From: Lachnospiraceae bacterium
Lineage (GTDB): Bacteria; Bacillota; Clostridia; Lachnospirales; Lachnospiraceae
Reading direction: 5' to 3'
Length of the DNA stretch: 64,000 nt
Assembly (NCBI GenBank): GCA_024696005.1
Contig: JAILHF010000051.1
Span: 124,001-188,000, forward strand
Position 1 is the first letter of the stretch. The number at the start of each line of letters is the position of its first letter. Of the stretch, positions 1 to 64,000 are shown one piece after another. The notes beneath the pieces were generated by a model. It ran no database searches. It saw nothing but the letters and a program-made list of their open reading frames with translations, and had not been told where the DNA came from. The position numbers were made by a program, and so were the translations under genes.

Positions 1-830
1 ATAACAAGAAGAACTGCATCAGCATCATCACCGGTCCGAACATGGCCGGAAAGTCGACCTACATGCGGCAGGTCGCGCTGATCTCGCTGATGTTTCAGAT
101 GGGAAGCTTTGTACCGGCCAGGGAAGCATCGCTGTGCGTGGTCGACCGCATCTTCACACGTGTGGGTGCTTCGGATGATCTGGCCAGCGGCCAGTCGACC
201 TTCATGATCGAGATGAACGAGGTCGCGAACATTCTGAAAAACGCCACGCCGGATTCGCTGCTGATCCTGGATGAGATCGGACGCGGCACTTCGACCTTCG
301 ACGGGCTTTCCATTGCCTGGGCCGTGATCGAACACATCAGCAATAAAAAGCTGCTCGGCGCCAAGACGCTTTTCGCCACGCATTATCACGAGCTGACCGA
401 GCTGGAAGGCAAGATGGATAACGTCAATAACTACTGCATCGCCGTGAAGGAAAAAGGCGACGATATCGTTTTCCTCAGGAAGATCATTCCCGGCGGCGCG
501 GACAAGAGCTACGGGATACAGGTGGCAAGGCTGGCCGGCGTGCCGCAGGAGGTCTGCGACAGGGCGGCACAGATCGTTCTGCAGCTTCTTGACAACGACA
601 TCACCGAGAAGATACAGCAGATCGCGATCCCGGCCGGAGGAAAAAAAGCGGAGGTCCATACCTACGACGATGTGGAACTCGGGCAGATGAGCTTTTTTGA
701 TACCACATCGGACGCGGATATCCTTGAGGAACTTAAGGAACTGGAGATCACGACGCTGACGCCGCTGGAGGCGCTGAATACGCTTTACCATCTGCAGAGC
801 AAGCTGAAGAACCGTTATCGAAAGGATTGA
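1..830 (+). CDS. mutS: DNA mismatch repair protein MutS, C-terminal part (5' end off window)
   Basis: This is the ATPase end of MutS, which binds mismatches as a dimer and recruits MutL. The frame is already open at base 3, so the gene begins upstream of the window. Visible motifs are the Walker A loop ([10 protein letters not shown], about bases 31-60), the Walker B and signature region [16 protein letters not shown], and LATHYHEL-like FATHYHEL. They are followed by the usual C-terminal dimerisation tail ending in [12 protein letters not shown]. The in-frame ATG at base 42 lies inside Walker A and is not a start. mutL follows about 1.6 kb downstream with one unknown gene between, an interrupted form of the common mutS-mutL pair. 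Confidence 0.97.
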
Positions 831-855
831 TGAACGGATCGAAATGTGATAAAAT
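827..855 (+). promoter_or_regulatory. Candidate promoter for the gene at 889
   Basis: TTGATG (827-832) and TAAAAT (850-855) are separated by 17 bases. The -35 overlaps the mutS stop codon, so this would give the downstream genes transcription of their own. Seen by eye only. Confidence 0.4.
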
Positions 856-888
856 GTACGTGGATCTGTTGTTCGGAGAGGTGAGAAC

Positions 889-2397
889 ATGGCACTGTTT
901 AATCGATTGAAATCCAACGGCCAACCTGCCGGTCAACCCGTCAGTACACCGATCGCGGCACCCAAAGAGCCTGCCGTCGAGGAACTGCCGGAACTTGATT
1001 TTCTGAAGAATGCCCCCGAACCGTCGCCGGAGGCGGCTGCACCTGCGCCTGTGCCCGCCGGCTACGTGTCCGAGCCGATCCCCGCGCTGCCGGGGGTGGG
1101 AAATCCGCAGGTCAATACGTCTGCGGGCGCTCCGTCGGCTAATCCGTCGGTCAATCCGTCATCGGATTCCCCGGCCAGGGTCACGCCGGCCAAGCCTGTT
1201 TCGGTTTCTCCCGTGCTCAAGGATACGCAGGTATCGGCAGTACTGGATACCCAATATACAACGATGGATCCGCTCACGGCGGAAGTGAAATATGCCAGCC
1301 CGACGGCGCAGAGCCTGATGCGCGCCGCGGAGGAAGGGCTGGATGCGGCACCGGCAGGAACAGCAGCTCCTTCCGGACCTGCTTCGGCTTTCTTAAGGAG
1401 AGTTTCCGGACCTGCAGGAACGGCGACGCCTTCCGGGCCCGCTTCGGCTTTCCTTGCCGGAAGCGCAGCAACGGCCCCTCAGCCTGCTCCGGCATTGTCG
1501 GCGCAGATCCCCACGCCGGCTGTGCATTCGACGGCTGCAGTGGAGTTTCACAGTTCTGCGCCCACATCAAATACGACTTTGCCGCGTTCGGGCCCGGCGG
1601 TAGCAAGACCCGTCCCGACGTCGGCCACGCATCTTCAGGCTGCGCCTGCACAGGCTATCGTCATGTCTGCTCCGGAAAGCAAGACGGCGCCTGCCGTACA
1701 GGCTCCGGCGGAAAATGCAGCACAGCCTGCTTCGGAAGAAGCGAAAAGCGCAGCTCCCGAAAAGAAAGAAAGCAAGCCCGACGTTCCGGTAAAGCGTACC
1801 AGTACGTTGTTTGCTTCCGTCATGATGCCGGTCGGAAACGATCCCGAAACATCCGCCGATAAGAAGGCGGAGAGCGAAGCTGCTGCCGGGCCGGCAGCCG
1901 AAAAGCCGGCAGAAGAAGCGAAACCCGCCGAAGAAGCAAAGCCTGCAGAGGCAGCCACTCCCGCAGCGGAAGAAGCAAAGCCTGCAGAGGCAGCTGTTTC
2001 TGCGGCAGAAGAAAACAAGGAAAAAGACAGTAAGCAGGAGCCGGCTTCCGCGGAAGCTGCAGCTGAGCAGGCCGGTCCCGAAGAGAATAAGACGGAAAAC
2101 AGGGAAGCGGCACCCGCTGCACGCGAGATCCGGAGGCCGGAAGGCTTTGTGCCGGATCCTTCGGCGCGCGTCTGGTCGATCTCGGAGATCAAGGTCAGCC
2201 CCGTTCCGATCCCCGGTCTTTCCATCCCGACGCAGTACAGTCCGCTGATCTTAAACAGCGAGAATCCTCCCGTGATCACGGTAAGCCGCACGGGCGGGAA
2301 TTTCCTCGCAACGGACCGCCTGCACAATATTTCTGCTGTCGGGCCCGATGAATACGAGGCGTTAAAGGAATTGATGCGCCTGTACGGGGTGTTCTGA
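889..2397 (+). CDS. Pro/Ala-rich low-complexity protein of unknown function
   Basis: I do not recognise this gene. The 502-residue product starts at an ATG with a good ribosome site (GGAGAGGTGAGAAC). It has no signal peptide or membrane segment. Residues about 20-400 are dominated by Pro, Ala, Ser, Glu and Lys, with internal repeats: PAGTA(A/T)PSGPASAFL occurs twice near residues 156-190, and EEAKPAEAA occurs twice near residues 348-370. Only the last 80 or so residues (from about GFVPDPSARVW) look like an ordered domain. The layout suggests a long disordered linker carrying a small C-terminal module. It sits between mutS and mutL, which hints at a possible link to mismatch repair, but nothing in the sequence shows it. 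Confidence 0.8.
   Translation: MALFNRLKSNGQPAGQPVSTPIAAPKEPAVEELPELDFLKNAPEPSPEAAAPAPVPAGYVSEPIPALPGVGNPQVNTSAGAPSANPSVNPSSDSPARVTPAKPVSVSPVLKDTQVSAVLDTQYTTMDPLTAEVKYASPTAQSLMRAAEEGLDAAPAGTAAPSGPASAFLRRVSGPAGTATPSGPASAFLAGSAATAPQPAPALSAQIPTPAVHSTAAVEFHSSAPTSNTTLPRSGPAVARPVPTSATHLQAAPAQAIVMSAPESKTAPAVQAPAENAAQPASEEAKSAAPEKKESKPDVPVKRTSTLFASVMMPVGNDPETSADKKAESEAAAGPAAEKPAEEAKPAEEAKPAEAATPAAEEAKPAEAAVSAAEENKEKDSKQEPASAEAAAEQAGPEENKTENREAAPAAREIRRPEGFVPDPSARVWSISEIKVSPVPIPGLSIPTQYSPLILNSENPPVITVSRTGGNFLATDRLHNISAVGPDEYEALKELMRLYGVF
1930..1994 (+). repeat. 26-bp direct repeat inside the Pro/Ala-rich gene
   Basis: A 26-base unit encoding EEAKPAEAA is present at 1930-1955 and again at 1969-1994 with no difference between copies. 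Recent slippage or unequal recombination would explain it, and copy number may vary between strains. Confidence 0.85.
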
Positions 2398-2427
2398 TCC
2401 TGCTTTGTCTTTCAGGCCAGATTTGAG

Positions 2428-4431
2428 ATGCAGACGATACAGGTTTTGGACAATCATACGATCGATCAGATCGCGGCCGGCGAGGTAGTGGAGCGCCCTG
2501 CCAGCATCGTAAAGGAACTGGTGGAAAACGCCATGGACGCCGGCGCGGATTCCGTGACCGTCGAGATACGGGGCGGAGGGATCGATTTCATACGTGTTAC
2601 GGATAATGGCTGCGGGATCGGCGGAGACGAGATCCCCGTGGCTTTTCTTCGTCACGCAACTTCCAAGATCCGGGACATCAGCGATCTGGAGCATCTGCAT
2701 TCCATGGGCTTTCGGGGGGAAGCACTGGCATCGATCGCATCCGTGTGCAAACTGCGCATGATCACCAAAAGGCCCGGCGAACTGATGGGGCACAAGTATG
2801 AGCTCGACGGCGGGAAGGATCCCGTGCTGGAAGAGATCGGTGCTCCGGACGGGACCACGGTGATCGCCGCGCATCTTTTCTTTAATACTCCTGTCAGAAG
2901 AAAATTCCTGAAATCGGCGACCGCGGAAGGAAATGCCATCGCGGAGCTGATGGAACGCCTGGCCCTCGGTCGGCCCGACATTTCCTTTAAGTTCGTACAG
3001 AACGGAAATACCCGTTTCATGACCAGCGGAAGCGGTGACCTGAAAGAGGTGATCCACCGCATATACGGACGGGAAGCCGTCCGCAGCGTGGTCCCGGTGT
3101 CCAGGGAGGTCGACGGGATACGGATCGACGGCTATCTGGGCACGCCGTCAATGAACCGTCCGAACCGGAATTTTGAAAACTATTTCCTGAACAGCCGCTA
3201 TATCAAGAGCGACCTGGTTTCCCGCAGCATCGAAGAAGGCTACAAAGGCTACATGATGCAGCATAAGTTCCCGTTCTGTGTGCTTCACATACAGATCGAC
3301 AGCACCTGCATCGACGTGAACGTGCATCCCTCCAAGATGGACGTGCGCTTCCACGACAGGGAAGGCGTGTTCAACAGCCTTTGTGAGACGGTGGCCGCCG
3401 CTTTGCATGATCGGGAGATGATCCCGGAAAGCCTTCTGGATGAGCCGGAAAAGGGCAAGCGGGAAAAAGCGCTTTCCGCGCCCGAGCCTTTTGAAACGAA
3501 GCGCCGGGAAGAGGAAGAGCGGGAGCCTTACCCGCAGCCTGCGGCCGCGGATGTGGATGCCGCGGATGAAGAAACGGTGGCTGACGGCGGTAGCCTTGAA
3601 AAAAGTGCCGGTCCCGAAGAAGGCGGAGCGGGTGAAAGCTCCGAAAAAAGCGTAAGCCGCGAAAACCGCGACATCTTCGACATCCGTTTTGATGACGAGA
3701 GCGGGGATGCGCAGGTCGAGGAATTCCAAAGCACGGAAGAGGTTCGGGAGGCGCCGCATGCAAAGAGCGAAAGCGTGCCCGAAGATCCCTATAAAAACGC
3801 GAAGCAGCTGGAAATGCTCCCGAAGGAGCGCGTGATCTCGGCCGTCGCAAGAAAGCAGTACCGGCTGATCGGCTGCATTTTCAACACCTATTGGATGTTT
3901 TCCTGGCAGGACAAGCTGTATTTTGTCGACCAGCATGCCGCACACGAAAAGGTCCGCTACGAGCACCTCATGGCGCAGTATGAGGCGCGCAAGGTCTATG
4001 TTCAGCAGCTTGCGCCTCCGATCATCCTGTCCCTGTCACCCACCGAGACCGACACGCTGCGCGAATACCGTTCCTGCTTTGAAGAACTGGGCTTTGCGAC
4101 CGAAGACTTCGGCGGCAGCGAGATCGCGATCAGCTCTGTCCCGATGGAACTGTACCGCAAGGATCCCAAAACCCTCTTTCTCGAGATCTTAAACGACCTT
4201 TCCCTGAAGGGAACGAGAAATGCGCCGAACGTGATCGACCGCGTCCTGGCCACCATGGCCTGCAAAGGCGCCGTAAAGGGCGGGGATGTGATCAGTGCCG
4301 AAGAGATGGATGCCGTGCTGGATGAGCTGCTTACCCTGAAGAACCCGTACCATTGCCCGCACGGGCGGCCGACGATCTTTTCGATGAGCCGCAGCGAGCT
4401 GGAACGCAAATTCAAGAGGATCGTGAATTGA
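2428..4431 (+). CDS. mutL: DNA mismatch repair protein MutL with endonuclease motif
   Basis: MutL is the GHKL ATPase that couples mismatch recognition by MutS to strand incision. The N-terminal half has the family motifs IAAGEVVERPAS, ENAMDAGA, DNGCGI and GFRGEALASI. A charged, low-complexity linker covers roughly residues 330-455. The C-terminal part carries DQHAAHEKVRYE at about residue 501, the metal-binding motif of MutL proteins that nick DNA, plus ACKGAVKGGD and CPHGRPT, which complete that site. This organism therefore probably uses intrinsic MutL incision rather than MutH. The gene ends by overlapping the TTG start of miaA. Confidence 0.97.
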   Translation: MQTIQVLDNHTIDQIAAGEVVERPASIVKELVENAMDAGADSVTVEIRGGGIDFIRVTDNGCGIGGDEIPVAFLRHATSKIRDISDLEHLHSMGFRGEALASIASVCKLRMITKRPGELMGHKYELDGGKDPVLEEIGAPDGTTVIAAHLFFNTPVRRKFLKSATAEGNAIAELMERLALGRPDISFKFVQNGNTRFMTSGSGDLKEVIHRIYGREAVRSVVPVSREVDGIRIDGYLGTPSMNRPNRNFENYFLNSRYIKSDLVSRSIEEGYKGYMMQHKFPFCVLHIQIDSTCIDVNVHPSKMDVRFHDREGVFNSLCETVAAALHDREMIPESLLDEPEKGKREKALSAPEPFETKRREEEEREPYPQPAAADVDAADEETVADGGSLEKSAGPEEGGAGESSEKSVSRENRDIFDIRFDDESGDAQVEEFQSTEEVREAPHAKSESVPEDPYKNAKQLEMLPKERVISAVARKQYRLIGCIFNTYWMFSWQDKLYFVDQHAAHEKVRYEHLMAQYEARKVYVQQLAPPIILSLSPTETDTLREYRSCFEELGFATEDFGGSEIAISSVPMELYRKDPKTLFLEILNDLSLKGTRNAPNVIDRVLATMACKGAVKGGDVISAEEMDAVLDELLTLKNPYHCPHGRPTIFSMSRSELERKFKRIVN

Positions 4432-5369
4432 AGCCGCTGGTCATCGTGGGCGGGCCCACGGCAACGGGAAAGAGCGCGGCGGCGATCGCTCTGGCAAAAA
4501 AGATCGACGGAGAGGTGATCAGTGCCGACTCCGTCCAGATATACCGCGGCCTGGACATCGGTTCCGCCAAGATCACGGAAGAAGAGATGCAGGGGGTTCC
4601 GCATCATCTGATCGATGCCCTGGAACCGGAGGAGCCCTTCAACATCACGGTCTTTCAGCGCATGGCGAAGGAAGCGATCGATGCGATCCATGAAAGCGGC
4701 CGCATCCCCATCCTTTGCGGCGGGACCGGGTTTTACATCCAGTCCGTGCTTTACGACATCGTCTTTTCCGAAGAGGAGACGGATCTTTCTTACCGTGCGG
4801 AACTGGAGAAGAAAGCCGAAAGCGAAGAAGGCCGCAGGGAACTCTATGAGGAACTGAGGCGCATCGATCCGGACTCCTGTGAAGCCATCCACGAAAACAA
4901 CAGCAAACGGGTGATCCGGGCACTTACGTTCTTTAAGGAGACCGGAACGCCGATCTCGCGCCACAATGCGGAGCAGCGCCTGCGGAAACCGGCTTATGAC
5001 TGCTGCTTTTTTGTGCTGACGGATGAAAGGGCGGCGCTTTACCGGCGCATCGACGCGCGTGTTGACAAGATGTTCGAACAGGGACTGGTCGAAGAGGTCC
5101 GTGCCCTGATGCAGCGCGGCGTCCCCCGGAACGCGACTTCGATGCAGGGGCTGGGATATAAGGAGACATGGGCTTATCTGGCCGGCGAATGCAGCCTGGA
5201 AGAAGCCGTTTATGAGATCAAAAGGGATACCAGGCATTTTGCGAAGCGGCAGATCACCTGGTTCAAACGGGAGCCGGATGCGATCTGGCTTGACCGCGGC
5301 AGCTTTGCGGATCCGGAAAGCGGGATCCTTGAAGCGATGCTTGCCGAAACGGAAAGGATAAAGAAATGA
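4428..5369 (+). CDS. miaA: tRNA dimethylallyltransferase MiaA
   Basis: MiaA adds a dimethylallyl group to A37 of tRNAs reading UNN codons. The N-terminal P-loop is GPTATGKS (residues 9-16), followed by DSVQIYRGLDIGSAK and GGTGFYIQS, all typical of the family. The frame is open further upstream, but I place the start at the TTG at 4428. It gives the normal length (313 residues), is preceded by AGAGGA seven bases away, and overlaps the mutL stop as TTGA. That overlap implies translational coupling to mutL. The 3' end overlaps the next gene as ATGA. Confidence 0.95.
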   Translation: MKPLVIVGGPTATGKSAAAIALAKKIDGEVISADSVQIYRGLDIGSAKITEEEMQGVPHHLIDALEPEEPFNITVFQRMAKEAIDAIHESGRIPILCGGTGFYIQSVLYDIVFSEEETDLSYRAELEKKAESEEGRRELYEELRRIDPDSCEAIHENNSKRVIRALTFFKETGTPISRHNAEQRLRKPAYDCCFFVLTDERAALYRRIDARVDKMFEQGLVEEVRALMQRGVPRNATSMQGLGYKETWAYLAGECSLEEAVYEIKRDTRHFAKRQITWFKREPDAIWLDRGSFADPESGILEAMLAETERIKK

Positions 5370-6667
5370 GCATGAGAACGGAACAATACGGGCGGATGGG
5401 CCTGGATAAGGATGTGATCGAACTCGGAGAGCGCGTGCGCGCCGAACTGGAAGAGCGCTTCCGTGCCCTCGATGAGATGGCGGAATACAACCAGCTGAAG
5501 GTGCTGGATGCGATGCAGCGCCACCAGGTCAGCGAAGCCTGCCTGCTGGGAAGCACGGGCTACGGCTATAACGATCTGGGACGCGATACACTGGAAGCCG
5601 TATACGCGGATGTCTTCCGGGCGGAGGATGCCCTTGTGCGGCCGCAGATCACCTGCGGGACCCATGCCCTGGCTTTGGCACTGATGAGCAATCTTCGCCC
5701 CGGCGATGAGCTCCTTAGTCCGGCCGGCAAGCCTTACGATACCCTCGAGGAAGTGATCGGCATCCGGGATGAGGGGAACGGGCACTCGAGCGGCTCCCTG
5801 AAGGAATACGGGATCAGTTACCGCCAGGTGGAGCTTCTGGAAGACGGCTCTTTCGATTATCCGGCCATCAGGGATGCGATCAATGAAAAGACCCGGATGG
5901 TGACGATACAGCGCTCGAAGGGCTACCAGACGAGACCTTCCTGGTCCGTGGAACAGATCGGCGAGCTGATCGCCTTTATCCGTTCGGTCAAGCCTTCCCT
6001 TACGATCATGGTGGATAACTGTTACGGTGAATTCGTGCAGGAGCGTGAGCCTGTGGAAATGGGCGCGGACCTTGCGGTGGGATCCCTGATCAAAAACCCC
6101 GGAGGCGGCCTTTGCGCCTGCGGCGGCTACATCGTCGGAAAGAAGGAATGCGTGGAAAATGCAGCATACCGCCTTACCTCCCCGGGGCTCGGGAAGGAAG
6201 TGGGGGCTTCGCTTACCACCCTGCCTTCGTTTTACCAGGGATTGTTCATGGCACCCTGCGTGACCGCATCGGCCGTGAAAACGGCGATCTTTGCAGCGAA
6301 CATCTATGAAAGGCTCGGCTTTTTCGTGCTCCCGAACGGGACGGAGCCGCGCAACGACATCATACAGGCCGTGACGCTCGGCAGTCCCGAGAAGCTCTGC
6401 GCCTTTTGCGAAGGGATACAGGCGGCTGCACCGGTGGACAGCCATGTACGGCCCGAACCCTGGCCCATGCCGGGCTACGATGCCAATGTCATCATGGCGG
6501 CCGGTGCCTTTGTCTCCGGCTCTTCGATCGAGCTTTCCGCGGACGGCCCGCTGAAAGAGCCCTACAATGTCTATTTTCAGGGCGGACTGAGCTTTTACCA
6601 CGGTGCGCTCGGGATCTTAAAGAGCGTGCAAAGCCTGAAGGAACGCTGCGGTCTGAAGATAAACTGA
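5366..6667 (+). CDS. PLP-dependent methionine gamma-lyase-like protein (YnbB family)
   Basis: This 433-residue protein belongs to the fold-type I PLP family often annotated as 'methionine gamma-lyase family' or 'aluminium resistance protein' (B. subtilis YnbB). The probable PLP-binding lysine is K243 in GSLIKNPGGG. Other features are the early STGYGYND segment, the cofactor-facing TCGTHALA motif and the MVDNCYGEF segment that would hold the aspartate contacting the pyridine nitrogen. The true substrate of this subgroup is not established to my knowledge. The start ATG overlaps the miaA stop, matching the conserved miaA-ynbB neighbourhood in Firmicutes. Confidence 0.9.
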   Translation: MSMRTEQYGRMGLDKDVIELGERVRAELEERFRALDEMAEYNQLKVLDAMQRHQVSEACLLGSTGYGYNDLGRDTLEAVYADVFRAEDALVRPQITCGTHALALALMSNLRPGDELLSPAGKPYDTLEEVIGIRDEGNGHSSGSLKEYGISYRQVELLEDGSFDYPAIRDAINEKTRMVTIQRSKGYQTRPSWSVEQIGELIAFIRSVKPSLTIMVDNCYGEFVQEREPVEMGADLAVGSLIKNPGGGLCACGGYIVGKKECVENAAYRLTSPGLGKEVGASLTTLPSFYQGLFMAPCVTASAVKTAIFAANIYERLGFFVLPNGTEPRNDIIQAVTLGSPEKLCAFCEGIQAAAPVDSHVRPEPWPMPGYDANVIMAAGAFVSGSSIELSADGPLKEPYNVYFQGGLSFYHGALGILKSVQSLKERCGLKIN

Positions 6668-6696
6668 TTGAAAACAGAAGCCTTTTATGGTAAAAT
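6668..6696 (+). promoter_or_regulatory. Promoter of the mre/rod cluster
   Basis: TTGAAA (6668-6673), a 17-base spacer and TAAAAT (6691-6696), starting right after the preceding stop codon. It would drive mreB and probably the genes through rodA. Confidence 0.6.
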
Positions 6697-6744
6697 ATTT
6701 GCGCCGCGAGTGCGGAACTTATAGTGATTCGGAGGATTGCGCCA

Positions 6745-7752
6745 TTGAGCATCAATGCATTCGGGATCGATCTGGGATCCAGCAACATAAAGATATATAA
6801 CGGTATCGATGATACCTATTTCATGGAAAAGAACATGATCGCCATCGAGGGCAGGGACAGCCTCTTTGCCTACGGGGACTCGGCTTTTGACATGTACGAG
6901 AAGGCGCCGGACAATATCAACATCTCGTTTCCGGTGGCGAACGGCGTGATCGCGGATATCAAGAACATGGATACGCTGATCCACTATTTCATAAGCGATC
7001 TTTCCCACGGGAGCGTGCGCCCGGCCGACTATTACATTGCCGTGCCGACCGACGTGACCGAGGTGGAGCGCATGGCGTTCTGCGATCTGATCCGTGACAG
7101 CAACGTGAAGGCAAGACGTGTGCTCACGGTTGAAAAGGCCCTTGCCGACGGCCTGGGCATGGACATCGATGTAAAGACTTCGCAGGGCGTGCTGGTCGTG
7201 GATGTGGGTTTTGATACCACGGAGATCTCGCTGCTTTCGCTCGGAGGCATCGTCCTGAGCCGCCTGATCAAGGTGGGCGGGCTGAAGTTTGACGAGGCCA
7301 TCAAGGCAACTGTCCGCAAGGAATACAACCTGGTCATCGGATCGAAGACGGCCGAAAAGCTCAAGATCGCGATGCGCGAAGTGGAAGAGCAGAACAAGAA
7401 TGCCATCGTGTACGGGCGCGACATCGTGATGGGTCTGCCCGTTGAGAAGGAAATATCGACCAAGCTGGTCTTTTCCTGCCTGAAAGAGCATTTTGACGTG
7501 ATCATCGACAACATCCGCCAGATCCTCGAGCGCACGCCGCCCGAGCTCGGCGCCGACATCTACCGCCACGGGATCTATCTGACCGGCGGCGGCAGCCAGG
7601 TGGGGCATCTGGCCGAGATGATCAGCCGCAGCACCGGTCTGGGCGTGAATGTGAACGACGAGCCCATCGCCACGGTCGTGAAGGGGCTTTATACGATCAT
7701 GCACGAATCACGCTTCGCATCGCTGGCGACCTCCCTGACAAACGGGAAGTAA
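6745..7752 (+). CDS. mreB: Rod shape-determining actin homologue MreB
   Basis: MreB forms membrane-associated filaments that direct lateral wall synthesis. The protein has the actin-family phosphate loops (GIDLGSSNIKIYNG at the N-terminus, VVDVGFDTTEIS mid-protein) and the adenosine loop LTGGGSQVGHL. I take the TTG at 6745 as start: CGGAGG at 6730-6735 sits nine bases upstream and the protein then begins MSINAFGIDLGSS, as expected for the family; a GTG at 6724 is less likely because it precedes the ribosome site. The N-terminus lacks an obvious amphipathic helix. The next genes, mreC and mreD, confirm the assignment over the related ParM-like actins. Confidence 0.93.
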   Translation: MSINAFGIDLGSSNIKIYNGIDDTYFMEKNMIAIEGRDSLFAYGDSAFDMYEKAPDNINISFPVANGVIADIKNMDTLIHYFISDLSHGSVRPADYYIAVPTDVTEVERMAFCDLIRDSNVKARRVLTVEKALADGLGMDIDVKTSQGVLVVDVGFDTTEISLLSLGGIVLSRLIKVGGLKFDEAIKATVRKEYNLVIGSKTAEKLKIAMREVEEQNKNAIVYGRDIVMGLPVEKEISTKLVFSCLKEHFDVIIDNIRQILERTPPELGADIYRHGIYLTGGGSQVGHLAEMISRSTGLGVNVNDEPIATVVKGLYTIMHESRFASLATSLTNGK

Positions 7753-7758
7753 GCAGGC

Positions 7759-8625
7759 ATGAGCCCGATCGTCCGCAAAAAGGAGGAGAAGAAAAAGATC
7801 CCTCCGAAATATCTGCTCCTGATCTTTACGCTTCTGTGCGCGCTGCTCATGTTTCTCAGCTATACGCAGGATCTGCCTTTTGAAATCGCATCCGACGCTG
7901 CCGGTACAGTGATCACGCCGTTCCAGCAGGGGATCACGCGGATCGGAGGCGCGATCGTTGCTTTTATCGAGGAACAGCATTCCATTGAGGAGCTGAAGGC
8001 AGAGAACGCAAGGCTGCAGGAAGAGATCGACGAGCTTTCCCGTGAGAACGCGCAGCTGATGCAGGACCATTACGAGCTGACCAACTTAAGGGAGCTCTAT
8101 GAACTCGACAGCAGTTACGCAGATTATGAAAAGACCGGCGCGAAGATCATCGCGGCCGGAGAGGGCAACCGCTTTAATTCTTTCATCATCGACAAGGGAA
8201 AGGATGACGGCATCGAAAAAGACATGAACGTGATCGCCGGCTCGGGCCTGGTCGGCATTGTTGCGGAGGTCGGGAAGAACTGGTCACGCGTCAATGCGAT
8301 CATTTCGGACGGCTTTCATGTGAGCGCCGCGGTACTGCACACGCAGGATCATCTGATCGTGTCCGGCGACATGGAACTGATGCGGCAGGGCATGATCCGT
8401 TTTTCACAGCTTTCCGACAAGGACCGGAAGGTCAGGATCGGAGACAAAGTGGTCACTTCGGATATCAGCGACAGATACCTTCCCGGCATTCTGATCGGCT
8501 ATATTGCGGGCATCGATACGGATCCCAACCAGCTGATGCGCTCCGGCAAGATCACGCCGGTCGTGGATTTTGAACATCTGACTGATGTGCTGGTGATCAC
8601 GCAGAAGAAGGAAGTTTTGGAGTAG
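7759..8625 (+). CDS. mreC: Rod shape-determining protein MreC
   Basis: MreC links the cytoplasmic MreB filament to PBP2 and RodA outside the membrane. The 288-residue protein has a short basic N-terminus, one membrane helix at about residues 14-32, a coiled coil at about 75-110 (EELKAENARLQEEIDELSRE) and the beta-barrel domain to the end. The start is six bases after the mreB stop, with only a weak ribosome site, so coupling to mreB is likely. Confidence 0.95.
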   Translation: MSPIVRKKEEKKKIPPKYLLLIFTLLCALLMFLSYTQDLPFEIASDAAGTVITPFQQGITRIGGAIVAFIEEQHSIEELKAENARLQEEIDELSRENAQLMQDHYELTNLRELYELDSSYADYEKTGAKIIAAGEGNRFNSFIIDKGKDDGIEKDMNVIAGSGLVGIVAEVGKNWSRVNAIISDGFHVSAAVLHTQDHLIVSGDMELMRQGMIRFSQLSDKDRKVRIGDKVVTSDISDRYLPGILIGYIAGIDTDPNQLMRSGKITPVVDFEHLTDVLVITQKKEVLE

Positions 8626-8631
8626 AGCGTT

Positions 8632-9225
8632 TTGGAGATCGATCTCGTTGAAGTAAAGAAACATCTTACGGGCATTGTGGCCGTTTTTCTCTTTTATCTC
8701 CTGCAGAGCAGTGTCTTCCGGGGGCTTGCTCTTCACGGCACGGTCCCGAATCTTTTGCTGATCCTCGTCTGTTCTTACGGCTATCTGCGCGGAGAACGGA
8801 GCGCGATGTGGACCGGCTTTTTCTGCGGCCTTCTCCTGGACATTTTTACGATGGACGTGCTCGGGATGTATGCCCTGATCTTTGTTTATGTCGGTTTTCT
8901 GGCGGGGCAGACGCATTCCCGCTTTGAAACCCTGGAATTCCGCATTCCCCTGGCGGCGGTCCTGATCGGAGAGTCGCTGGTATGCCTGGCGGAGTATCTG
9001 TTCTTTTACCTGCTGTACGGGGAGCTGGATTTTCCGGCTTATCTGAAAAGCCATATGCTGCCGGAGCTGGTGGCGACGCTTTTGCTCGCGATCCCGGTCT
9101 ATCCGTTTTTGCTCTGGCTGGAAGAGCGTTTTGTCAAGGTGGATCCGGACGAGCGCAAAAAGCAGGAAGCATGGAATGTTGCCGATCTGGCCGAAGCGGA
9201 CCGGAATAGCGGTAACGATCTGTAA
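8632..9225 (+). CDS. mreD: Rod shape-determining protein MreD
   Basis: MreD is a small integral membrane protein of the elongasome. The 197-residue product has several hydrophobic helices, including VAVFLFYLLQSSVF and LLLILVCSYGYL. The C-terminal tail is charged and cytoplasmic. It starts with TTG, preceded by GGAG at 8619-8622 within the end of mreC. Identification rests on membrane topology plus position between mreC and the PBP2 gene, because MreD sequences are poorly conserved. Confidence 0.9.
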   Translation: MEIDLVEVKKHLTGIVAVFLFYLLQSSVFRGLALHGTVPNLLLILVCSYGYLRGERSAMWTGFFCGLLLDIFTMDVLGMYALIFVYVGFLAGQTHSRFETLEFRIPLAAVLIGESLVCLAEYLFFYLLYGELDFPAYLKSHMLPELVATLLLAIPVYPFLLWLEERFVKVDPDERKKQEAWNVADLAEADRNSGNDL

Positions 9226-9240
9226 GAAGGAATAACGAAA

Positions 9241-12108
9241 TTGATCTTTGAGAGTTTTTGGGAAAAAGTAAAGGATTTCCTGCAGAAGCGGTATCTGGTG
9301 CCGTATCTGATGCTGATCGTCATGTGCGCGGTCCTGATCACCAGTGTATTCCGCCTGCAGATCGTTCACGGCAAGGAATACGAGCAGAACTTCAAGCTGA
9401 CCAGCGAGAAGGACATCCGCATTCCCGGCTCCCGAGGGAACATCTATGACCGCAACGGCGAGCTGCTGGCCTATAACGAGCTTGCCTATTCGGTGACGAT
9501 CACCGATACGATCGAATCCGGAAGCGGCAAGAACGACGAGCTCAACCGCATCATCCTGCGCATGATACGCCTGATCGAAAAGAACGGGGATGAGGTGTTC
9601 AGCGATTTCGGCATTTACTTGGATGAAGGGAACAACTACTGCTTCTCCTATGAAGGAAGCCAGCATCTGCGTTTTTTGGCCGACATCTTCGGCCGCGGCC
9701 CGGTCGAAGACCTGCTTTATGCGGAAAAGACGGCCAATCCGGACGAGGTGATGGAATACCTTGCCGGTGACAAGAAGTTCGGGATCGGCAGCTATTCCAA
9801 GTCCGAGAAGAAGACCTCCTTCTTCCCGATGATGGGCTATACCAAAGAAGAGATCTTAAAGATCGCGATCGTACGTTACCAGCTGAGCCTCAATTCCTTC
9901 CAGAAGTATATCGCGACCACGGTCGCCACCGATGTGTCGGAGGAGACGGTCGCCTACATCATGGAGCACAGTGACGAGCTCCCGGGCGTGAGCATCGCCG
10001 AAGACACGGTGCGGCGTTACAATCATGCCATGTATTTTTCGCATATCATCGGCTATACCGGGCGCATTTCCCAGAGCGAGTATGAAACCTATTCGGCCGA
10101 GAGCGACAATTACGATACCACCGATTACGTCGGAAAGACCGGGATCGAATTTTCCATGGAGAAGGAATTGCAGGGAAAGAAGGGCAGCGAGACCATTTAC
10201 GTGGACAACATGGGCAAGATCCTGGAAAGCCGCAATGTCACGCTTCCCGTGGCCGGAAATGACGTATACCTGACCGTGGACTGTGACCTGCAGATGGCCT
10301 GCTATCACCTGCTGGAACAGAAGATCGCCGGCATCCTGGTGAATCACCTCGTGAATGCCAAGACGGCGGAATCGAAGGGGCGTGATATCAAGATCCCGGT
10401 CTATGATGTGTACAGCGCGATCTACGGAAACAGCGTTATCGATCTGGGGCATCTTTCCAAGTCTTACGCCGGAGAGACCGAGAAAAAGGTCTATGAGATC
10501 TTTTGCGCGAAGCAGGACGAGATCCTGAACCGGATCCGGGAAGAGATGATGAACACCGGAACGGCATACAACGCGCTTTCTTCCGAGTTGAAGGAATACG
10601 AGAGCTTTATCGTGAGTATGCTCTCTTCCTCGGATTACGGTGTGCTCAAGAGCAGCGAGATCGATACCACCGACGCGACCTATCTGGCCTGGCGTGTGGA
10701 GGAGACCATAAGCCTTAGGGATTACCTGCTCTACTGCATCTCGAAGCAGTGGATCGACATCAGCAAGCTGAAGCTGGATGCCCGCTATTCCGATTCGGAA
10801 GAGATCTTCACGGCCCTGACGGATTATGTCATCGAACACCTGAGATCGAACACGGAATTTACCAAGAAGCTGTATAAGTATCTGCTCCAGCAGGACCGCA
10901 TCACACCGCTGCAGACCTGCCTGCTTTTGTGGGAACAGGATGTGATCCAGGTGGATACCTCCAGGATCGAGGCTCTTCGTGCCGGACGCATTACGCCGTA
11001 TTCCTTTATCTACGGCCTGATCGAGAATCTGCTGCTTACCCCGTCCCAGCTGGGGCTGGAACCCTGCTCGGGTTCCGTGGTGATGACGGATCCGAACAGC
11101 GGGGAGGTGCTTGCGCTGGTTTCCTATCCGGGCTATGACACGAACCGCCTGGCGAACCGGGCCGATTCGGCCTATCTGGGAAAGCTCAATCAGGACCGCT
11201 CGAGGCCGCTGTGGAACAATGCCACGCAGCAGCGCACGGCTCCGGGTTCCTGCTTCAAGATGGTCAGCAGCGTGGCCGGTCTGCAGGAAGGCGTGATCGA
11301 CCTTTATTCGCAGATCGAGTGCACCGGCATCTTTACCAAGCTGAACGGCAGCCCGCATAAGTGCTGGATCGCGCAGCAGGGCGGCCGGCACGGCTTCCTG
11401 AATGTCACGGGTGCCATCCAGCATTCCTGCAACTGCTTCTTTTACGAGGTGGGTTACCGTCTGGCGAATGACGGTACCGGCTATAATGACCACGTGGGCA
11501 TGGAAAAGATCCAGAAATACGCGAATGAATTCGGCCTGGGAGACAAGACGGGAGTGGAGATCACCGAGACCCAGTCCCAGATCTCGGACCGCTATCCCGT
11601 TGCCAGCGCCATCGGCCAGGGTACCCATAACTATACCACGGTGTCCCTGGTTCGTTATATCTCGGCCATCGCAAACCGCGGCACGGTCTATGACCTGAGC
11701 CTGATCCACGAGATCCGAAACAGCGCCGGGGCGGCGGATTATTATTTCCACCCGGTGGTGCATAACGAGGTGATCCTGGACGGACGGGAGTGGGATGCGA
11801 TCCAGACGGGACTCAGGCGTGTGGTGGAAGGCAAGAGCTATTTCAATGTGGAAGGGCTTTACGCTGCCGGCAAGACCGGAACGGCCCAGGAGGCTACGAA
11901 CAAGCCCAACCATGCGCTGTTCATCGGCTACGCGCCCTACCAGGATCCGAAGATCAGCATCGCCGTGCGTATCGCTAACGGCTATGCTTCCGACTTTGCG
12001 GCCCAGGCGGCCAAAGACTGCCTGCAGTATTACTTCAGTCCCAGCGGAAGGGAAGACCTGATCACGGGTACCGCTTCCGATGCGACGGCCGTGTCCGGAG
12101 GAGACTGA
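9241..12108 (+). CDS. mrdA: Penicillin-binding protein 2 (class B, elongation) with large insertion
   Basis: This is the transpeptidase that works with RodA in lateral wall synthesis. It has a single N-terminal membrane helix (about residues 20-40) and the dimerisation domain starting RIPGSRGNIYDRNG. The catalytic motifs are S670-x-x-K (GSCFKM), S729-C-N and K878-T-G-T. At 955 residues it is about 300 longer than a standard PBP2. The extra length is mainly a block of about 240 residues between LTVDCDLQ (about 344) and GSVVMTDPNSGE (about 612). That block is charged, looks helical and has no motif I recognise. The start is TTG at 9241 with AAGGA upstream. Confidence 0.95.
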   Translation: MIFESFWEKVKDFLQKRYLVPYLMLIVMCAVLITSVFRLQIVHGKEYEQNFKLTSEKDIRIPGSRGNIYDRNGELLAYNELAYSVTITDTIESGSGKNDELNRIILRMIRLIEKNGDEVFSDFGIYLDEGNNYCFSYEGSQHLRFLADIFGRGPVEDLLYAEKTANPDEVMEYLAGDKKFGIGSYSKSEKKTSFFPMMGYTKEEILKIAIVRYQLSLNSFQKYIATTVATDVSEETVAYIMEHSDELPGVSIAEDTVRRYNHAMYFSHIIGYTGRISQSEYETYSAESDNYDTTDYVGKTGIEFSMEKELQGKKGSETIYVDNMGKILESRNVTLPVAGNDVYLTVDCDLQMACYHLLEQKIAGILVNHLVNAKTAESKGRDIKIPVYDVYSAIYGNSVIDLGHLSKSYAGETEKKVYEIFCAKQDEILNRIREEMMNTGTAYNALSSELKEYESFIVSMLSSSDYGVLKSSEIDTTDATYLAWRVEETISLRDYLLYCISKQWIDISKLKLDARYSDSEEIFTALTDYVIEHLRSNTEFTKKLYKYLLQQDRITPLQTCLLLWEQDVIQVDTSRIEALRAGRITPYSFIYGLIENLLLTPSQLGLEPCSGSVVMTDPNSGEVLALVSYPGYDTNRLANRADSAYLGKLNQDRSRPLWNNATQQRTAPGSCFKMVSSVAGLQEGVIDLYSQIECTGIFTKLNGSPHKCWIAQQGGRHGFLNVTGAIQHSCNCFFYEVGYRLANDGTGYNDHVGMEKIQKYANEFGLGDKTGVEITETQSQISDRYPVASAIGQGTHNYTTVSLVRYISAIANRGTVYDLSLIHEIRNSAGAADYYFHPVVHNEVILDGREWDAIQTGLRRVVEGKSYFNVEGLYAAGKTGTAQEATNKPNHALFIGYAPYQDPKISIAVRIANGYASDFAAQAAKDCLQYYFSPSGREDLITGTASDATAVSGGD

Positions 12109-12110
12109 TC

Positions 12111-13277
12111 ATGAAGCAGAAATTAAGGGCAAAGGATTTTGATGTCAAACTGGTGGTGCTGCTCCTGGCGATCTCGGTGATCGGGGTTTTTGCGATCGGC
12201 AGTGCCAAGGAATCCCTGCAGCTCAGACAGGTGATGGGCCTGATCCTGGGCATCTTCGTGATGCTTCTGATCGCGTTCATGGATTACGGCATCATCCTGA
12301 AATTTTACTGGCCGATCTACCTGGGCAACATAGGTCTTCTGGTGCTGGTCCAGCTTTTCGGAAAAAGCTCGCATAATGCGCAGCGCTGGATCGAGCTTGC
12401 CGGGATCCGTTTCCAGCCTTCCGAGAGCGCAAAAATCCTGTTGATACTTTTTTTGGCGCAGTTTATAATGAAACACAGGGAAAAACTGAATACCCTGCCC
12501 ATTTTGAGCCTTATCATGCTGCTGTTTGCGCCGGTCTTCATCCTGATCTACAAACAGCCGGATCTGTCCACCAGCATCATGATCGTGGTGATCTTCTGCA
12601 TGGTCCTGTATGTCGGAGGGCTGAGTCACAAGCTGATCCTTGCTGCTCTGGGAATCCTGATCCCCGCGGCCGTTGTGGCGATGTTTCTGATCCTGCAGCC
12701 CGATCAGGACATCGTGGAGGATTACCAGCAGGAGCGTATCCTGGCCTGGCTGGAGCCCGAAAAATACGCGCTGACCACGGCTTACCAGCAGCAGAATTCG
12801 ATCACGGCCATCGGCTCGGGCCAGTTGTGGGGGAAGGGGCTGAATAATAACGAGGTCGGTTCGGTCAAGAACGGGAATTACATCTCGGAGCCGCAGACCG
12901 ACTTTATCTTCGCAATCATCGGAGAGGAGATGGGCTTTGTCGGTACGACGGTCGTCATCGTCCTGCTCACGCTTATCAGTGCCGAATGTTTTGCCGTCGG
13001 CCGGAAAGCGAGGGACCTGGCCGGAAGGATCATCGCCTTCGGCATGGGGAGCCTGGTGTGCGCGCAGAGTTTCATCCACATCGGGGTGAACATGGGGCTT
13101 CTGCCCAATACCGGACTGCCGCTTCCGTTTGTGAGCTACGGTCTGACCAGTCTGGTGAGTCTGTACGCCGGCATGGGTTTTGTTTTGAGTGTGGGGCTGC
13201 GCAGGCCGCAGCCGAGACCTTCCGGAACGGTCTCCTTTACGGAGCTGCTCCAGGAAGAGATGAATGTTGACATGTAG
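12111..13277 (+). CDS. rodA: SEDS-family peptidoglycan polymerase RodA
   Basis: RodA is the glycosyltransferase that polymerises lipid II during elongation, partnered with the PBP2 encoded two bases upstream. The 388-residue protein has about ten membrane helices. The region AIGSGQLWGKGLNNN ... EPQTDFIFAIIGEEMGF is the conserved extracellular SEDS loop. NTGLPLPFVSYG near the C-terminus is the family signature. It could be called FtsW by domain alone, but the mreBCD-PBP2 neighbourhood argues for RodA. Confidence 0.95.
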   Translation: MKQKLRAKDFDVKLVVLLLAISVIGVFAIGSAKESLQLRQVMGLILGIFVMLLIAFMDYGIILKFYWPIYLGNIGLLVLVQLFGKSSHNAQRWIELAGIRFQPSESAKILLILFLAQFIMKHREKLNTLPILSLIMLLFAPVFILIYKQPDLSTSIMIVVIFCMVLYVGGLSHKLILAALGILIPAAVVAMFLILQPDQDIVEDYQQERILAWLEPEKYALTTAYQQQNSITAIGSGQLWGKGLNNNEVGSVKNGNYISEPQTDFIFAIIGEEMGFVGTTVVIVLLTLISAECFAVGRKARDLAGRIIAFGMGSLVCAQSFIHIGVNMGLLPNTGLPLPFVSYGLTSLVSLYAGMGFVLSVGLRRPQPRPSGTVSFTELLQEEMNVDM

Positions 13278-13298
13278 GAGCCTCAGGGAGGAAATGAG

Positions 13299-13694
13299 AT
13301 GAAGATCGCACTGATCGCGCATGACGCAAAAAAGAAGCTGATGCAGAATTTCTGCATCGCATACAGAGGCATTCTGAGCAAGCACGATGTCTACGCTACC
13401 GGCACGACCGGTCGTCTCATCGAAGAGGTGACCAACCTGACGGTCCATAAATTCCTTGCAGGCAATCTGGGAGGAGAGCAGCAGATCGGGATCCAGATCG
13501 AACACAACCAGATCGACATGGTGATCTTTCTTCGCGATCCCCTGAATCCGATGACGCACGAGGTGGACACGAATCACCTGCTGCGTCTCTGCGACATCCA
13601 CAACATTCCGCTGGCGACCAATCTGGCCAGCGCCGAGCTTCTGATCAAATCCCTGGACCGCGGAGAGCTTGAGTGGCGTGAGATCTACAAATAA
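13299..13694 (+). CDS. mgsA: Methylglyoxal synthase with Asp-to-Glu change at the catalytic base
   Basis: MgsA converts dihydroxyacetone phosphate to methylglyoxal plus phosphate. The 131-residue protein matches the family throughout (IALIAHDAKK, TGTTGRL, RDPLNPMTHEVD, NIPLATN) and has a strong ribosome site (GGGAGG). The family sequence GGDQQ, whose Asp is the established catalytic base in E. coli (Asp71), reads GGEQQ here, while the His and second Asp in THEVD are kept. This could lower activity, or glutamate may serve in this clade. mgsA after rodA is a known arrangement in Clostridia. Confidence 0.93.
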   Translation: MKIALIAHDAKKKLMQNFCIAYRGILSKHDVYATGTTGRLIEEVTNLTVHKFLAGNLGGEQQIGIQIEHNQIDMVIFLRDPLNPMTHEVDTNHLLRLCDIHNIPLATNLASAELLIKSLDRGELEWREIYK

Positions 13695-14661
13695 ACTTCG
13701 CAACAGATGCATGGCCCTTCTTCTGGCTGCGGGTCTTATGGCCGGCTGCGCGCAGGAGGCGCCTGCCCTTCCCTACGGAACGATGGACGAGAACGAGGAT
13801 TTTTCCATGGGGAACGGGATCGAGCAGACCAGACTTGCCCTGTTTGCGGAGGAGCTCTGTGCGGCAGCGCAGGACATGACCGAGCGCAGCTCGATCGATC
13901 CGGGAACGCTCAAGGCGGCCTGTGTTTATGATGAGGGGAGTGCCGAAGCGCTCTACAGCTATCATGCCGAGGAACAGCTGAGCCCGGCCTCGCTCACCAA
14001 GATCATGACGGCGCTTCTGGTGCTGGAAAACTGCGAGAATCTGGACGAGAGCGTGACGATCGGAAATGTGAACATCACCGAGAACGGCGCGCAGCTCTTT
14101 CCGTTTCACGAGGGGGACCGCATCAGCTTAAAAGACCTGCTCTATGTGACGCTGGTCTCTTCCGCAAACGATGCTGCCCTGGCACTGGCACAGTACATGG
14201 CGGGCACGGAGGCGGATTTTGCGGAGATGATGAACGAACGTGCGCTGCAGCTGGGTGCCACGCACACGCATTTCGTGAATTCCCACGGACTCAGCGATGA
14301 CGAGCATTATACCTGCGCGCACGATATGTACCTGATCTTCCGGGAGGCGCTCAAGCATCCGGAATTCCTGCAGATCATTGAAACCGACAGCTATACCTTT
14401 ACCTACAGCTCGGCTGACGGCACATTGATCACGGACGAGATCCATACCACCAACCAGTATCTGCGCGGCATTTCGCCCTCGCCGGCGTCGGTGCACATCC
14501 TCGGCGGAAAGACCGGGAGCACCTCCGCAGCGGGGAAATGCATCATCCTTTACGCGCAGACTCCGGAGGGCGGAGACTACATTCTCGTCGTCATGGGAGC
14601 GGCGGATACAGACGCTCTTTACCGCACCGCAAACCGCCTTTGCGACGATTGCATCCGATAA
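13678..14661 (+). CDS. D-alanyl-D-alanine carboxypeptidase, lipoprotein form
   Basis: A low-molecular-weight PBP (DacF/DacA type) that trims the terminal D-Ala of peptidoglycan stem peptides. The active-site motifs are S-L-T-K (SPASLTKIM), S-A-N (SSANDAAL) and K-T-G (GGKTGST). The N-terminus is basic then hydrophobic and ends in LMAGC, a lipobox-like site, so the enzyme is probably lipid-anchored. The start is uncertain: GTG at 13678 fits a signal peptide best, TTG at 13669 is possible, and both overlap the end of mgsA. GGAGAG at 13662 could serve either. It closes the cell-wall cluster. Confidence 0.88.
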   Translation: MRSTNKLRNRCMALLLAAGLMAGCAQEAPALPYGTMDENEDFSMGNGIEQTRLALFAEELCAAAQDMTERSSIDPGTLKAACVYDEGSAEALYSYHAEEQLSPASLTKIMTALLVLENCENLDESVTIGNVNITENGAQLFPFHEGDRISLKDLLYVTLVSSANDAALALAQYMAGTEADFAEMMNERALQLGATHTHFVNSHGLSDDEHYTCAHDMYLIFREALKHPEFLQIIETDSYTFTYSSADGTLITDEIHTTNQYLRGISPSPASVHILGGKTGSTSAAGKCIILYAQTPEGGDYILVVMGAADTDALYRTANRLCDDCIR

Positions 14662-14669
14662 AAAATGGC

Positions 14670-14698
14670 TTGTATATTCCGAGCCTTTGCGGTATAAT
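14670..14698 (+). promoter_or_regulatory. Promoter for the gene at 14737
   Basis: TTGTAT (14670-14675), a 17-base spacer and TATAAT (14693-14698), located directly after the carboxypeptidase stop codon. It would start the transcript covering the P-loop, HlyD-like and yggS genes. Confidence 0.65.
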
Positions 14699-14736
14699 TT
14701 TACTATCAAAATCTTCAGAAACTGGAGGGCAGGCCA

Positions 14737-15156
14737 ATGATACAATTGATCGTCGGAAACGAAGGAAAAGGCAAGACCAAGGAAATGCTGGACAAAGTCA
14801 ACGAAGAGATCAAAGCCGCCAGCGGCAACATCGTCTATCTGGACAAGAACGCAAAACACATGTATGAATTGAATAACAAGATCCGTCTGGTTGATGTTTC
14901 CGAATTTAATTTCGCATCATCCGATGAGTTCTATGGCTTTATCTGCGGGATCATGTCACAGGATCATGATCTGGAGCAGCTTTATTTCGACAATTTCAAA
15001 CGTTTGGCATGCATCGACAACTCCCAGCTGGAGGATGTGCTCGGCAAGTTCAAGAAGCTGAGCGAGGAGAAGGGGGTTAATTTCTGCATCAGCATTGCTG
15101 CCTGCAAGGATGACATTCCTTCGGCTTATCACGAGGACATCATCGTTTCTCTGTAA
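14737..15156 (+). CDS. Small P-loop protein of unknown function
   Basis: The 139-residue product begins MIQLIVGNEGKGKTKEML, a Walker A loop (GNEGKGKT) right at the N-terminus. It also has LEQLYFDNF, which could supply a Walker B-like acidic residue. Similar proteins in Clostridia are sometimes labelled 'twitching motility protein PilT', but only the P-loop supports that; there is no secretion-ATPase core. It has a good ribosome site (CTGGAGG) and sits four bases upstream of the HlyD-like gene. I assign nucleotide binding only. Confidence 0.8.
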   Translation: MIQLIVGNEGKGKTKEMLDKVNEEIKAASGNIVYLDKNAKHMYELNNKIRLVDVSEFNFASSDEFYGFICGIMSQDHDLEQLYFDNFKRLACIDNSQLEDVLGKFKKLSEEKGVNFCISIAACKDDIPSAYHEDIIVSL

Positions 15157-15159
15157 AAA

Positions 15160-16551
15160 ATGAGCAGGAAATCGCAAAAAAACACGTTAGGTGCGAGAGG
15201 AATATGGGGCGGAATTTACTTCGGGGTTCTGCTCCTTTTCATTTGCTATGTCGCGATCCTGGGGCTGCAGCTCCTGGGGCGTCATAACGTGCCCTCTTAC
15301 CAGGTGCGAAGCGGCGCTCTAGCGCAGCACAACACCTATACCGGCGTGGTGATGCGTGACGAAAAGGTCATAACCGGCCAGGATAACGGCTATGTCGTGT
15401 ATTTTGCCCGCGAAGGCGAGCATCTGGGCAGCGGGGACCTGGTCTATGCCATTGATGAGGCCGGGACCCTCAACGACATCGAAAACAACCCCGCAAACGA
15501 AAGCGCCCTGACGGATCAGGATCTGCGGGATCTTCGTTCCGAGATCATCGATTTCGCGGCAGGCTTTCGGGCCGAGAATTATCATACAACCTATGATTTT
15601 CTTTACAACATGGACGGCAGCCTCCTTCATCTGGCGAACAGCAGCATGATGCAGACGCTGGCGGAGCGGGAGGGCACCCTCTCGGGCGAGTTGGTGAAGC
15701 TTTCCCGCGTGAGCACGCCCGGCTATGTCATCTACCATACGGACGGGCTGGAGAGCCTGTCCGAAAACGGACTGCGCCCGGAGATCTTTGATGAGGAAGG
15801 ATACGAGCGCAAGATCCTCTCAAATCACGCGCTGGTGGGCGCCGGTGATCCGGTCTACAAGCTGCTGACCAGCGAGAACTGGCAGTTGGCGTTCCCGGTC
15901 GATCCGACAAGGGCCGGAGAGCTTCTGGCAGAAGGCTATGTGCGCGTGCGTTTTCTGAAGAACCGGCAGGAGCTTTGGGGAGAGGTGAGCCTGGTCCCCT
16001 ATGACAGCGAGATCACCTATTGCGTACTTTCGTTCAACAGCTCCGTGATCAATTTCTGTACCGACCGCTTTCTCGAGATCGAGCTGGCCGCGAGCAACCA
16101 GACCGGGCTCAAGATCCCGGTTTCCGCGATCGTTCACAAGGAATTCTTCCTGGTGCCGATCGAATACGCCCTCGGAACGCCCAGCGACCAGCAGTGTTCC
16201 TTCCTGCGAAAGACCTTCCTGGAGGACGGCAGCGCTTCCTCGGAAGAGGTGAGCATCGAGATCTATTCCGCCGACGAAGAGTATTACTATGTGGATGACA
16301 CGCAACTAAAGATCGGCGATTACCTGATCAAAACGGACGATCAGGCGGAATATCCCGTCGGGCGCAAAGGCGAGCTGACGGGTGTGTACAACATCAACAA
16401 AGGCTATGCGGATTTCAGGCAGATCAGCATCCTTTACCAGAACGAAGAATATGCCATCGTCAAATCCAACACGGCTTACGGTCTGAGCGAATACGATTAC
16501 ATCGCGCTGGATGCCTCGAGCCTTACGGATGACAGCTTTATCTTTGAATAG
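15160..16551 (+). CDS. HlyD-like membrane-anchored protein
   Basis: The 463-residue product has a basic N-terminus, one membrane helix at about residues 13-35 and a long extracytoplasmic part. The start of that part (GALAQHNTYTGVVMRDEKVI) resembles the barrel-sandwich hybrid of HlyD-type adaptor proteins, and KIPVSAIVHKEFFLVP resembles their beta-barrel segment. There is no partner ABC transporter nearby. In related Firmicutes such a gene accompanies yggS and sepF, which suggests a role tied to division or the envelope. The start lacks a clear ribosome site and lies three bases after the previous stop, so coupling is likely. Confidence 0.75.
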   Translation: MSRKSQKNTLGARGIWGGIYFGVLLLFICYVAILGLQLLGRHNVPSYQVRSGALAQHNTYTGVVMRDEKVITGQDNGYVVYFAREGEHLGSGDLVYAIDEAGTLNDIENNPANESALTDQDLRDLRSEIIDFAAGFRAENYHTTYDFLYNMDGSLLHLANSSMMQTLAEREGTLSGELVKLSRVSTPGYVIYHTDGLESLSENGLRPEIFDEEGYERKILSNHALVGAGDPVYKLLTSENWQLAFPVDPTRAGELLAEGYVRVRFLKNRQELWGEVSLVPYDSEITYCVLSFNSSVINFCTDRFLEIELAASNQTGLKIPVSAIVHKEFFLVPIEYALGTPSDQQCSFLRKTFLEDGSASSEEVSIEIYSADEEYYYVDDTQLKIGDYLIKTDDQAEYPVGRKGELTGVYNINKGYADFRQISILYQNEEYAIVKSNTAYGLSEYDYIALDASSLTDDSFIFE

Positions 16552-16564
16552 GGAGGAAAAGCCC

Positions 16565-17260
16565 ATGGGCCGTATCCGGGAAAACCTTGACCAGATCCAG
16601 AACAACATCAATTCCGCCTGCATCAGGGCGGGGCGGGACCCTTCGGAGGTCACGCTGATCAACGTGAGCAAAACGAAGCCCGTTGAGATGCTTCAGGAGG
16701 CCTATGAGGCCGGCAGCCGCCATTTCGGTGAGAACAGGGTGCAGGAGCTTACGGCCAAGATGCCCGTGCTCCCCGAAGACATCATCTGGCACATGATCGG
16801 ACATCTGCAGACGAACAAGATCCGCTACATCGTGGGAAAGGTGAAGCTGATCCACAGCGTGGACAGCCTTCATCTGGCACAGGCGATCGATAAGGAAGCG
16901 GAGAAGGCCGGCTGCGTTCAGGACATCCTTCTGGAGATGAACCTGGCCGAAGAGGCGAGCAAATTCGGAAGCGGCGACCCGGCGAAAAACGCGGAACTGA
17001 TACGGGAGATCTCCGGGCTTTCGCATATCCGGCTCTGCGGACTGATGACGGTCGCGCCCTATGTCACGGATCCGGAAGAGAACCGCGTCTATTTCCGGCA
17101 GCTTCATGATTTCGCTTACGGCGAGCTGCGTTCCTTTTTCCCGGAGAAGGTGATCCTTTCGATGGGAATGAGCGGCGATTATGCGGTGGCAGTGGAAGAG
17201 GGGGCGACCCATGTAAGGGTCGGGACCGGGATCTTCGGCGAACGGGACTACACGATCTGA
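16565..17260 (+). CDS. PLP homeostasis protein YggS/YlmE
   Basis: YggS-family proteins bind pyridoxal phosphate without known catalysis and keep PLP and amino-acid pools balanced. The PLP lysine is in INVSKTKPVEML, followed by FGENRVQEL, WHMIGHLQTNK, the mid-barrel LEMNLAEEASKFG and SMGMSGDYAVAVEEG. The ATG at 16565 follows GGGAGG at 16551 and gives 231 residues, the usual family length; an earlier in-frame ATG at 16511 lies within the upstream gene. Its position just before sepF matches the ylmE-sepF order of other Firmicutes. Confidence 0.95.
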   Translation: MGRIRENLDQIQNNINSACIRAGRDPSEVTLINVSKTKPVEMLQEAYEAGSRHFGENRVQELTAKMPVLPEDIIWHMIGHLQTNKIRYIVGKVKLIHSVDSLHLAQAIDKEAEKAGCVQDILLEMNLAEEASKFGSGDPAKNAELIREISGLSHIRLCGLMTVAPYVTDPEENRVYFRQLHDFAYGELRSFFPEKVILSMGMSGDYAVAVEEGATHVRVGTGIFGERDYTI

Positions 17261-17264
17261 ACTT

Positions 17265-17295
17265 AAAAAGAGGAGCTTTTCGGCTCCTCTTTTTT
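17265..17295 (+). terminator. Rho-independent terminator after yggS
   Basis: GAGGAGC (17270-17276) pairs with GCTCCTC (17283-17289) around a six-base loop and is followed by a T run. It separates yggS from sepF, which has its own promoter. Confidence 0.9.
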
Positions 17296-17307
17296 CGGGC
17301 TAAAGTG

Positions 17308-17431
17308 GTTTACATAACGCGTTAACATAAGATCTTTACATAACATTTTGTGGATATTTTATGTTAACTTTGGCAAAATCCAGTATATTCGGGCTTTTTG
17401 GGCGATTTTTTCAAAAAAAGTGTTGACATAA
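17308..17431. promoter_or_regulatory. Cluster of five TTnACATAA motifs upstream of sepF
   Basis: Copies are seen at 17309-17317 (TTTACATAA), 17322-17330 (TTAACATAA), 17335-17343 (TTTACATAA), inverted at 17359-17367 (TTATGTTAA) and at 17423-17431 (TTGACATAA). The last overlaps the sepF -35 hexamer. The same motif occurs as inverted pairs upstream of yqeK and of the recombinase gene. A transcription factor binding array is the simplest reading; the factor is unknown. Confidence 0.5.
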
Positions 17432-17452
17432 ATATTTTTTTCGGTTTATAAT
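17423..17452 (+). promoter_or_regulatory. Promoter of sepF
   Basis: Consensus TTGACA (17423-17428), 18-base spacer and consensus TATAAT (17447-17452). It lies in a very AT-rich stretch 60 bases before the sepF start. Confidence 0.8.
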
Positions 17453-17511
17453 AACAAAAAATGTTGAGCCGGGGGAGGCTCGTAAAATCCACCCAGGGGA
17501 GGTAAGATCAA

Positions 17512-17979
17512 ATGGCATGGAATATCGCAGAAGCACTGAAGCTTAGATTCGGAGGCGGATCGGAGTACGAGGACGAGGACGAGTACCTCGACGAGGAAGA
17601 GTACGAAGAGGAGAAGCCTGCCAAAAAGAAAGGTGCGAAGGGTTTCGGCATCATTTCGCCTTTCAGCGGAAAACAGAGAGCGGTTGAAGAGAATGTTCCC
17701 GATCACGAGGTTTATGCGATCCAGCCGCAGAGTTATGATGATGTCAATCAGATCACGGATCGTCTGCTTGCGGGATGGACGGTCGTATTGAATACGGAGC
17801 GCTGCGACGAAGCGCTTGCAATGCGCATTTTTGATTTTACCTGCGGAACGTCTTATGCGTTGAACTGCACCTTCGGCCGCGTATCCTATTCGGCGACCAA
17901 GTCCTATGCGGGGATCTTTATCATCACCCCGGATAACACGAACATGTCCGGAGCTTTTCAGGAGACTCTTCTGAGTTGA
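17512..17979 (+). CDS. sepF: Cell division protein SepF
   Basis: SepF bundles FtsZ filaments and helps tether the Z-ring to the membrane. The 155-residue protein has the short N-terminal helix (MAWNIAEALKLRF) that could act as membrane anchor, an acidic Glu/Asp/Tyr-rich linker at about residues 20-45, and the C-terminal SepF domain (VLNTERCDEALAMRIFDFTCGT ... GIFIITP). It is preceded by GGGGAGGTAAGATCAA and a strong promoter, and followed by a terminator, so it is probably monocistronic and under separate control. Confidence 0.95.
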   Translation: MAWNIAEALKLRFGGGSEYEDEDEYLDEEEYEEEKPAKKKGAKGFGIISPFSGKQRAVEENVPDHEVYAIQPQSYDDVNQITDRLLAGWTVVLNTERCDEALAMRIFDFTCGTSYALNCTFGRVSYSATKSYAGIFIITPDNTNMSGAFQETLLS

Positions 17980-18007
17980 TCTAATTCCTGGCTTCGTTTG
18001 TTATGGG

Positions 18008-18040
18008 GAGAAAGCCGGCCTTTCATGGGGCCGGTTTTCT
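18008..18040 (+). terminator. Terminator after sepF
   Basis: AAAGCCGGCC (18011-18020) pairs with GGCCGGTTTT around a short loop and ends in a T-rich stretch. Confidence 0.8.
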
Positions 18041-18042
18041 GT

Positions 18043-18071
18043 TTGCCAGCGGGAAAGCTTTGTGGTAAAAT
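18043..18071 (+). promoter_or_regulatory. Promoter of aroB
   Basis: TTGCCA (18043-18048), 17-base spacer, TAAAAT (18066-18071), immediately downstream of the sepF terminator. Confidence 0.6.
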
Positions 18072-18149
18072 ATATCGGCACGCGTTTTGGCTTTTTCGGA
18101 GCGCGGAGCGGATATACACAAGGACCTCCGGGTCCCGAAAGGAAAAAAC

Positions 18150-19253
18150 ATGTCTTCTAAGCTAAGTGTCAGCATGAACAAAAAGCCGATCTACGACATC
18201 CTTTTTGAGGATTCGTTCGACGCGCTGGCGAATGCCCTGCGCGGCCTCGACATGGAAGGCTGTTCCGCAGTCATCGTGACGGACAGCACGGTCGGGCCTC
18301 ACTATGCGGCTTTGGTGGAAGAAAGCGTCAAAGACGTCTTTTCTTCCTGTTTCACGGTCTCTTTCCCGGCAGGGGAAAAGAGCAAAAATCTCGAGACGGT
18401 TAAAATGCTCACGGAGCAGTTTGTGGAGCATCATCTCAAAAGACGGGATGTGGTACTGGCCCTCGGCGGCGGCGTGGTCGGCGATGTGGCCGGTTTCTGC
18501 GCGGCGATCTACATGCGCGGGATCCGCGTCGTGCAGATTCCCACGACACTGCTGGCCCAGGTGGACAGCTCGGTCGGCGGAAAGACCGGTGTGGACCTTG
18601 ACGCCTACAAAAACATGATCGGCGCCTTCAAGATGCCGGAGCTGGTCTATATCAATACGAGTGTTCTCGAAACCCTGGATGCCCGGCAGTTTTATTCGGG
18701 CATGGCGGAAGCGCTCAAATACGGCCTGATCATGGATTCTTCCTTTTATGAATGGATGCTCACGAAGCTGTACGAGATCCACGAAAGGGACAAGGCTGTC
18801 ATGGCCGAGCTCATCGAGCAGTGCTGCATCTGCAAGGCCAAGATCGTGGAACGCGATCCCCTCGAGCAGAGCGACCGGGCTTTGCTCAATTTCGGACACA
18901 CGATCGGGCACGCGATCGAAAAATACAAGGATTTTCAGCTGCTCCACGGAGAGTGCGTGGCCCTCGGCAGCGTGGCTGCGGCCTATATCTCCTGGCAGAA
19001 GGGGAAGCTTGCGAAGGACGAATATTACGAGATCCGCGACATGTTCGTTCCTTTCAACCTGCCCATCAGCATCGAGGACATCGATGCGCAGGAGATCCTG
19101 CGCCTGACAAAATCCGACAAGAAGGCGGATAAAGGCGGGGTGCGCTTTGCGCTGCTCAAACGTGTCGGAAAGGCCTATCTTGACAGCGGCGTGACGGACG
19201 AGGAGATCCTCGCGGGCATTGCCGAGATCGAATACAGGGAAGACGGAGAATGA
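18150..19253 (+). CDS. aroB: 3-dehydroquinate synthase
   Basis: AroB makes 3-dehydroquinate from DAHP using NAD and a divalent metal, the second step of the shikimate pathway. NAD-binding GGGVVGDVAGF and PTTLLAQVDSSVGGKTGVD are present, as is the metal-binding HTIGHAIE near residue 250. The frame is open upstream to 18087, but the ATG at 18150 has GAAAGGA seven bases before it and gives 367 residues, near the family norm. Its stop overlaps the start of lspA, so aroB, lspA and the pseudouridine synthase form one translationally coupled unit. Confidence 0.95.
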   Translation: MSSKLSVSMNKKPIYDILFEDSFDALANALRGLDMEGCSAVIVTDSTVGPHYAALVEESVKDVFSSCFTVSFPAGEKSKNLETVKMLTEQFVEHHLKRRDVVLALGGGVVGDVAGFCAAIYMRGIRVVQIPTTLLAQVDSSVGGKTGVDLDAYKNMIGAFKMPELVYINTSVLETLDARQFYSGMAEALKYGLIMDSSFYEWMLTKLYEIHERDKAVMAELIEQCCICKAKIVERDPLEQSDRALLNFGHTIGHAIEKYKDFQLLHGECVALGSVAAAYISWQKGKLAKDEYYEIRDMFVPFNLPISIEDIDAQEILRLTKSDKKADKGGVRFALLKRVGKAYLDSGVTDEEILAGIAEIEYREDGE

Positions 19254-19822
19254 TGGATACAAAGACGAAACGAAGCAGAGGCATTCTGATCGCGGACATC
19301 GCGATCTTCATCGTGACACTTTTCATTGATCAGCTCAGCAAATATCTGGTCCGTTCCCACATGCAGCTGCGGGACCATTTCGATGTGATCCCAGGTATCC
19401 TGCAGGTGTTTTATCACGAAAACACCGGGGCGACCTGGGGCATGCTCAAAGGGCAGACGGTGTTTTTTATCTTCATGGCCGTGGTGGTTTGCTGCGTGCT
19501 GGTATTCCTGATCCTGCGCATACCGGACGGCAAGAAATACATCCGCATGCATGTGGCGCTCACCCTGGTGCTTTCCGGGGCGATCGGCAACACGATCGAC
19601 CGCGTCATGAAAGCTTCGGTCACGGACTTCATCTATGCCGTGATCATCAATTTCCCGATCTTTAACGTGGCGGACAGCTTCATCGTGGTCGCCACTGCCT
19701 GGCTGATCATCATGGTGCTCTTCATCTACAAGGACGAGGACCTCGCCTTCATGAACCTGGGCCGCGCCGAGAAGATGCGCCGCACGGATGCCAAAAAGGA
19801 GCAGGAGGACGAGGAGTCTTGA
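19250..19822 (+). CDS. lspA: Lipoprotein signal peptidase
   Basis: LspA cleaves lipoprotein signal peptides after lipidation. The 190-residue membrane protein has DQLSKYLV, the ENTGATWG loop, GAIGNTIDRV and FNVADSFI; the last two hold the catalytic aspartates. It is about 30 residues longer than usual because of a charged cytoplasmic tail (from about KDEDLAFM). The start is ATG at 19250 or the next codon at 19253. Its end overlaps the TTG of the following gene. Confidence 0.95.
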   Translation: MMDTKTKRSRGILIADIAIFIVTLFIDQLSKYLVRSHMQLRDHFDVIPGILQVFYHENTGATWGMLKGQTVFFIFMAVVVCCVLVFLILRIPDGKKYIRMHVALTLVLSGAIGNTIDRVMKASVTDFIYAVIINFPIFNVADSFIVVATAWLIIMVLFIYKDEDLAFMNLGRAEKMRRTDAKKEQEDEES

Positions 19823-20769
19823 AGGAATTCCGTTTTGTGGTAGACGGTGAAGCGGACGAGGAACGGCTCGACAAGCTGGCGGCCGCTTTTCTTCCGGATT
19901 GCTCCAGGAGCTTTCTGCAAAAACTGATACGTGACGGTGACGTGCTTTTGAACGGGAAAAGCGCAAAAGCCTCGAGACTTTTGCACGGCGGCGATGAGCT
20001 GCTGATCCGTCTGCCCGATGCCGAAGCGATCAGCGTGGAAGCGGAAAACATCCCCATTGACATTGTATACGAAGATTACGATCTGCTCGTGGTGAACAAG
20101 GCGCGCGGCATGGTCGTGCATCCGGCTCCCGGGCATTATGACGGCACGCTCGTGAATGCCGTTCTGTATCACTGCCACGATCTGTCGGGCATAAACGGGG
20201 CGCTCCGTCCCGGCATCGTCCACCGGATCGACAGGGACACCAGCGGCCTGCTCGTGATCTGCAAGAACGACCGCTCGCACCGCAGCATCGCCGAACAGCT
20301 CAAGGAGCACAGCATCGAGCGCGTCTACCGCGCCGTTGTTTACGGGAGCTTTGACGAAGAGGAGGGGACCGTGGATGCCCCGATCGGCAGGGATCCGAAC
20401 GAGAGGAAACGCATGGCCGTGCGCCGGGAGGACCCCCTTCATTCCAAACGGGCCGTGACGCATTACCGGGTGCTGGCGCGTTATGACGGATTTACGCAGA
20501 TCGCCTGCCGTCTGGAGACCGGACGCACGCACCAGATCCGTGTCCACATGACGAGCATCGGACACCCGCTTCTGGGGGATGAGGTATACGGCAATCGCAA
20601 GCTTCCTTTTGCGCTCGAGAGCCCGGGACAGGTATTGCATGCCGCGACCCTCGGCTTTGTCCATCCGTCAACCGGCGAAAGGATGCATTTTGAGGCGCCG
20701 CTTCCGGAATACTTTGAAAAGGTTCTGAAAAAACTGGAAAAAATGTCTGCAGGAAGCCACAACTTGTGA
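19819..20769 (+). CDS. RluD-family RNA pseudouridine synthase
   Basis: A RluA/RluD-type enzyme that converts uridine to pseudouridine in rRNA. An N-terminal S4 RNA-binding domain (ERLDKLAAAFLP ... DGDVLLNG) precedes the catalytic domain, where HRIDRDTSGLLV contains the catalytic aspartate. GRTHQIRVHM and HPLLGDEVYG are also typical. The start is TTG at 19819, overlapping the lspA stop, with AGGAGG upstream inside lspA. The lspA-rluD (ylyB) order is common in Firmicutes. Confidence 0.94.
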   Translation: MKEFRFVVDGEADEERLDKLAAAFLPDCSRSFLQKLIRDGDVLLNGKSAKASRLLHGGDELLIRLPDAEAISVEAENIPIDIVYEDYDLLVVNKARGMVVHPAPGHYDGTLVNAVLYHCHDLSGINGALRPGIVHRIDRDTSGLLVICKNDRSHRSIAEQLKEHSIERVYRAVVYGSFDEEEGTVDAPIGRDPNERKRMAVRREDPLHSKRAVTHYRVLARYDGFTQIACRLETGRTHQIRVHMTSIGHPLLGDEVYGNRKLPFALESPGQVLHAATLGFVHPSTGERMHFEAPLPEYFEKVLKKLEKMSAGSHNL

Positions 20770-20775
20770 TATGAT
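20767..20775 (+). promoter_or_regulatory. Extended -10 element before the AI-2E transporter gene
   Basis: TGaTATGAT, with the hexamer TATGAT at 20770-20775 only six bases from the ATG at 20782. There is no good -35 and no real ribosome site, so transcription would begin at about the start codon. Confidence 0.4.
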
Positions 20776-20781
20776 AAGGTC

Positions 20782-22173
20782 ATGGAAAACAATAACGAGC
20801 ACAAGCTGAACATGAACCGGGATGAGAAGAAGAAGTACTTCCATATCGGGCTGACCGTTTTTCTGACGGCTGTCGCGATCATGGTCGTTCTTTTGATCCT
20901 GATGAACCTGGAAAAGACGAAAGAGGCCCTTTCTTCGCTGCTTCAGATCGCCGCGCCCATCATAAACGGTCTGGTCCTTACCTATTTCATGGCGCCGATC
21001 GTGAACGCGATCGAAGAGAAATGGATCTATAAGAAGCATTCCGCCTGGCTTTTCAAGGGAAAAGAAGGCGAAGCCAAGGGGAAGGTCAAATCCCGCGTCC
21101 GCGTTTTCTCGATCTTCCTTACCTACATGCTTTTTTTGCTGGTCGTTTTCGGCATGCTGGCCCTGGTCATCCCCGAGATCTCCAAGAGCATACAGAGCAT
21201 CATCAAGAACTATCCGAACTATATGGTAAGCTTCCAGAATTGGGCGGATAACATGGCGAAGAAGCATCCGGGCCTGGAGCAGAATTTCTACGAAGTACAG
21301 GAGCGTTATTCCGACACGATCAGTGAATGGATCAATACCAATGTCCTGGGCAAGGTCAATGAGCTGCTGACCGGGCTTCTTTCCGGCGGGCTGAGCATCC
21401 TGCGCGGCATCCTGGATTTCGTCATCGGCATGATCATCGCGCTGTACCTTCTTGGAAGCAAGGAGCTGATGATCGGCCGCTGCAAAAAAGTGATCTATGC
21501 CCTGATGCGCAAGGACATGGCAAACGCCTTCATCCACAATGTGCGTTTCACCAACAAGACCTTCCTGGATTTCTTCGGAGGCAAGGTGATCGACTCCCTG
21601 ATCATAGGGTTTTTGTGCTTCATCATCACGAGCATACTCGGAACGCCCTATGCGCTGCTGATCAGCGTGATCATAGGCGTAACGAACATCATTCCGTTCT
21701 TCGGGCCGTTCATCGGCGCAATCCCGAGTGCTTTTCTTGTGCTTCTGGTCGATCCGAAGCAGTGCCTGATCTTTGTCATCATGATCCTGATCCTTCAGCA
21801 GCTGGACGGGAATGTGATCGGGCCGCTGATCCTCGGACAAAAGACGGGCCTGAGCGGTTTCTGGGTGATCTTTGCGATCACCATATTCGGCGGCCTGTTC
21901 AGCTTCGCGGGCATGCTGCTTGGCGTGCCGGTCTTTGCCGTGATCTATACGGGTGTCAATTCCTACATCAAGGCAAAGCTTCAGACGAAGGGGCTGGATA
22001 TCGATACCAAGCGCTATGTACATGTCGATTACATCGATGATGACGGTAATTATGTCCGTCTTCCCAAAGAGGAAGTCAATAAAGTCATGAGTCGAAAAGA
22101 CTTCAAGAAAACGTTCGGGAAAAACGATCTCTGCAAAAAAGACGAGGACAAAAAATCAAAATCGGATTCCTGA
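20782..22173 (+). CDS. AI-2E family transporter (permease)
   Basis: A 463-residue polytopic membrane protein of the AI-2E transport / PerM family. Helices occur near residues 25-45, 110-140 and in the C-terminal half. Family-like features include the GVTNIIPFFGPFIGAIPSA segment and LDGNVIGPLILGQKTGLSG. Known members vary in function (autoinducer export, Na+/H+ exchange), so the substrate cannot be named. The cytoplasmic tail is Lys/Asp rich. The giant surface-protein gene begins 22 bases downstream and may be cotranscribed. Confidence 0.9.
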   Translation: MENNNEHKLNMNRDEKKKYFHIGLTVFLTAVAIMVVLLILMNLEKTKEALSSLLQIAAPIINGLVLTYFMAPIVNAIEEKWIYKKHSAWLFKGKEGEAKGKVKSRVRVFSIFLTYMLFLLVVFGMLALVIPEISKSIQSIIKNYPNYMVSFQNWADNMAKKHPGLEQNFYEVQERYSDTISEWINTNVLGKVNELLTGLLSGGLSILRGILDFVIGMIIALYLLGSKELMIGRCKKVIYALMRKDMANAFIHNVRFTNKTFLDFFGGKVIDSLIIGFLCFIITSILGTPYALLISVIIGVTNIIPFFGPFIGAIPSAFLVLLVDPKQCLIFVIMILILQQLDGNVIGPLILGQKTGLSGFWVIFAITIFGGLFSFAGMLLGVPVFAVIYTGVNSYIKAKLQTKGLDIDTKRYVHVDYIDDDGNYVRLPKEEVNKVMSRKDFKKTFGKNDLCKKDEDKKSKSDS

Positions 22174-22195
22174 AACATCTGAGAGGAAGGTTCTT

Positions 22196-25100
22196 ATGAA
22201 AAAATCCAAAGCATCGATCAGAAGGTTTGCGGCAATGGGACTGACGGTCTCGTTGCTTGCCGGGACATTCCCGGCGCCTGCATACGCCCAAACGGCAGAA
22301 GGGCCTGCATCCCGTGGGATGACGGAGCTTTCGGAGCAGCCGGGTGCGTCGGATCCGTCCGGCACGGCCCCGGCTGTTTTTCTGGGCACGAACGGGATCG
22401 GCAGCCCTGTTCCCGGGCCGGTCGAAGAGGAAAACCGCGACGTTCCCTGGGAGGGGAGCTATGTGTACTACGGTCAGTACCCTTTTGAAGCGGAGGGCGT
22501 GAGCGTTACCGAGCCCGTGAAATACCGCATTCTGGATCCGAGAACGCAAAAGTTCAGCGGTGAGAGCAAGCTTTCCACCATGCTTCTGGATTGCGACAGT
22601 GTTCTCTATCAGGAAAAGTTTATTGATTCCGAAACGCCCACCGGAAATGACTGGGCAGACAGCCTGATCAGGAGCGAGTTGAACGGATCTTCCTTTTATG
22701 GGAAGGAAGGCGTGTTCACGGCGCTTGAAAAGGCGGCGATCACTTCCAGCAGCATTCCGACGCATTACCCCAGGGAAGTGCAGATGCCTGCGCAATCGGG
22801 AGGCAATCTTGTCGGCTATGTGCCTCTTGAAAATGACCATGTTTTTCTGTTGGATGCGGAAGATCTGTCAAATCCGGCGTACGGGTATACCCCGTCCTAT
22901 ATCGGCGGAAACCGCATGAAACAGGCCATGCACTCCGACGGCTACGGGAGGGACTGGTGGACCCGCACGGCCCAATCCGATACCTCACAGGGCTATCGGG
23001 CGGGATATGTATGTGCCGATGTCGTGGATACCTACGGCTATTCGTTACGCGGCGCATTGAACGTGAAATTCGTGAATGCCTATTGCGGTGTGAGTCCCGC
23101 TTTTAACGTTGACCTGAGCAGAGTCGTATTCGCCAAGCCGCTTGCTTCGCAGGAAAACTGCCATAAACTGAGCCTTCTGGACAGTGGGATCAGCCTTTCC
23201 GGCCTGAGCGTGAGCGAGACGGATACGGATGACGCTTATGAGCTTGTGGTCTCTTATCAGCTGACGGATGTTGATGCGCAGTTTGATCCCACGCTGGTAT
23301 CCTATGTGGTTTCTAGCGGAAAATGGAGTGAGGAGACGGGCTGGAGCGCGGATGCCGAAGTGTTGCAGTACGGAAAGCTTGCCGCTGCATCGGCAAACGG
23401 CGGAAGTTTTTCCGTTGACCGGACAAAGGCCTCCGGCAACTGGGGGCAGGATTATCATGTCTATCTTGTGGCGGAAGTGCAGAATGACGGAGAGGCAACG
23501 GATTATGCGAGCGCGCCCGTCGAGATCGAGTCGGATTTTACGAAGACCTATATCGATGCGGAAGGTGAAGTGGCTTACGCGACCGGTTTTACCAGGCTCA
23601 CCGGCAGCGAGAGCGGTACACTTGATGCCGGCTGGTATTACGCGGAGGGAAGCTTAAGCTATGGACAGGGTCTCAGCTTTTCTTCCGGTGATGTGCATCT
23701 GATACTGGCAGACGGCTGTGACCTGAAGATCGGCAGCGAAAACAGCCCCGTCACCGGAAGCGGCCTGAACCTGTCGGGCGGGCACTTATATGTTTACGGA
23801 CAGAGTGAGGGCAGCGGAGCCCTGACCATCTGTTCGACCGGCGACAGCATCTATGCCGGGAGCGGTTATACGCAATGCGGCGGGAACGTGAAGCTTGTCT
23901 CTACCGGGGCGGAAGGGATCTATTCGAACGGCGCGTTTTGCCAATATGACGGTATCCTTACCGTGAATTCGAAAGCCACGTCGCTCTGGTTCAGTTCGAC
24001 CACGGTCTGCGGCGGCCGGCTTGATGCCGTTACGACCGATACGGAGCGCTTTTATGCCGTGGTCAACACGCTGGAGCTGCGCATCCACGATCCCGAAGAC
24101 AGCGTTCACTTTAACCGGATGAATTGCACTGCGGTCACTGTTGCGGAAGGAAAGGCGGTCACCGAAGGGAACACGCTGTATGTCGGTGCGCTTACGAATG
24201 CGCAGATCGCGGATAAGAATCTTGTTCCTGCTTATACCGTTTCCGTGGCAGATGGCATCACGGGCGGCAGGATCAGCGCATACAAGGTTCAGACCACGGA
24301 CCGGAATTTTGTTGCGGCAAATGATGCGGACAAGACCTTTGCCTATTCCAGCAGCCCGGAAAACGGTTTCCTGCTCGAGGAACTGCATGTTCTCGATGAA
24401 GACGGGAATGAAATCCCGCATAACAACAATCTCTTTACCGTGCCCGACAGCAATGTGGTCATTTCGGCGGTTTTTGGGAGAATACCAACTGATCTGGGGG
24501 ATACGGGCGCAGACTATGTCGCGACAGACGGTGAGATACTGACCGGTTCCTGCTACCATGGGATTGCCATCGCCGACGGTGCCTCCATTACTCTGGACAA
24601 TGCAAGCATAGGCTGGGGAATCATCTGCAAGGGAAGCGCAACGATCACGCTTTCCGGCACGAACAGTGTAAAGGGAGAAGCGTATCAGGCCGGCATTCAG
24701 GTCGGCGGAGCGGGCAGCGTGCTGACGATCAGGGGCAAAGGGGCGCTTGAAGCCAAAGGCGGTGACTTTTCCGCAGGGATCGGTCTGGGCAGGGCGTTTA
24801 AAAGCGAGGTCAGAGGCGGCGACATTGTCATTGAAGACGGAACCATCACGGCCAACGGCAATGGGAAGGGTGCCGGCATCGGCACCGGTATCTGTTACGG
24901 AGACGGGGCTTCGGCGACGCTCGGAAACATCATCATCAAAGGCGGGACGATAAAGGCTGTCGGAGGGGATGCTTCTGATGCACCTCCCGGCATCGGCAAA
25001 GGCATCGCGTATAGCGGCGGCGAGGCTTTCATCGGAAGCGTAGGCATTTACGACAGCGTGGAGCTGGTCGATGCGGCGGGCATCAGCGAGAGCATCCGTT

Positions 25101-28100
25101 ACATGAGCGGCGAAAGCGATGTGAGCGCCGATCCGGAAGCGTATTTCGCGATCAGTGAGTTCAACGGGCGCAGCATCATCGGCCCGCGGGAGACGGCTGA
25201 CTACGGCATACGGCTCAAAGTGAACACAAACAACGGCGGCGGCACGGCGACGGCTCCTGAGACGGCAAAGTATCTTGAGCTGGTCTCGGTCGATGTAAAT
25301 CCCGGTTTCGGCTCCCATCTCGTTACGCTGGAAGTAAGGGATGAGAAGAATCAGGAGATCGAAATCTTCGGCAACTGCTTTGTCATGCCCAGGGGCAGCG
25401 TGACGGTAACGGTGCAGTTTTCACTTGGCGTGCACGGCGGAGCGGTATATGACTTAAAATATGATGATACGAATGGTGGTACAACTGATCAGAGGATAGG
25501 CTATCTCTACGAAGGTGTGACAACAGTAATGATTCAATATGGTTTGTCATATTACTTTATTGAATTTATGTCGCCTTATCAGCGTTTTTATCTTTTAGGT
25601 GATTCTGATAATTATGAAGCGATCCCGTTTGCCGGAGGAATGGGAAAACAATCTAGTAACTATAATACTCGGTTTAAGCTTGATTATGAAGCTACTGGGG
25701 GCTACTACGACTTCACATTGACACGCGTTGACAAGGACAGCTGGTATATCAGCATAGTAAAAACTGCTCCTGTCGTGGATGTCATCCCCGACCAGGAATA
25801 CACGGGCAGCGCTGTTACACCCGATCCCATGGTCCTGCTTGGCTCACTGGAGGTCACTAAAGGCACGGATTATGAATATTCCTATGAAAATAACACAGCT
25901 CCCGGCAAAGCGACAGTGACCATCACGTTCAAGGGGGATTATGCATCGTTCGGAAGCGTGAAGAAAGAATTCAACATCGTAAGGGCCGTGAGTGAGCCTG
26001 CGATCGAAGTCGCGGCAGCGACTTATACGGGCAGCGCGCTGGAGCCTGCGGTCACGGTCAAGGACGGCGAGACGGTCATCGATCCTTCCGAATATGAGCT
26101 CAGCTTTTCCAACAATGTGAATGTCGCGCTTTCCGGCGATGAAAACGCGCCCTGCGTTACCGTCACCGACAAGCCGGGCGGGAGCTATTCCGTGAACGGA
26201 AGCAGGACCTTCACGATCCTTCCCAAAACAGCTGTCCTTTCCTGGAGGAATACGGAGCTTGTCTACAACGGATCGGCGCAGAGCCCCACGGCAAGTGTGA
26301 GCAACCTTGTGACGGGCGATGCCTGCAGCGTGAGCGTGAGCGGGGAAGAGACGAACGCGGGAGAATACACGGCAACGGCAAGCGGGCTTTCCAACAGGAA
26401 TTATAAGCTTCCGGAAAGCAGTGAAGAAAAATCAACAGCGTTTTCGATCGCCAAAAAGAAACTGACGATCAAAGGCATCACGGCGGAGACCAAAGAATAT
26501 GACGGCGGGACGGAAGCAGAACTTGATCTTTCAAATGCCGAGATCAGCGGGCTTGTAGAAAACGACACCGTGGAGTTTACGGTAACCGGAGCGTTTGCCG
26601 ATGCAGGGAAGGGAGATGACAAGACCGTAACGCTTTCCGGCTGGAACCTGACAAGCGGCGGCACGAACTACGAGATCGACGCGGCGCACAGCCAGAAGAC
26701 TGCCACCGCAAGCATCACGGGCGTGCAGGTCTATATCTCGGGCATCAGCGCGAAGAACAAGGAATACGACGGCAACGTCGCTGCGCAGCTGGAAGGCACG
26801 GCGGTGCTCAAGCGGGTCAACGGGGATTCTGTGCCTGCGGGCCTGACGGTCAGCAATGTCACGGCTTCGTTTGCGAGCAGGAATGCAGGCAGCGGCATTG
26901 ACGTAAGCATCACCGGCGGCCGGCTCAGCGATGCGGAAAATTATGCACTGAATCTGGATGTTACGAACGAAAAGCTGGGTCTTGCGGCAGACATTACGAA
27001 GAAAACGGTGGATGTGACGGTCGCGGCCGGGGACAAGACCTATGATGCGACGACCGACGCGGAGCTTACGGTCAGCGTGAGCGGAACATGCGCGGGCGAT
27101 GTCATCCTCATCGAGGGGCTGCGCGGCGCCTTTTCCGACAAGAATGCCGCAAGCGGCAAGACGGTCACGATCGACAAGTCCGGCATGACGGTTTCCGGAA
27201 ACGAAAATTATCAATTATCGGACATTCCCGCATCCGTCACGGCCGACATCAACAAGAGAAGCCTTGCGGATGAAGGTGTCAGGGTCCTGCCCGTTCCGAT
27301 GCAGAATTATACGGGGAGTGCTCTTGAACCGAAGCCCGTCGTGAAGTGGCTGAGCATCACTCTGGAGGAAGGCGCGGACAAGGATTACATGCTTTCCTAT
27401 GAAAATAATACGGATGTGGGAACGGCGAGTGTCAGGATCACCGGCAGCAACAACTTTGAAGGAACGATCAGCAAAGACTTCACGATCGGCCTGCCCGCAT
27501 TCGGCACACTTTCTCTTATGCAGCCGGCAGACAAAGACTACGGAGAGGCTCTGGGAGCGGCTCCCACAGTGACGGCCAGGGACGGAGAAGGCCGGGACAT
27601 TGCGCTGACAGGCGAGAATGTAAAGATCTATTATTCGGCAAGCAGTGCCGGAGCCGGAACGGAATGGGATCCGGAGGAGAGCGGGCTGCATACGGGCACC
27701 TGGCACGTGTGGGCCGTCGTTGAAGAAAAGGCGGCTGCGGGCAGCGATCCCGGCCATGCTGCTGCAAGCTCGGCGCGTCTTGGCTTCAAGGTGAACAAGA
27801 TCCCGCAGCTGAAGCCGGCGGATACGGTCCTGCCCGAACAGGCAGCGGGCTATGAAGTGACGCTCGTGCTGCCTGCAAATGCGAAAAATGCGGACTTTGA
27901 ATATGCGGTCACGGAAACAAGCGTGGCACCGGCTTCGGATTCCGCACTCTGGAGTGTGGTCCCGGCCCTTTCGGACGGGAAGTTTGCGCTGGCCGGCCTG
28001 AGCCCGGCGACGGACTATACGGTTTGGCTTCGCAGAAAAGCGGATGCAAATCACACGCCTTCCGAAGCGATCGGAACGAGCCTGCAGACGCCTGCAAGCG

Positions 28101-31100
28101 TGCTTTTGTCTTATGATGCCAACGGCGGCTCGGGAACGCTGCCCACGCCGAAGACTTATGTGGCAGGCAGCGGCCATGCGGACCGGATCGATGACGGCTC
28201 GAACATCTCGAGGCACGGTTACCGCTTCACCGGATGGAATACAAAGGCTGATGGCAGCGGCATGGCTGTTGCCGCCGGGAAGACGGATTTTGCGCCCTCT
28301 GCCACGACGATCCTTTATGCACAGTGGGAAGCGAACCGCTATTCCGTGGCCTTTCATGCAAATGGCGGCACGGGCACGATGAGTGCCCAGAGCTTCACTT
28401 ATGATGAAGAAAAGCCTCTTTCGGCCTGCGGCTTCAGCCGAGCCGGAAAGCTCTTTGCCGGTTGGGCCGTGAGCGCGGACGGCGATGTGCTTTATCCGGA
28501 CGGACAGAGTGTGAAGAACCTCGCGGCCATGGGCAGCGTGACGCTTTACGCGAAATGGGTGGATGAATCCTGGACGGTTTCCGGCGAAGTGAAGGAAGGG
28601 GAAGATGAAGAGAGCGGCACGCCCGCGCAGGGGATCAGCGTGAGCCTGAATCGCGGTGACGTGATCTTCGGCAGCGCGCAGAGCACCGGCCTTGACGGGC
28701 GCTATTCCTTCAGCGGTGTTCCGGCGGGCCTCTACAACCTGGTTGCGACAAGAACGCTGAACGGCAAGCCCCAGACCGTCACGGCCCTGGTGGAAGTGAG
28801 CGGCGGAAATGTGGATGTGAGCGCGATCGTGATGCCGGATGCGAACATCAGCTCCAAGATCGACGTGCAGGATGACACGCCTGCCGTGATGGTTGGCGGA
28901 CTGGATGCCGTGGCACTCGAAAACGCCGAAGAAGGCAGTGAAGTGACCGTCACGATGACGGTGGAGACAAAGAGTGAGAAACAGGCCGAGGGAGCGTCGG
29001 AGCTCCGCCGGCTGGCCGAGGAAGGCCTTGCGGACGGTGAGACCGTCGGGATCGATTTCCTGGACATCAGCATCGGAAAGACGATCGGTGAGGGGACGGA
29101 TGTCGAAGCCGTCACGGAAACCGCCGCGTTGGTGGAACTGGTCATTCCGTTTACCTTTGCTGGCAGAAAGAATTTCCGCATGATGCGCTTCCATGACGAC
29201 GAGGCGCAGGAATTCCGCAGGCTCTCCTCCGGACAGGCACAGCTTGCAGACGGGACGTATCTTGAGGATCCGGAAAACAACAGGATCTTTGTGTATTCGA
29301 GCCGTTTCTCGACCTTTGCCATCAGTTATGAGAGCATCTCGAAATATGTGATCACCTTCCATGCGAATGACGGAACGGAAGCCAAGCGCACGCAGGAGGT
29401 GGCAGCGGATGCCGCGATGCCCGTCTCTCTTGATGCGAACCGCTTCAGCCGCGAAGGCCATAACTTTGCCGGCTGGAACACCCTGGCAAACGGAAACGGC
29501 ACTTCCTACCGTGACGGAGCACGGGTGACGATCGATTCCGACCTTACGCTTTACGCGCAGTGGACGGAGATCCCGCCCGAGCCCGTGATCCACACGGTGA
29601 GATTCAACATGTGCGGCCACGGAACGGCGATCGATCCCCAGCAGATCCCGGACGGCGGGCGGGTGACGCGACCCGCGCCCGATCCCACGGCCGTGGGCTT
29701 TACCTTCGGGGGCTGGTATACCGAGGTGGAATGCCGGACGGCTTATGACTTTACACAGACCGTGAGCAGTGATTTCTATCTGTACGCGAAGTGGGTGGAA
29801 AGCGAGGAGCAGTTTACCGTGAGCTTCAACATGATGAGCCACGGTGAGGAGATCCCCGCGCAGACCGTCTCGGCCGGCCAGCTTCTGGAGAGGCCCGACG
29901 ATCCCGTTGACGAGGTTTATGATTTCATCGGCTGGTACACGGAAGAGGAACTGGAGAACGAATACGATTTCGAGACGCCCGTGACGGCGGACTTCTGGCT
30001 GTACGCGAAATGGACGATCAAGCAGCACAGCGTGAGCTTCAACATGGCCGGAAAGACCGTGGAGAATGCGCCCGAAACGCAGAACGTGGAGCACGGTTCC
30101 GCAGCAGCACGTCCCGCGGAGGATCCCGAAGCCGAAGGCTTCATCTTTACAGACTGGTACACGGAAGCGGCTTGCGAGAACGTCTATGATTTTGCAACGC
30201 CCGTGACGGAAGACATCGAGCTCTTTGCGGGCTGGAGGGAAGCGCAGAAGTTCAGCGTGAGCTTCAACATGTGCGGAAAAGATGCAACGGATGTGCCGGA
30301 GACCCAGGAAGTCTGGGAGGGCAGGTTCGCTGCCGAACCGGCCACCGAGCCGAAGGCAGAGGGCTTCAAATTTGCCGGCTGGTACCGTGAGGCGGAGTGT
30401 GAGAATCACTTTAACTTCAGTGAGCCCATCCTGGCAGACACGGTGGTATATGCAAAGTGGATCGACGCAGAGGCGGAGCGCTTCACCGTAAGCTTCAATC
30501 TGTGCGGCAAGCCCGGTACCGCTCCTTCGAGCCAGCTTGTCGAGAAGGGGGCCACGGCGACCGAGCCGGCCGTTCCCGAGGCGAAGGGCTTTATCTTTAC
30601 CGGCTGGTACACGGAGCCCGAATGTGTCAATCTGTATGATTTCGGCACGCCGGTGACGGCGGATCTGATGCTGTATGCAGGCTGGAGGGAAGGCTCTGCT
30701 GTTGTGATCGGGGGCGCAGCCTGGAACCTGTATGAGGATGCTTCGGTGCACGAGTTCAAAGTGAGCGGCATCAATGTGAGCGGCACGGTGGCGAACAGCA
30801 ACGCAAAGTCGAAGGCTTATTTCGATGCCAGGATCAGCGGCTCCACGATCACGGTGAGCGTGAGCGGTGACAGGAAGAAGGCGGCCTCGAACGCCATTCT
30901 CGAGTTTGATCTGGGCAAGGACGGCGTGATCGAATACGAGCTCCCGGTGAGCTATGTGAAGCCGGTCTTCAAGCTCAGTTCCACAACGGCAACGATCAAG
31001 AACGGAACCGAAACTGTTCTGAAGACAACTCTGCTGGTGAAGAACGAGGAAGGCAGCTTTGAACCTTATGACATGACGGATGTAAGTGTGAGCGGAAACG

Positions 31101-32134
31101 GCCTCGGTACCGTGACCAAGGCGGCCGACGGCAGCATCGAGATCAGGACTTCCGCGGCTGGCAAGAGAAAGATCACTGTCACAAAGGAAAGCTGGGACGG
31201 CAGGGAAACGGTGAGTCTGGCGTACAACGTGAAGGGCTCAAAAAAGGATGTGCTGGCCGTTGACCTTCAGGGCCTCAAGACGGTTGTCGTGAACAGCAAC
31301 GCGGAGTGGCAGACCTTTACCTTTGATGTGACATTAAACGGCGCGGCCGTCTCCGGAACGGGTGCTCAGGCTGTTTCGATCATCGACAAAAAGCAGACTG
31401 GCCTGGCCACGATCAGCACGGGCGGTAAGCTTGTGATCGCATACAAGAGCGGTGTGAAGAAGGGAAACTACACGATCACCCTGCAGGCCGGTGAAGCGAA
31501 GACGAACGTTAAGATCAAAGTAAGTGACAAGCCTCTCGACAAGGCTGTCTCGCTGAAGCTCAAGACAAAGTACGATGTGGTCACGAGGCAGGGCATGGTG
31601 GTCGTTCCGAAGCTTACAGACGTGGGCGGCAGCATCAAGGCGGTCTCGGTGGCGGAAAGCGGCTTCCTCGCAAAGCTGAACGCGGCCGGCAACATTGTGA
31701 TCGACTACAGCGGCAATGCCTACGACGCGAAGAACTTAAAGATCGGGACGCTGACACTGACGCTTACGATCAGCGGCGTGGAGAAGCCGGTGACGATCGA
31801 GCTGAAGAACGTGAAGGCAAAGAAGACCATGCCCAAGACTAAGGCGGTGAGCGTGATGATCCCTGCGGATGCTTCCGAAGCAGCCGGCAAGGTCATCGGA
31901 ACGGCAAACATCGTGAGCAGCTACAAGGACAGCGCCGGGATGATCAGAACCATCAAGCCTGTAGAGGTCTCGATCGTGGGCACGCCGAAGGGTGTGGAAG
32001 CAAAGGTCAACGAGAGTGACTTTGGCGAGATCGACATTTACAGCTTAAACAAGAAGAACGCTTCGTTTAAGGTGAAGCTGACCTATGCCGGCGGCGTGAC
32101 GAAGACCGTAACGGTAAAGGTAAAGAAAAAGTAA
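22196..32134 (+). CDS. Giant secreted repeat protein with DUF6273-like and InlB-type domains
   Basis: The 3312-residue product has a signal peptide with likely cleavage after AYA (residue 31). In order: a DUF6273-like domain (about 84-310, YVYYGQYPFE to CGVSPAFNVDLS); two Gly-rich beta-helix-like regions (about 460-620 and 775-960); an AT-rich insert (about 1084-1188); bacterial Ig and MBG/YDG modules (about 1190-1690); InlB B-type repeats (from about 1970); a carboxypeptidase-regulatory-like fold (about 2125-2215); five FNMCGHG-type modules (about 2466-2830); and Ig-like Lys-rich repeats to the end. No LPxTG or anchor is seen, so it is secreted or held non-covalently. Adhesion is plausible but unproven. 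Confidence 0.9.
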   Translation: MKKSKASIRRFAAMGLTVSLLAGTFPAPAYAQTAEGPASRGMTELSEQPGASDPSGTAPAVFLGTNGIGSPVPGPVEEENRDVPWEGSYVYYGQYPFEAEGVSVTEPVKYRILDPRTQKFSGESKLSTMLLDCDSVLYQEKFIDSETPTGNDWADSLIRSELNGSSFYGKEGVFTALEKAAITSSSIPTHYPREVQMPAQSGGNLVGYVPLENDHVFLLDAEDLSNPAYGYTPSYIGGNRMKQAMHSDGYGRDWWTRTAQSDTSQGYRAGYVCADVVDTYGYSLRGALNVKFVNAYCGVSPAFNVDLSRVVFAKPLASQENCHKLSLLDSGISLSGLSVSETDTDDAYELVVSYQLTDVDAQFDPTLVSYVVSSGKWSEETGWSADAEVLQYGKLAAASANGGSFSVDRTKASGNWGQDYHVYLVAEVQNDGEATDYASAPVEIESDFTKTYIDAEGEVAYATGFTRLTGSESGTLDAGWYYAEGSLSYGQGLSFSSGDVHLILADGCDLKIGSENSPVTGSGLNLSGGHLYVYGQSEGSGALTICSTGDSIYAGSGYTQCGGNVKLVSTGAEGIYSNGAFCQYDGILTVNSKATSLWFSSTTVCGGRLDAVTTDTERFYAVVNTLELRIHDPEDSVHFNRMNCTAVTVAEGKAVTEGNTLYVGALTNAQIADKNLVPAYTVSVADGITGGRISAYKVQTTDRNFVAANDADKTFAYSSSPENGFLLEELHVLDEDGNEIPHNNNLFTVPDSNVVISAVFGRIPTDLGDTGADYVATDGEILTGSCYHGIAIADGASITLDNASIGWGIICKGSATITLSGTNSVKGEAYQAGIQVGGAGSVLTIRGKGALEAKGGDFSAGIGLGRAFKSEVRGGDIVIEDGTITANGNGKGAGIGTGICYGDGASATLGNIIIKGGTIKAVGGDASDAPPGIGKGIAYSGGEAFIGSVGIYDSVELVDAAGISESIRYMSGESDVSADPEAYFAISEFNGRSIIGPRETADYGIRLKVNTNNGGGTATAPETAKYLELVSVDVNPGFGSHLVTLEVRDEKNQEIEIFGNCFVMPRGSVTVTVQFSLGVHGGAVYDLKYDDTNGGTTDQRIGYLYEGVTTVMIQYGLSYYFIEFMSPYQRFYLLGDSDNYEAIPFAGGMGKQSSNYNTRFKLDYEATGGYYDFTLTRVDKDSWYISIVKTAPVVDVIPDQEYTGSAVTPDPMVLLGSLEVTKGTDYEYSYENNTAPGKATVTITFKGDYASFGSVKKEFNIVRAVSEPAIEVAAATYTGSALEPAVTVKDGETVIDPSEYELSFSNNVNVALSGDENAPCVTVTDKPGGSYSVNGSRTFTILPKTAVLSWRNTELVYNGSAQSPTASVSNLVTGDACSVSVSGEETNAGEYTATASGLSNRNYKLPESSEEKSTAFSIAKKKLTIKGITAETKEYDGGTEAELDLSNAEISGLVENDTVEFTVTGAFADAGKGDDKTVTLSGWNLTSGGTNYEIDAAHSQKTATASITGVQVYISGISAKNKEYDGNVAAQLEGTAVLKRVNGDSVPAGLTVSNVTASFASRNAGSGIDVSITGGRLSDAENYALNLDVTNEKLGLAADITKKTVDVTVAAGDKTYDATTDAELTVSVSGTCAGDVILIEGLRGAFSDKNAASGKTVTIDKSGMTVSGNENYQLSDIPASVTADINKRSLADEGVRVLPVPMQNYTGSALEPKPVVKWLSITLEEGADKDYMLSYENNTDVGTASVRITGSNNFEGTISKDFTIGLPAFGTLSLMQPADKDYGEALGAAPTVTARDGEGRDIALTGENVKIYYSASSAGAGTEWDPEESGLHTGTWHVWAVVEEKAAAGSDPGHAAASSARLGFKVNKIPQLKPADTVLPEQAAGYEVTLVLPANAKNADFEYAVTETSVAPASDSALWSVVPALSDGKFALAGLSPATDYTVWLRRKADANHTPSEAIGTSLQTPASVLLSYDANGGSGTLPTPKTYVAGSGHADRIDDGSNISRHGYRFTGWNTKADGSGMAVAAGKTDFAPSATTILYAQWEANRYSVAFHANGGTGTMSAQSFTYDEEKPLSACGFSRAGKLFAGWAVSADGDVLYPDGQSVKNLAAMGSVTLYAKWVDESWTVSGEVKEGEDEESGTPAQGISVSLNRGDVIFGSAQSTGLDGRYSFSGVPAGLYNLVATRTLNGKPQTVTALVEVSGGNVDVSAIVMPDANISSKIDVQDDTPAVMVGGLDAVALENAEEGSEVTVTMTVETKSEKQAEGASELRRLAEEGLADGETVGIDFLDISIGKTIGEGTDVEAVTETAALVELVIPFTFAGRKNFRMMRFHDDEAQEFRRLSSGQAQLADGTYLEDPENNRIFVYSSRFSTFAISYESISKYVITFHANDGTEAKRTQEVAADAAMPVSLDANRFSREGHNFAGWNTLANGNGTSYRDGARVTIDSDLTLYAQWTEIPPEPVIHTVRFNMCGHGTAIDPQQIPDGGRVTRPAPDPTAVGFTFGGWYTEVECRTAYDFTQTVSSDFYLYAKWVESEEQFTVSFNMMSHGEEIPAQTVSAGQLLERPDDPVDEVYDFIGWYTEEELENEYDFETPVTADFWLYAKWTIKQHSVSFNMAGKTVENAPETQNVEHGSAAARPAEDPEAEGFIFTDWYTEAACENVYDFATPVTEDIELFAGWREAQKFSVSFNMCGKDATDVPETQEVWEGRFAAEPATEPKAEGFKFAGWYREAECENHFNFSEPILADTVVYAKWIDAEAERFTVSFNLCGKPGTAPSSQLVEKGATATEPAVPEAKGFIFTGWYTEPECVNLYDFGTPVTADLMLYAGWREGSAVVIGGAAWNLYEDASVHEFKVSGINVSGTVANSNAKSKAYFDARISGSTITVSVSGDRKKAASNAILEFDLGKDGVIEYELPVSYVKPVFKLSSTTATIKNGTETVLKTTLLVKNEEGSFEPYDMTDVSVSGNGLGTVTKAADGSIEIRTSAAGKRKITVTKESWDGRETVSLAYNVKGSKKDVLAVDLQGLKTVVVNSNAEWQTFTFDVTLNGAAVSGTGAQAVSIIDKKQTGLATISTGGKLVIAYKSGVKKGNYTITLQAGEAKTNVKIKVSDKPLDKAVSLKLKTKYDVVTRQGMVVVPKLTDVGGSIKAVSVAESGFLAKLNAAGNIVIDYSGNAYDAKNLKIGTLTLTLTISGVEKPVTIELKNVKAKKTMPKTKAVSVMIPADASEAAGKVIGTANIVSSYKDSAGMIRTIKPVEVSIVGTPKGVEAKVNESDFGEIDIYSLNKKNASFKVKLTYAGGVTKTVTVKVKKK
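25446..25760 (+). other. AT-rich patch inside the giant gene
   Basis: About 300 bases use visibly AT-richer codons than the rest of the gene (many tat, ttt, aat, gat, tta). The reading frame is unbroken and encodes roughly residues 1084-1188, rich in Tyr and Phe. It is flanked by normal-composition repeats. It looks like a domain acquired by recombination. Confidence 0.7.
29591..30686 (+). repeat. Five tandem modules of about 73 residues in the giant gene
   Basis: Each module starts like VSFNMCGK/VRFNMCGHG, has GWYTE.EC near the middle and ends in LYAKW or LYAGW. The copies have diverged at the DNA level, so they are old. The same module is found twice or more in the second giant protein near 60400-60640. 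Confidence 0.85.
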
Positions 32135-32149
32135 GGCGGGTAACGTTTG

Positions 32150-32165
32150 GCGGCCGAACGGCCGC
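32150..32165. repeat. Short perfect inverted repeat after the giant gene
   Basis: GCGGCC-GAAC-GGCCGC in the gap after the giant gene. The stem is strong but no T run follows, so it is only a possible terminator or a transcript-end stabiliser. Confidence 0.45.
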
Positions 32166-32200
32166 TGAACAAAAGCAAACAGGCTTTCAGAGGCGGGTAT

Positions 32201-32653
32201 ATGCACAGATTATATGAACAGGAAGACATCGCCATATTCTGGGATTCGGAGAAATGCAGGCATGCGAAACGTTGCGTGACCGGAAGCCCCAGGACTTTCG
32301 ACATCACGAGACGCCCCTGGATCGACCCGACCAAGGCACCGACGGCCGAGATCTGGCAGGCTGTCAGTGCCTGTCCTTCCGGTGCCCTGACCTGTGTTTA
32401 CACCCATGGGATCCGGATCGTCCTGGACGAAGAGGGGCACAGGAGTATCGCTCTGGATGGCGAAAAACAGATCGGGGAATGCGATTTTGACGAGACGGAG
32501 GATTGCGTGGAGATCTTCCATACGGAAGTGCTGCCGGAATACGGAAGAAAAGGGATCGCAAAACGCCTGGTCTATAAAGTGACGGAAGCAGCCGAGCACG
32601 CAAAAAAGCGCGTGCTTTCCAGCTGCTCTTATGCGAAGAAGGTACTGGAATGA
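32201..32653 (+). CDS. Fused YjdI-like Fe-S mono-cluster and YjdJ-like GNAT protein
   Basis: In E. coli these are two adjacent genes; here they form one 150-residue protein. Residues 1-68 match the divergent 4Fe-4S mono-cluster domain: C19-x-H21-x3-C25, then RRPWIDP and C58-PSGAL, with C65 extra. Residues about 70-150 match the small GNAT-like acetyltransferase domain (EVLPEYGRKGIAKRLVYKV, then CSYAKKVLE). The frame is open upstream to 32147, but the ATG at 32201 follows AGGCGGG closely and starts the conserved domain. The stop overlaps the next start as ATGA, so it is coupled to the GGDEF gene. Substrate unknown. Confidence 0.85.
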   Translation: MHRLYEQEDIAIFWDSEKCRHAKRCVTGSPRTFDITRRPWIDPTKAPTAEIWQAVSACPSGALTCVYTHGIRIVLDEEGHRSIALDGEKQIGECDFDETEDCVEIFHTEVLPEYGRKGIAKRLVYKVTEAAEHAKKRVLSSCSYAKKVLE

Positions 32654-34584
32654 AGAGAAAGAACATTGCCCTCTTTACGGCACAGCCGGAAGCGGCGCAT
32701 ACGCTCAGGATCATAAACGGGATCGCGGAACAATGCCGGAAATACGGTTATCATTTTTCCGTTTTCACTCCCATGACCCATATGGAATTTAACCGGAAAG
32801 CCTACACCGAGGCTGAGGCACGCATTTACGAACTGGCGGATCTTGATCGGATTGACGGCCTGATCCTGGATGCGGTGAACCTGGTCGTCGGTGAAGGAAA
32901 GCCGATGCTGGAGAGGCTTCTCGAGCGTCTGAAGGATCGTCCGTCACTTCCGGCAGTATCTCTGGAAATGTCCATCGGCGATCTGCCCGTGATCTGCAGC
33001 CGCAACGAGGATGCTCTCCGGGAAATGTGCCGGCACGCCATCGAAGTACACGGCAAAAAGGATATCTGCATCCTTACGGGACAGCAGGGAAATGAGGTGG
33101 CGGAGAGCAGGCTTGCGATCTGTCTGGATGAGATCGAAAAACACGGCCTGGCGGTAAGCACGGAGCATGTCGTCTACGGGGATTTCTGGTACAGCAGCGG
33201 GGATGCGCTGGCCCGGAGCATCGCGGAAGGAAAGATACCGCGCCCGGAGGCTGTGCTCTGCACGAGCACGCACATGGCTCTGGGGCTGATCTACCGGCTT
33301 CGCAGGCTGGGGATAGGGGTACCGGAGGATGTGATCGTCATCGGCTTCGATACAACAAATGAAGGATGCTGCAATGAAGTGATCCTTTCGGCTTATGATG
33401 CGGCAGATGCGCTTTCAGCGGCGGAAACCGTGGACTATATCCGAAGGATCATCGATCCGGGGAAAGAGATCATCCCTTATGAGACAGATGTCAAAAAAAT
33501 GTTCTATGCGGGAATGAGCTGCGGCTGTGATCCGAACATCAAACAATCCATTGCCGCTTTTTTGCGTTCGTCCTATTTGGTAGCTTACAACAGCTCTTCC
33601 GACCAGGACATGAATGAAGTGAGCTTCGGAAGGCTGATGGAAAGCTATAGCCTGGAGGAATTTACCTCTTCCGGATCGCCGGAGGAGTGTTTTGAAAAGA
33701 TGGGGAAGAAGATCTACCTTCTGCATCCGTATCGGAATTATCAGCTCTGCCTCAGGAAAGAATGGCTGACAGACGACGCTGCGGATGAAAAACAGCTTCC
33801 TTCCGAAATGAACATCGTGTTTTCAGCCTGGGAAACGCCGGATCTGAAGTGTCTGGCGGATCTCGAAACCGTGACTTTCCCGACCGCAGTGATGACTCCG
33901 CTTCTGGAGGATGAAAGCCTGGAGCCCAGCGTTTTTTATTTTTCGCCCGTCCATTTTGAGGGGACGAGCTTTGGCTATTGTGTTCTGAGAAGGTCTTTGG
34001 AGGATAAGGTGGTGCTGAGCCTGGTATACCGTACCTGGCTTCGCTTTGTGAACAACGCCCTGGAAATGACCAGGACCAGGATGAAGCTTTTGGCCATGTC
34101 GGTCCGGGACAGCATGACGGGCTTGTTTAACCGCAGAGGCATGGAGATGCAGCTCGAGAAGCTTCTGGAAAGAGAAAATGGAGGCGGGCGGCTTTTTGTT
34201 GCCGTGATCGACATGGACGGCCTGAAGCAGATCAACGATACTTACGGCCATTCGGAAGGCGATGCGGGGATCCTGGCCATCAGCAGGGCGGTTCTCAGGA
34301 GCGCCCGGGATGAGGAGTTCTGCGTGCGGGCCGGCGGGGATGAATTCTTTATCATCGGCGTCGGAAATTACGGGGAATCGGAGTTGCCTGAGCGTGCGGA
34401 AGAATTCCGGAACAAACTTCAAAAGATCCGGGAACGCATGGGCAAGCCCTATGAGATCTCGGCGAGCATCGGCTGTGCCGTGGAGACGATCGATGATGCG
34501 CTGAATATCGACAGCGTGATCGGACGCGCGGACAAGAAAATGTATGAGGAAAAGCTGCGCTCAAAGAAACAGCGGATGCAATGA
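32650..34584 (+). CDS. LacI-type ligand sensor fused to a GGDEF diguanylate cyclase domain
   Basis: Residues 1-280 follow the periplasmic-binding-protein fold of LacI regulators (KNIALFTAQPEAAHTLRIINGI, then EDVIVIGFDTTNE), but there is no DNA-binding helix-turn-helix and no signal peptide or membrane segment, so this is a cytosolic sensor. A middle region of about 200 residues is unassigned. The C-terminal GGDEF domain starts DSMTGLFNRRGME and has an intact GGDEF at residues 562-566. No RxxD inhibitory site is visible in the usual place. The likely role is making cyclic di-GMP in response to a small ligand. It is coupled to the Fe-S/GNAT gene upstream. Confidence 0.9.
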   Translation: MKRKNIALFTAQPEAAHTLRIINGIAEQCRKYGYHFSVFTPMTHMEFNRKAYTEAEARIYELADLDRIDGLILDAVNLVVGEGKPMLERLLERLKDRPSLPAVSLEMSIGDLPVICSRNEDALREMCRHAIEVHGKKDICILTGQQGNEVAESRLAICLDEIEKHGLAVSTEHVVYGDFWYSSGDALARSIAEGKIPRPEAVLCTSTHMALGLIYRLRRLGIGVPEDVIVIGFDTTNEGCCNEVILSAYDAADALSAAETVDYIRRIIDPGKEIIPYETDVKKMFYAGMSCGCDPNIKQSIAAFLRSSYLVAYNSSSDQDMNEVSFGRLMESYSLEEFTSSGSPEECFEKMGKKIYLLHPYRNYQLCLRKEWLTDDAADEKQLPSEMNIVFSAWETPDLKCLADLETVTFPTAVMTPLLEDESLEPSVFYFSPVHFEGTSFGYCVLRRSLEDKVVLSLVYRTWLRFVNNALEMTRTRMKLLAMSVRDSMTGLFNRRGMEMQLEKLLERENGGGRLFVAVIDMDGLKQINDTYGHSEGDAGILAISRAVLRSARDEEFCVRAGGDEFFIIGVGNYGESELPERAEEFRNKLQKIRERMGKPYEISASIGCAVETIDDALNIDSVIGRADKKMYEEKLRSKKQRMQ

Positions 34585-34617
34585 TAAAGATCACCGCTTT
34601 GAGCAGGAATAGAGAGC

Positions 34618-35664
34618 TTATTCGGGAAGCTCATCACCGTTTTTCCGCTGCGCTTTGCGTTTTTCCGAAAGGACGGAGCGGGTCTCACGCATCTTTTTAT
34701 CCGTGGCCTTGGCATAGATATTGGTGGCTGTGATGTTTTTGTGCCCCAATTTGCGCTGCAGGGCCAGAATATCCTTTTCTTCGGCATAAAACTCCATGGC
34801 AAAGGAGGAACGCATCTTGTGCGGGGAGATCTTGCTGCCTTTGCCCGGGATCGATGACATGGCATATTTCTTGACCAGAACCTCAATGGCCCTTATGGAA
34901 AGACGTTTTTCGCCGTTTGTGACAAACAAAGGGCTTTTCTTATCAAGTTTGTTATTGCTAACTTCGCGCTGTTTCAGGTATTCACGGATCAGATCGCGGG
35001 TTTCGTCCGAAAAATAGATCGTCTGCATGTTTCCGCCTTTGCGGACGATCATGACGCTGCAGGCGTCCATGTCCAGATCGGCGATATCGATGGCGTGAAG
35101 CTCGGAAACACGCATTCCGGTATCCAAAAGCAGCGTGATCAGCGCCACGTCACGCACACGGTAACGTTCGTGATGCTTCAGCTGGCGTTTGGTAAGCCCG
35201 TCGCCGGAATCCACGGCATCCAGAAAACGGACCTGTTCCTGCATGTCCAGATGAAGGACTTCGTCGCTCTGGTGGATCTTGACCTTCACGGCGGCCGTGA
35301 CCGGGTTAAAAGGAAGCAGGCGGTTTGCCGTCAGATAATTGAAAAATCGCGACAAAGCGGCACGTTTTCTGGCTACGGTGCGTTCCGCGCGTCCCTGGTC
35401 GCGTATGATGGTCAGGTATCTGGAAATATCCTGGGAATTTACCTTTTTGAATTCCTCCAGGCTGATATCCACGGGATTCATGTCACAGAAATCCGGTTTG
35501 TAGTTCACCAGGTATTCAAAGAACCAATCAAGTTCATGTGCATACGCCAGCCTGGTCGTGTTGGCCATTTCGGTACCGGTTTCCAAAAGAAAAGGCGAAC
35601 AGAATTCCGGAAGCTTATCGCAAAAGGCCATGATCTTTTTTGTGAGATTTTCTTTTTCCAGCAT
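34618..35664 (-). CDS. Tyrosine recombinase (XerC/D-like phage-type integrase)
   Basis: A 348-residue site-specific recombinase with an N-terminal SAM-like core-binding domain (about 30-115) and a catalytic domain carrying R185 (TGMRVSEL), K209, H282-x-x-R285 (PHKMR), H308 (LGHKN) and the nucleophile Y317 (NIYAKA). I choose the ATG at 35664, which has AAAGGA 11 bases upstream, over an upstream start that would add 23 residues. No phage or transposon cargo lies next to it. Immediately upstream is a cluster of hairpin repeats that may be its target. Whether it is a XerCD-type housekeeping enzyme or a mobile-element relic cannot be settled here. Confidence 0.92.
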   Translation of the reverse strand: MLEKENLTKKIMAFCDKLPEFCSPFLLETGTEMANTTRLAYAHELDWFFEYLVNYKPDFCDMNPVDISLEEFKKVNSQDISRYLTIIRDQGRAERTVARKRAALSRFFNYLTANRLLPFNPVTAAVKVKIHQSDEVLHLDMQEQVRFLDAVDSGDGLTKRQLKHHERYRVRDVALITLLLDTGMRVSELHAIDIADLDMDACSVMIVRKGGNMQTIYFSDETRDLIREYLKQREVSNNKLDKKSPLFVTNGEKRLSIRAIEVLVKKYAMSSIPGKGSKISPHKMRSSFAMEFYAEEKDILALQRKLGHKNITATNIYAKATDKKMRETRSVLSEKRKAQRKNGDELPE

Positions 35665-35718
35665 TGTATGTTTATTCCTTTCAAAAAATGCACATATGCA
35701 GCGCATCAGCGGCATTTG

Positions 35719-35741
35719 TTGACATAAGTCCATTATGGTAA
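35719..35741. promoter_or_regulatory. Operator-like inverted pair at the recombinase start site
   Basis: TTGACATAA (35719-35727) faces TTATGGTAA (35733-35741) across five bases. On the minus strand it begins just after the -10 hexamer, where a repressor would block initiation. The arms match the TTnACATAA motif before sepF and yqeK. Confidence 0.5.
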
Positions 35742-35742
35742 C

Positions 35743-35770
35743 ATTATACCACTCTCCCCGGAAAACGCAA
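35743..35770 (-). promoter_or_regulatory. Promoter of the tyrosine recombinase gene
   Basis: On the minus strand, TTGCGT (35770-35765), 16-base spacer, TATAAT (35748-35743). Confidence 0.6.
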
Positions 35771-35897
35771 TAGTAATTGCGTAAAACTATAATTTAACGC
35801 ATAGAAATAAATAAAGCCTCCCTTCTCGCACTGCAGGAATGTTTGACGAAACCGCCGTTAAAAGCTTGCTTTTAAACGGCGGTTTCGTCGGGCATTC

Positions 35898-35971
35898 CGT
35901 AGTTGAGGGGAGGCTTTAGCCTCCCATCAACGATAACGAGCGAACTTGTTCGCGAGTTATCGCAGTGCGAT
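35898..35971. repeat. 74-bp hairpin unit, copy 1
   Basis: Contains the stem TTGAGGGGAGGC-TTTA-GCCTCCC and the stem CGATAAC...GTTATCG with inner CGAAC/GTTCG, ending in CAGTGCGAT. It differs from copy 2 at one base (A for C in the first stem). Confidence 0.9.
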
Positions 35972-36025
35972 CCCACTTGCCAACGCGATGCTTGCATTTT
36001 ATCCGGGGCGCGGTTGGCGGTTGAT

Positions 36026-36099
36026 CGTAGTTGAGGGGAGGCTTTAGCCTCCCCTCAACGATAACGAGCGAACTTGTTCGCGAGTTATCGCAGTGCGAT
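36026..36099. repeat. 74-bp hairpin unit, copy 2
   Basis: Same structure as the unit at 35898-35971; here the first stem is a perfect 12-base inverted repeat around TTTA. Near identity of the copies points to recent duplication. Confidence 0.9.
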
Positions 36100-36201
36100 T
36101 TTAACTTTGCGGTGATAACTCGCGAACCTGTTAGCGGGTTATCACTGCAAAGTTCATTGCGCATCAACACACAAACAGGTTCGCTCATCGCCGCAGTGCG
36201 A

Positions 36202-37257
36202 TTAATCCCTCGTACTCCATTCTTCAGTAACCCCGTCACAGGTCACGCTGACCGTACAATTATCAAACACAAACAAAACCTGCTTGCCCTCCGAACTATA
36301 TCCCGGACGTCCTTCGCATTCGATCACAAGCCGGTTGTCATTCTCCAGCGTCATGTGAGCCGAATAAGCATCATCCCCCTGATCATTGTCGTTAAAACAA
36401 TGAACCTCGATCTTTTCGTTAAAATTGTTGAAGGACGGCCATAACTGGTAGGTCCCGTATTCGCCGGTTATCGAAAGAACCCGTTTGTTGGAATTTTGGT
36501 AATCTCCGGGATATTCCCCTAACAGAGCAGCGACCCGGTCGGAATTTTCAGGAGAAAGCTTTCCGAAATTCCCCGATGTTGCTGATCCGCCCGCAGATCC
36601 GTTATTTCTCGCAGCCATGGCAGCATCCTCATCCATGAACTGACACACATCGGTATAAGGAAAATTCCCTGCCCTTTGAAAAGTGGAGTCGCTTGCGCTT
36701 AGCCGGACATTGAGCCTGTATTCATCAATCGAATAAAAGGAAACGGCATCGCTGTCCGGCAAAGTGACCTTGAACAGATAATCGCCTTTGCCGTAGTCCT
36801 CAAACGGCACATCATTCGAAGCTATATAATCCACATTCCAGTCGCGATATCCGATCAGATGGCATGCATATCCCGAACCATCCGGATTGTCGAACATAAG
36901 CTGATAGTAGTTCCCGTTTCCGGCATCAGCAAGAGCCGGATCGATCATCTCAAGGCTGTAGCCGAAGTACTCACCTCCATTGGCATGCACGGTGATATTG
37001 GCTCTTTTTTCGTCGATCACTGCTACGTTGACGGAGGGCATTTCCTCAGGAAAATCCGGGATCTGCTGTGAAATATCGCCCTGCTGGTTGTTGTCCGTTG
37101 TTCCGCCATTCTGTGTTCCGCTTTCTGCGTTATCGATCTTATCGGCAGTCTGTTCCTGTTGATCCGGCTTGTTCGCTGCCTTTTGCTCATCTGCATTGCT
37201 GCATCCGGCGACACATGCTGCCAGCAGTACGGTCAGTGCCATGATTCTTTTCTTCAT
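36202..37257 (-). CDS. Lipoprotein of unknown function
   Basis: A 351-residue product with a typical lipoprotein signal: basic start, hydrophobic core and the lipobox VAGC at about residues 16-19. A Gln/Asn/Asp/Thr-rich linker (about 20-75) then leads to a probable beta-rich extracellular domain with Trp/Tyr-containing strands, and a second block begins near GKLSPENSDRVAALLGEYPGD. I do not recognise either domain. The ribosome site is AAAGGAG. The gene is single, flanked by the hairpin cluster at its 3' end and by yneA upstream in the same direction. Its codon use is a little less GC-rich than its neighbours. Confidence 0.8.
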   Translation of the reverse strand: MKKRIMALTVLLAACVAGCSNADEQKAANKPDQQEQTADKIDNAESGTQNGGTTDNNQQGDISQQIPDFPEEMPSVNVAVIDEKRANITVHANGGEYFGYSLEMIDPALADAGNGNYYQLMFDNPDGSGYACHLIGYRDWNVDYIASNDVPFEDYGKGDYLFKVTLPDSDAVSFYSIDEYRLNVRLSASDSTFQRAGNFPYTDVCQFMDEDAAMAARNNGSAGGSATSGNFGKLSPENSDRVAALLGEYPGDYQNSNKRVLSITGEYGTYQLWPSFNNFNEKIEVHCFNDNDQGDDAYSAHMTLENDNRLVIECEGRPGYSSEGKQVLFVFDNCTVSVTCDGVTEEWSTRD

Positions 37258-37402
37258 TATGCGCTCCTTTCCGGGAAACCTATCCTTGCAGGGCTTCTCA
37301 TATTGACATCTTACAACGGAATGGCCTTGTTGTTATATTGCGCATTTTACGATATATATGGAAAATATTATCATTTCGCCCTGCGTTGTTCTCCCGGATG
37401 CA

Positions 37403-37440
37403 GAAAACCGCAGGTGGCATGATCCTGCGGCTTTCTGTGT
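37403..37440 (-). terminator. Terminator after the YneA-like gene
   Basis: CCGCAGG arms (37409-37416 and 37425-37432) flanked by AGAAAA/TTTCT give a hairpin ending in a T-rich run on the minus strand. Confidence 0.7.
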
Positions 37441-37470
37441 CTATCATCAATGGTACTTCGGGGGAGCTGT

Positions 37471-37857
37471 TTAACGGTATTGGCTGCTGCATACATATTC
37501 CGTGGAGTAATACGGCAATACGATGCTTTTGCCGGCTACCAGGCTGTCATCCGTCAGATGATTGATCCTGCGGACCTCGGCGATATACTCGTTTATGCTC
37601 TGGCGCCCGTCCGGGCAGGCATATTCTTTCGCGTAGGCCCAGAGGCTGTCTCCGCTTTCGATCGTAAAGCTGTGGTAATATTTGTAATATGCCTCTTCCG
37701 TTTCGCTTTTGGCATCTGCCGTTTTTCCGAACAGGAGCATCAGGGCAACAGAAAGGAAAAGTGCGGCCATGCTCCAGAAGACTGCAAGCTGAAACACGCG
37801 CTTGCGATACCAGCTTTTCTTCCATGCTCTTTTGAAACGCTTAAGATTCATTTTCAT
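37471..37857 (-). CDS. yneA: YneA-like SOS cell-division suppressor with LysM domain
   Basis: The 128-residue protein has a very basic N-terminus, one membrane helix (about residues 23-43) and an extracellular LysM-like domain (HSFTIESGDSLWAYAKEY ... INHLTDDSLVAGKSIVLP). This is the layout of B. subtilis YneA, which stops division while DNA damage is repaired. It is divergent from lexA and its promoter carries LexA operators, exactly as for yneA. Sequence outside the LysM core is weakly conserved, so the name rests on architecture, context and control. Confidence 0.88.
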   Translation of the reverse strand: MKMNLKRFKRAWKKSWYRKRVFQLAVFWSMAALFLSVALMLLFGKTADAKSETEEAYYKYYHSFTIESGDSLWAYAKEYACPDGRQSINEYIAEVRRINHLTDDSLVAGKSIVLPYYSTEYVCSSQYR

Positions 37858-37869
37858 ATCCTCCCGAAT

Positions 37870-37883
37870 CGAACATCTGTTCC
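37870..37883. promoter_or_regulatory. LexA operator (SOS box) 1
   Basis: CGAACATCTGTTCC, one mismatch from CGAAC-N4-GTTCG. It lies in the yneA leader just upstream of its ribosome site. Confidence 0.8.
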
Positions 37884-37897
37884 TGTGATCTTATTGG

Positions 37898-37926
37898 ATT
37901 ATATCGAACATCTGTTCTTTTGTCAA
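37898..37926 (-). promoter_or_regulatory. Promoter of yneA
   Basis: On the minus strand a perfect TTGACA (37926-37921), 17-base spacer and perfect TATAAT (37903-37898). A LexA box fills the spacer, so binding would block polymerase directly. Confidence 0.85.
37905..37918. promoter_or_regulatory. LexA operator (SOS box) 2
   Basis: CGAACATCTGTTCT, located between the -35 and -10 of the yneA promoter. Confidence 0.85.
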
Positions 37927-37934
37927 GCATAAAT

Positions 37935-37961
37935 CGAACAAATGTTCCGAACAAATATTCC
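37935..37961. promoter_or_regulatory. LexA operators (SOS boxes) 3 and 4, overlapping by one base
   Basis: CGAACAAATGTTCC (37935-37948) and CGAACAAATATTCC (37948-37961) share one base. They lie between the two divergent promoters. A weaker third sequence, CGAAAATATGTTTG, follows at 37961-37974 and touches the lexA -35. Confidence 0.75.
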
Positions 37962-37971
37962 GAAAATATGT

Positions 37972-38000
37972 TTGCTTTTTGGATGGGGCTGTGCTATGAT
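37972..38000 (+). promoter_or_regulatory. Promoter of lexA
   Basis: TTGCTT (37972-37977), 17-base spacer, TATGAT (37995-38000). A LexA box begins six bases downstream, over the start site. Confidence 0.7.
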
Positions 38001-38005
38001 TGATA

Positions 38006-38019
38006 CGAAAGTATGTTCG
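38006..38019. promoter_or_regulatory. LexA operator (SOS box) 5, lexA autoregulation
   Basis: CGAAAGTATGTTCG, one base from consensus, over the probable lexA transcription start. Confidence 0.75.
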
Positions 38020-38085
38020 GCTTTTTGAAAATGGGAAGCCGGAAGAATAATCCCCGCTGCGGGCGGGAACAAACGGAGGTGTTTT

Positions 38086-38718
38086 ATGAGCATTACAGAC
38101 AGTGAACCGCAGGGCAGGCTTTCCGCCAAGCAGGAAGAGATCCTCAATTATATCAAGGAGATCACCCTCAAGAAGGGCTATCCGCCCACGGTGCGCGACA
38201 TCTGCGAAGCTGTGAAGCTGCGCTCCACTTCCACCGTTCACGCGCATCTTTCCACGCTCGAGCGTAACGGCTATATCCGCCGCGACCCGACCAAACCCCG
38301 TGCGATCGAGATCATCGACGATGATTTCCAGATCCGTCAGGAAATGACATCCATTCCCATGGTTGGGCGTGTTGCTGCCGGCGAGCCCATCCTGGCCGAA
38401 CAGAATATCGAACAGTATTTCCCACTGCCGGTTGAAATGGTTCCCAATGCCCAGTGTTTTGCACTCCGTGTAAAGGGCGATTCGATGATCAATGCAGGCA
38501 TCCATTCCGGGGACACTGTGTTTGTGGAAAGCTGCAATACTGCGAAAAACGGCGATCTCGTCGTTGCGCTGATCGACGATTCCGCCACGGTTAAGACCTT
38601 CTATAAAGAAAACGGCCACATACGTCTGCAGCCCGAAAACGATGATTATGAACCGATCATTGTTGAGGAATGCACGATCGTCGGAAAGGTGTTCGGCGTA
38701 TTCCGCCTCTATCATTAA
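38086..38718 (+). CDS. lexA: SOS repressor LexA
   Basis: LexA represses DNA-damage genes and cleaves itself when RecA is activated. The N-terminal winged-helix domain (KQEEILNYIKEITLKKGYPP) binds the SOS boxes seen upstream. The self-cleavage site is A98-G99 in VAAGEPIL, the nucleophile S133 lies in GDSMINAGI and the general base is K170 in ATVKTFY. At 210 residues it has normal length. The start has the strong site ACGGAGGTG. The gene is transcribed alone and ends at a terminator. Confidence 0.98.
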   Translation: MSITDSEPQGRLSAKQEEILNYIKEITLKKGYPPTVRDICEAVKLRSTSTVHAHLSTLERNGYIRRDPTKPRAIEIIDDDFQIRQEMTSIPMVGRVAAGEPILAEQNIEQYFPLPVEMVPNAQCFALRVKGDSMINAGIHSGDTVFVESCNTAKNGDLVVALIDDSATVKTFYKENGHIRLQPENDDYEPIIVEECTIVGKVFGVFRLYH

Positions 38719-38743
38719 GCTTTCCGGGATCCTGAAGCAAAAT

Positions 38744-38780
38744 AAAAAACCGCCAAGACCATTTCGGTTTTGGCGGTTTT
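38744..38780 (+). terminator. Terminator between lexA and the convergent chemoreceptor gene
   Basis: AAAACCGCCAA (38746-38756) pairs with TTGGCGGTTTT (38770-38780). It has A and T runs on the two sides and can serve both strands. Confidence 0.85.
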
Positions 38781-38806
38781 GCTTTTACTTGCGCTGATTC
38801 CGGAAT

Positions 38807-40798
38807 TTATACGTTGAAGCTTCCGGTGGTCTCCTGCAGGCTGGAGATGCTTTCCATGACATCCCTGGTCTCGTGCGATACGTTCTCGCTCGAATTTGCG
38901 ATGCTCTGCATGCTTGAAGAGATGTCGTGCACCGCATCCCCGAGGACACGCTGGGAATCGCTGATGCTTCCGATGGCACGGTTGATGTCCGATACGGAAG
39001 AGCTCAGCTTTTCTGCTCCGGCTCCGAGATCGCGGCTCAGTTCACTGTAATAGTTCGCATCTTCCATGTAGCTGTTGGCAAGCTTTTCCAGATTGTCATA
39101 ATCCGTCAGCACGCTTTCGTTCAGGAAGCGGATGATCTGCTCGCTCACCTTGGAAAGAGTATTGATATTGGAAGTCACTTCGCCGGTCAGGCGGTTTACC
39201 TTGTCGATCTCGCTGCCGGTGGTCGTGCTCAGGCTGTTGATCTCGTCCGCAACGACTGCAAAGCCGCGGCCTGCTTCACCGGCACGTGCTGCCTCGATCG
39301 AGGCGTTCAGTGCCAACAGGTTGGTCTGGCTGGCGATGCCCTGAATGGCGCTGGCGACATCCACGATCTGTTCGATGACCTGCACGCCCTTCAATGCCTC
39401 TTCCAGTTCGGTCTTGGTGCGGTTTGTCACTTCCACGGCATGCTTCTTGTTTGCCAGGATGTCGGGAACCATGGCTTTGACACGCTTGATGATCTCGCCG
39501 GTCTTTTCACCCATCTCGCGGGTATCTCTGGTAAAGCCGTCCGCGGCATCGGTCACGCTCCCGCAGATATCCTCGATGCTTCGGATGTCGGCACCCTGGC
39601 TTTCGATGCCGCTTTCGGTACGCTGCATCGCGTCGTTGATCTCGGTGATGCTGCCGCTGATGCCTTCGATCGTGTCGGTTGCGGTCACCATGCGGTCGCG
39701 GATGATCTGCGATTCCTTCTGCGTCTTGTGGATCGCGCCGATAAAGCGATCCTCAAGTTCCGAAAGCAGATAAGAGATCTCTTCCACTTCGGAATCCGTT
39801 TTCTTTACGTTTTCACGGCCGATGATCTTTTCGGTAACGAAGGACTTCATCTTATCCATCGGTGCGAGCTGCTGGCTGATCAGACCCATCATGATAAAGG
39901 TGACTGCCGCGATCGCAACGACCAGGATGATGATGCTTATGACCAGGAGTGTGATGTTGTTCTGGCTTACATTCTTTTCGGGAAGGGCAAGGCCGAGAAG
40001 CCAGCCGCAGCCGTCAATTCTGGATGTCACAAAGTAATTCTTCTCGTTATCGTAATCCTTTGCAAGCGTTGCACCGGATCCGGGTGAAGATACCAGGCCG
40101 CTGATGCCGCTCATGACACTGCTGACGGCGATGGCATTATCTTCTCCGGGCAGATAGGCGTTGTTTTCGTGCATGATGTAATTGCCGGCGGCATCAACCA
40201 GAAAACCGTATTCCCCTTTTTCATAAGGGATGCCGTTCACTACACCCGTGATATAGTCCAGCGTGAAGTCGGCTCCGAGAACGCCTGCCAGAGCGCCGTC
40301 CCGGTAGACCGGAGACGCGATCGTGATGCACATGCCGCCGATCAGCACGTCCATGTACGGATCCGTGACGATCGTGGTACCTGCAGCCTTGGCGGCCTTG
40401 TACCAGCCGCGCGCAGTGGGATCATAACCTTCCGGGGTTTCCGCATTGGGATCGGTCTGGATGAAGAGCTTTTCTTCCGTTCCGTAATAGAGATTCAGTA
40501 GCTCGGAACGGCCTTCCGATTCGGTGCTGACGATCTGCTGAAGATGTTCGGTATCATATGAAGCTGCGGGAAGGGATTTCAGGGCGGCTGCGCCCGCGAT
40601 GTTCAAGCCTTTCTCGTGTTCGATCCAGCTGTTGATCGAATTGGCGTATTTGTCGGCGTTGATCTGCAGCTCTTGCTTGAGATGGCCGGTAAGCGTGTTG
40701 CTGGAAGAGCCAACGATGATGCCTGTGGACAGGAGCATGACGACTACGACGATGAGTATGACTGCCGCAGTCAGCTTTGCTTTGATCGTTTTCTTCAT
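38807..40798 (-). CDS. Methyl-accepting chemotaxis protein with dCache-type sensor
   Basis: A 663-residue membrane receptor that controls the CheA kinase. It has two membrane helices (about residues 7-30 and 280-305) bordering an extracellular domain of dCache type ([14 protein letters not shown] ... [12 protein letters not shown] ... [21 protein letters not shown]). The cytoplasmic coiled coil carries the conserved tip [20 protein letters not shown]. The ATG at 40798 follows GGAGGTGC; the frame extends 13 codons further upstream without a ribosome site. No other chemotaxis genes are adjacent. Confidence 0.94.
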
Positions 40799-40860
40799 TT
40801 GGTTGCACCTCCGTTTGAACCAGATTTTTATCATCATCCCACAATCGGGATAATCACATT

Positions 40861-41214
40861 TTAATCCTTCAGGCTCTCCGTTGCAATCACTTTTCCATCT
40901 TTCCAGATGCGCTCAAGATCGTAGAAAAGACGGTTCTCCCGATCGAAGACATGAACGATCACATCACCGTAGTCCATCAGGACCCAGTTGGCGTTCTGAT
41001 AGCCCTCGACCTGGCGCGGGCTGACGCCGGCGCGGCCCAGCCGTTCGTCGATCTCGTCGATGATGGCCTGCACCTGGTTCTGGTTATTGCCGCTGGCAAT
41101 GATAAAAAAGTCTCCCAGGCTGGAAACCTCCGAGATGTCCAGAACGCGGATCTCCTCGGCCTTCTTTTCCTCCATTGCGTCGATGATCCTTTTTGCCATT
41201 TCTCTGGATTCCAT
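40861..41214 (-). CDS. rsfS: Ribosomal silencing factor RsfS
   Basis: RsfS binds ribosomal protein L14 and blocks subunit joining in poor nutrition. The 117-residue protein has the family core [39 protein letters not shown] and FYDLERIW. It starts at ATG 41214 after GCAGGAGG. It follows yqeK on the same strand, as in most Firmicutes. Confidence 0.96.
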
Positions 41215-41288
41215 GTCAAACCTCCTGCATATCTGATGAATAATGGCTTTTCACTCTCTTCGTCCGGAGCAGTCAATCCCCGGAATTC

Positions 41289-41897
41289 TTAGTCTGCTCC
41301 GGTCAACTTTTTGTAATATTCGTAAGCTTCCAGGGTATGTTCTTCGATCAGCTGCCCTTTTTCTTCCAGATGGGCGATGGTATATCGAAGGATATCACAG
41401 ACCGCCCGGTCCAGATCGGAAAAAAGCAAAGGCCGCAGCGCCGGATACATCGGTAGCATCTTTCGGTTCGGTTCGATGTAATCCGCCGAAAAGATCACCG
41501 CTTCGAGAAAGCTCATGCCGGCGCATCCCGTTGTATGCCAGCGGATCGCGCTCAGGATCTCGGGATCCGTCACCCCGTATTTTTCCTTTGCCAGGACCGC
41601 CCCCAGTTTTGCGTGGATCAGGAACGGCTGCATCTGCTCCGTATCGCTGAGCTCCACTTGGTATTTACGGATGTACTTGTCCCGCTCCTCGTCTGTCAGG
41701 CACTTGGCACAGTCGTGGAGGATCCCCGCCGTATAGGCCCGGGACAGATCCGAAATTTCTCCATGGCCGTGGGCCATGAAAAGACTGCAGGCGGTATAGG
41801 CAACACCGAGGGAATGCTCATACCGCCCGGTGTCCAGCTTCTTTCTCAGTTTTTCCCGGATCTCGCGGTCCGTATATTTATCACTGCATACACGCAT
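41289..41897 (-). CDS. yqeK: HD-domain diadenosine tetraphosphatase YqeK
   Basis: YqeK-type HD enzymes hydrolyse Ap4A symmetrically. The 202-residue protein has RYEHSLGVAYTA, the HD motif in GILHDCAK, FLIHAKLGAVLA, RWHTTG and FSADYIEPNR, which together supply the metal and phosphate ligands. The ribosome site is AAGGTG. It normally follows nadD, but here the gene upstream is yhbY and only 44 bases lie between them, containing an inverted repeat. Confidence 0.94.
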   Translation of the reverse strand: MRVCSDKYTDREIREKLRKKLDTGRYEHSLGVAYTACSLFMAHGHGEISDLSRAYTAGILHDCAKCLTDEERDKYIRKYQVELSDTEQMQPFLIHAKLGAVLAKEKYGVTDPEILSAIRWHTTGCAGMSFLEAVIFSADYIEPNRKMLPMYPALRPLLFSDLDRAVCDILRYTIAHLEEKGQLIEEHTLEAYEYYKKLTGAD

Positions 41898-41910
41898 GAA
41901 AACACCTTGG

Positions 41911-41934
41911 TTAACATAATCAAATTATGTAAAC
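41911..41934. promoter_or_regulatory. Near-perfect palindrome before yqeK
   Basis: TTAACATAAT and ATTATGTAAA face each other around CAA. The arms match the TTnACATAA motif seen before sepF and the recombinase gene. It occupies the short gap between yhbY and yqeK. Confidence 0.6.
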
Positions 41935-41941
41935 TAAACCG

Positions 41942-42238
41942 TCATTTCGGAAGCACGATCTCAGGCTCATCCTTGAAGGGCCTGTAGAGAACGATCTTGT
42001 GTCCGATGATCTCCACCATGGTGGACTTGGTTCTCTCGGCCAGGGCATTTGCCATGGTCTTCGGGTCTTCGACCGCGTTCTTCAGGATCGAGATCTTGAT
42101 GAGCTCGCGGTTGTTGAACGCTTCTTCCACGGTCTGCACGACCTCGGGTGTCAGATTGTTCTTCCCGATCTGAAACAGAGCTGTTTCTTTGGCGGCCAGA
42201 CTCCGAAGGTATGCTCTTTGCTTGCTTGTCAGTTTCAT
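41942..42238 (-). CDS. yhbY: CRM-domain RNA-binding protein YhbY
   Basis: A 98-residue single CRM-domain protein linked to ribosome assembly. The start LTSKQRAYLRSLA, the QIGKNNLTPEVV segment and LIKISILKN are typical. The ribosome site is AAGGAG. It sits between obgE and yqeK on the same strand. Confidence 0.95.
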   Translation of the reverse strand: MKLTSKQRAYLRSLAAKETALFQIGKNNLTPEVVQTVEEAFNNRELIKISILKNAVEDPKTMANALAERTKSTMVEIIGHKIVLYRPFKDEPEIVLPK

Positions 42239-42259
42239 TTTGACTCCTTATCAGCTTGC

Positions 42260-43660
<1,401 letters not shown>

Positions 43661-43945
43661 TTACTGCTCTACGGGATAAACGCTGGCCTGCTTTCTGTCA
43701 CGGCCAAGTCTCTCGAAACGGAGTACGCCGTCTACCGTTGCGAAGAGAGTGTCATCACCGCCTCTGCCGACATTCAGACCCGGATGGATCTTGGTGCCGC
43801 GCTGACGATACAGGATATTGCCGGCCTTAACGAACTGACCGTCTGCCCGCTTTGCTCCCAGTCTCTTGGATTCGGAATCACGACCGTTCTTGGTGGAACC
43901 GACACCCTTTTTGTGAGCAAAGAATTGAAGATCATATGCAAACAT
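43661..43945 (-). CDS. rpmA: Ribosomal protein bL27 with cleavable N-terminus
   Basis: bL27 reaches into the peptidyl-transferase centre. The 94-residue protein begins [14 protein letters not shown]; in Firmicutes the stretch ending LQFF is removed by the protease Prp, exposing AHKKG. Prp is encoded just upstream. The rest ([32 protein letters not shown]) is standard. The ribosome site is AAAGGAG. Confidence 0.98.
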
Positions 43946-43971
43946 TTTCGTCTCTCCTTTCCTAATCTAAT

Positions 43972-44301
43972 CTATTCCGTCACTTCCGAAAACTGTACGT
44001 ACTCTTTTCCGTACTGCTCCTCGACACCGCACACGCCCAAACGCAGGGAATCCATGAGAAGCATTCCGGCCTGATCGAGGCCTTCCGGAAAAACAACCGA
44101 GATCTTGCCCTTTTTCTTGTCCTCGTCCCCCTGAAACGGATTGTCCGTCAGGCTTTCGATGGAATTCAGGGTATTCAGCACCAGCATCGAGATCGCGGCA
44201 CATACCACATCATTTCCGTATTCGGCATAAGCGGCATGTCCTTCGCAGTCCAATGCCCTGACTGTGCCGTCCGGGGCTTTTCGGATCGTGACTCTGATCA
44301 T
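43972..44301 (-). CDS. prp: Ribosomal processing cysteine protease Prp
   Basis: Prp removes the N-terminal extension of bL27. The 109-residue protein has the conserved histidine in EGHAAYAEYG and the catalytic cysteine in DVVCAAIS. It lies between rplU and rpmA, the conserved order in Firmicutes. The upstream gap to rplU is 11 bases and the ribosome site is weak, suggesting translational coupling. Confidence 0.96.
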   Translation of the reverse strand: MIRVTIRKAPDGTVRALDCEGHAAYAEYGNDVVCAAISMLVLNTLNSIESLTDNPFQGDEDKKKGKISVVFPEGLDQAGMLLMDSLRLGVCGVEEQYGKEYVQFSEVTE

Positions 44302-44312
44302 TTCCGATACAC

Positions 44313-44618
44313 TTATGCGTTGATCTTTTCGATCTTGACCTGGGTGTATGCTTGACGATGACCGTTCTTCTTGTGATATCCGCTCTTGGGCTTGTACTTG
44401 TAAACGATCACTTTTCTTGCCCGATCCTGCTTCATCACCTTTGCGGAAACGCTGGCACCCTGCGCATCCTTGCCGGCCTTGATCGAACCGTCGGAAACAG
44501 CAAGCACCTTGTCAAACGTCACAGTATCTCCGGCTTCTGCGTTCAGCTTCTCCACCTTGATGATGTCGCCTTCGGAAACCTTATACTGCTTTCCACCTGT
44601 TGCAATAATTGCGTACAT
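44313..44618 (-). CDS. rplU: Ribosomal protein bL21
   Basis: A 101-residue 50S protein with the standard start [18 protein letters not shown] and end [23 protein letters not shown]. The ATG at 44618 has GGAGGT seven bases upstream. It is the first gene of the rplU-prp-rpmA operon. Confidence 0.98.
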
Positions 44619-44659
44619 GGTCTGCACCTCCTTATCACAATACTCGCCGGATTATGGTG

Positions 44660-44676
44660 AATGCGCTGCGCATTTC
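44660..44676 (-). promoter_or_regulatory. Hairpin in the rplU leader, possible L21 leader element
   Basis: AATGCGC-T-GCGCATT lies in the 80-base untranslated leader before rplU. Firmicute rplU leaders often hold an autoregulatory RNA structure; this may be one, but only a single short stem is evident by eye. Confidence 0.35.
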
Positions 44677-44705
44677 TTATACCTCTCCGTGCGGCATACT
44701 TGATG

Positions 44706-44734
44706 AGTTTACCATTTCGATCATATTCTGTCAA
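44706..44734 (-). promoter_or_regulatory. Promoter of the rplU operon
   Basis: On the minus strand TTGACA (44734-44729), 17-base spacer, TAAACT (44711-44706). Confidence 0.75.
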
Positions 44735-44736
44735 GG

Positions 44737-44764
44737 AAAAACCGGGGAAAATCCCCGGTTTTTT
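44737..44764 (-). terminator. Terminator after the chemoreceptor gene at 44798
   Basis: AAAAACCGGGG pairs with CCCCGGTTTT around a short loop. It ends just before the rplU promoter. Confidence 0.85.
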
Positions 44765-44797
44765 CGAAATCTTTTCGCTTCGTTACGGCCCGGTCTC

Positions 44798-46870
44798 TCA
44801 TGACAGGCGGAAGAACGAGATCGCATCGCTCATATTGTCGTTTACCTTGCGCATCTCGACGGTGGAATCCTGTGTATCCGCGCAGGCCTGGGTAACGGTC
44901 TGGCAGGAAGCTGCCACTTCCTCTGCGGAAGCGCCCAGCTCTTCGGAGATGGCTCCCAGATCGGTGGTCACATTCGTAAGCTCGGTCTTGATGCTTTCCA
45001 GAGTACCGGCCATGAGACGGATTGTGTTGATCTCACTGATGGACGCTTCCACGGAATCCGAAAGCACATTGAACTTGCCCTGGGCTTCATCGATATCCTT
45101 CTGTTCGCGCTGGATCACATCGAAGACACGGTTCGAGATCTCGACGGTTCCGCCGGAAAGCTCGATGACGTTTTCGATGATGCGCTTGATCTCCTTGGCG
45201 GATTCGGCCGAGGAATCCGCAAGGGCGCGGATCTCGTCCGCCACGACAGCGAAACCGCGTCCCGCTTCACCTGCACGCGCTGCTTCGATCGATGCATTCA
45301 GCGAAAGCAGGTTCGTCTGGGAAGCGATGGATTCGATCGCCTGTATCGCAGAGCTGATCTCGGTGATGGCTGCGTTGGTCTCGTTGATCTTGGCGCTGAT
45401 CTCCTGCATGGCCGATACGGATTCGTTTGCCCCCGCATAGACGCTCTTCATGCAATCCGTGGCATCGCTGTTCGCGTTCTTGATGGTCTGGGATGCATTG
45501 TAAAGGTTCTGGACGTTTTTGTTCAGCTGCTCGATGTTGTCGCCGAGGTCTGCAGCCTTTTCCGCCATGGCCTGGGCGTTCTCGGCAACATTCTGGGAAG
45601 TCTCGGCCACTTCGTTGACGGCGGAATTGATCTGCGAGATGGAATCCGCATTCTTTCCGGTCATGCTGTCCACATCCACGATGGAACGGTTCAGCTCGCT
45701 GGCCGAAGCCTGGACGGAACCCAGCGCGTTATCCAGTGCTCCCCGCAGGGCGTGGAAGGAATTCAGGATGCTGACCGTTTCCTCGATATGGGACGAAGCA
45801 TTGCACTTCACGGTCACATCGCCGGTGCTAAGTTCATCCAGAGCCTTGGAGATCTGGATCAGAGGAACGGAGATCAGCCGCTCCACGAGCATGGCGATCA
45901 CCGAGAAGATGACCAGGCAGGCCAGGCAGATGATGATCACGGTCGTACGGATCACGGATACACCGGCCATGACATCCGATTCATCTGCAGTCAGGACGGC
46001 GATGTAATGCGCATCTTCTCCGATATAGTAGCCTGCATATTTGATCTTGCCTTTGTACTCATATTCGATGATGTCCGGCTGGGGAACCCTTCCGGCCTGC
46101 AGCTCGGAAACCAGCCCCTTTACGGCGGCGTTCTCCACGGGCTGTCCGACCTTGCCTGCGTCCGGATGATGCAGCATCGTGCCGTTGGGATCCACATAAT
46201 ATACATAGGCGCTGCTTAAGCCCAGGGAAGAAACATCCGAGATCTCCGCGGCGATGTCCTGTACGTAAAAACCGCAGCCTACATAGCCGATGGCTTCGCC
46301 GTCCACTTTGATCGGCGCATACATGCTCATGATGATCTGGCCGGAGGCCGGGCTTTCCATGATGCCGGTATTATAGGTGCCGTCCGAAGCGGAAAGCATG
46401 GAATCCTGAAGGGCTTTCAGGGAATCGCCTTCCCGCAGCTGGCGACCGATTATAGCCTCGGAAGGATGCGTTATGACCACCGAATTCCAGTCCGCGAGAT
46501 ACAGGCCTTCCCAGCCTGCCAGCTTACCGAAATAATCGAGGGTATACTGCTGCGCCGCCTCGGCCTTGGCTGCATTCGTCGGATCCTGAAGGGCATCCAA
46601 AAGGACGGGCGCAGCGGAATATGCTTTCAACAGTTCCTTGTTCTTGTTTACAACGGTATCGAAGGAATTGCCGACGTTGTTGATCACCTGAAGCAGGGAA
46701 TCATGGGTGTAACCCTTGAGCTCGGCTTTGCTTCTTTCGATCGAGACGATCCCGACAGTAACAGCCGTCACGATCAGCGGGATCAGCGCAAACAGGATCA
46801 GGGTGATCCGCATGTTGAGACGTGATTTTGTTTTTTTCGGTACTTTTGCGTTGCTTTTTTCGTTAGCCAT
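44798..46870 (-). CDS. Methyl-accepting chemotaxis protein, second copy type
   Basis: A 690-residue receptor. It has a basic cytoplasmic start, a first membrane helix (about 23-45), an extracellular dCache-like sensor ([20 protein letters not shown] ... [16 protein letters not shown]), a second helix (about 317-340), a HAMP-like segment and a signalling coiled coil with [20 protein letters not shown]. The ATG at 46870 follows GGAGAAACGGAT; the open frame extends 47 codons further but no ribosome site is seen there. The sensor differs from that of the receptor at 38807, so the ligands probably differ. Confidence 0.94.
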
Positions 46871-47030
46871 ATCCGTTTCTCCTTTACCGTATAATAAAAA
46901 TGACTTTTTCCTCCCGTTCCCGGGAGTTAAAAACCATTTTTCTAATGATAGCACATGCGCCCGGAAGCAACAATGGTAATACTCCCGAAAAAGACGGCAT
47001 AAATCTGTCATAAATTAAGAAGGCAGGGGA

Positions 47031-47963
47031 TCAGGAAAGGATATCACGCTTAGCTGCTTCGTATTCCGGCCGGTTTTTGGCTTTCCGGAGTTTTTTGAGC
47101 GCTGCATCCTTCTCCGGGAAGTTCTGCCCCAGATAGGACCAGAGCTCCTTCATGCGGTAAAGCACCGTATTCTCGTCACCGCCGTACAGCGCCCTGTAAT
47201 CGGCGAACAGACGGTCGAGGAATTCCGAAAGCTCGGCCCCGTCTGCGGCGGCACCGCCCGAAAGCCGGCGGGCCAGTGAAGGGTCGCGGAGCATCCCCCG
47301 GCCGAGCATGACAGCACCTACCCTCTCTCCGGCGGGTTTTACGATGCGTTCCAAATCCTCTTCGGAAAAGATGTCGCCGTTATAGACCAGCGGCAGCCGG
47401 CTATCTCTGCAGGCAGCGTAAAAAACGTCCGCGTGCACGCCCGGACGGTATTGCTCCTTTAATACACGGGGATGGATCGTGAGCTCGCAGATCGGGTATT
47501 TTTCATAAACGGAAAGGATCGCCGCAAACTCCGAAGGGGCCGAGACCCCGATCCTGGTCTTTACGGAGATCTTCAGGTCCGAATGGGAAAAGATGTAGTC
47601 GAGAAAACGGTCGAGTGCTTCGGGATCGCGAAGCATGCCGGCACCCTTGTCGTGCGCCGTGACGGTCGGCGAGGGGCAGCCGGCGTTTAAGTTGATCTCT
47701 TCCCAGCCGTACAGCGAGCTTATCTCCTCGGCCAGGGACACAAAGGCAGCCGGATCGTTGCAGAGGATCTGCGGGACAAGCGAGATGCCGGGATTGTTCT
47801 CAGGGAGCAGGCCGGCCCTTTCCTTGTCCTGCATCCCCTTTTTCGGACGCGGATGGATAAAGGGGGTGTAATATTTCACCACCCCCTTGCCAAACATATC
47901 CTTTATCACATTCCGGAAAACATGCCCGGTGATCCCCTCCAACGGGGCCAGATAATACTTCAT
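47031..47963 (-). CDS. dus: tRNA dihydrouridine synthase
   Basis: A flavoenzyme that reduces uridine to dihydrouridine in tRNA. The 310-residue TIM-barrel protein has the catalytic C96 in NAGCPSPTVT, KTRIGV, the NGDIFSEEDL loop and GRGMLRDPSL, which binds the FMN phosphate. It begins with only a weak ribosome site, nine bases after the upstream chemoreceptor stop. It is probably a DusB/DusC-type enzyme; which tRNA position it modifies cannot be read from sequence. Confidence 0.92.
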   Translation of the reverse strand: MKYYLAPLEGITGHVFRNVIKDMFGKGVVKYYTPFIHPRPKKGMQDKERAGLLPENNPGISLVPQILCNDPAAFVSLAEEISSLYGWEEINLNAGCPSPTVTAHDKGAGMLRDPEALDRFLDYIFSHSDLKISVKTRIGVSAPSEFAAILSVYEKYPICELTIHPRVLKEQYRPGVHADVFYAACRDSRLPLVYNGDIFSEEDLERIVKPAGERVGAVMLGRGMLRDPSLARRLSGGAAADGAELSEFLDRLFADYRALYGGDENTVLYRMKELWSYLGQNFPEKDAALKKLRKAKNRPEYEAAKRDILS

Positions 47964-47972
47964 GAGTTTCGT

Positions 47973-49643
47973 TTAGCGGAAATATGCTACCGCATCCTTC
48001 AGTTCCGCGGACAGGCCGTTCATGATGTTCGTGTTCTCGGAAACGCTGCTTACGTTATCGGCAACGCCTGCGATCGAAGCGGCCACCTCTTCGTTCGTGG
48101 CCGAAGTCTCTTCCGAGATCGCCGAAAGGTCGGTCACCGCGTTCAGGATCGTATCCTTGATGGTCTCGAGCTGGCCGGTCACTTCGGCTACCGATGCGAT
48201 CTCCTCGACGGAGCCGGAGATGTTGCTTTCCAGCTTTTCGAACTTGTCCTGGGTCACGATGAGCAGTTCCTTCTCGTCGGCGATCAGCTCCCTGACCTTC
48301 TTGGCTTGCTCCACGCACTTCGTGGAAGACTCGCCGATCTCGCTCACGATATCCTTGATCTGGTTCGCGGAAACATCGGACTGCTCCGCAAGCGCCTTGA
48401 TCTCTTCGGCAACCACGGCAAAGCCGCGTCCGGCCTCACCTGCTCTTGCCGCTTCAATGCTCGCATTGAGCGAAAGCAGATTGGTCTGGGATGCGATGCT
48501 GGTGATCAGGGCCACCATCTCGTTGATCTTGGCAATGGATTCGTTGGTGGCATTGATGCGCTTTGCGATATCCTCCACTGCCTCGGAGGAACGCTCGGAA
48601 GAGCTGATCACACGGTTGATGCACTCGGCCGCTTCCTGGTTCGCATCCGACATCGCCGTGGAATTCGTGTTCAGATTGTTCACATTGGAAACCGCCTGAC
48701 CGATCATCTCGCCCATGTGGATCATGTTATCGTTGATGTCCTGTACGCTGGCCGCCATGGTCATGGTGGTCTGGGTCAGGGCCTGCATGGAGTCGGCGAT
48801 CTGGGTAGCCGCCGAGGAAGAATCGGAAGCCATCTCGGCCGTGTTCGCGATCCTGCCGTTTAAGCTGTCGGAAGATGAACGGATCTTTCCGATGGAATCC
48901 CTGAGCACTTCTCCGAGCTTTTCGGCCGAATCGATGATCTGCGTGGTCTCCTGGATTTTGCTCACTTCATTGATCTGAATGTCCGTATCGCCGTTCGAAA
49001 GTTTCTCCATGCCGGCCGCAACAGCCTTGAGAGGGCTTGAGACCTTCAGGGAGATCAGCCATGCGATTACGGCAAAGACTGCGATGCCTGCCAGACCGAT
49101 CAGGGCGATCACCAGATAGATGTGCCTCTCGGCAGCTTTGATCTGGTCGGCGGGCTTTCCGGAAAAGGCCATGCCGCAGACGCCGGCCGAACTCTTCAGG
49201 GGCATATAATATACATAGTAGTCCTTCCCGTTGATCACAACATCGTCGGAATAGTAGTCGCTGCCGCCGGAAACCGCTGCCCATACGGCATCCGAAGCGG
49301 GTGTTCCTTCGATGCGCTTCCCGTCTGCGCCATAGATGGTTGTCATAAAGCGGATGTTATCGCGGAAGACCGTAAGATCCACGCCCGTCGACTTCATGGA
49401 ATCGATGTAGGTGGTGTCATATTCCAGGAAACCGTCCACAAGGTCGTTATCGTTGATCAGGTCGTATTCATAGTATTCCTGCAGCGCTTTGGTCGCGACC
49501 ATGAGCTCTTCCTTTGTATTGTCTTCCAGATTATCCACCATGATCGAGGAGGTGACAAAAAACAGGAGGACGACCACGCTGATCAGGGGGATCAGAGCGA
49601 ACATCAGCAGCATGGCTTTCATACTCAGTTTCTTTTTCTTCAT
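47973..49643 (-). CDS. Methyl-accepting chemotaxis protein with single-Cache-type sensor
   Basis: A 556-residue receptor with two membrane helices (about residues 10-33 and 185-210) bordering a shorter sensor domain ([22 protein letters not shown] ... [11 protein letters not shown]) that fits a single-Cache fold. A HAMP-like region and the signalling coiled coil follow, with [20 protein letters not shown]. The ribosome site is AAAGGAG. dus is nine bases downstream and probably cotranscribed. Confidence 0.94.
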
Positions 49644-49698
49644 CAGTTTTCTCCTTTCATGATCAAGAGAAGATCTTTTTCCTTCTATTGCACAAAGG

Positions 49699-49725
49699 AC
49701 CTGCAGAACGCTGTTGTTCTGCAGG
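49699..49725 (-). terminator. Hairpin after the flotillin gene
   Basis: ACCTGCAGAAC (49699-49709) pairs perfectly with GTTCTGCAGGT (49715-49725). The T run is weak, so termination is likely but not certain. Confidence 0.6.
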
Positions 49726-49809
49726 TATCCTTCTGCTCTGTTCTAATGCTCATATTGTGAGTCTGTGCATCCGGTTTTTATTCGTTTGCCCGACGGCTGC
49801 GCCGCGCAT

Positions 49810-51372
49810 TTATTCCGCATCATTTCCGGCTGTCGCAGCGGATGCGGCGGCTACCGGAACGGCGGCTGTCACGGCCTTTGCTGCCTCAGGAGCGGCCGCG
49901 CCTTCCAGTCCGGTCACATTGATGTTCTTGGTTACTTTGGCGTCATAAGTGCTTGCCTTCATGATCTCGGTGAAATCCACGCCCGTGGCTTCCGTCATGG
50001 TATCAAATACCTGTTTCATTACGACGGGCATGTTGCCGGATACGGCCTGAACACCGCTTCCGTCCGTTCCGCCCGAACCGTAGATGTTGACCTTATCGAT
50101 GGCGGAAAGGGGCTTTGCAACCTCTGCAGCCATCTGCGGCAGGATGTTGACCATCATTTCGATCACGGCTGCGCCATTGTACTTCTTGTAAGCTTCTGCC
50201 TTCTTCTCCATGGCTTCGGCTTCCGCGAGACCCTTTGCCTTGATGGCTTCGGCTTCTGCCATACCCTTGGCGGTAATACCGGCAGCTTCCTGCTCGGCAG
50301 CGTATCTTGCGGCATCTGCCTTTGCCTTCTGGGCTTCGGCGGACTTTTCCTGTTCGTACTTTTCAGCTTCTGCCTGACGCTGGCGCTGTGCGAGCTTTGC
50401 TTCTGCGTCCTTCTCGGCTTTGTACTTCTCGGCATCGGCCTGACGTTCGATCTGTGCCGACAGTTCCTGCTGACGCACGAGCACTTCTTTCTGCTTCAGT
50501 TCTGCTTCACGTTCCGCCTTCGCGATCTGGACGTTCACGGTCTGTGTTTCGATCGTCTTGGCCTGTTCCTGCTTCTGGATCTCATAGGCGGCATCCGCTT
50601 CTGCCCTCTTGATGTCGGCCGCAACCTTCAGTTCGGACTTGCGGATATCGAGCTCGTTGTTCTTCTGGGCGATCTGCGTTTCCGCTTCGATCTGAGCTTC
50701 GTTGGCTTCTTTGCGTGCGCTGGCCTGTGCAACGGCGATCTCCTTCTCGGCATTTGCCCTGGAGATCTCGGCGCTCTGCCGGATCGCTACGGTGTTGGCG
50801 ATACCGAGGTTCTCGATCACGCCGAGGCCGGCATCGTCGATGTTCTGGATATTGAAGGAGACGATCTCGAGTCCCATCTTGGCCATGTCGAGTGCTGCGT
50901 TCTCCTGTACCATTGCCGCGAAGGTTTTCCGGTCGTTCATGATGTCGACAAGCCTCATGGCGCCGATGATCTCACGAAGGTTACCTTCCAGCACGTTGAC
51001 GACCATCTGGTTGATGTATCCGGAATCCTTGTTCAGGAAGTTTTCGGCGGCTGCTTTGATCAGCTGGTTGGATGTGCCGATCTTTACGATCGCGACCGAA
51101 TCAACCATGATATTGATGTAGTCGAGCGTCGGTATCGTCTTGGATGTGCGGACATCGATGGACAACATCTTCAGGGAAAGACGGTCCAGACGCTGCAAGA
51201 AAGGGATGCGTACCGAAGAACGGCCTATGATGAATTTCGGCTCCTTCTTCAGACCCGAGATGATCACCGCCTGGTCGGTGGGTGCCTTCACATAACCCAT
51301 TCCGACGATGATCAGCAGCAGGATCACTGCGATCACAATACCGAGTACCAATAATGCTTCCTCTGTTGACAT
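49810..51372 (-). CDS. Flotillin family (SPFH) membrane scaffold protein
   Basis: Flotillins organise membrane microdomains. The 520-residue protein has one N-terminal membrane helix (about 6-27), the SPFH domain (about 30-220), and a long Ala/Glu/Lys-rich coiled coil (about 225-420) with the AEAEAIKAKGLAEAEA-type repeats of the family. A C-terminal tail rich in Ala follows. It resembles B. subtilis FloT (YuaG). It has a strong ribosome site (AAAGGAGG) and an isolated promoter with an operator-like repeat. No NfeD partner gene is adjacent. Confidence 0.93.
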   Translation of the reverse strand: MSTEEALLVLGIVIAVILLLIIVGMGYVKAPTDQAVIISGLKKEPKFIIGRSSVRIPFLQRLDRLSLKMLSIDVRTSKTIPTLDYINIMVDSVAIVKIGTSNQLIKAAAENFLNKDSGYINQMVVNVLEGNLREIIGAMRLVDIMNDRKTFAAMVQENAALDMAKMGLEIVSFNIQNIDDAGLGVIENLGIANTVAIRQSAEISRANAEKEIAVAQASARKEANEAQIEAETQIAQKNNELDIRKSELKVAADIKRAEADAAYEIQKQEQAKTIETQTVNVQIAKAEREAELKQKEVLVRQQELSAQIERQADAEKYKAEKDAEAKLAQRQRQAEAEKYEQEKSAEAQKAKADAARYAAEQEAAGITAKGMAEAEAIKAKGLAEAEAMEKKAEAYKKYNGAAVIEMMVNILPQMAAEVAKPLSAIDKVNIYGSGGTDGSGVQAVSGNMPVVMKQVFDTMTEATGVDFTEIMKASTYDAKVTKNINVTGLEGAAAPEAAKAVTAAVPVAAASAATAGNDAE

Positions 51373-51415
51373 ATCAGACCCTCCTTTTTGGGATGACTGT
51401 TTGAATGTAACGCAA

Positions 51416-51436
51416 GTGCTACATTCTGTAGTACAT
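51416..51436. promoter_or_regulatory. Operator-like inverted repeat at the flotillin start site
   Basis: GTGCTACA-TTC-TGTAGTAC, eight-base arms with one mismatch, placed just downstream of the -10 hexamer. The arms resemble BlaI/CopY-type sites, but the central spacer is three bases rather than two. Confidence 0.55.
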
Positions 51437-51463
51437 AATAGCGTATCCTTCTGTTTTCGTCAA
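51435..51463 (-). promoter_or_regulatory. Promoter of the flotillin gene
   Basis: On the minus strand TTGACG (51463-51458), 17-base spacer, TATTAT (51440-51435). Confidence 0.7.
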
Positions 51464-51512
51464 GCGAACAGACATTGCGGAAAGCGCACCTAAACGGTGC
51501 AAAAAGCTTTTC

Positions 51513-51541
51513 TTGCGTCAGTCTGATGATGATGATAAAAT
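51513..51541 (+). promoter_or_regulatory. Promoter of the HD-GYP gene, leaderless geometry
   Basis: TTGCGT (51513-51518), 17-base spacer, TAAAAT (51536-51541). The ATG begins six bases later and no ribosome site exists, so the mRNA would start at or next to the start codon. Confidence 0.65.
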
Positions 51542-51547
51542 AGTTCC

Positions 51548-53473
51548 ATGAATGACAATTACGGCATAAGAGAAAGCTTTCTGCAATACGCGGAGCGCAT
51601 ATCCCTGATCCAGCAGCTGTCTTCCTCGCTGATCGATGGGGAAGAAAGCGCCGACACGTACTCCGACCATCTGAAGGAGCGTTTCCGCAAGATCGGCGAG
51701 CTGGCCGCGATCAACCGCAACATGCTCGACAACGAGCTGTTTCCGCTCCTTCGCGCCTCCGGCGACCTGGATACCCATCTGGCCGAAGAGCTTAACGAGC
51801 TTGCCGACATCCTTTTCAGCATCGCTTCGGGAAACGAAGACGGCGAGAACCTGGACCTGCCTGTCAGTTCCATGATCGCGGACCGTCTGATCCTGGACGC
51901 GGATCACAAAGACAACATCCAGGCCCGGATACGCTGCATGAACAGTGAGGCCGCAGCCTGCTATTCCATGCTCCACATGACCGGCCGCATCACGGCCGAT
52001 CCTTCCCTGAGCCGCATTTATACCGAAAAAGGCCTGGCGCTCGGCGAGGAATTCATCTGCATGCTCGAGCCCGACTTTTTCCTTCTGATCCCGGATGTCG
52101 AGCAGCGCATGCTCGTTCTGAACAACGCCTGCTTCATGGCGCGTTTCTTTGAGCTTTTCCGCAATGACGATGCAATGAACAGCTATAATCTGGACATCCT
52201 CGACCGGATGCTCGATATCGCCGAAGACGAATTCTATCATGAGGAAGCGCCCGGCTTCGACTGGAAGCTCTTCACATTCCGCAGTCTGGAATACTATGTC
52301 CGCTGCACCGAAGCCAATAATCTCCGTGGCTTTTCCGATGAGCTGCTGGAACGGATCGAGTATCGGGCGGATCAGCTTGAGGAGCTGCTCTCTTCCGATC
52401 CGGCTTATTTCGAAAACGTGAGCGGCGCAGCCGTCTGCCCCGTCCACATCGCGCGCTGCCGTTATCTGGCAGGCAGCCTGAAAAAGGAAGTCTACAGTGA
52501 GCTCCTGCTTTCGGTATACGAAGCGCGGAACAAAGAAGATTTCAGCATCGACGGGATCGGCTTCAATGCCCTGCTCCCGCTCGAGCTCCTGAGCCTGCCC
52601 GACCCGCAGGAACTCAGTTCCAGGGAGGCTCTTCTGGTAAGAAGTCTCTACCGGGATCTTTCCCATTATCTTTCCGTTTGTCCGAATCCCGGGGATCTGA
52701 TGAAGATGCTCGATTATTACATCCTTGCTGTCGATCGTTTCATCTGCATTCCCAGCGGCGTTGACTTCGAGGAATTCATGCTGCTGAGCCTGGCCGGAGC
52801 GCATCCGCCGACCTATGTCCATTCCCGCATGGTCGGACAGATTGCGGAATGCCTCTGCCATCACCTTTTGAACACCGCGCCGGAGCGCTTCATCGGTTTT
52901 CCCGGCTGCGCAGATGTTGATGACGTAAAGCAAAAGCGCGAGGAGATCACCCGCTTTGCCTACCATGCCGCCCTTTGCCATGATTTCGGAAAGATCTACA
53001 TCGTGGATACGATCTTTGTCTACGGCCGCGGCCTGCTCGACATGGAATACGATCTGATCAAAGCGCATCCCGTCCTCGGAGCGGAGCTTGTTTCAAGACA
53101 CGAAAGCACGCGCCGTTACGCGGATGTCGTGCGCGCGCATCACCGCTGGCATGACGGAAACGGCGGTTATCCGGACGGCCCCGATCTGTCGGACAGCCCT
53201 TACCGGACCATCATCGATCTGGTGCTCTGTGCCGATTGCATGGATGCCGCCACCGATCCCGTGGGCCGCGGTGCCCATCACGACAAGAATCTGGGCACCT
53301 TCAAGAAAGAGATCCGTGAAGGCGCAGGCACGCGTTATGCCCCCTGGCTTTCGGAACTGGTTGACAGGCCTGCGGTAACTTCGGACCTGGAATATCTGCT
53401 GACAAAGGGCCGCGAGATACACTACCGAGAAACCTATGCCCTGCTTCGCAACATCCGCGGCGGATCTGTCTGA
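51548..53473 (+). CDS. HD-GYP domain protein with long unassigned N-terminus
   Basis: HD-GYP domains degrade cyclic di-GMP. In this 641-residue protein the C-terminal region has the metal-binding H478-D479 (CHDFGK), then AHPVLGAELV, H531-H532 in AHHRWHDGNGG and GGYPDG, the GYP signature, followed by ADCMDAATDP. Two extra residues split the usual HHERWDGKGYP pattern. The first 420 residues or so are helical-looking and acidic, with no domain I recognise and no membrane helix. With the GGDEF proteins in this window it points to cyclic di-GMP signalling. It is single and convergent with the aminopeptidase gene. Confidence 0.85.
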   Translation: MNDNYGIRESFLQYAERISLIQQLSSSLIDGEESADTYSDHLKERFRKIGELAAINRNMLDNELFPLLRASGDLDTHLAEELNELADILFSIASGNEDGENLDLPVSSMIADRLILDADHKDNIQARIRCMNSEAAACYSMLHMTGRITADPSLSRIYTEKGLALGEEFICMLEPDFFLLIPDVEQRMLVLNNACFMARFFELFRNDDAMNSYNLDILDRMLDIAEDEFYHEEAPGFDWKLFTFRSLEYYVRCTEANNLRGFSDELLERIEYRADQLEELLSSDPAYFENVSGAAVCPVHIARCRYLAGSLKKEVYSELLLSVYEARNKEDFSIDGIGFNALLPLELLSLPDPQELSSREALLVRSLYRDLSHYLSVCPNPGDLMKMLDYYILAVDRFICIPSGVDFEEFMLLSLAGAHPPTYVHSRMVGQIAECLCHHLLNTAPERFIGFPGCADVDDVKQKREEITRFAYHAALCHDFGKIYIVDTIFVYGRGLLDMEYDLIKAHPVLGAELVSRHESTRRYADVVRAHHRWHDGNGGYPDGPDLSDSPYRTIIDLVLCADCMDAATDPVGRGAHHDKNLGTFKKEIREGAGTRYAPWLSELVDRPAVTSDLEYLLTKGREIHYRETYALLRNIRGGSV

Positions 53474-53483
53474 AGAAGCAAAC

Positions 53484-53512
53484 AAAAAAGAGCGCTTGAC
53501 CGCTCTTTTTTT
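53484..53512. terminator. Bidirectional terminator
   Basis: AAAAAAGAGCG and CGCTCTTTTTT arms around a six-base loop between two convergent genes. Confidence 0.9.
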
Positions 53513-53533
53513 ATGTATGTTTTTCGTGCCGCT

Positions 53534-55333
53534 TCATCCGAGCGCTTCCGTGGCTTTGATCAGCCACTCCTTCTCATCCTCATCCTCCATCAGCGGCAGA
53601 AGTGCATCCCGGACCTGCTTGTGATATGCGTTGAGCCAGGCGAGCTCTTTGGGCTGCAGTTCCTCGGGAAGAATGGCATCCCGGTCGATCGGGACCAGGG
53701 TCAGCGGCTCAAAGGCAAGGAATTCGCCATCGCCGTTCTCGCAGCGCTTTACGCACAGCAGTATGTTTTCGATGCGGATGCCGTGGCTGCCGGCCACGTA
53801 TACGCCCGGCTCGTCCGATACCAGCATGCCGGGACGGATCACGGCGTCTTCTCCCGCGCGAAGCTGTTTCCAGCGTATGCCGTGCGGGCCTTCGTGGACG
53901 CTCAGCATGTAGCCCACGCCGTGTCCCGTGCCGCATTTATAGTCCATTTCCAGCTCCCAGACAGGGCCTCTGGCAAGAATATCGAGGTTACGGCCGCCGC
54001 AGCCCGAAAGGAAGACCGCATTCTGCAGGGCGAGCATGCCGGCAAGCACTCTCGTAAACTGCTTCTTCTGTTCGCGCGGGATCTCGCCGAGGGCAAGGGT
54101 TCTCGTCACATCCGTGGTGCCGCCGTCATACTGCCCGCCGGAATCCACAAGATAAAAGCCGTTCGCTCCGATCGCCGCGTGGTCTTCTTCCGTGGCTTCG
54201 TAATGCATCATGGCCGCATTGGGCCCGAAGGCGCTGATCGTGGTAAAGGACAGATCATTGCAGTCGGGCTGCGCAAGACGCATGTCATCGAGCTTTTTGG
54301 CGAGTGCAAGTTCGTCAAGTGCTTCTTTGCCTGCTTTTTCCTTCACATAGTGCAAAAAGCGCGTGAGCACAAGGCTGTCGTTACGGTAGATCCGGCGCGT
54401 GTGTCCGATCTCCGTCTCGTTTTTGACGGCTTTTTCCTCCTCTATGGGCGACTGCTTCGCGATGATCTCGGCTCCGCTGCGCTCAAGCACTCGCTGGATC
54501 AGGTAATTGGTCCTGTCCGGATCGACAAGGACCGATCCGTCAAAACGAAGCTTCGGCAGATCGCGGTAAAAGCTGTCGTAAGACCTGAGCCGTATGTCCT
54601 CTTTTTCGGCGAAGGCATAAAAATCATCCGTCACGGCTTCTTCCTTTACATAAAGCGTTACGCTCTCATCCGTGATCACGCTGTAGGCATAGGCGACCGG
54701 ATTGCATTCCACATCGTTTCCGCGCAGATTGAAAAGCCACATCTGCTCTTCGAGGCACGAAAGGATCGTTGCCACGCCGCCGGCTTCGGCCACGGCATCC
54801 CTGAGCATTGTGATCTTCTCGGATACGCTGCAGCCGCAGAGATCTTTCGGAAGCACACGGATATCCTCGGCGCTGTCGGAGGGCCGGTCTTCCCAGACCG
54901 CATTCACGAGGTTTTTCCCGATCCGCATGCGCGCGCCGTTGTCACGGAGCACGGAAGCGATCTTCTGTCCGCGCTTGGCTTCGCACAGCCGACCGTCCAG
55001 AAGGAGCAGATCGCCGGATGCCACGCTGTCCGCAAGATATTCGTAAAGGGTCGGTACCCCTGCGTCACCCTCGCGCATCAGGCAGATCGTGCTGCCGTCC
55101 AGTTCCTTTTCGGCCTGCACGAAATAGCGTCCGTCGGTCCACAGGCAGGCTGTTTCGGTTCCGACGAGCAGCGTGCCCGCCGAGCCGGTAAAACCGGAGA
55201 GATACTCTCTTTCCTTGTAGTGATCATTGATGTATTCCGAACCGTGCGGATCGGCCGTGTTGCACAGATACCACTGTGCGCCGTTCTCCTCCATGACCTT
55301 CCGCAGGGCTGTGAGTTTTTCCGGAACCGTCAT
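53534..55333 (-). CDS. Xaa-Pro aminopeptidase (M24B, three-domain type)
   Basis: Cleaves the N-terminal residue before proline. The 599-residue protein has two creatinase-like N-terminal domains and a pita-bread catalytic domain. Metal ligands are the two Asp in VDSGGQYDGGTTDVTR, the His in GTGHGVGYMLSVHEGP, and the Glu in SDEPGVYV and FLAFEPL. A C-terminal extension (NAYHKQVRDALLPLM) is typical of the 600-residue class also found in eukaryotes. The ribosome site is AAGGAG. It is the last gene of the thrC run. Confidence 0.95.
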   Translation of the reverse strand: MTVPEKLTALRKVMEENGAQWYLCNTADPHGSEYINDHYKEREYLSGFTGSAGTLLVGTETACLWTDGRYFVQAEKELDGSTICLMREGDAGVPTLYEYLADSVASGDLLLLDGRLCEAKRGQKIASVLRDNGARMRIGKNLVNAVWEDRPSDSAEDIRVLPKDLCGCSVSEKITMLRDAVAEAGGVATILSCLEEQMWLFNLRGNDVECNPVAYAYSVITDESVTLYVKEEAVTDDFYAFAEKEDIRLRSYDSFYRDLPKLRFDGSVLVDPDRTNYLIQRVLERSGAEIIAKQSPIEEEKAVKNETEIGHTRRIYRNDSLVLTRFLHYVKEKAGKEALDELALAKKLDDMRLAQPDCNDLSFTTISAFGPNAAMMHYEATEEDHAAIGANGFYLVDSGGQYDGGTTDVTRTLALGEIPREQKKQFTRVLAGMLALQNAVFLSGCGGRNLDILARGPVWELEMDYKCGTGHGVGYMLSVHEGPHGIRWKQLRAGEDAVIRPGMLVSDEPGVYVAGSHGIRIENILLCVKRCENGDGEFLAFEPLTLVPIDRDAILPEELQPKELAWLNAYHKQVRDALLPLMEDEDEKEWLIKATEALG

Positions 55334-55370
55334 CCGTTTTTCTCCTTTGTCAAACTTGTTGTGATCTGTC

Positions 55371-56015
55371 TTACTTTACGAATTCCGCGGTTGCCGAAGC
55401 ACCTACACGGTCGCAGCCAAGCGCGAGGAACTCCGCCAGCTGCTCTTTCGTGCGTATCCCGCCGGCGGCCTTGATCTTGACGTTCTTGCCGATATGCTCC
55501 TTCATGAGCTTCACGTTCTCCACCGTGGCGCCCTCCGTTCCGAAGCCGGTGGAGGTTTTGATGTAGTCCGCACCGGACTCCGTCACAAGCTCGCAGGCCC
55601 GGATGATCTCTTCCTTCGTCAGATAGCAGGTCTCGATGATGACCTTGAGGATCTTTCCGCGGGTGCTCTTCCGGAGCGCAGCCAGTTCCTCGCGCACCGA
55701 AGCCAGATCGCCGGCTTTCAGGCGCCCCACATTGATCACGGTGTCGATCTCGTCGGCACCGTTCAAGATCGCGTTCTCGGTCTCAAAGATCTTGGTGACG
55801 CTGGTCGAATAGCCCAGCGGAAAGCCGATCACCGTGCAGATCTTTAAGCGGTCACCGTATTTTTCGGCCACATCCTTCACGTAGTCCGGCGGGATGCATA
55901 CGCTGGCCGTCTGCAGGCGGATCGCCTCCTCACAGAGCGCAAAGATCTGCTCCTTTGTCGCAAAGGCTTTCAAAAGCGTGTGATCGACATGTCCTATCAT
56001 TTCCTGAATATCCAT
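55371..56015 (-). CDS. deoC: Deoxyribose-phosphate aldolase
   Basis: DeoC splits 2-deoxyribose 5-phosphate to acetaldehyde and glyceraldehyde 3-phosphate, allowing deoxynucleosides to be used for carbon. The 214-residue TIM barrel has the Schiff-base lysine K153 (DYIKTSTGFG), the aspartate in DEIDTVINVG, and K182 in KIKAAGGIRT. The ribosome site is GGGAG. It starts four bases after the response-regulator stop. No other nucleoside catabolic gene is nearby. Confidence 0.96.
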   Translation of the reverse strand: MDIQEMIGHVDHTLLKAFATKEQIFALCEEAIRLQTASVCIPPDYVKDVAEKYGDRLKICTVIGFPLGYSTSVTKIFETENAILNGADEIDTVINVGRLKAGDLASVREELAALRKSTRGKILKVIIETCYLTKEEIIRACELVTESGADYIKTSTGFGTEGATVENVKLMKEHIGKNVKIKAAGGIRTKEQLAEFLALGCDRVGASATAEFVK

Positions 56016-56019
56016 GGCA

Positions 56020-56898
56020 TTACTCCCTGAAAAAGTGAACCCGGTTCTTTCCGGATTGTTTTACATGATACATAGCCATCTGCAGCTTGCTGTAAAGCGT
56101 GGCGTAATCCCTGCCGTGCCGCGGAATGAATACAGCGACGACCGAAGCCGTGAGCGGATCCCCTCCGCCTCTTGCCAGATTGGCCGCTTCCATTACCTGC
56201 CCGCTGATCTCTTCGCACCAGCCCATCAGCTCGGCCTCGGAAAGCTCCTGCGGGATATAGATCAGAAACTCGTCCTCGCCGCTGCGGGCAAGCAGGCTGT
56301 CAGCCAGCGCAATGCGCCCGAGTGCCTCGGCAAAACGCAGGATCACGCCGTTCGCGTTCCCGCCGCCCTGCTCCTCGCGAAGACGGTTGAAGCCGTCGAG
56401 GTCGACCATCACAAGCTCTGCGCCGTTCTGCTGCTCGCGTATCTTCGCATCTACCTCGGCCGCCATGTGTTCGCCGTTCAAAAGATCCGTCAGCAGGTCT
56501 TTTTTGGCGCTGCCGAGGATGTTCTGCCGCATGTCTTCCATCTGCAGAACATGCGCGATGCGCCCGAGCATCACATCCGCCTCAAAAGGCTTTGTGATGA
56601 AATCCAGGGCGCCCATCTTGATGCCGCGGACTTCGCTCTCCCTTTCCGTATCTGCCGTCAGAAAGATGATCGGGATGTTGGCAGTGCCCGGATTGAGCTT
56701 GATCTGCTCCATCGTTTCGTACCCGTCCATGTCCGGCATCATGATGTCGAGCAGGATCAGGTCGGGGCGGTTCTTCTTGAGAAAATTCAGAGCCTGCCGT
56801 CCGCTTTTGGCCATGGACAGATGATAAAAAGGCTGCAGGACTTCCGCAGCGCTTTTTAAGTTTGTGGTACTGTCATCAACCATCAAAATGTGTTTCAT
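56020..56898 (-). CDS. Response regulator with degenerate GGDEF domain
   Basis: The 292-residue protein has a receiver domain (about 1-120) with the phosphorylation site D51 (LLDIMMPDMDGY), T81 and K103 (ITKPFE). The C-terminal half follows the GGDEF fold (LLTDLLNGEHMA, VMVDLDGFNRLRE), but the signature reads SGEDEF where GGDEF is expected, so the second Gly of the loop is Glu. Cyclase activity is doubtful; it may bind nucleotide or partner proteins. The start overlaps the thrC stop as ATGA and a GGAGGTG ribosome site lies in the end of thrC. No histidine kinase gene is adjacent. Confidence 0.9.
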   Translation of the reverse strand: MKHILMVDDSTTNLKSAAEVLQPFYHLSMAKSGRQALNFLKKNRPDLILLDIMMPDMDGYETMEQIKLNPGTANIPIIFLTADTERESEVRGIKMGALDFITKPFEADVMLGRIAHVLQMEDMRQNILGSAKKDLLTDLLNGEHMAAEVDAKIREQQNGAELVMVDLDGFNRLREEQGGGNANGVILRFAEALGRIALADSLLARSGEDEFLIYIPQELSEAELMGWCEEISGQVMEAANLARGGGDPLTASVVAVFIPRHGRDYATLYSKLQMAMYHVKQSGKNRVHFFRE

Positions 56899-58418
56899 TT
56901 GAGGAATTCACGCACCTCCCGGGGCATGTCGGCTGTTTCGCAAACGATGTCGTGCAGCACGGGCGCCGAGCGGATGTCCTCGATCGCCTGCGGGATATCG
57001 ACCTTCGAAACTTCCTGCAGCTTATCGATCAATTCCATGTCGCCAAGCTTTCCGTATTCCGGATCGATGGCGCAAAGCACCGTGCGCGCGAATTTATAGG
57101 GGCTGGCGGTGGATGCGATCACGGTCGGTGTCTCATCCCCGCTTTCCTTCCGGTAACGGTCATAGACCATGCCGGCGACTGCCGTGTGAGGATCGATCAC
57201 ATAGGAGCAGTCGGCATAAAGTGAGCGGATCTTTTCCGCGGTATCCTCTTCCGAGGCATAGCCGTAGGAGAAGTCGGCAAGCTTTTCTTTCATGTCATCG
57301 CTGATCGCATAAGAACCCTTCGCATTCAGTTCCTTCATCAAGGCGGCGTTCTTTTCCTCGTCGCAGCCGGCGATCTGCCAGATCAGGCGCTCTAAGTTGC
57401 TCGAGATCAGGATGTCCATGGAAGGCGAGCCCGTAAGAACAAAGCTGCGCTCGCTGTCAAAGCTTCCGTTCGCCTCGTTTCTTTCGTGGAGCTTGTCATA
57501 GGTGCCGCTGGCGAAAAAGTCGGTCAGCACGCGGTTCTTGTTGGAGGCGCAGATCAGCTTCGCGATCGGGATCCCGAGCTGCTTGGCGTAAAAGGCTGCC
57601 AGGATGTTGCCGAAGTTGCCGGTCGGCACGCAGACATTGATCGCCTCTTTGTCGTGGATGCGTCCGCTGCGCAGCAGCGTGGTGTAGGCATAGACATAAT
57701 AGACAACCTGCGGGATCAGGCGCCCGATATTGATGGAATTGGCCGAGGAGAACACAAAGCCCTTCTGCTTCAGCTCTTCCTTCATTTCCGCATCGTTAAA
57801 GATCTGCTTTACGCCGGTCTGGGCATCGTCAAAATTGCCGGTAATGCCGACCACACGCACGTTTGAGCCGCGCTGGGTCACCATCTGTCTTTCCTGGACC
57901 GCGGAAACACCGTTCTTGGGATAAAAAACCATGATCCTGGTGCCGGGCACGTCCGCGAATCCGGCAAGAGCCGCTTTCCCGGTATCGCCGCTGGTGGCGG
58001 TGAGGATCACGATCTCTTCCTTCAGCGCGTTCTTTTTGGCCGCGGTTGTCATCAGATGCGGCAGGATCGAAAGTGCCATGTCCTTGAAAGCAATGGTCGC
58101 GCCGTGAAAAAGCTCCAGATAATAAGCGCCTCCGGCTGCGGCGATCGGCGCGATCTCCTCGCAGTCGAATTTCTCGTCATAGGCTTTTGCAATGCAGTTT
58201 TTCAGCTCATCTTCGGTATAATCCGTGAAAAAGAGCTTCATCACTTCGTAGGCCGTCTGCCGGTAGTCCATTCCTTTGAGTTCTTCGATGCTTTTGTCGA
58301 GCACGGGCATCTTCTCGGGAACGAACAGGCCTCCGTCTTCCGCAAGTCCCTGCAGGATCGCCTGAGAAGCCGTCAGCTTTATATTTTTGTCTCTTGTACT
58401 GTGATACAGAATCTCCAT
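56895..58418 (-). CDS. thrC: Threonine synthase
   Basis: Converts O-phosphohomoserine to threonine with PLP. The 507-residue length and the opening MEILYHSTRD mark the long E. coli/yeast type. The PLP lysine is K112 in GATIAFKDMALSILP; TATSGDTGKAAL binds the cofactor phosphate, and CVPTGNFGN is also conserved. The ribosome site is GGAAAGGA. A strong divergent promoter lies upstream. The leader of about 75 bases is GC-rich, and I see no T-box or leader peptide in it. Confidence 0.96.
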   Translation of the reverse strand: MEILYHSTRDKNIKLTASQAILQGLAEDGGLFVPEKMPVLDKSIEELKGMDYRQTAYEVMKLFFTDYTEDELKNCIAKAYDEKFDCEEIAPIAAAGGAYYLELFHGATIAFKDMALSILPHLMTTAAKKNALKEEIVILTATSGDTGKAALAGFADVPGTRIMVFYPKNGVSAVQERQMVTQRGSNVRVVGITGNFDDAQTGVKQIFNDAEMKEELKQKGFVFSSANSINIGRLIPQVVYYVYAYTTLLRSGRIHDKEAINVCVPTGNFGNILAAFYAKQLGIPIAKLICASNKNRVLTDFFASGTYDKLHERNEANGSFDSERSFVLTGSPSMDILISSNLERLIWQIAGCDEEKNAALMKELNAKGSYAISDDMKEKLADFSYGYASEEDTAEKIRSLYADCSYVIDPHTAVAGMVYDRYRKESGDETPTVIASTASPYKFARTVLCAIDPEYGKLGDMELIDKLQEVSKVDIPQAIEDIRSAPVLHDIVCETADMPREVREFLK

Positions 58419-58498
58419 TTTCGTTTATCCTTTCCGCGCTCACACCTTCCCCCGCACGGTCGTTTCCGGCCGGCGCGGAACGTAACGCGCACGAATGC

Positions 58499-58527
58499 AT
58501 TATAGCAGAAGAAACGCTTTCTTTCAA
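58499..58527 (-). promoter_or_regulatory. Promoter of thrC
   Basis: On the minus strand TTGAAA (58527-58522), 17-base spacer, TATAAT (58504-58499). It is divergent from the AP2 gene promoter, and both carry TCTGC directly before TATAAT. Confidence 0.8.
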
Positions 58528-58532
58528 GCATC

Positions 58533-58561
58533 TTGCCCCTCCGCGCACGCTCTGCTATAAT
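58533..58561 (+). promoter_or_regulatory. Promoter of the AP2 gene, leaderless geometry
   Basis: TTGCCC (58533-58538), 17-base spacer, perfect TATAAT (58556-58561). The ATG is six bases further on and no ribosome site precedes it. Confidence 0.75.
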
Positions 58562-58567
58562 CATTTT

Positions 58568-59362
58568 ATGAAAAAGGAGAATGCCGGCGTATATCCCGCG
58601 GCAAAAAAAGACGGCAGCATCTACTACCGTGCTTCCCTGACGCACAAGCGCAAACACATCAGTCTGGGAAGCTTCGAAACGGCGGAGGACGCACACCGCG
58701 CCTACAACCAGGCGAGGCTTGTTCTTCGTGATGCCTCCTGCGGCGTGCTCAATTACCGCAGTTCTTCCCTGCTTCCGTTCGAGAAATGGGTAAGCCTCAT
58801 CAATTTCCGGGATAACGGTCTCTACATCTCCAATCCGATCTACATCATGCGGCGCATGTTTCACTACTATCTCTCTCCCGACGAGATCCTGAAGTTCGAC
58901 GCGGAGGAGCTCTTCTTCTACAGTTCCCACAAGATCATGCGGCGCGGCAGCCATTATTTCGTTGCGGATTACGGTTCCCAGATCAACATTGCCAACCGCT
59001 ACGGCATCCGCTCCCACGCCGTGGAAGGGCGCGACTATTTCTTCCTGAACGGTGACGTGCTGGATTTCCGTTCCGCCAATCTGAAGATCGTGAACCGCTA
59101 TGTCGGCGTGACAAAGGAGGTACACCGCGGAAAGACCGTCTACCGCTGCCGCATCCACATCCGCGGCAATTTCATCGTCGGCGATTATGCGAGCGAGGAA
59201 GAAGCGGCCGCGGCCTACAACAAAGCCGCGGATCTGTTGAAACAGAAGGGGCTGAAAAGGGAATTTGCCAGGAACTACATCGAGAAGCTCAGCAAGGAGG
59301 AATATGAGGCTCTTTACGCTTCAGTCCGCATTTCGCAGAAGATCCGGGAGCTCAGCTTTTGA
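58568..59362 (+). CDS. Protein with two AP2-like DNA-binding domains around a degenerate HNH domain
   Basis: The 264-residue protein has an AP2-like domain at about 8-55 (GVYPAAKKDGSIYYRASL ... ISLGSFETAEDAHRAYNQA) and another at about 178-230 (YVGVTKEV ... YRCRIHIRGNFIVGDY ... EEEAAAAYNKAA). Bacterial AP2 domains mostly sit in HNH homing endonucleases. The segment between (about 128-178) aligns with such an HNH: FFLNGDVLDFRSANLKIV fits DHxNGxxLDNRxxNLRIV, but the catalytic His and the Asn of DNR are both Phe. Nuclease activity is therefore unlikely, and a DNA-binding or regulatory role is inferred. An ATG upstream at 58394 in frame lies within the thrC promoter and is rejected. Confidence 0.8.
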   Translation: MKKENAGVYPAAKKDGSIYYRASLTHKRKHISLGSFETAEDAHRAYNQARLVLRDASCGVLNYRSSSLLPFEKWVSLINFRDNGLYISNPIYIMRRMFHYYLSPDEILKFDAEELFFYSSHKIMRRGSHYFVADYGSQINIANRYGIRSHAVEGRDYFFLNGDVLDFRSANLKIVNRYVGVTKEVHRGKTVYRCRIHIRGNFIVGDYASEEEAAAAYNKAADLLKQKGLKREFARNYIEKLSKEEYEALYASVRISQKIRELSF

Positions 59363-59392
59363 AATGCTTTCACTTGGCACAATTTTGCATAT

Positions 59393-59422
59393 AAAAAAGA
59401 CCGGGTTTTGCCCGGTCTTTTT
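59393..59422. terminator. Bidirectional terminator
   Basis: AAAAAAGACCGGG and CCCGGTCTTTTT arms between the AP2 gene and the convergent giant gene. Confidence 0.9.
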
Positions 59423-59445
59423 CAATCCTGCCCGATCAGGGCCTG

Positions 59446-62400
59446 TCATTTCCCGTTTACGTTCACCGTGACCGTGATCGTCTTCCCGTCGACTTTTGCG
59501 GTGAATTTTGCTTTCCCGGCCCGTCTGGCACTCACCTTCCCGTTCTCGTCGATGAAGGCGATGTCGGGCTTGCTGCTCTTGAAGACCACGGCCTGCTTCA
59601 CATAGCCGAACGCGAGCTCCGGTTCATCCCCGGCGTTCAGCGTCAGGGTGTATTTGTTCTTCCCCTTTGCAGCTGCAAGCTTGGCGGCATCCGCATCGGA
59701 CGCGGTCTTGAGCGCAAGGTCTTCTGCGAAAAGAGATACGTGCCAGGCCGCGCCGTTTGCGCTTGCCGTGAGCGTGGTCGTGCCGCTGCTCTTTGCCGTG
59801 ACTTTGTTCTTGTCCATCCGGGCAATGTCGTCCGATGCGCTGCTCCAAACCGGCTTTTTCACACCGGTCAGGCTCAGGTTCTTGTGAGCGCCCACGGGAA
59901 GATGGAGGGTGCGCTCCGCGGCGGCTGTTTTCTCTTTGACCGTCACCGTGCAGTTATAGGCACTGCCGTTGATATAGGCGGTGATCTTTGCCCTGCCCTT
60001 GCCCACGGCTTTCACTGTGCCGTCCTGCTCCACCGTCGCCACATCCGGAGCGGCGCTGTGCCAATACACCGGAAGGCCGGCCGGGTTTGTAAGATCGATC
60101 TTTGCGCTCACCGATTCGTTCGCGCTTACCACGGTAAGGGTGAGGCTTTTTTTAACCGAAGGCTTGCTCACATGCACCGTTATGCTGCGGTCGCCGAAGT
60201 GTATCACGGCCTCGCCTTCCTTCTTGGCCTTGAACAGCCCTTTTTTGCTGATGCTCACGGTCCTTTTGGATTTTTTGTCTTTGCTGTCGATGTACCAGCC
60301 TTCTCCGATCGTGAATTTCTGCCCCTTTACCAGGAAGAGCTCCGTGGTCGAGGCATCGATCAGAGGCACGGGATCCAGCGGAGAATGCGTGCCGGAAACA
60401 TCGGAAGGATCTTTCATCCATTTGGCATATACGATGAGATCTGAAGTCACAGGCGTCTCAAAATCAAATGTTTTCGCGTAGGAAGCATCGGCAAACCAGC
60501 CGCCGAAAACATATTCCGCATCCGTCGGATCCGCAGGCTTTACCGCACGGTTTCCGGACACGACCTCCTGCGGCGCGACCGGCTCACCGTGTCCGCACAT
60601 GTTGAAACTCACGGAATGGAGCACCGCGTCTTTGTCGATCCATCTGGCGTAGATCACCGCATTTCTGCGGACCGGTGCATCGAAATCGAATTTCGTGATG
60701 CACTCCGCTTCGTTGTGCCAGCCGGCAAAGCGCAGCCCCTCCGCGGAAGGATCCTTGTCCGGCCTTGCTGCTTTTTCCCCGAGATCGACGTAAAGCGTCT
60801 CCGGCACATCTAAAGCGCTCTTTCCGTTCGTGTCAAAGTGCAGCTCTGCGATCTCTCGCTGCTGCTCTTCAAAACGATCATCCGCAAAGCTTGCCGTATA
60901 TCTGCGGTATGTGTCCATTTCTTCGATGCTGCAGGAGGCCGTTTCACTGATCCTGTGGGAAGGATCGTTTTTGCAGACCATGCTTGCGGTAACACTCCTG
61001 AGATCATCGCTCCATTCGTAGACCGCCCCTTCCCAGTCGTGCCCGGTTTTCGGCACAGGCACATCCGTTTTGCTCTGCGCACTGAAGAGCGGGTTTGCAA
61101 ACGCCTCCGAGGTGAAGCTTGCGATGCCGTCCTCCTCACAGGTGGCTGCTTTGCTGTAGACGGCGTTCACACTGACTTCTTCGGTCAGAACATGGGCGCT
61201 GTCATTCCTGCAGATGCAGGAGGCTGATACCGTTTTCATGTCATCCGCCCAGACGTAGCTCACCGTCGCGGGATCCCAGTCATGAGCATTCACATCGATC
61301 GGTATGATCACATCCTCGTATGTGCCGATCGCCTGATAATTTCCGTCAAGGATATAGGCTCCGCAGTCATTACAGTATACGTACCAGGTATTCCCGGACA
61401 CACTACAGGTGGGTTCTTGCGCCTCGTGAACAACTCCCCCCTTCACGCGTCCGTGATAGCCGTTCAGGGTAACAAAAGGATCCTCGAGCTCCGTTATATC
61501 ATAATGGAATACGTTTTTTTCCTCATCCCAGACGTAACGGTGATGGCAGTCAGTACACTCCGCGTATCCGTAGGTTCCGATCTCATCACAGGCCGGCGGA
61601 TTTCCCTTATGGTATTCCCAGCTGTGTTCGTGATCTTCTTTCACTTTGAAAATGCCTTCAATATGGACCTTTTTTGCATATTCGGGCGCCTTTGACAGAT
61701 CCGGGAATTCATACGTAAACTTCCCGTCCGTCAGATCTTCGGGGTAGATGTTTTTGAATTTGTATCCGCTGTGATAATCGTCATAAACCACGACACCGGA
61801 TAGGAAGTACAGCTCAAACGCTTCTTCCGTTGTCACCGTGAGTGTCACGATCTCATTCATGCTCACAAATTCTTTGTCCACCGTGACAAGTCCGCCCGGG
61901 TTGGAATACACCTCGATATGGTAGGTCGTATCGTCGGTATAGCAGGCATAGAGACGGAGCGTTCCATAGACCGCTTTTTGAAAATCATACAGATCTTCGG
62001 CTCTGGCGGAATTGTCGTCAAAGCTTCTTGTATACCATCCAAGGAAAGTATGACCTTCATGGGAAGGCGCGGGGCTTGGAGGATCGACTTTTTCGGCGTG
62101 TTTTACGCGCACTTCCACTGAGTTTCCGTCGCCGTATTTGTCATAAAAATACACGGACTCGAAAAGCAGGTCTTTCCACTGTGCCTGAACTGTCAGATCC
62201 TTGGTGACTTTCAGCCGGCTGCCCGGATAATGGTAATACCCGTCGACGAACCATCTGGTAAAGGCTTTTTCCGCATTCGCAGGCGCAAACTCACAATCCG
62301 GGAAGGTCAGATATTCGCCGTCCGCAACCTGCAGACTTTCCATGCTTCCGCTGCCGCCGTTTGCGTCAAAGCTGACCGAATGCAGTGTTTTCCATTTTGC

Positions 62401-64000
62401 ATAAAGCGTGATATTGGCTTTCACCGGAGTGCCGAAGTCAAACACGCTGCCATCCGTGCAGCCCTCATCCACATGCCAGCCGCCGAAGAAATAACCTTCC
62501 CGGACCGGTGCTTCGGGTTCGGTCGCACAGCTTCCCGTGCGGATCGTCTGCGGGGCGACGGCACTGCCGCCCTTCGGATCGAAGGTCACCGTAACACTCT
62601 CCGATGACCAATGCGCATACAGCGTCATGTCTTCCGTGACAGGGGTGTTGAAATCAAAGGCTTTCGCTCTCTCGTTTACACCGACATGCCAGCCCTTGAA
62701 GCGGTAGCCATCTGCTGTGGGATCCTTCGGTTTTGTCAGCTTTTTCCCTTTTTCGATCGTCTGCGGGGCAGGCGCTGTTCCGTGGCCGTTGGCGTTAAAG
62801 GTGACCGTCACGGATTCCACGATGTTTAATTCGCCTGCGGAGATCAGGCGGGCGCTTCCGGCATAATCCGTATGCTGATCGTCGTTGATCTCCTCCGCAA
62901 AGATATAGACCTTATAGCTTTTGTCCCAATCCTTTACATCCAGGGAAGAAGGAAGGGTAAAGCTTCCCGTCCCGTTTTTAGAATACCGCCCGTCAAGGCT
63001 CAGCCGGTAATAATAGAGGATCCGGGCTCCGTTCTGATCCGAGAGATCCTTCGGCAGTGCCTTATCCAGGATCAGCACCGAAACGGCATCGGGCTTCACG
63101 GGATTGCTGTCGTCATAGTTCAGTGTGTAAGGGATGCTCACCTTGTTTCCCAGGACGCTCACTTTCTGACCTACACTGATCTCGGTCCGGATGTTATCAA
63201 GGGTCAGCGTGAGTTTGTAAGCCGTATCCGTTTCACCCTTTTTTCCGTTCACGGCTGTGGAAAAGAGCACCTGGTTTAAGTCGATGTTAAAGGCCGGGCA
63301 TACCCCCCTGCCGGAATCGGCAAACTGGTTATAGAGCTCGCCGTCCTTCTTCACGCTGCCAGAGCAATGATGATTCGAGCAGGAGGACCGCAGCCACCAG
63401 CCGGCATGCGCCGGATCCTTGGAAGACATCGCACGCTGACCGCTCTTGACATCCCTGTCCGTAAATCCGTAGGAGCTTCTCGTTACTTCCTTCGCGTCCG
63501 GAAGAAAGATCTTATCGCCGTTTAGTTTTGCAAAGGAAAGAAGGCTTCCCCCTCTTCCGTCGTTGCCGGCGGCGGCTTTTTTGTAACTTGCTTTCACGGC
63601 CGCTCGTTCCGGTGCGGAAAACACATCATGATCCAGAAAGTCGTCCCCGTTCAGCCCGAAGCGGATGCTGCTCATTTCCCATTCCTCGAAGTCCGGATCA
63701 AAAGGCGCATCATAAAGGACCTTATTCGACATAAGGAGCATCGTATATCCGTCGCTGCCTCCGAAATCGGAACTATGCGGGTCCAATACCCGGTACTTGA
63801 CGGGCGTACCGTCGTATCTGCCGTACCAGACAAAGCTCCCGTGCCAGGGATCGCTCGCATACATGGGGAGCCTGGGCTTTGCCATGCCGGCGGTTCCAAG
63901 GAGCGAGTTCTCGGCGCTTTTCACCGCGCTTCCGCCGCGCCCGTCCCTGCCGGCGCCCTCCGGTGCCGGAACATCTCCGGATTCCGTTTCCGGGGCGGCA
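59446..64000 (-). CDS. Second giant secreted protein, DUF6273-like and InlB-type repeats (N-terminus off window)
   Basis: The frame is open through the right edge, so at least 1517 residues are seen and the signal peptide lies beyond base 64000. The first domain matches the DUF6273-like domain of the giant protein at 22196 (SFVWYGRYDGTPVKYRVLD ... WWLRSSCSN ... GVCPAFNIDLNQVLF). Ig-like, several InlB-type repeats (FDPKGGSAVAPQ, FNMCGHGEPVAPQ, ending LYAHW/VYAKW) and His/Cys-containing segments (AECTDCHHRYVWDEE) follow. The C-terminus has BIG2-like domains and no sorting signal. Residue V in AVKSAENS at 63922-63924 is internal, not a start. Confidence 0.9.
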   Translation of the reverse strand, partial: AAPETESGDVPAPEGAGRDGRGGSAVKSAENSLLGTAGMAKPRLPMYASDPWHGSFVWYGRYDGTPVKYRVLDPHSSDFGGSDGYTMLLMSNKVLYDAPFDPDFEEWEMSSIRFGLNGDDFLDHDVFSAPERAAVKASYKKAAAGNDGRGGSLLSFAKLNGDKIFLPDAKEVTRSSYGFTDRDVKSGQRAMSSKDPAHAGWWLRSSCSNHHCSGSVKKDGELYNQFADSGRGVCPAFNIDLNQVLFSTAVNGKKGETDTAYKLTLTLDNIRTEISVGQKVSVLGNKVSIPYTLNYDDSNPVKPDAVSVLILDKALPKDLSDQNGARILYYYRLSLDGRYSKNGTGSFTLPSSLDVKDWDKSYKVYIFAEEINDDQHTDYAGSARLISAGELNIVESVTVTFNANGHGTAPAPQTIEKGKKLTKPKDPTADGYRFKGWHVGVNERAKAFDFNTPVTEDMTLYAHWSSESVTVTFDPKGGSAVAPQTIRTGSCATEPEAPVREGYFFGGWHVDEGCTDGSVFDFGTPVKANITLYAKWKTLHSVSFDANGGSGSMESLQVADGEYLTFPDCEFAPANAEKAFTRWFVDGYYHYPGSRLKVTKDLTVQAQWKDLLFESVYFYDKYGDGNSVEVRVKHAEKVDPPSPAPSHEGHTFLGWYTRSFDDNSARAEDLYDFQKAVYGTLRLYACYTDDTTYHIEVYSNPGGLVTVDKEFVSMNEIVTLTVTTEEAFELYFLSGVVVYDDYHSGYKFKNIYPEDLTDGKFTYEFPDLSKAPEYAKKVHIEGIFKVKEDHEHSWEYHKGNPPACDEIGTYGYAECTDCHHRYVWDEEKNVFHYDITELEDPFVTLNGYHGRVKGGVVHEAQEPTCSVSGNTWYVYCNDCGAYILDGNYQAIGTYEDVIIPIDVNAHDWDPATVSYVWADDMKTVSASCICRNDSAHVLTEEVSVNAVYSKAATCEEDGIASFTSEAFANPLFSAQSKTDVPVPKTGHDWEGAVYEWSDDLRSVTASMVCKNDPSHRISETASCSIEEMDTYRRYTASFADDRFEEQQREIAELHFDTNGKSALDVPETLYVDLGEKAARPDKDPSAEGLRFAGWHNEAECITKFDFDAPVRRNAVIYARWIDKDAVLHSVSFNMCGHGEPVAPQEVVSGNRAVKPADPTDAEYVFGGWFADASYAKTFDFETPVTSDLIVYAKWMKDPSDVSGTHSPLDPVPLIDASTTELFLVKGQKFTIGEGWYIDSKDKKSKRTVSISKKGLFKAKKEGEAVIHFGDRSITVHVSKPSVKKSLTLTVVSANESVSAKIDLTNPAGLPVYWHSAAPDVATVEQDGTVKAVGKGRAKITAYINGSAYNCTVTVKEKTAAAERTLHLPVGAHKNLSLTGVKKPVWSSASDDIARMDKNKVTAKSSGTTTLTASANGAAWHVSLFAEDLALKTASDADAAKLAAAKGKNKYTLTLNAGDEPELAFGYVKQAVVFKSSKPDIAFIDENGKVSARRAGKAKFTAKVDGKTITVTVNVNGK

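Follow-up and report, generated by a model that had tools for sequence, protein, structure and literature searches.

A probable domesticated HNH-AP2 endonuclease, with a dead HNH region between AP2 domains, in Lachnospiraceae and other families of its order

We describe a bacterial gene for what is very probably a dead, domesticated HNH-AP2 protein, located at 58568..59362 (plus strand) of the window, that is, of the whole stretch of 64,000 nucleotides of Lachnospiraceae DNA, from a gut bacterium, that was analysed. The initial annotation had suggested a selfish nuclease turned into a DNA-binding regulator. Domestication is well borne out, as the catalytic His and Asn are lost in all 112 homologues read, dN/dS is low, conservation peaks in the dead region, the gene occupies one place in nearly every genome that has it and its tree follows taxonomy. 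The marks of a domesticated endonuclease (catalytic residues lost, chromosomal location, vertical inheritance, purifying selection) were thus all found, and the mobile or patchy distribution of HNH-AP2 homing endonucleases was not. On balance we favour a role as DNA-binding regulator of neighbouring genes, which is suggested by the two AP2 domains, the basic pI, the divergent layout and the Leu/Ile-Val neighbours of one subclade. The explanation as a whole, a domesticated phage-type HNH-AP2 endonuclease that would bind an extended site and control its divergent neighbours, seems likely.

The open reading frame had been annotated correctly in its coordinates, its ATG start at 58568 and its stop, and it encodes a protein of 264 aa (P0001). 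Two AP2-like domains around an HNH-like segment had been proposed, and model folds, Pfam AP2 stretches and hhalign all agree with this arrangement. In the AlphaFold model of the window protein, made from 28 sequences (pLDDT 91.8, pTM 0.78), the N-terminal domain (58586..58729, plus strand, approximately residues 7-54; Pfam AP2 and model) consists of strands 8-12, 18-26 and 29-36 and helix 39-54, and the C-terminal domain (59099..59245, plus strand, approximately residues 178-226; hhalign and model) of strands 181-186, 189-197 and 201-207 and helix 210-226, so that both copies show the strand and helix order of AP2, a three-stranded sheet packed on a helix. A conserved helix with strands, seen in the alignment and the model and carrying the motif FEKWVSLINFRDN..YI..P, precedes the HNH part (58763..58885, plus strand, residues 66-106). 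The pI of six proteins of the family lies between 8.2 and 9.5.

Profile searches with AP2 and HNH_3 models had been suggested as a check. Pfam PF00847 (AP2) matched the window protein in two stretches at E 3.8e-7, though its 30.7 bits fall short of the gathering score, 33.3. HNH_3 (PF13392) gave no match in the window protein and reached ten of the 28 members weakly at E<=1, the best at 0.003, whereas two intact viral-contig proteins matched it at 7.5e-8 and 3.2e-8. Pfam AP2 itself reached just 19 of the 28 aligned members at E<=1. Two HNH-endonuclease families of PHROG, phrog_99 and phrog_953, matched 28/28 members at E<=0.1, and PHROG HNH-endonuclease families matched the window protein at E down to 9.4e-14, the matched stretches being the N-terminal AP2 domain and not the HNH part. 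No NCBIfam model matched the window protein at E<=10, and the same scan of the 28 aligned members gave just three chance-like matches, in one member each. In the structural check, two AP2 folds were modelled, and no HNH structure was named among the 50 PDB matches listed by Foldseek. AP2 proteins stood at the top of these matches, with WRI1 first (E 3.2e-3), then TEM1 and, in tenth place, AtERF96. None of them had E<=1e-3, and 34 viral models reached 1e-3, of which 16 bear HNH or other endonuclease names. The homologues of one family (f2, L107-L112) are 340-365 aa long and carry a third, C-terminal AP2 domain. In the two proteins tested it was recognised by Pfam AP2 (E 1e-3 and E 2e-4), hhalign aligned five of the copies with viral-contig AP2 (97.7%), and the sixth (L111) was recognised by eye.

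The middle segment (58886..59095, plus strand, residues 107-176) lines up with the HNH part of intact HNH-AP2 proteins, as had been claimed. Blastp matched the window protein to an intact viral-contig HNH-AP2 protein over residues 107-244 (31% identity, E 4e-11), and hhalign joined the two families over 69 columns, 159 to 227 (97.7%, E 2.1e-12). The two methods agree that F159 corresponds to the His of the DH motif, F167 to the LDNR Asn and N171 to the Asn in NL, so that the catalytic His and the LDNR Asn are, as initially read, both Phe in the window protein. The changed residues are Phe158-Phe159 at 59039..59044, of which Phe159 replaces the catalytic His, Phe167 at 59066..59068 and Asn143 at 58994..58996 (all plus strand). 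Blastp aligned the last of these with the His of HR, a position at which none of 112 homologues has His. F158 matches the Asp of DH only in an ungapped extension, and blastp puts a gap there; Asp occurs at this position in 3/112 homologues. The invariant D156 sits two residues above F158 and might be a shifted Asp.

The 112 homologues are 34-75% identical to the window protein and remain from 138 extracted proteins after removal of three short ones (L057, L090, L131) and 23 repeats; they come from the loci of each search's best matches and 40 chosen regions, not from all the matches found in the order. The initial annotation had asked whether the Phe replacements are fixed. At the His position they nearly are (F in 111, Q in one), and the Asn position is variable (F in 76, L in 22, Y in 11, M in three) and never holds Asn. 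No homologue among the 112 keeps an intact catalytic set. Such sets were seen in viral contigs, in phage HNH-AP2 homing endonucleases, which the available part of PMC10448857 names IPA-HNH HEGs. These enzymes resemble the present family in that AP2 follows their HNH part (31% by blastp, 97.7% by hhalign), and differ from it in keeping their catalytic residues and in lacking AP2 before HNH, both of which are reversed here. In a control of 87 viral-contig loci (84 distinct proteins, chosen partly via the DH pattern), DH was present in 87/87 and the LDNR Asn in 82; no AP2 domain preceded HNH in any locus, and one followed it in 82 loci and two in five, as counted with an AP2 model built from five of the control's own proteins. 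The N-terminal AP2 domain is thus indeed extra compared with the HNH-AP2 proteins of these loci.

Might the protein still be a nuclease whose active site has been displaced? D156, R168 and N171 are invariant in 112 rows and R144 is kept in 111, and D156 could serve as a shifted metal ligand. Such an activity is nevertheless highly improbable, since the DH His and the LDNR Asn are gone from 112/112 homologues. No His column reaches 97% of the rows either (the best are H30 with 105, H197 with 99, H121 with 94 and H129 with 89), so that nothing points to an HNH-type general base at a new position. The gene also shows no sign of mobility, with no match on plasmids and a taxonomic tree.

Selection on the domesticated, dead protein has been strong. 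NG86 dN/dS ranged from 0.017 to 0.198 in 26 close pairs (at least 80% identity, dS<1.8), many of them with dS near saturation. The HNH region had dN of 0-0.06 throughout, and in 17 of the 26 pairs none of the other four regions had a lower value. The HNH region is also the best conserved region by mean majority fraction (0.73, compared with 0.60-0.63 for the AP2 domains and linker, 0.63 for residues 62-106 and 0.52 for the tail). These dN/dS values contradict the reading of the gene as a decaying remnant of a selfish element, to which the lost catalytic residues and a homologue in genome G304 with a stop within the matched frame could otherwise point; together with the retention of the gene in much of the order and its own promoter-like and terminator-like signals, they leave such a reading next to no probability. 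The homologue in question (L131) is apparently a broken copy.

The gene was found in 51 of 98 genomes, our own included and among them 32 of the 34 others of the genus, and 50 of these 51 genomes have it in one place; in the window's own genome P0001 gave a single match. The wider samples gave 111/392 genomes of the order and 5/398 of the phylum, the latter including our own and all belonging to the window's family. A profile search of 291 genomes of the class gave eight matches of the window's family, and its single match outside the order covered 33 AP2-sized residues at E 0.006; no full-length relative outside the order was found in the sampled phylum and class genomes, and no match in the plasmids searched. 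In a quick tree, in which 36 of the 109 inner branches have good support, the family labels need five changes, the minimum possible, when loci on genome contigs are given the label f1 by hand.

Viral collections yielded few members of the family itself. A first scan confirmed no relative among eight stretches, and a viral profile scan turned up a single family member, which is partial (L090), besides seven HNH-AP2 matches. Two records filed as phages, MT836856.1 (L247) and MT837267.1 (L248), look like host DNA because they carry gltA and thrC in the first case and leuC (NCBIfam) and, by eye, leuS in the second. The partial member lies on an IMG/VR contig with leuD and part of leuC beside genes that by eye encode a phage polymerase and a recombination protein, and this contig is either a host-prophage junction or a chimera; a third viral-collection match (H3) covers 29 residues. 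A phage origin of the present gene was considered and rejected, as the viral-collection records with family members carry bacterial genes. Taken with the tree that follows taxonomy, these bacterial genes indicate a vertically kept host gene of Lachnospiraceae and other families of the order.

Viral contigs often carry HNH-AP2 relatives (at least 450 were confirmed, 80 of them listed). The abundance of these relatives, and the fact that the DNA-binding parts are kept here while the cutting residues are lost, would fit a protein that shields host or phage sites from cutting by intact HNH-AP2 nucleases. We consider such a shield very unlikely: taxonomic inheritance and slow evolution are unlike those of arms-race genes, and the searches gave no intact partner of close similarity, identity in the blastp match being 31%.

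Proteins of this kind are already known. In WhiA, a regulator of bacteria, a homing-endonuclease domain has degenerated and lost its metal-binding and catalytic residues (available part of PMC3781837), and this protein offers a precedent for a regulator of such descent. The difference lies in the domains, LAGLIDADG and a binding helix-turn-helix in WhiA as far as the same part of PMC3781837 describes it, and HNH with two AP2 domains here. Neither LAGLIDADG nor helix-turn-helix domains were among the Pfam matches of the window protein or of 28 members. PLEs are mobile satellites. Their protein CapR derives from T5orf172 genes and is PLE-encoded, according to the available part of PMC10448857, and differs from the present protein in both respects. 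Plant AP2/ERF factors are a proposed parallel, since their AP2 domains have been suggested to derive from HNH-AP2 homing genes (Magnani et al. 2004, as given in the available part of PMC10448857). WRI1, the best PDB match of our model, is a likeness to that group. To our knowledge, plant AP2 factors keep no HNH scaffold, whereas here, in bacteria, the scaffold is retained and is the best conserved part; we know of no plant in which the middle of the path from HNH-AP2 to plant AP2 has been seen. What appears new is the HNH-AP2 version of the theme, with its retained scaffold, order-wide spread, three-AP2 variant and probable leaderless mRNA. No report of an AP2 / dead-HNH / AP2 family was found among the titles listed by a literature search that covered mainly open-access papers. 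A bacterial lineage appears to have taken the step from cutter to regulator with the nuclease scaffold in place, which makes the change directly testable. A large bacterial order with gut members also gains a DNA-binding family, one that has weak or sub-threshold Pfam matches and, among the members scanned, no NCBIfam model.

In the window the gene is divergent from thrC, encoding threonine synthase (56895..58418, minus strand; TIGR00260 at 219.6 bits against a cut-off of 167.1, and Pfam), across a gap of 149 bp. According to tblastn within the available flanks, which extend from 53 bp (L035, where the sequence ends) to approximately 8 kb upstream, 55 of the 69 loci have thrC upstream in divergent orientation, and two have it arranged otherwise. 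It is absent from the flank in 12 loci (L035, L037, L107-L112, L125, L126, L130, L132), among them 6/6 of family f2 and 2/2 of f24. These counts rest on tblastn, as an ORF-based neighbour table of 67 loci missed some genes. The initial annotation had the gene divergent from thrC with a promoter; this describes the window well and does not extend to thrC as immediate neighbour in 31 of the 55 loci, where a cell-wall hydrolase gene lies between (Pfam Hydrolase_2 in the two tested, tblastn in the others). The remaining loci have a gap of less than 500 bp (18) or a larger one (six). In three loci (L134, L136, L137) the gene has thrC on one side and leuD-leuC on the other, with ilvC-ilvN further along in L136 and L137, and in L130 and L132 it is beside ilvC-ilvN without thrC; NCBIfam checked ilvC and ilvN of L130, leuD of L134 and leuC of L248, and the rest were named by likeness. 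L130 and L132 have, across the gene from ilvC-ilvN, two genes that by eye are AzlC/AzlD-like, for which NCBIfam gave no family at threshold. Five of the six f2 loci have the gene divergent from transketolase (L107 checked).

The claimed promoter was recovered in a consensus scan as TTGCCC-17-TATAAT with TG before the -10 box (58533..58561, plus strand), back to back with a second promoter-like site towards thrC, TTGAAA-17-TATAAT (58499..58527, minus strand), the -35 boxes being 5 bp apart; 0.6 such sites were expected in shuffles. The -10 box of the gene ends 6 nt before the ATG at 58568, and a leaderless mRNA is therefore probable. In 28/112 homologues, spread over several separate clades, a -10-like box lies 5-7 nt upstream of the start codon; the mean in 200 single-base shuffles is 4.1 and the maximum nine, and none of 60 thrC starts has such a box. 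Of the 28, 27 have no ribosome-site-like sequence, by a loose pattern that is lacking in 55/112 homologues overall.

No family-wide operator emerged from Gibbs sampling of 79 upstream regions, which gave just ribosome-site-like and AT-rich patterns that outscore single-base shuffles and indicate no specific site. Exact copies of CTGWATAAAATATTA, a conserved upstream element, were found in 6/7 genomes, one each in five and two in one, and at one or two copies per genome it marks no regulon. In 12 loci (L041, L044-L047, L049-L053, L055, L057) a near-invariant promoter block between the gene and the divergent cell-wall hydrolase gene holds the palindrome TTCTGTA-N8-TACAGAA, which overlaps the promoter-like sites of both genes. 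Its core is also found upstream in L042, L048, L022-L025 and L029, and in all it occurs in 18/112 upstream regions with at most two mismatches, against 0.2 in shuffled ones, the window not being among them; with one mismatch allowed, a related pattern is no commoner than the reversed control in 4/7 genomes. As the palindrome is confined to some clades, overlaps promoter-like sites and does not occur among these regions in the window, we did not take it as evidence of binding by the AP2 / dead-HNH / AP2 protein.

These upstream and neighbourhood data bear on whether the regulation would be local. The thrC-side synteny may reflect mere slow rearrangement, and the protein could then be a domesticated DNA-binding factor that structures the chromosome or acts globally, with the proximity to thrC inherited. 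The lack of a common operator in the Gibbs sampling, the other neighbours in f2, f24, L130 and L132 and the failure of CTGWATAAAATATTA to mark a regulon would suit such a factor. We think this unlikely in view of the back-to-back promoter-like sites in the window, the near-invariant promoter block in the 12 loci and, within one subclade, the five loci where leuCD or ilvCN adjoins the gene.

For a regulator of neighbouring genes, the following course of events can be proposed. Domestication of a phage-type HNH-AP2 homing endonuclease would have taken place in an ancestor shared by much of the order, and, judging from the sequence, its catalytic His and Asn were lost, strong selection has kept its scaffold and a second AP2 domain was placed in front. 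Homing enzymes read one long asymmetric site. Similarly, the two non-identical AP2 domains of one basic chain may together bind a single extended, asymmetric DNA site, with the former HNH fold keeping them in register or carrying a dimer or ligand contact. Binding would control the divergent neighbours, which in the window are thrC and the gene itself, from a position between both -35 boxes, and the likely theme would be the supply of threonine and branched-chain amino acids. More speculatively, and in our opinion improbably, the proteins could be order-wide AP2 factors in which the dead pocket, refilled by aromatic or aliphatic residues, has become a sensing or dimerising core that couples threonine or branched-chain status to expression, one family having the order AP2-HNH-AP2-AP2.

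Downstream of the gene, a terminator-like hairpin followed by T's is found at 59394..59422 (plus strand), with a folding energy of -19.4 kcal/mol (z -5.8) and no entry in the consensus scan. Beyond it, the minus strand holds an ORF of 1492 aa (59446-63924) whose repeats by eye resemble surface repeats of the Listeria-Bacteroides type.
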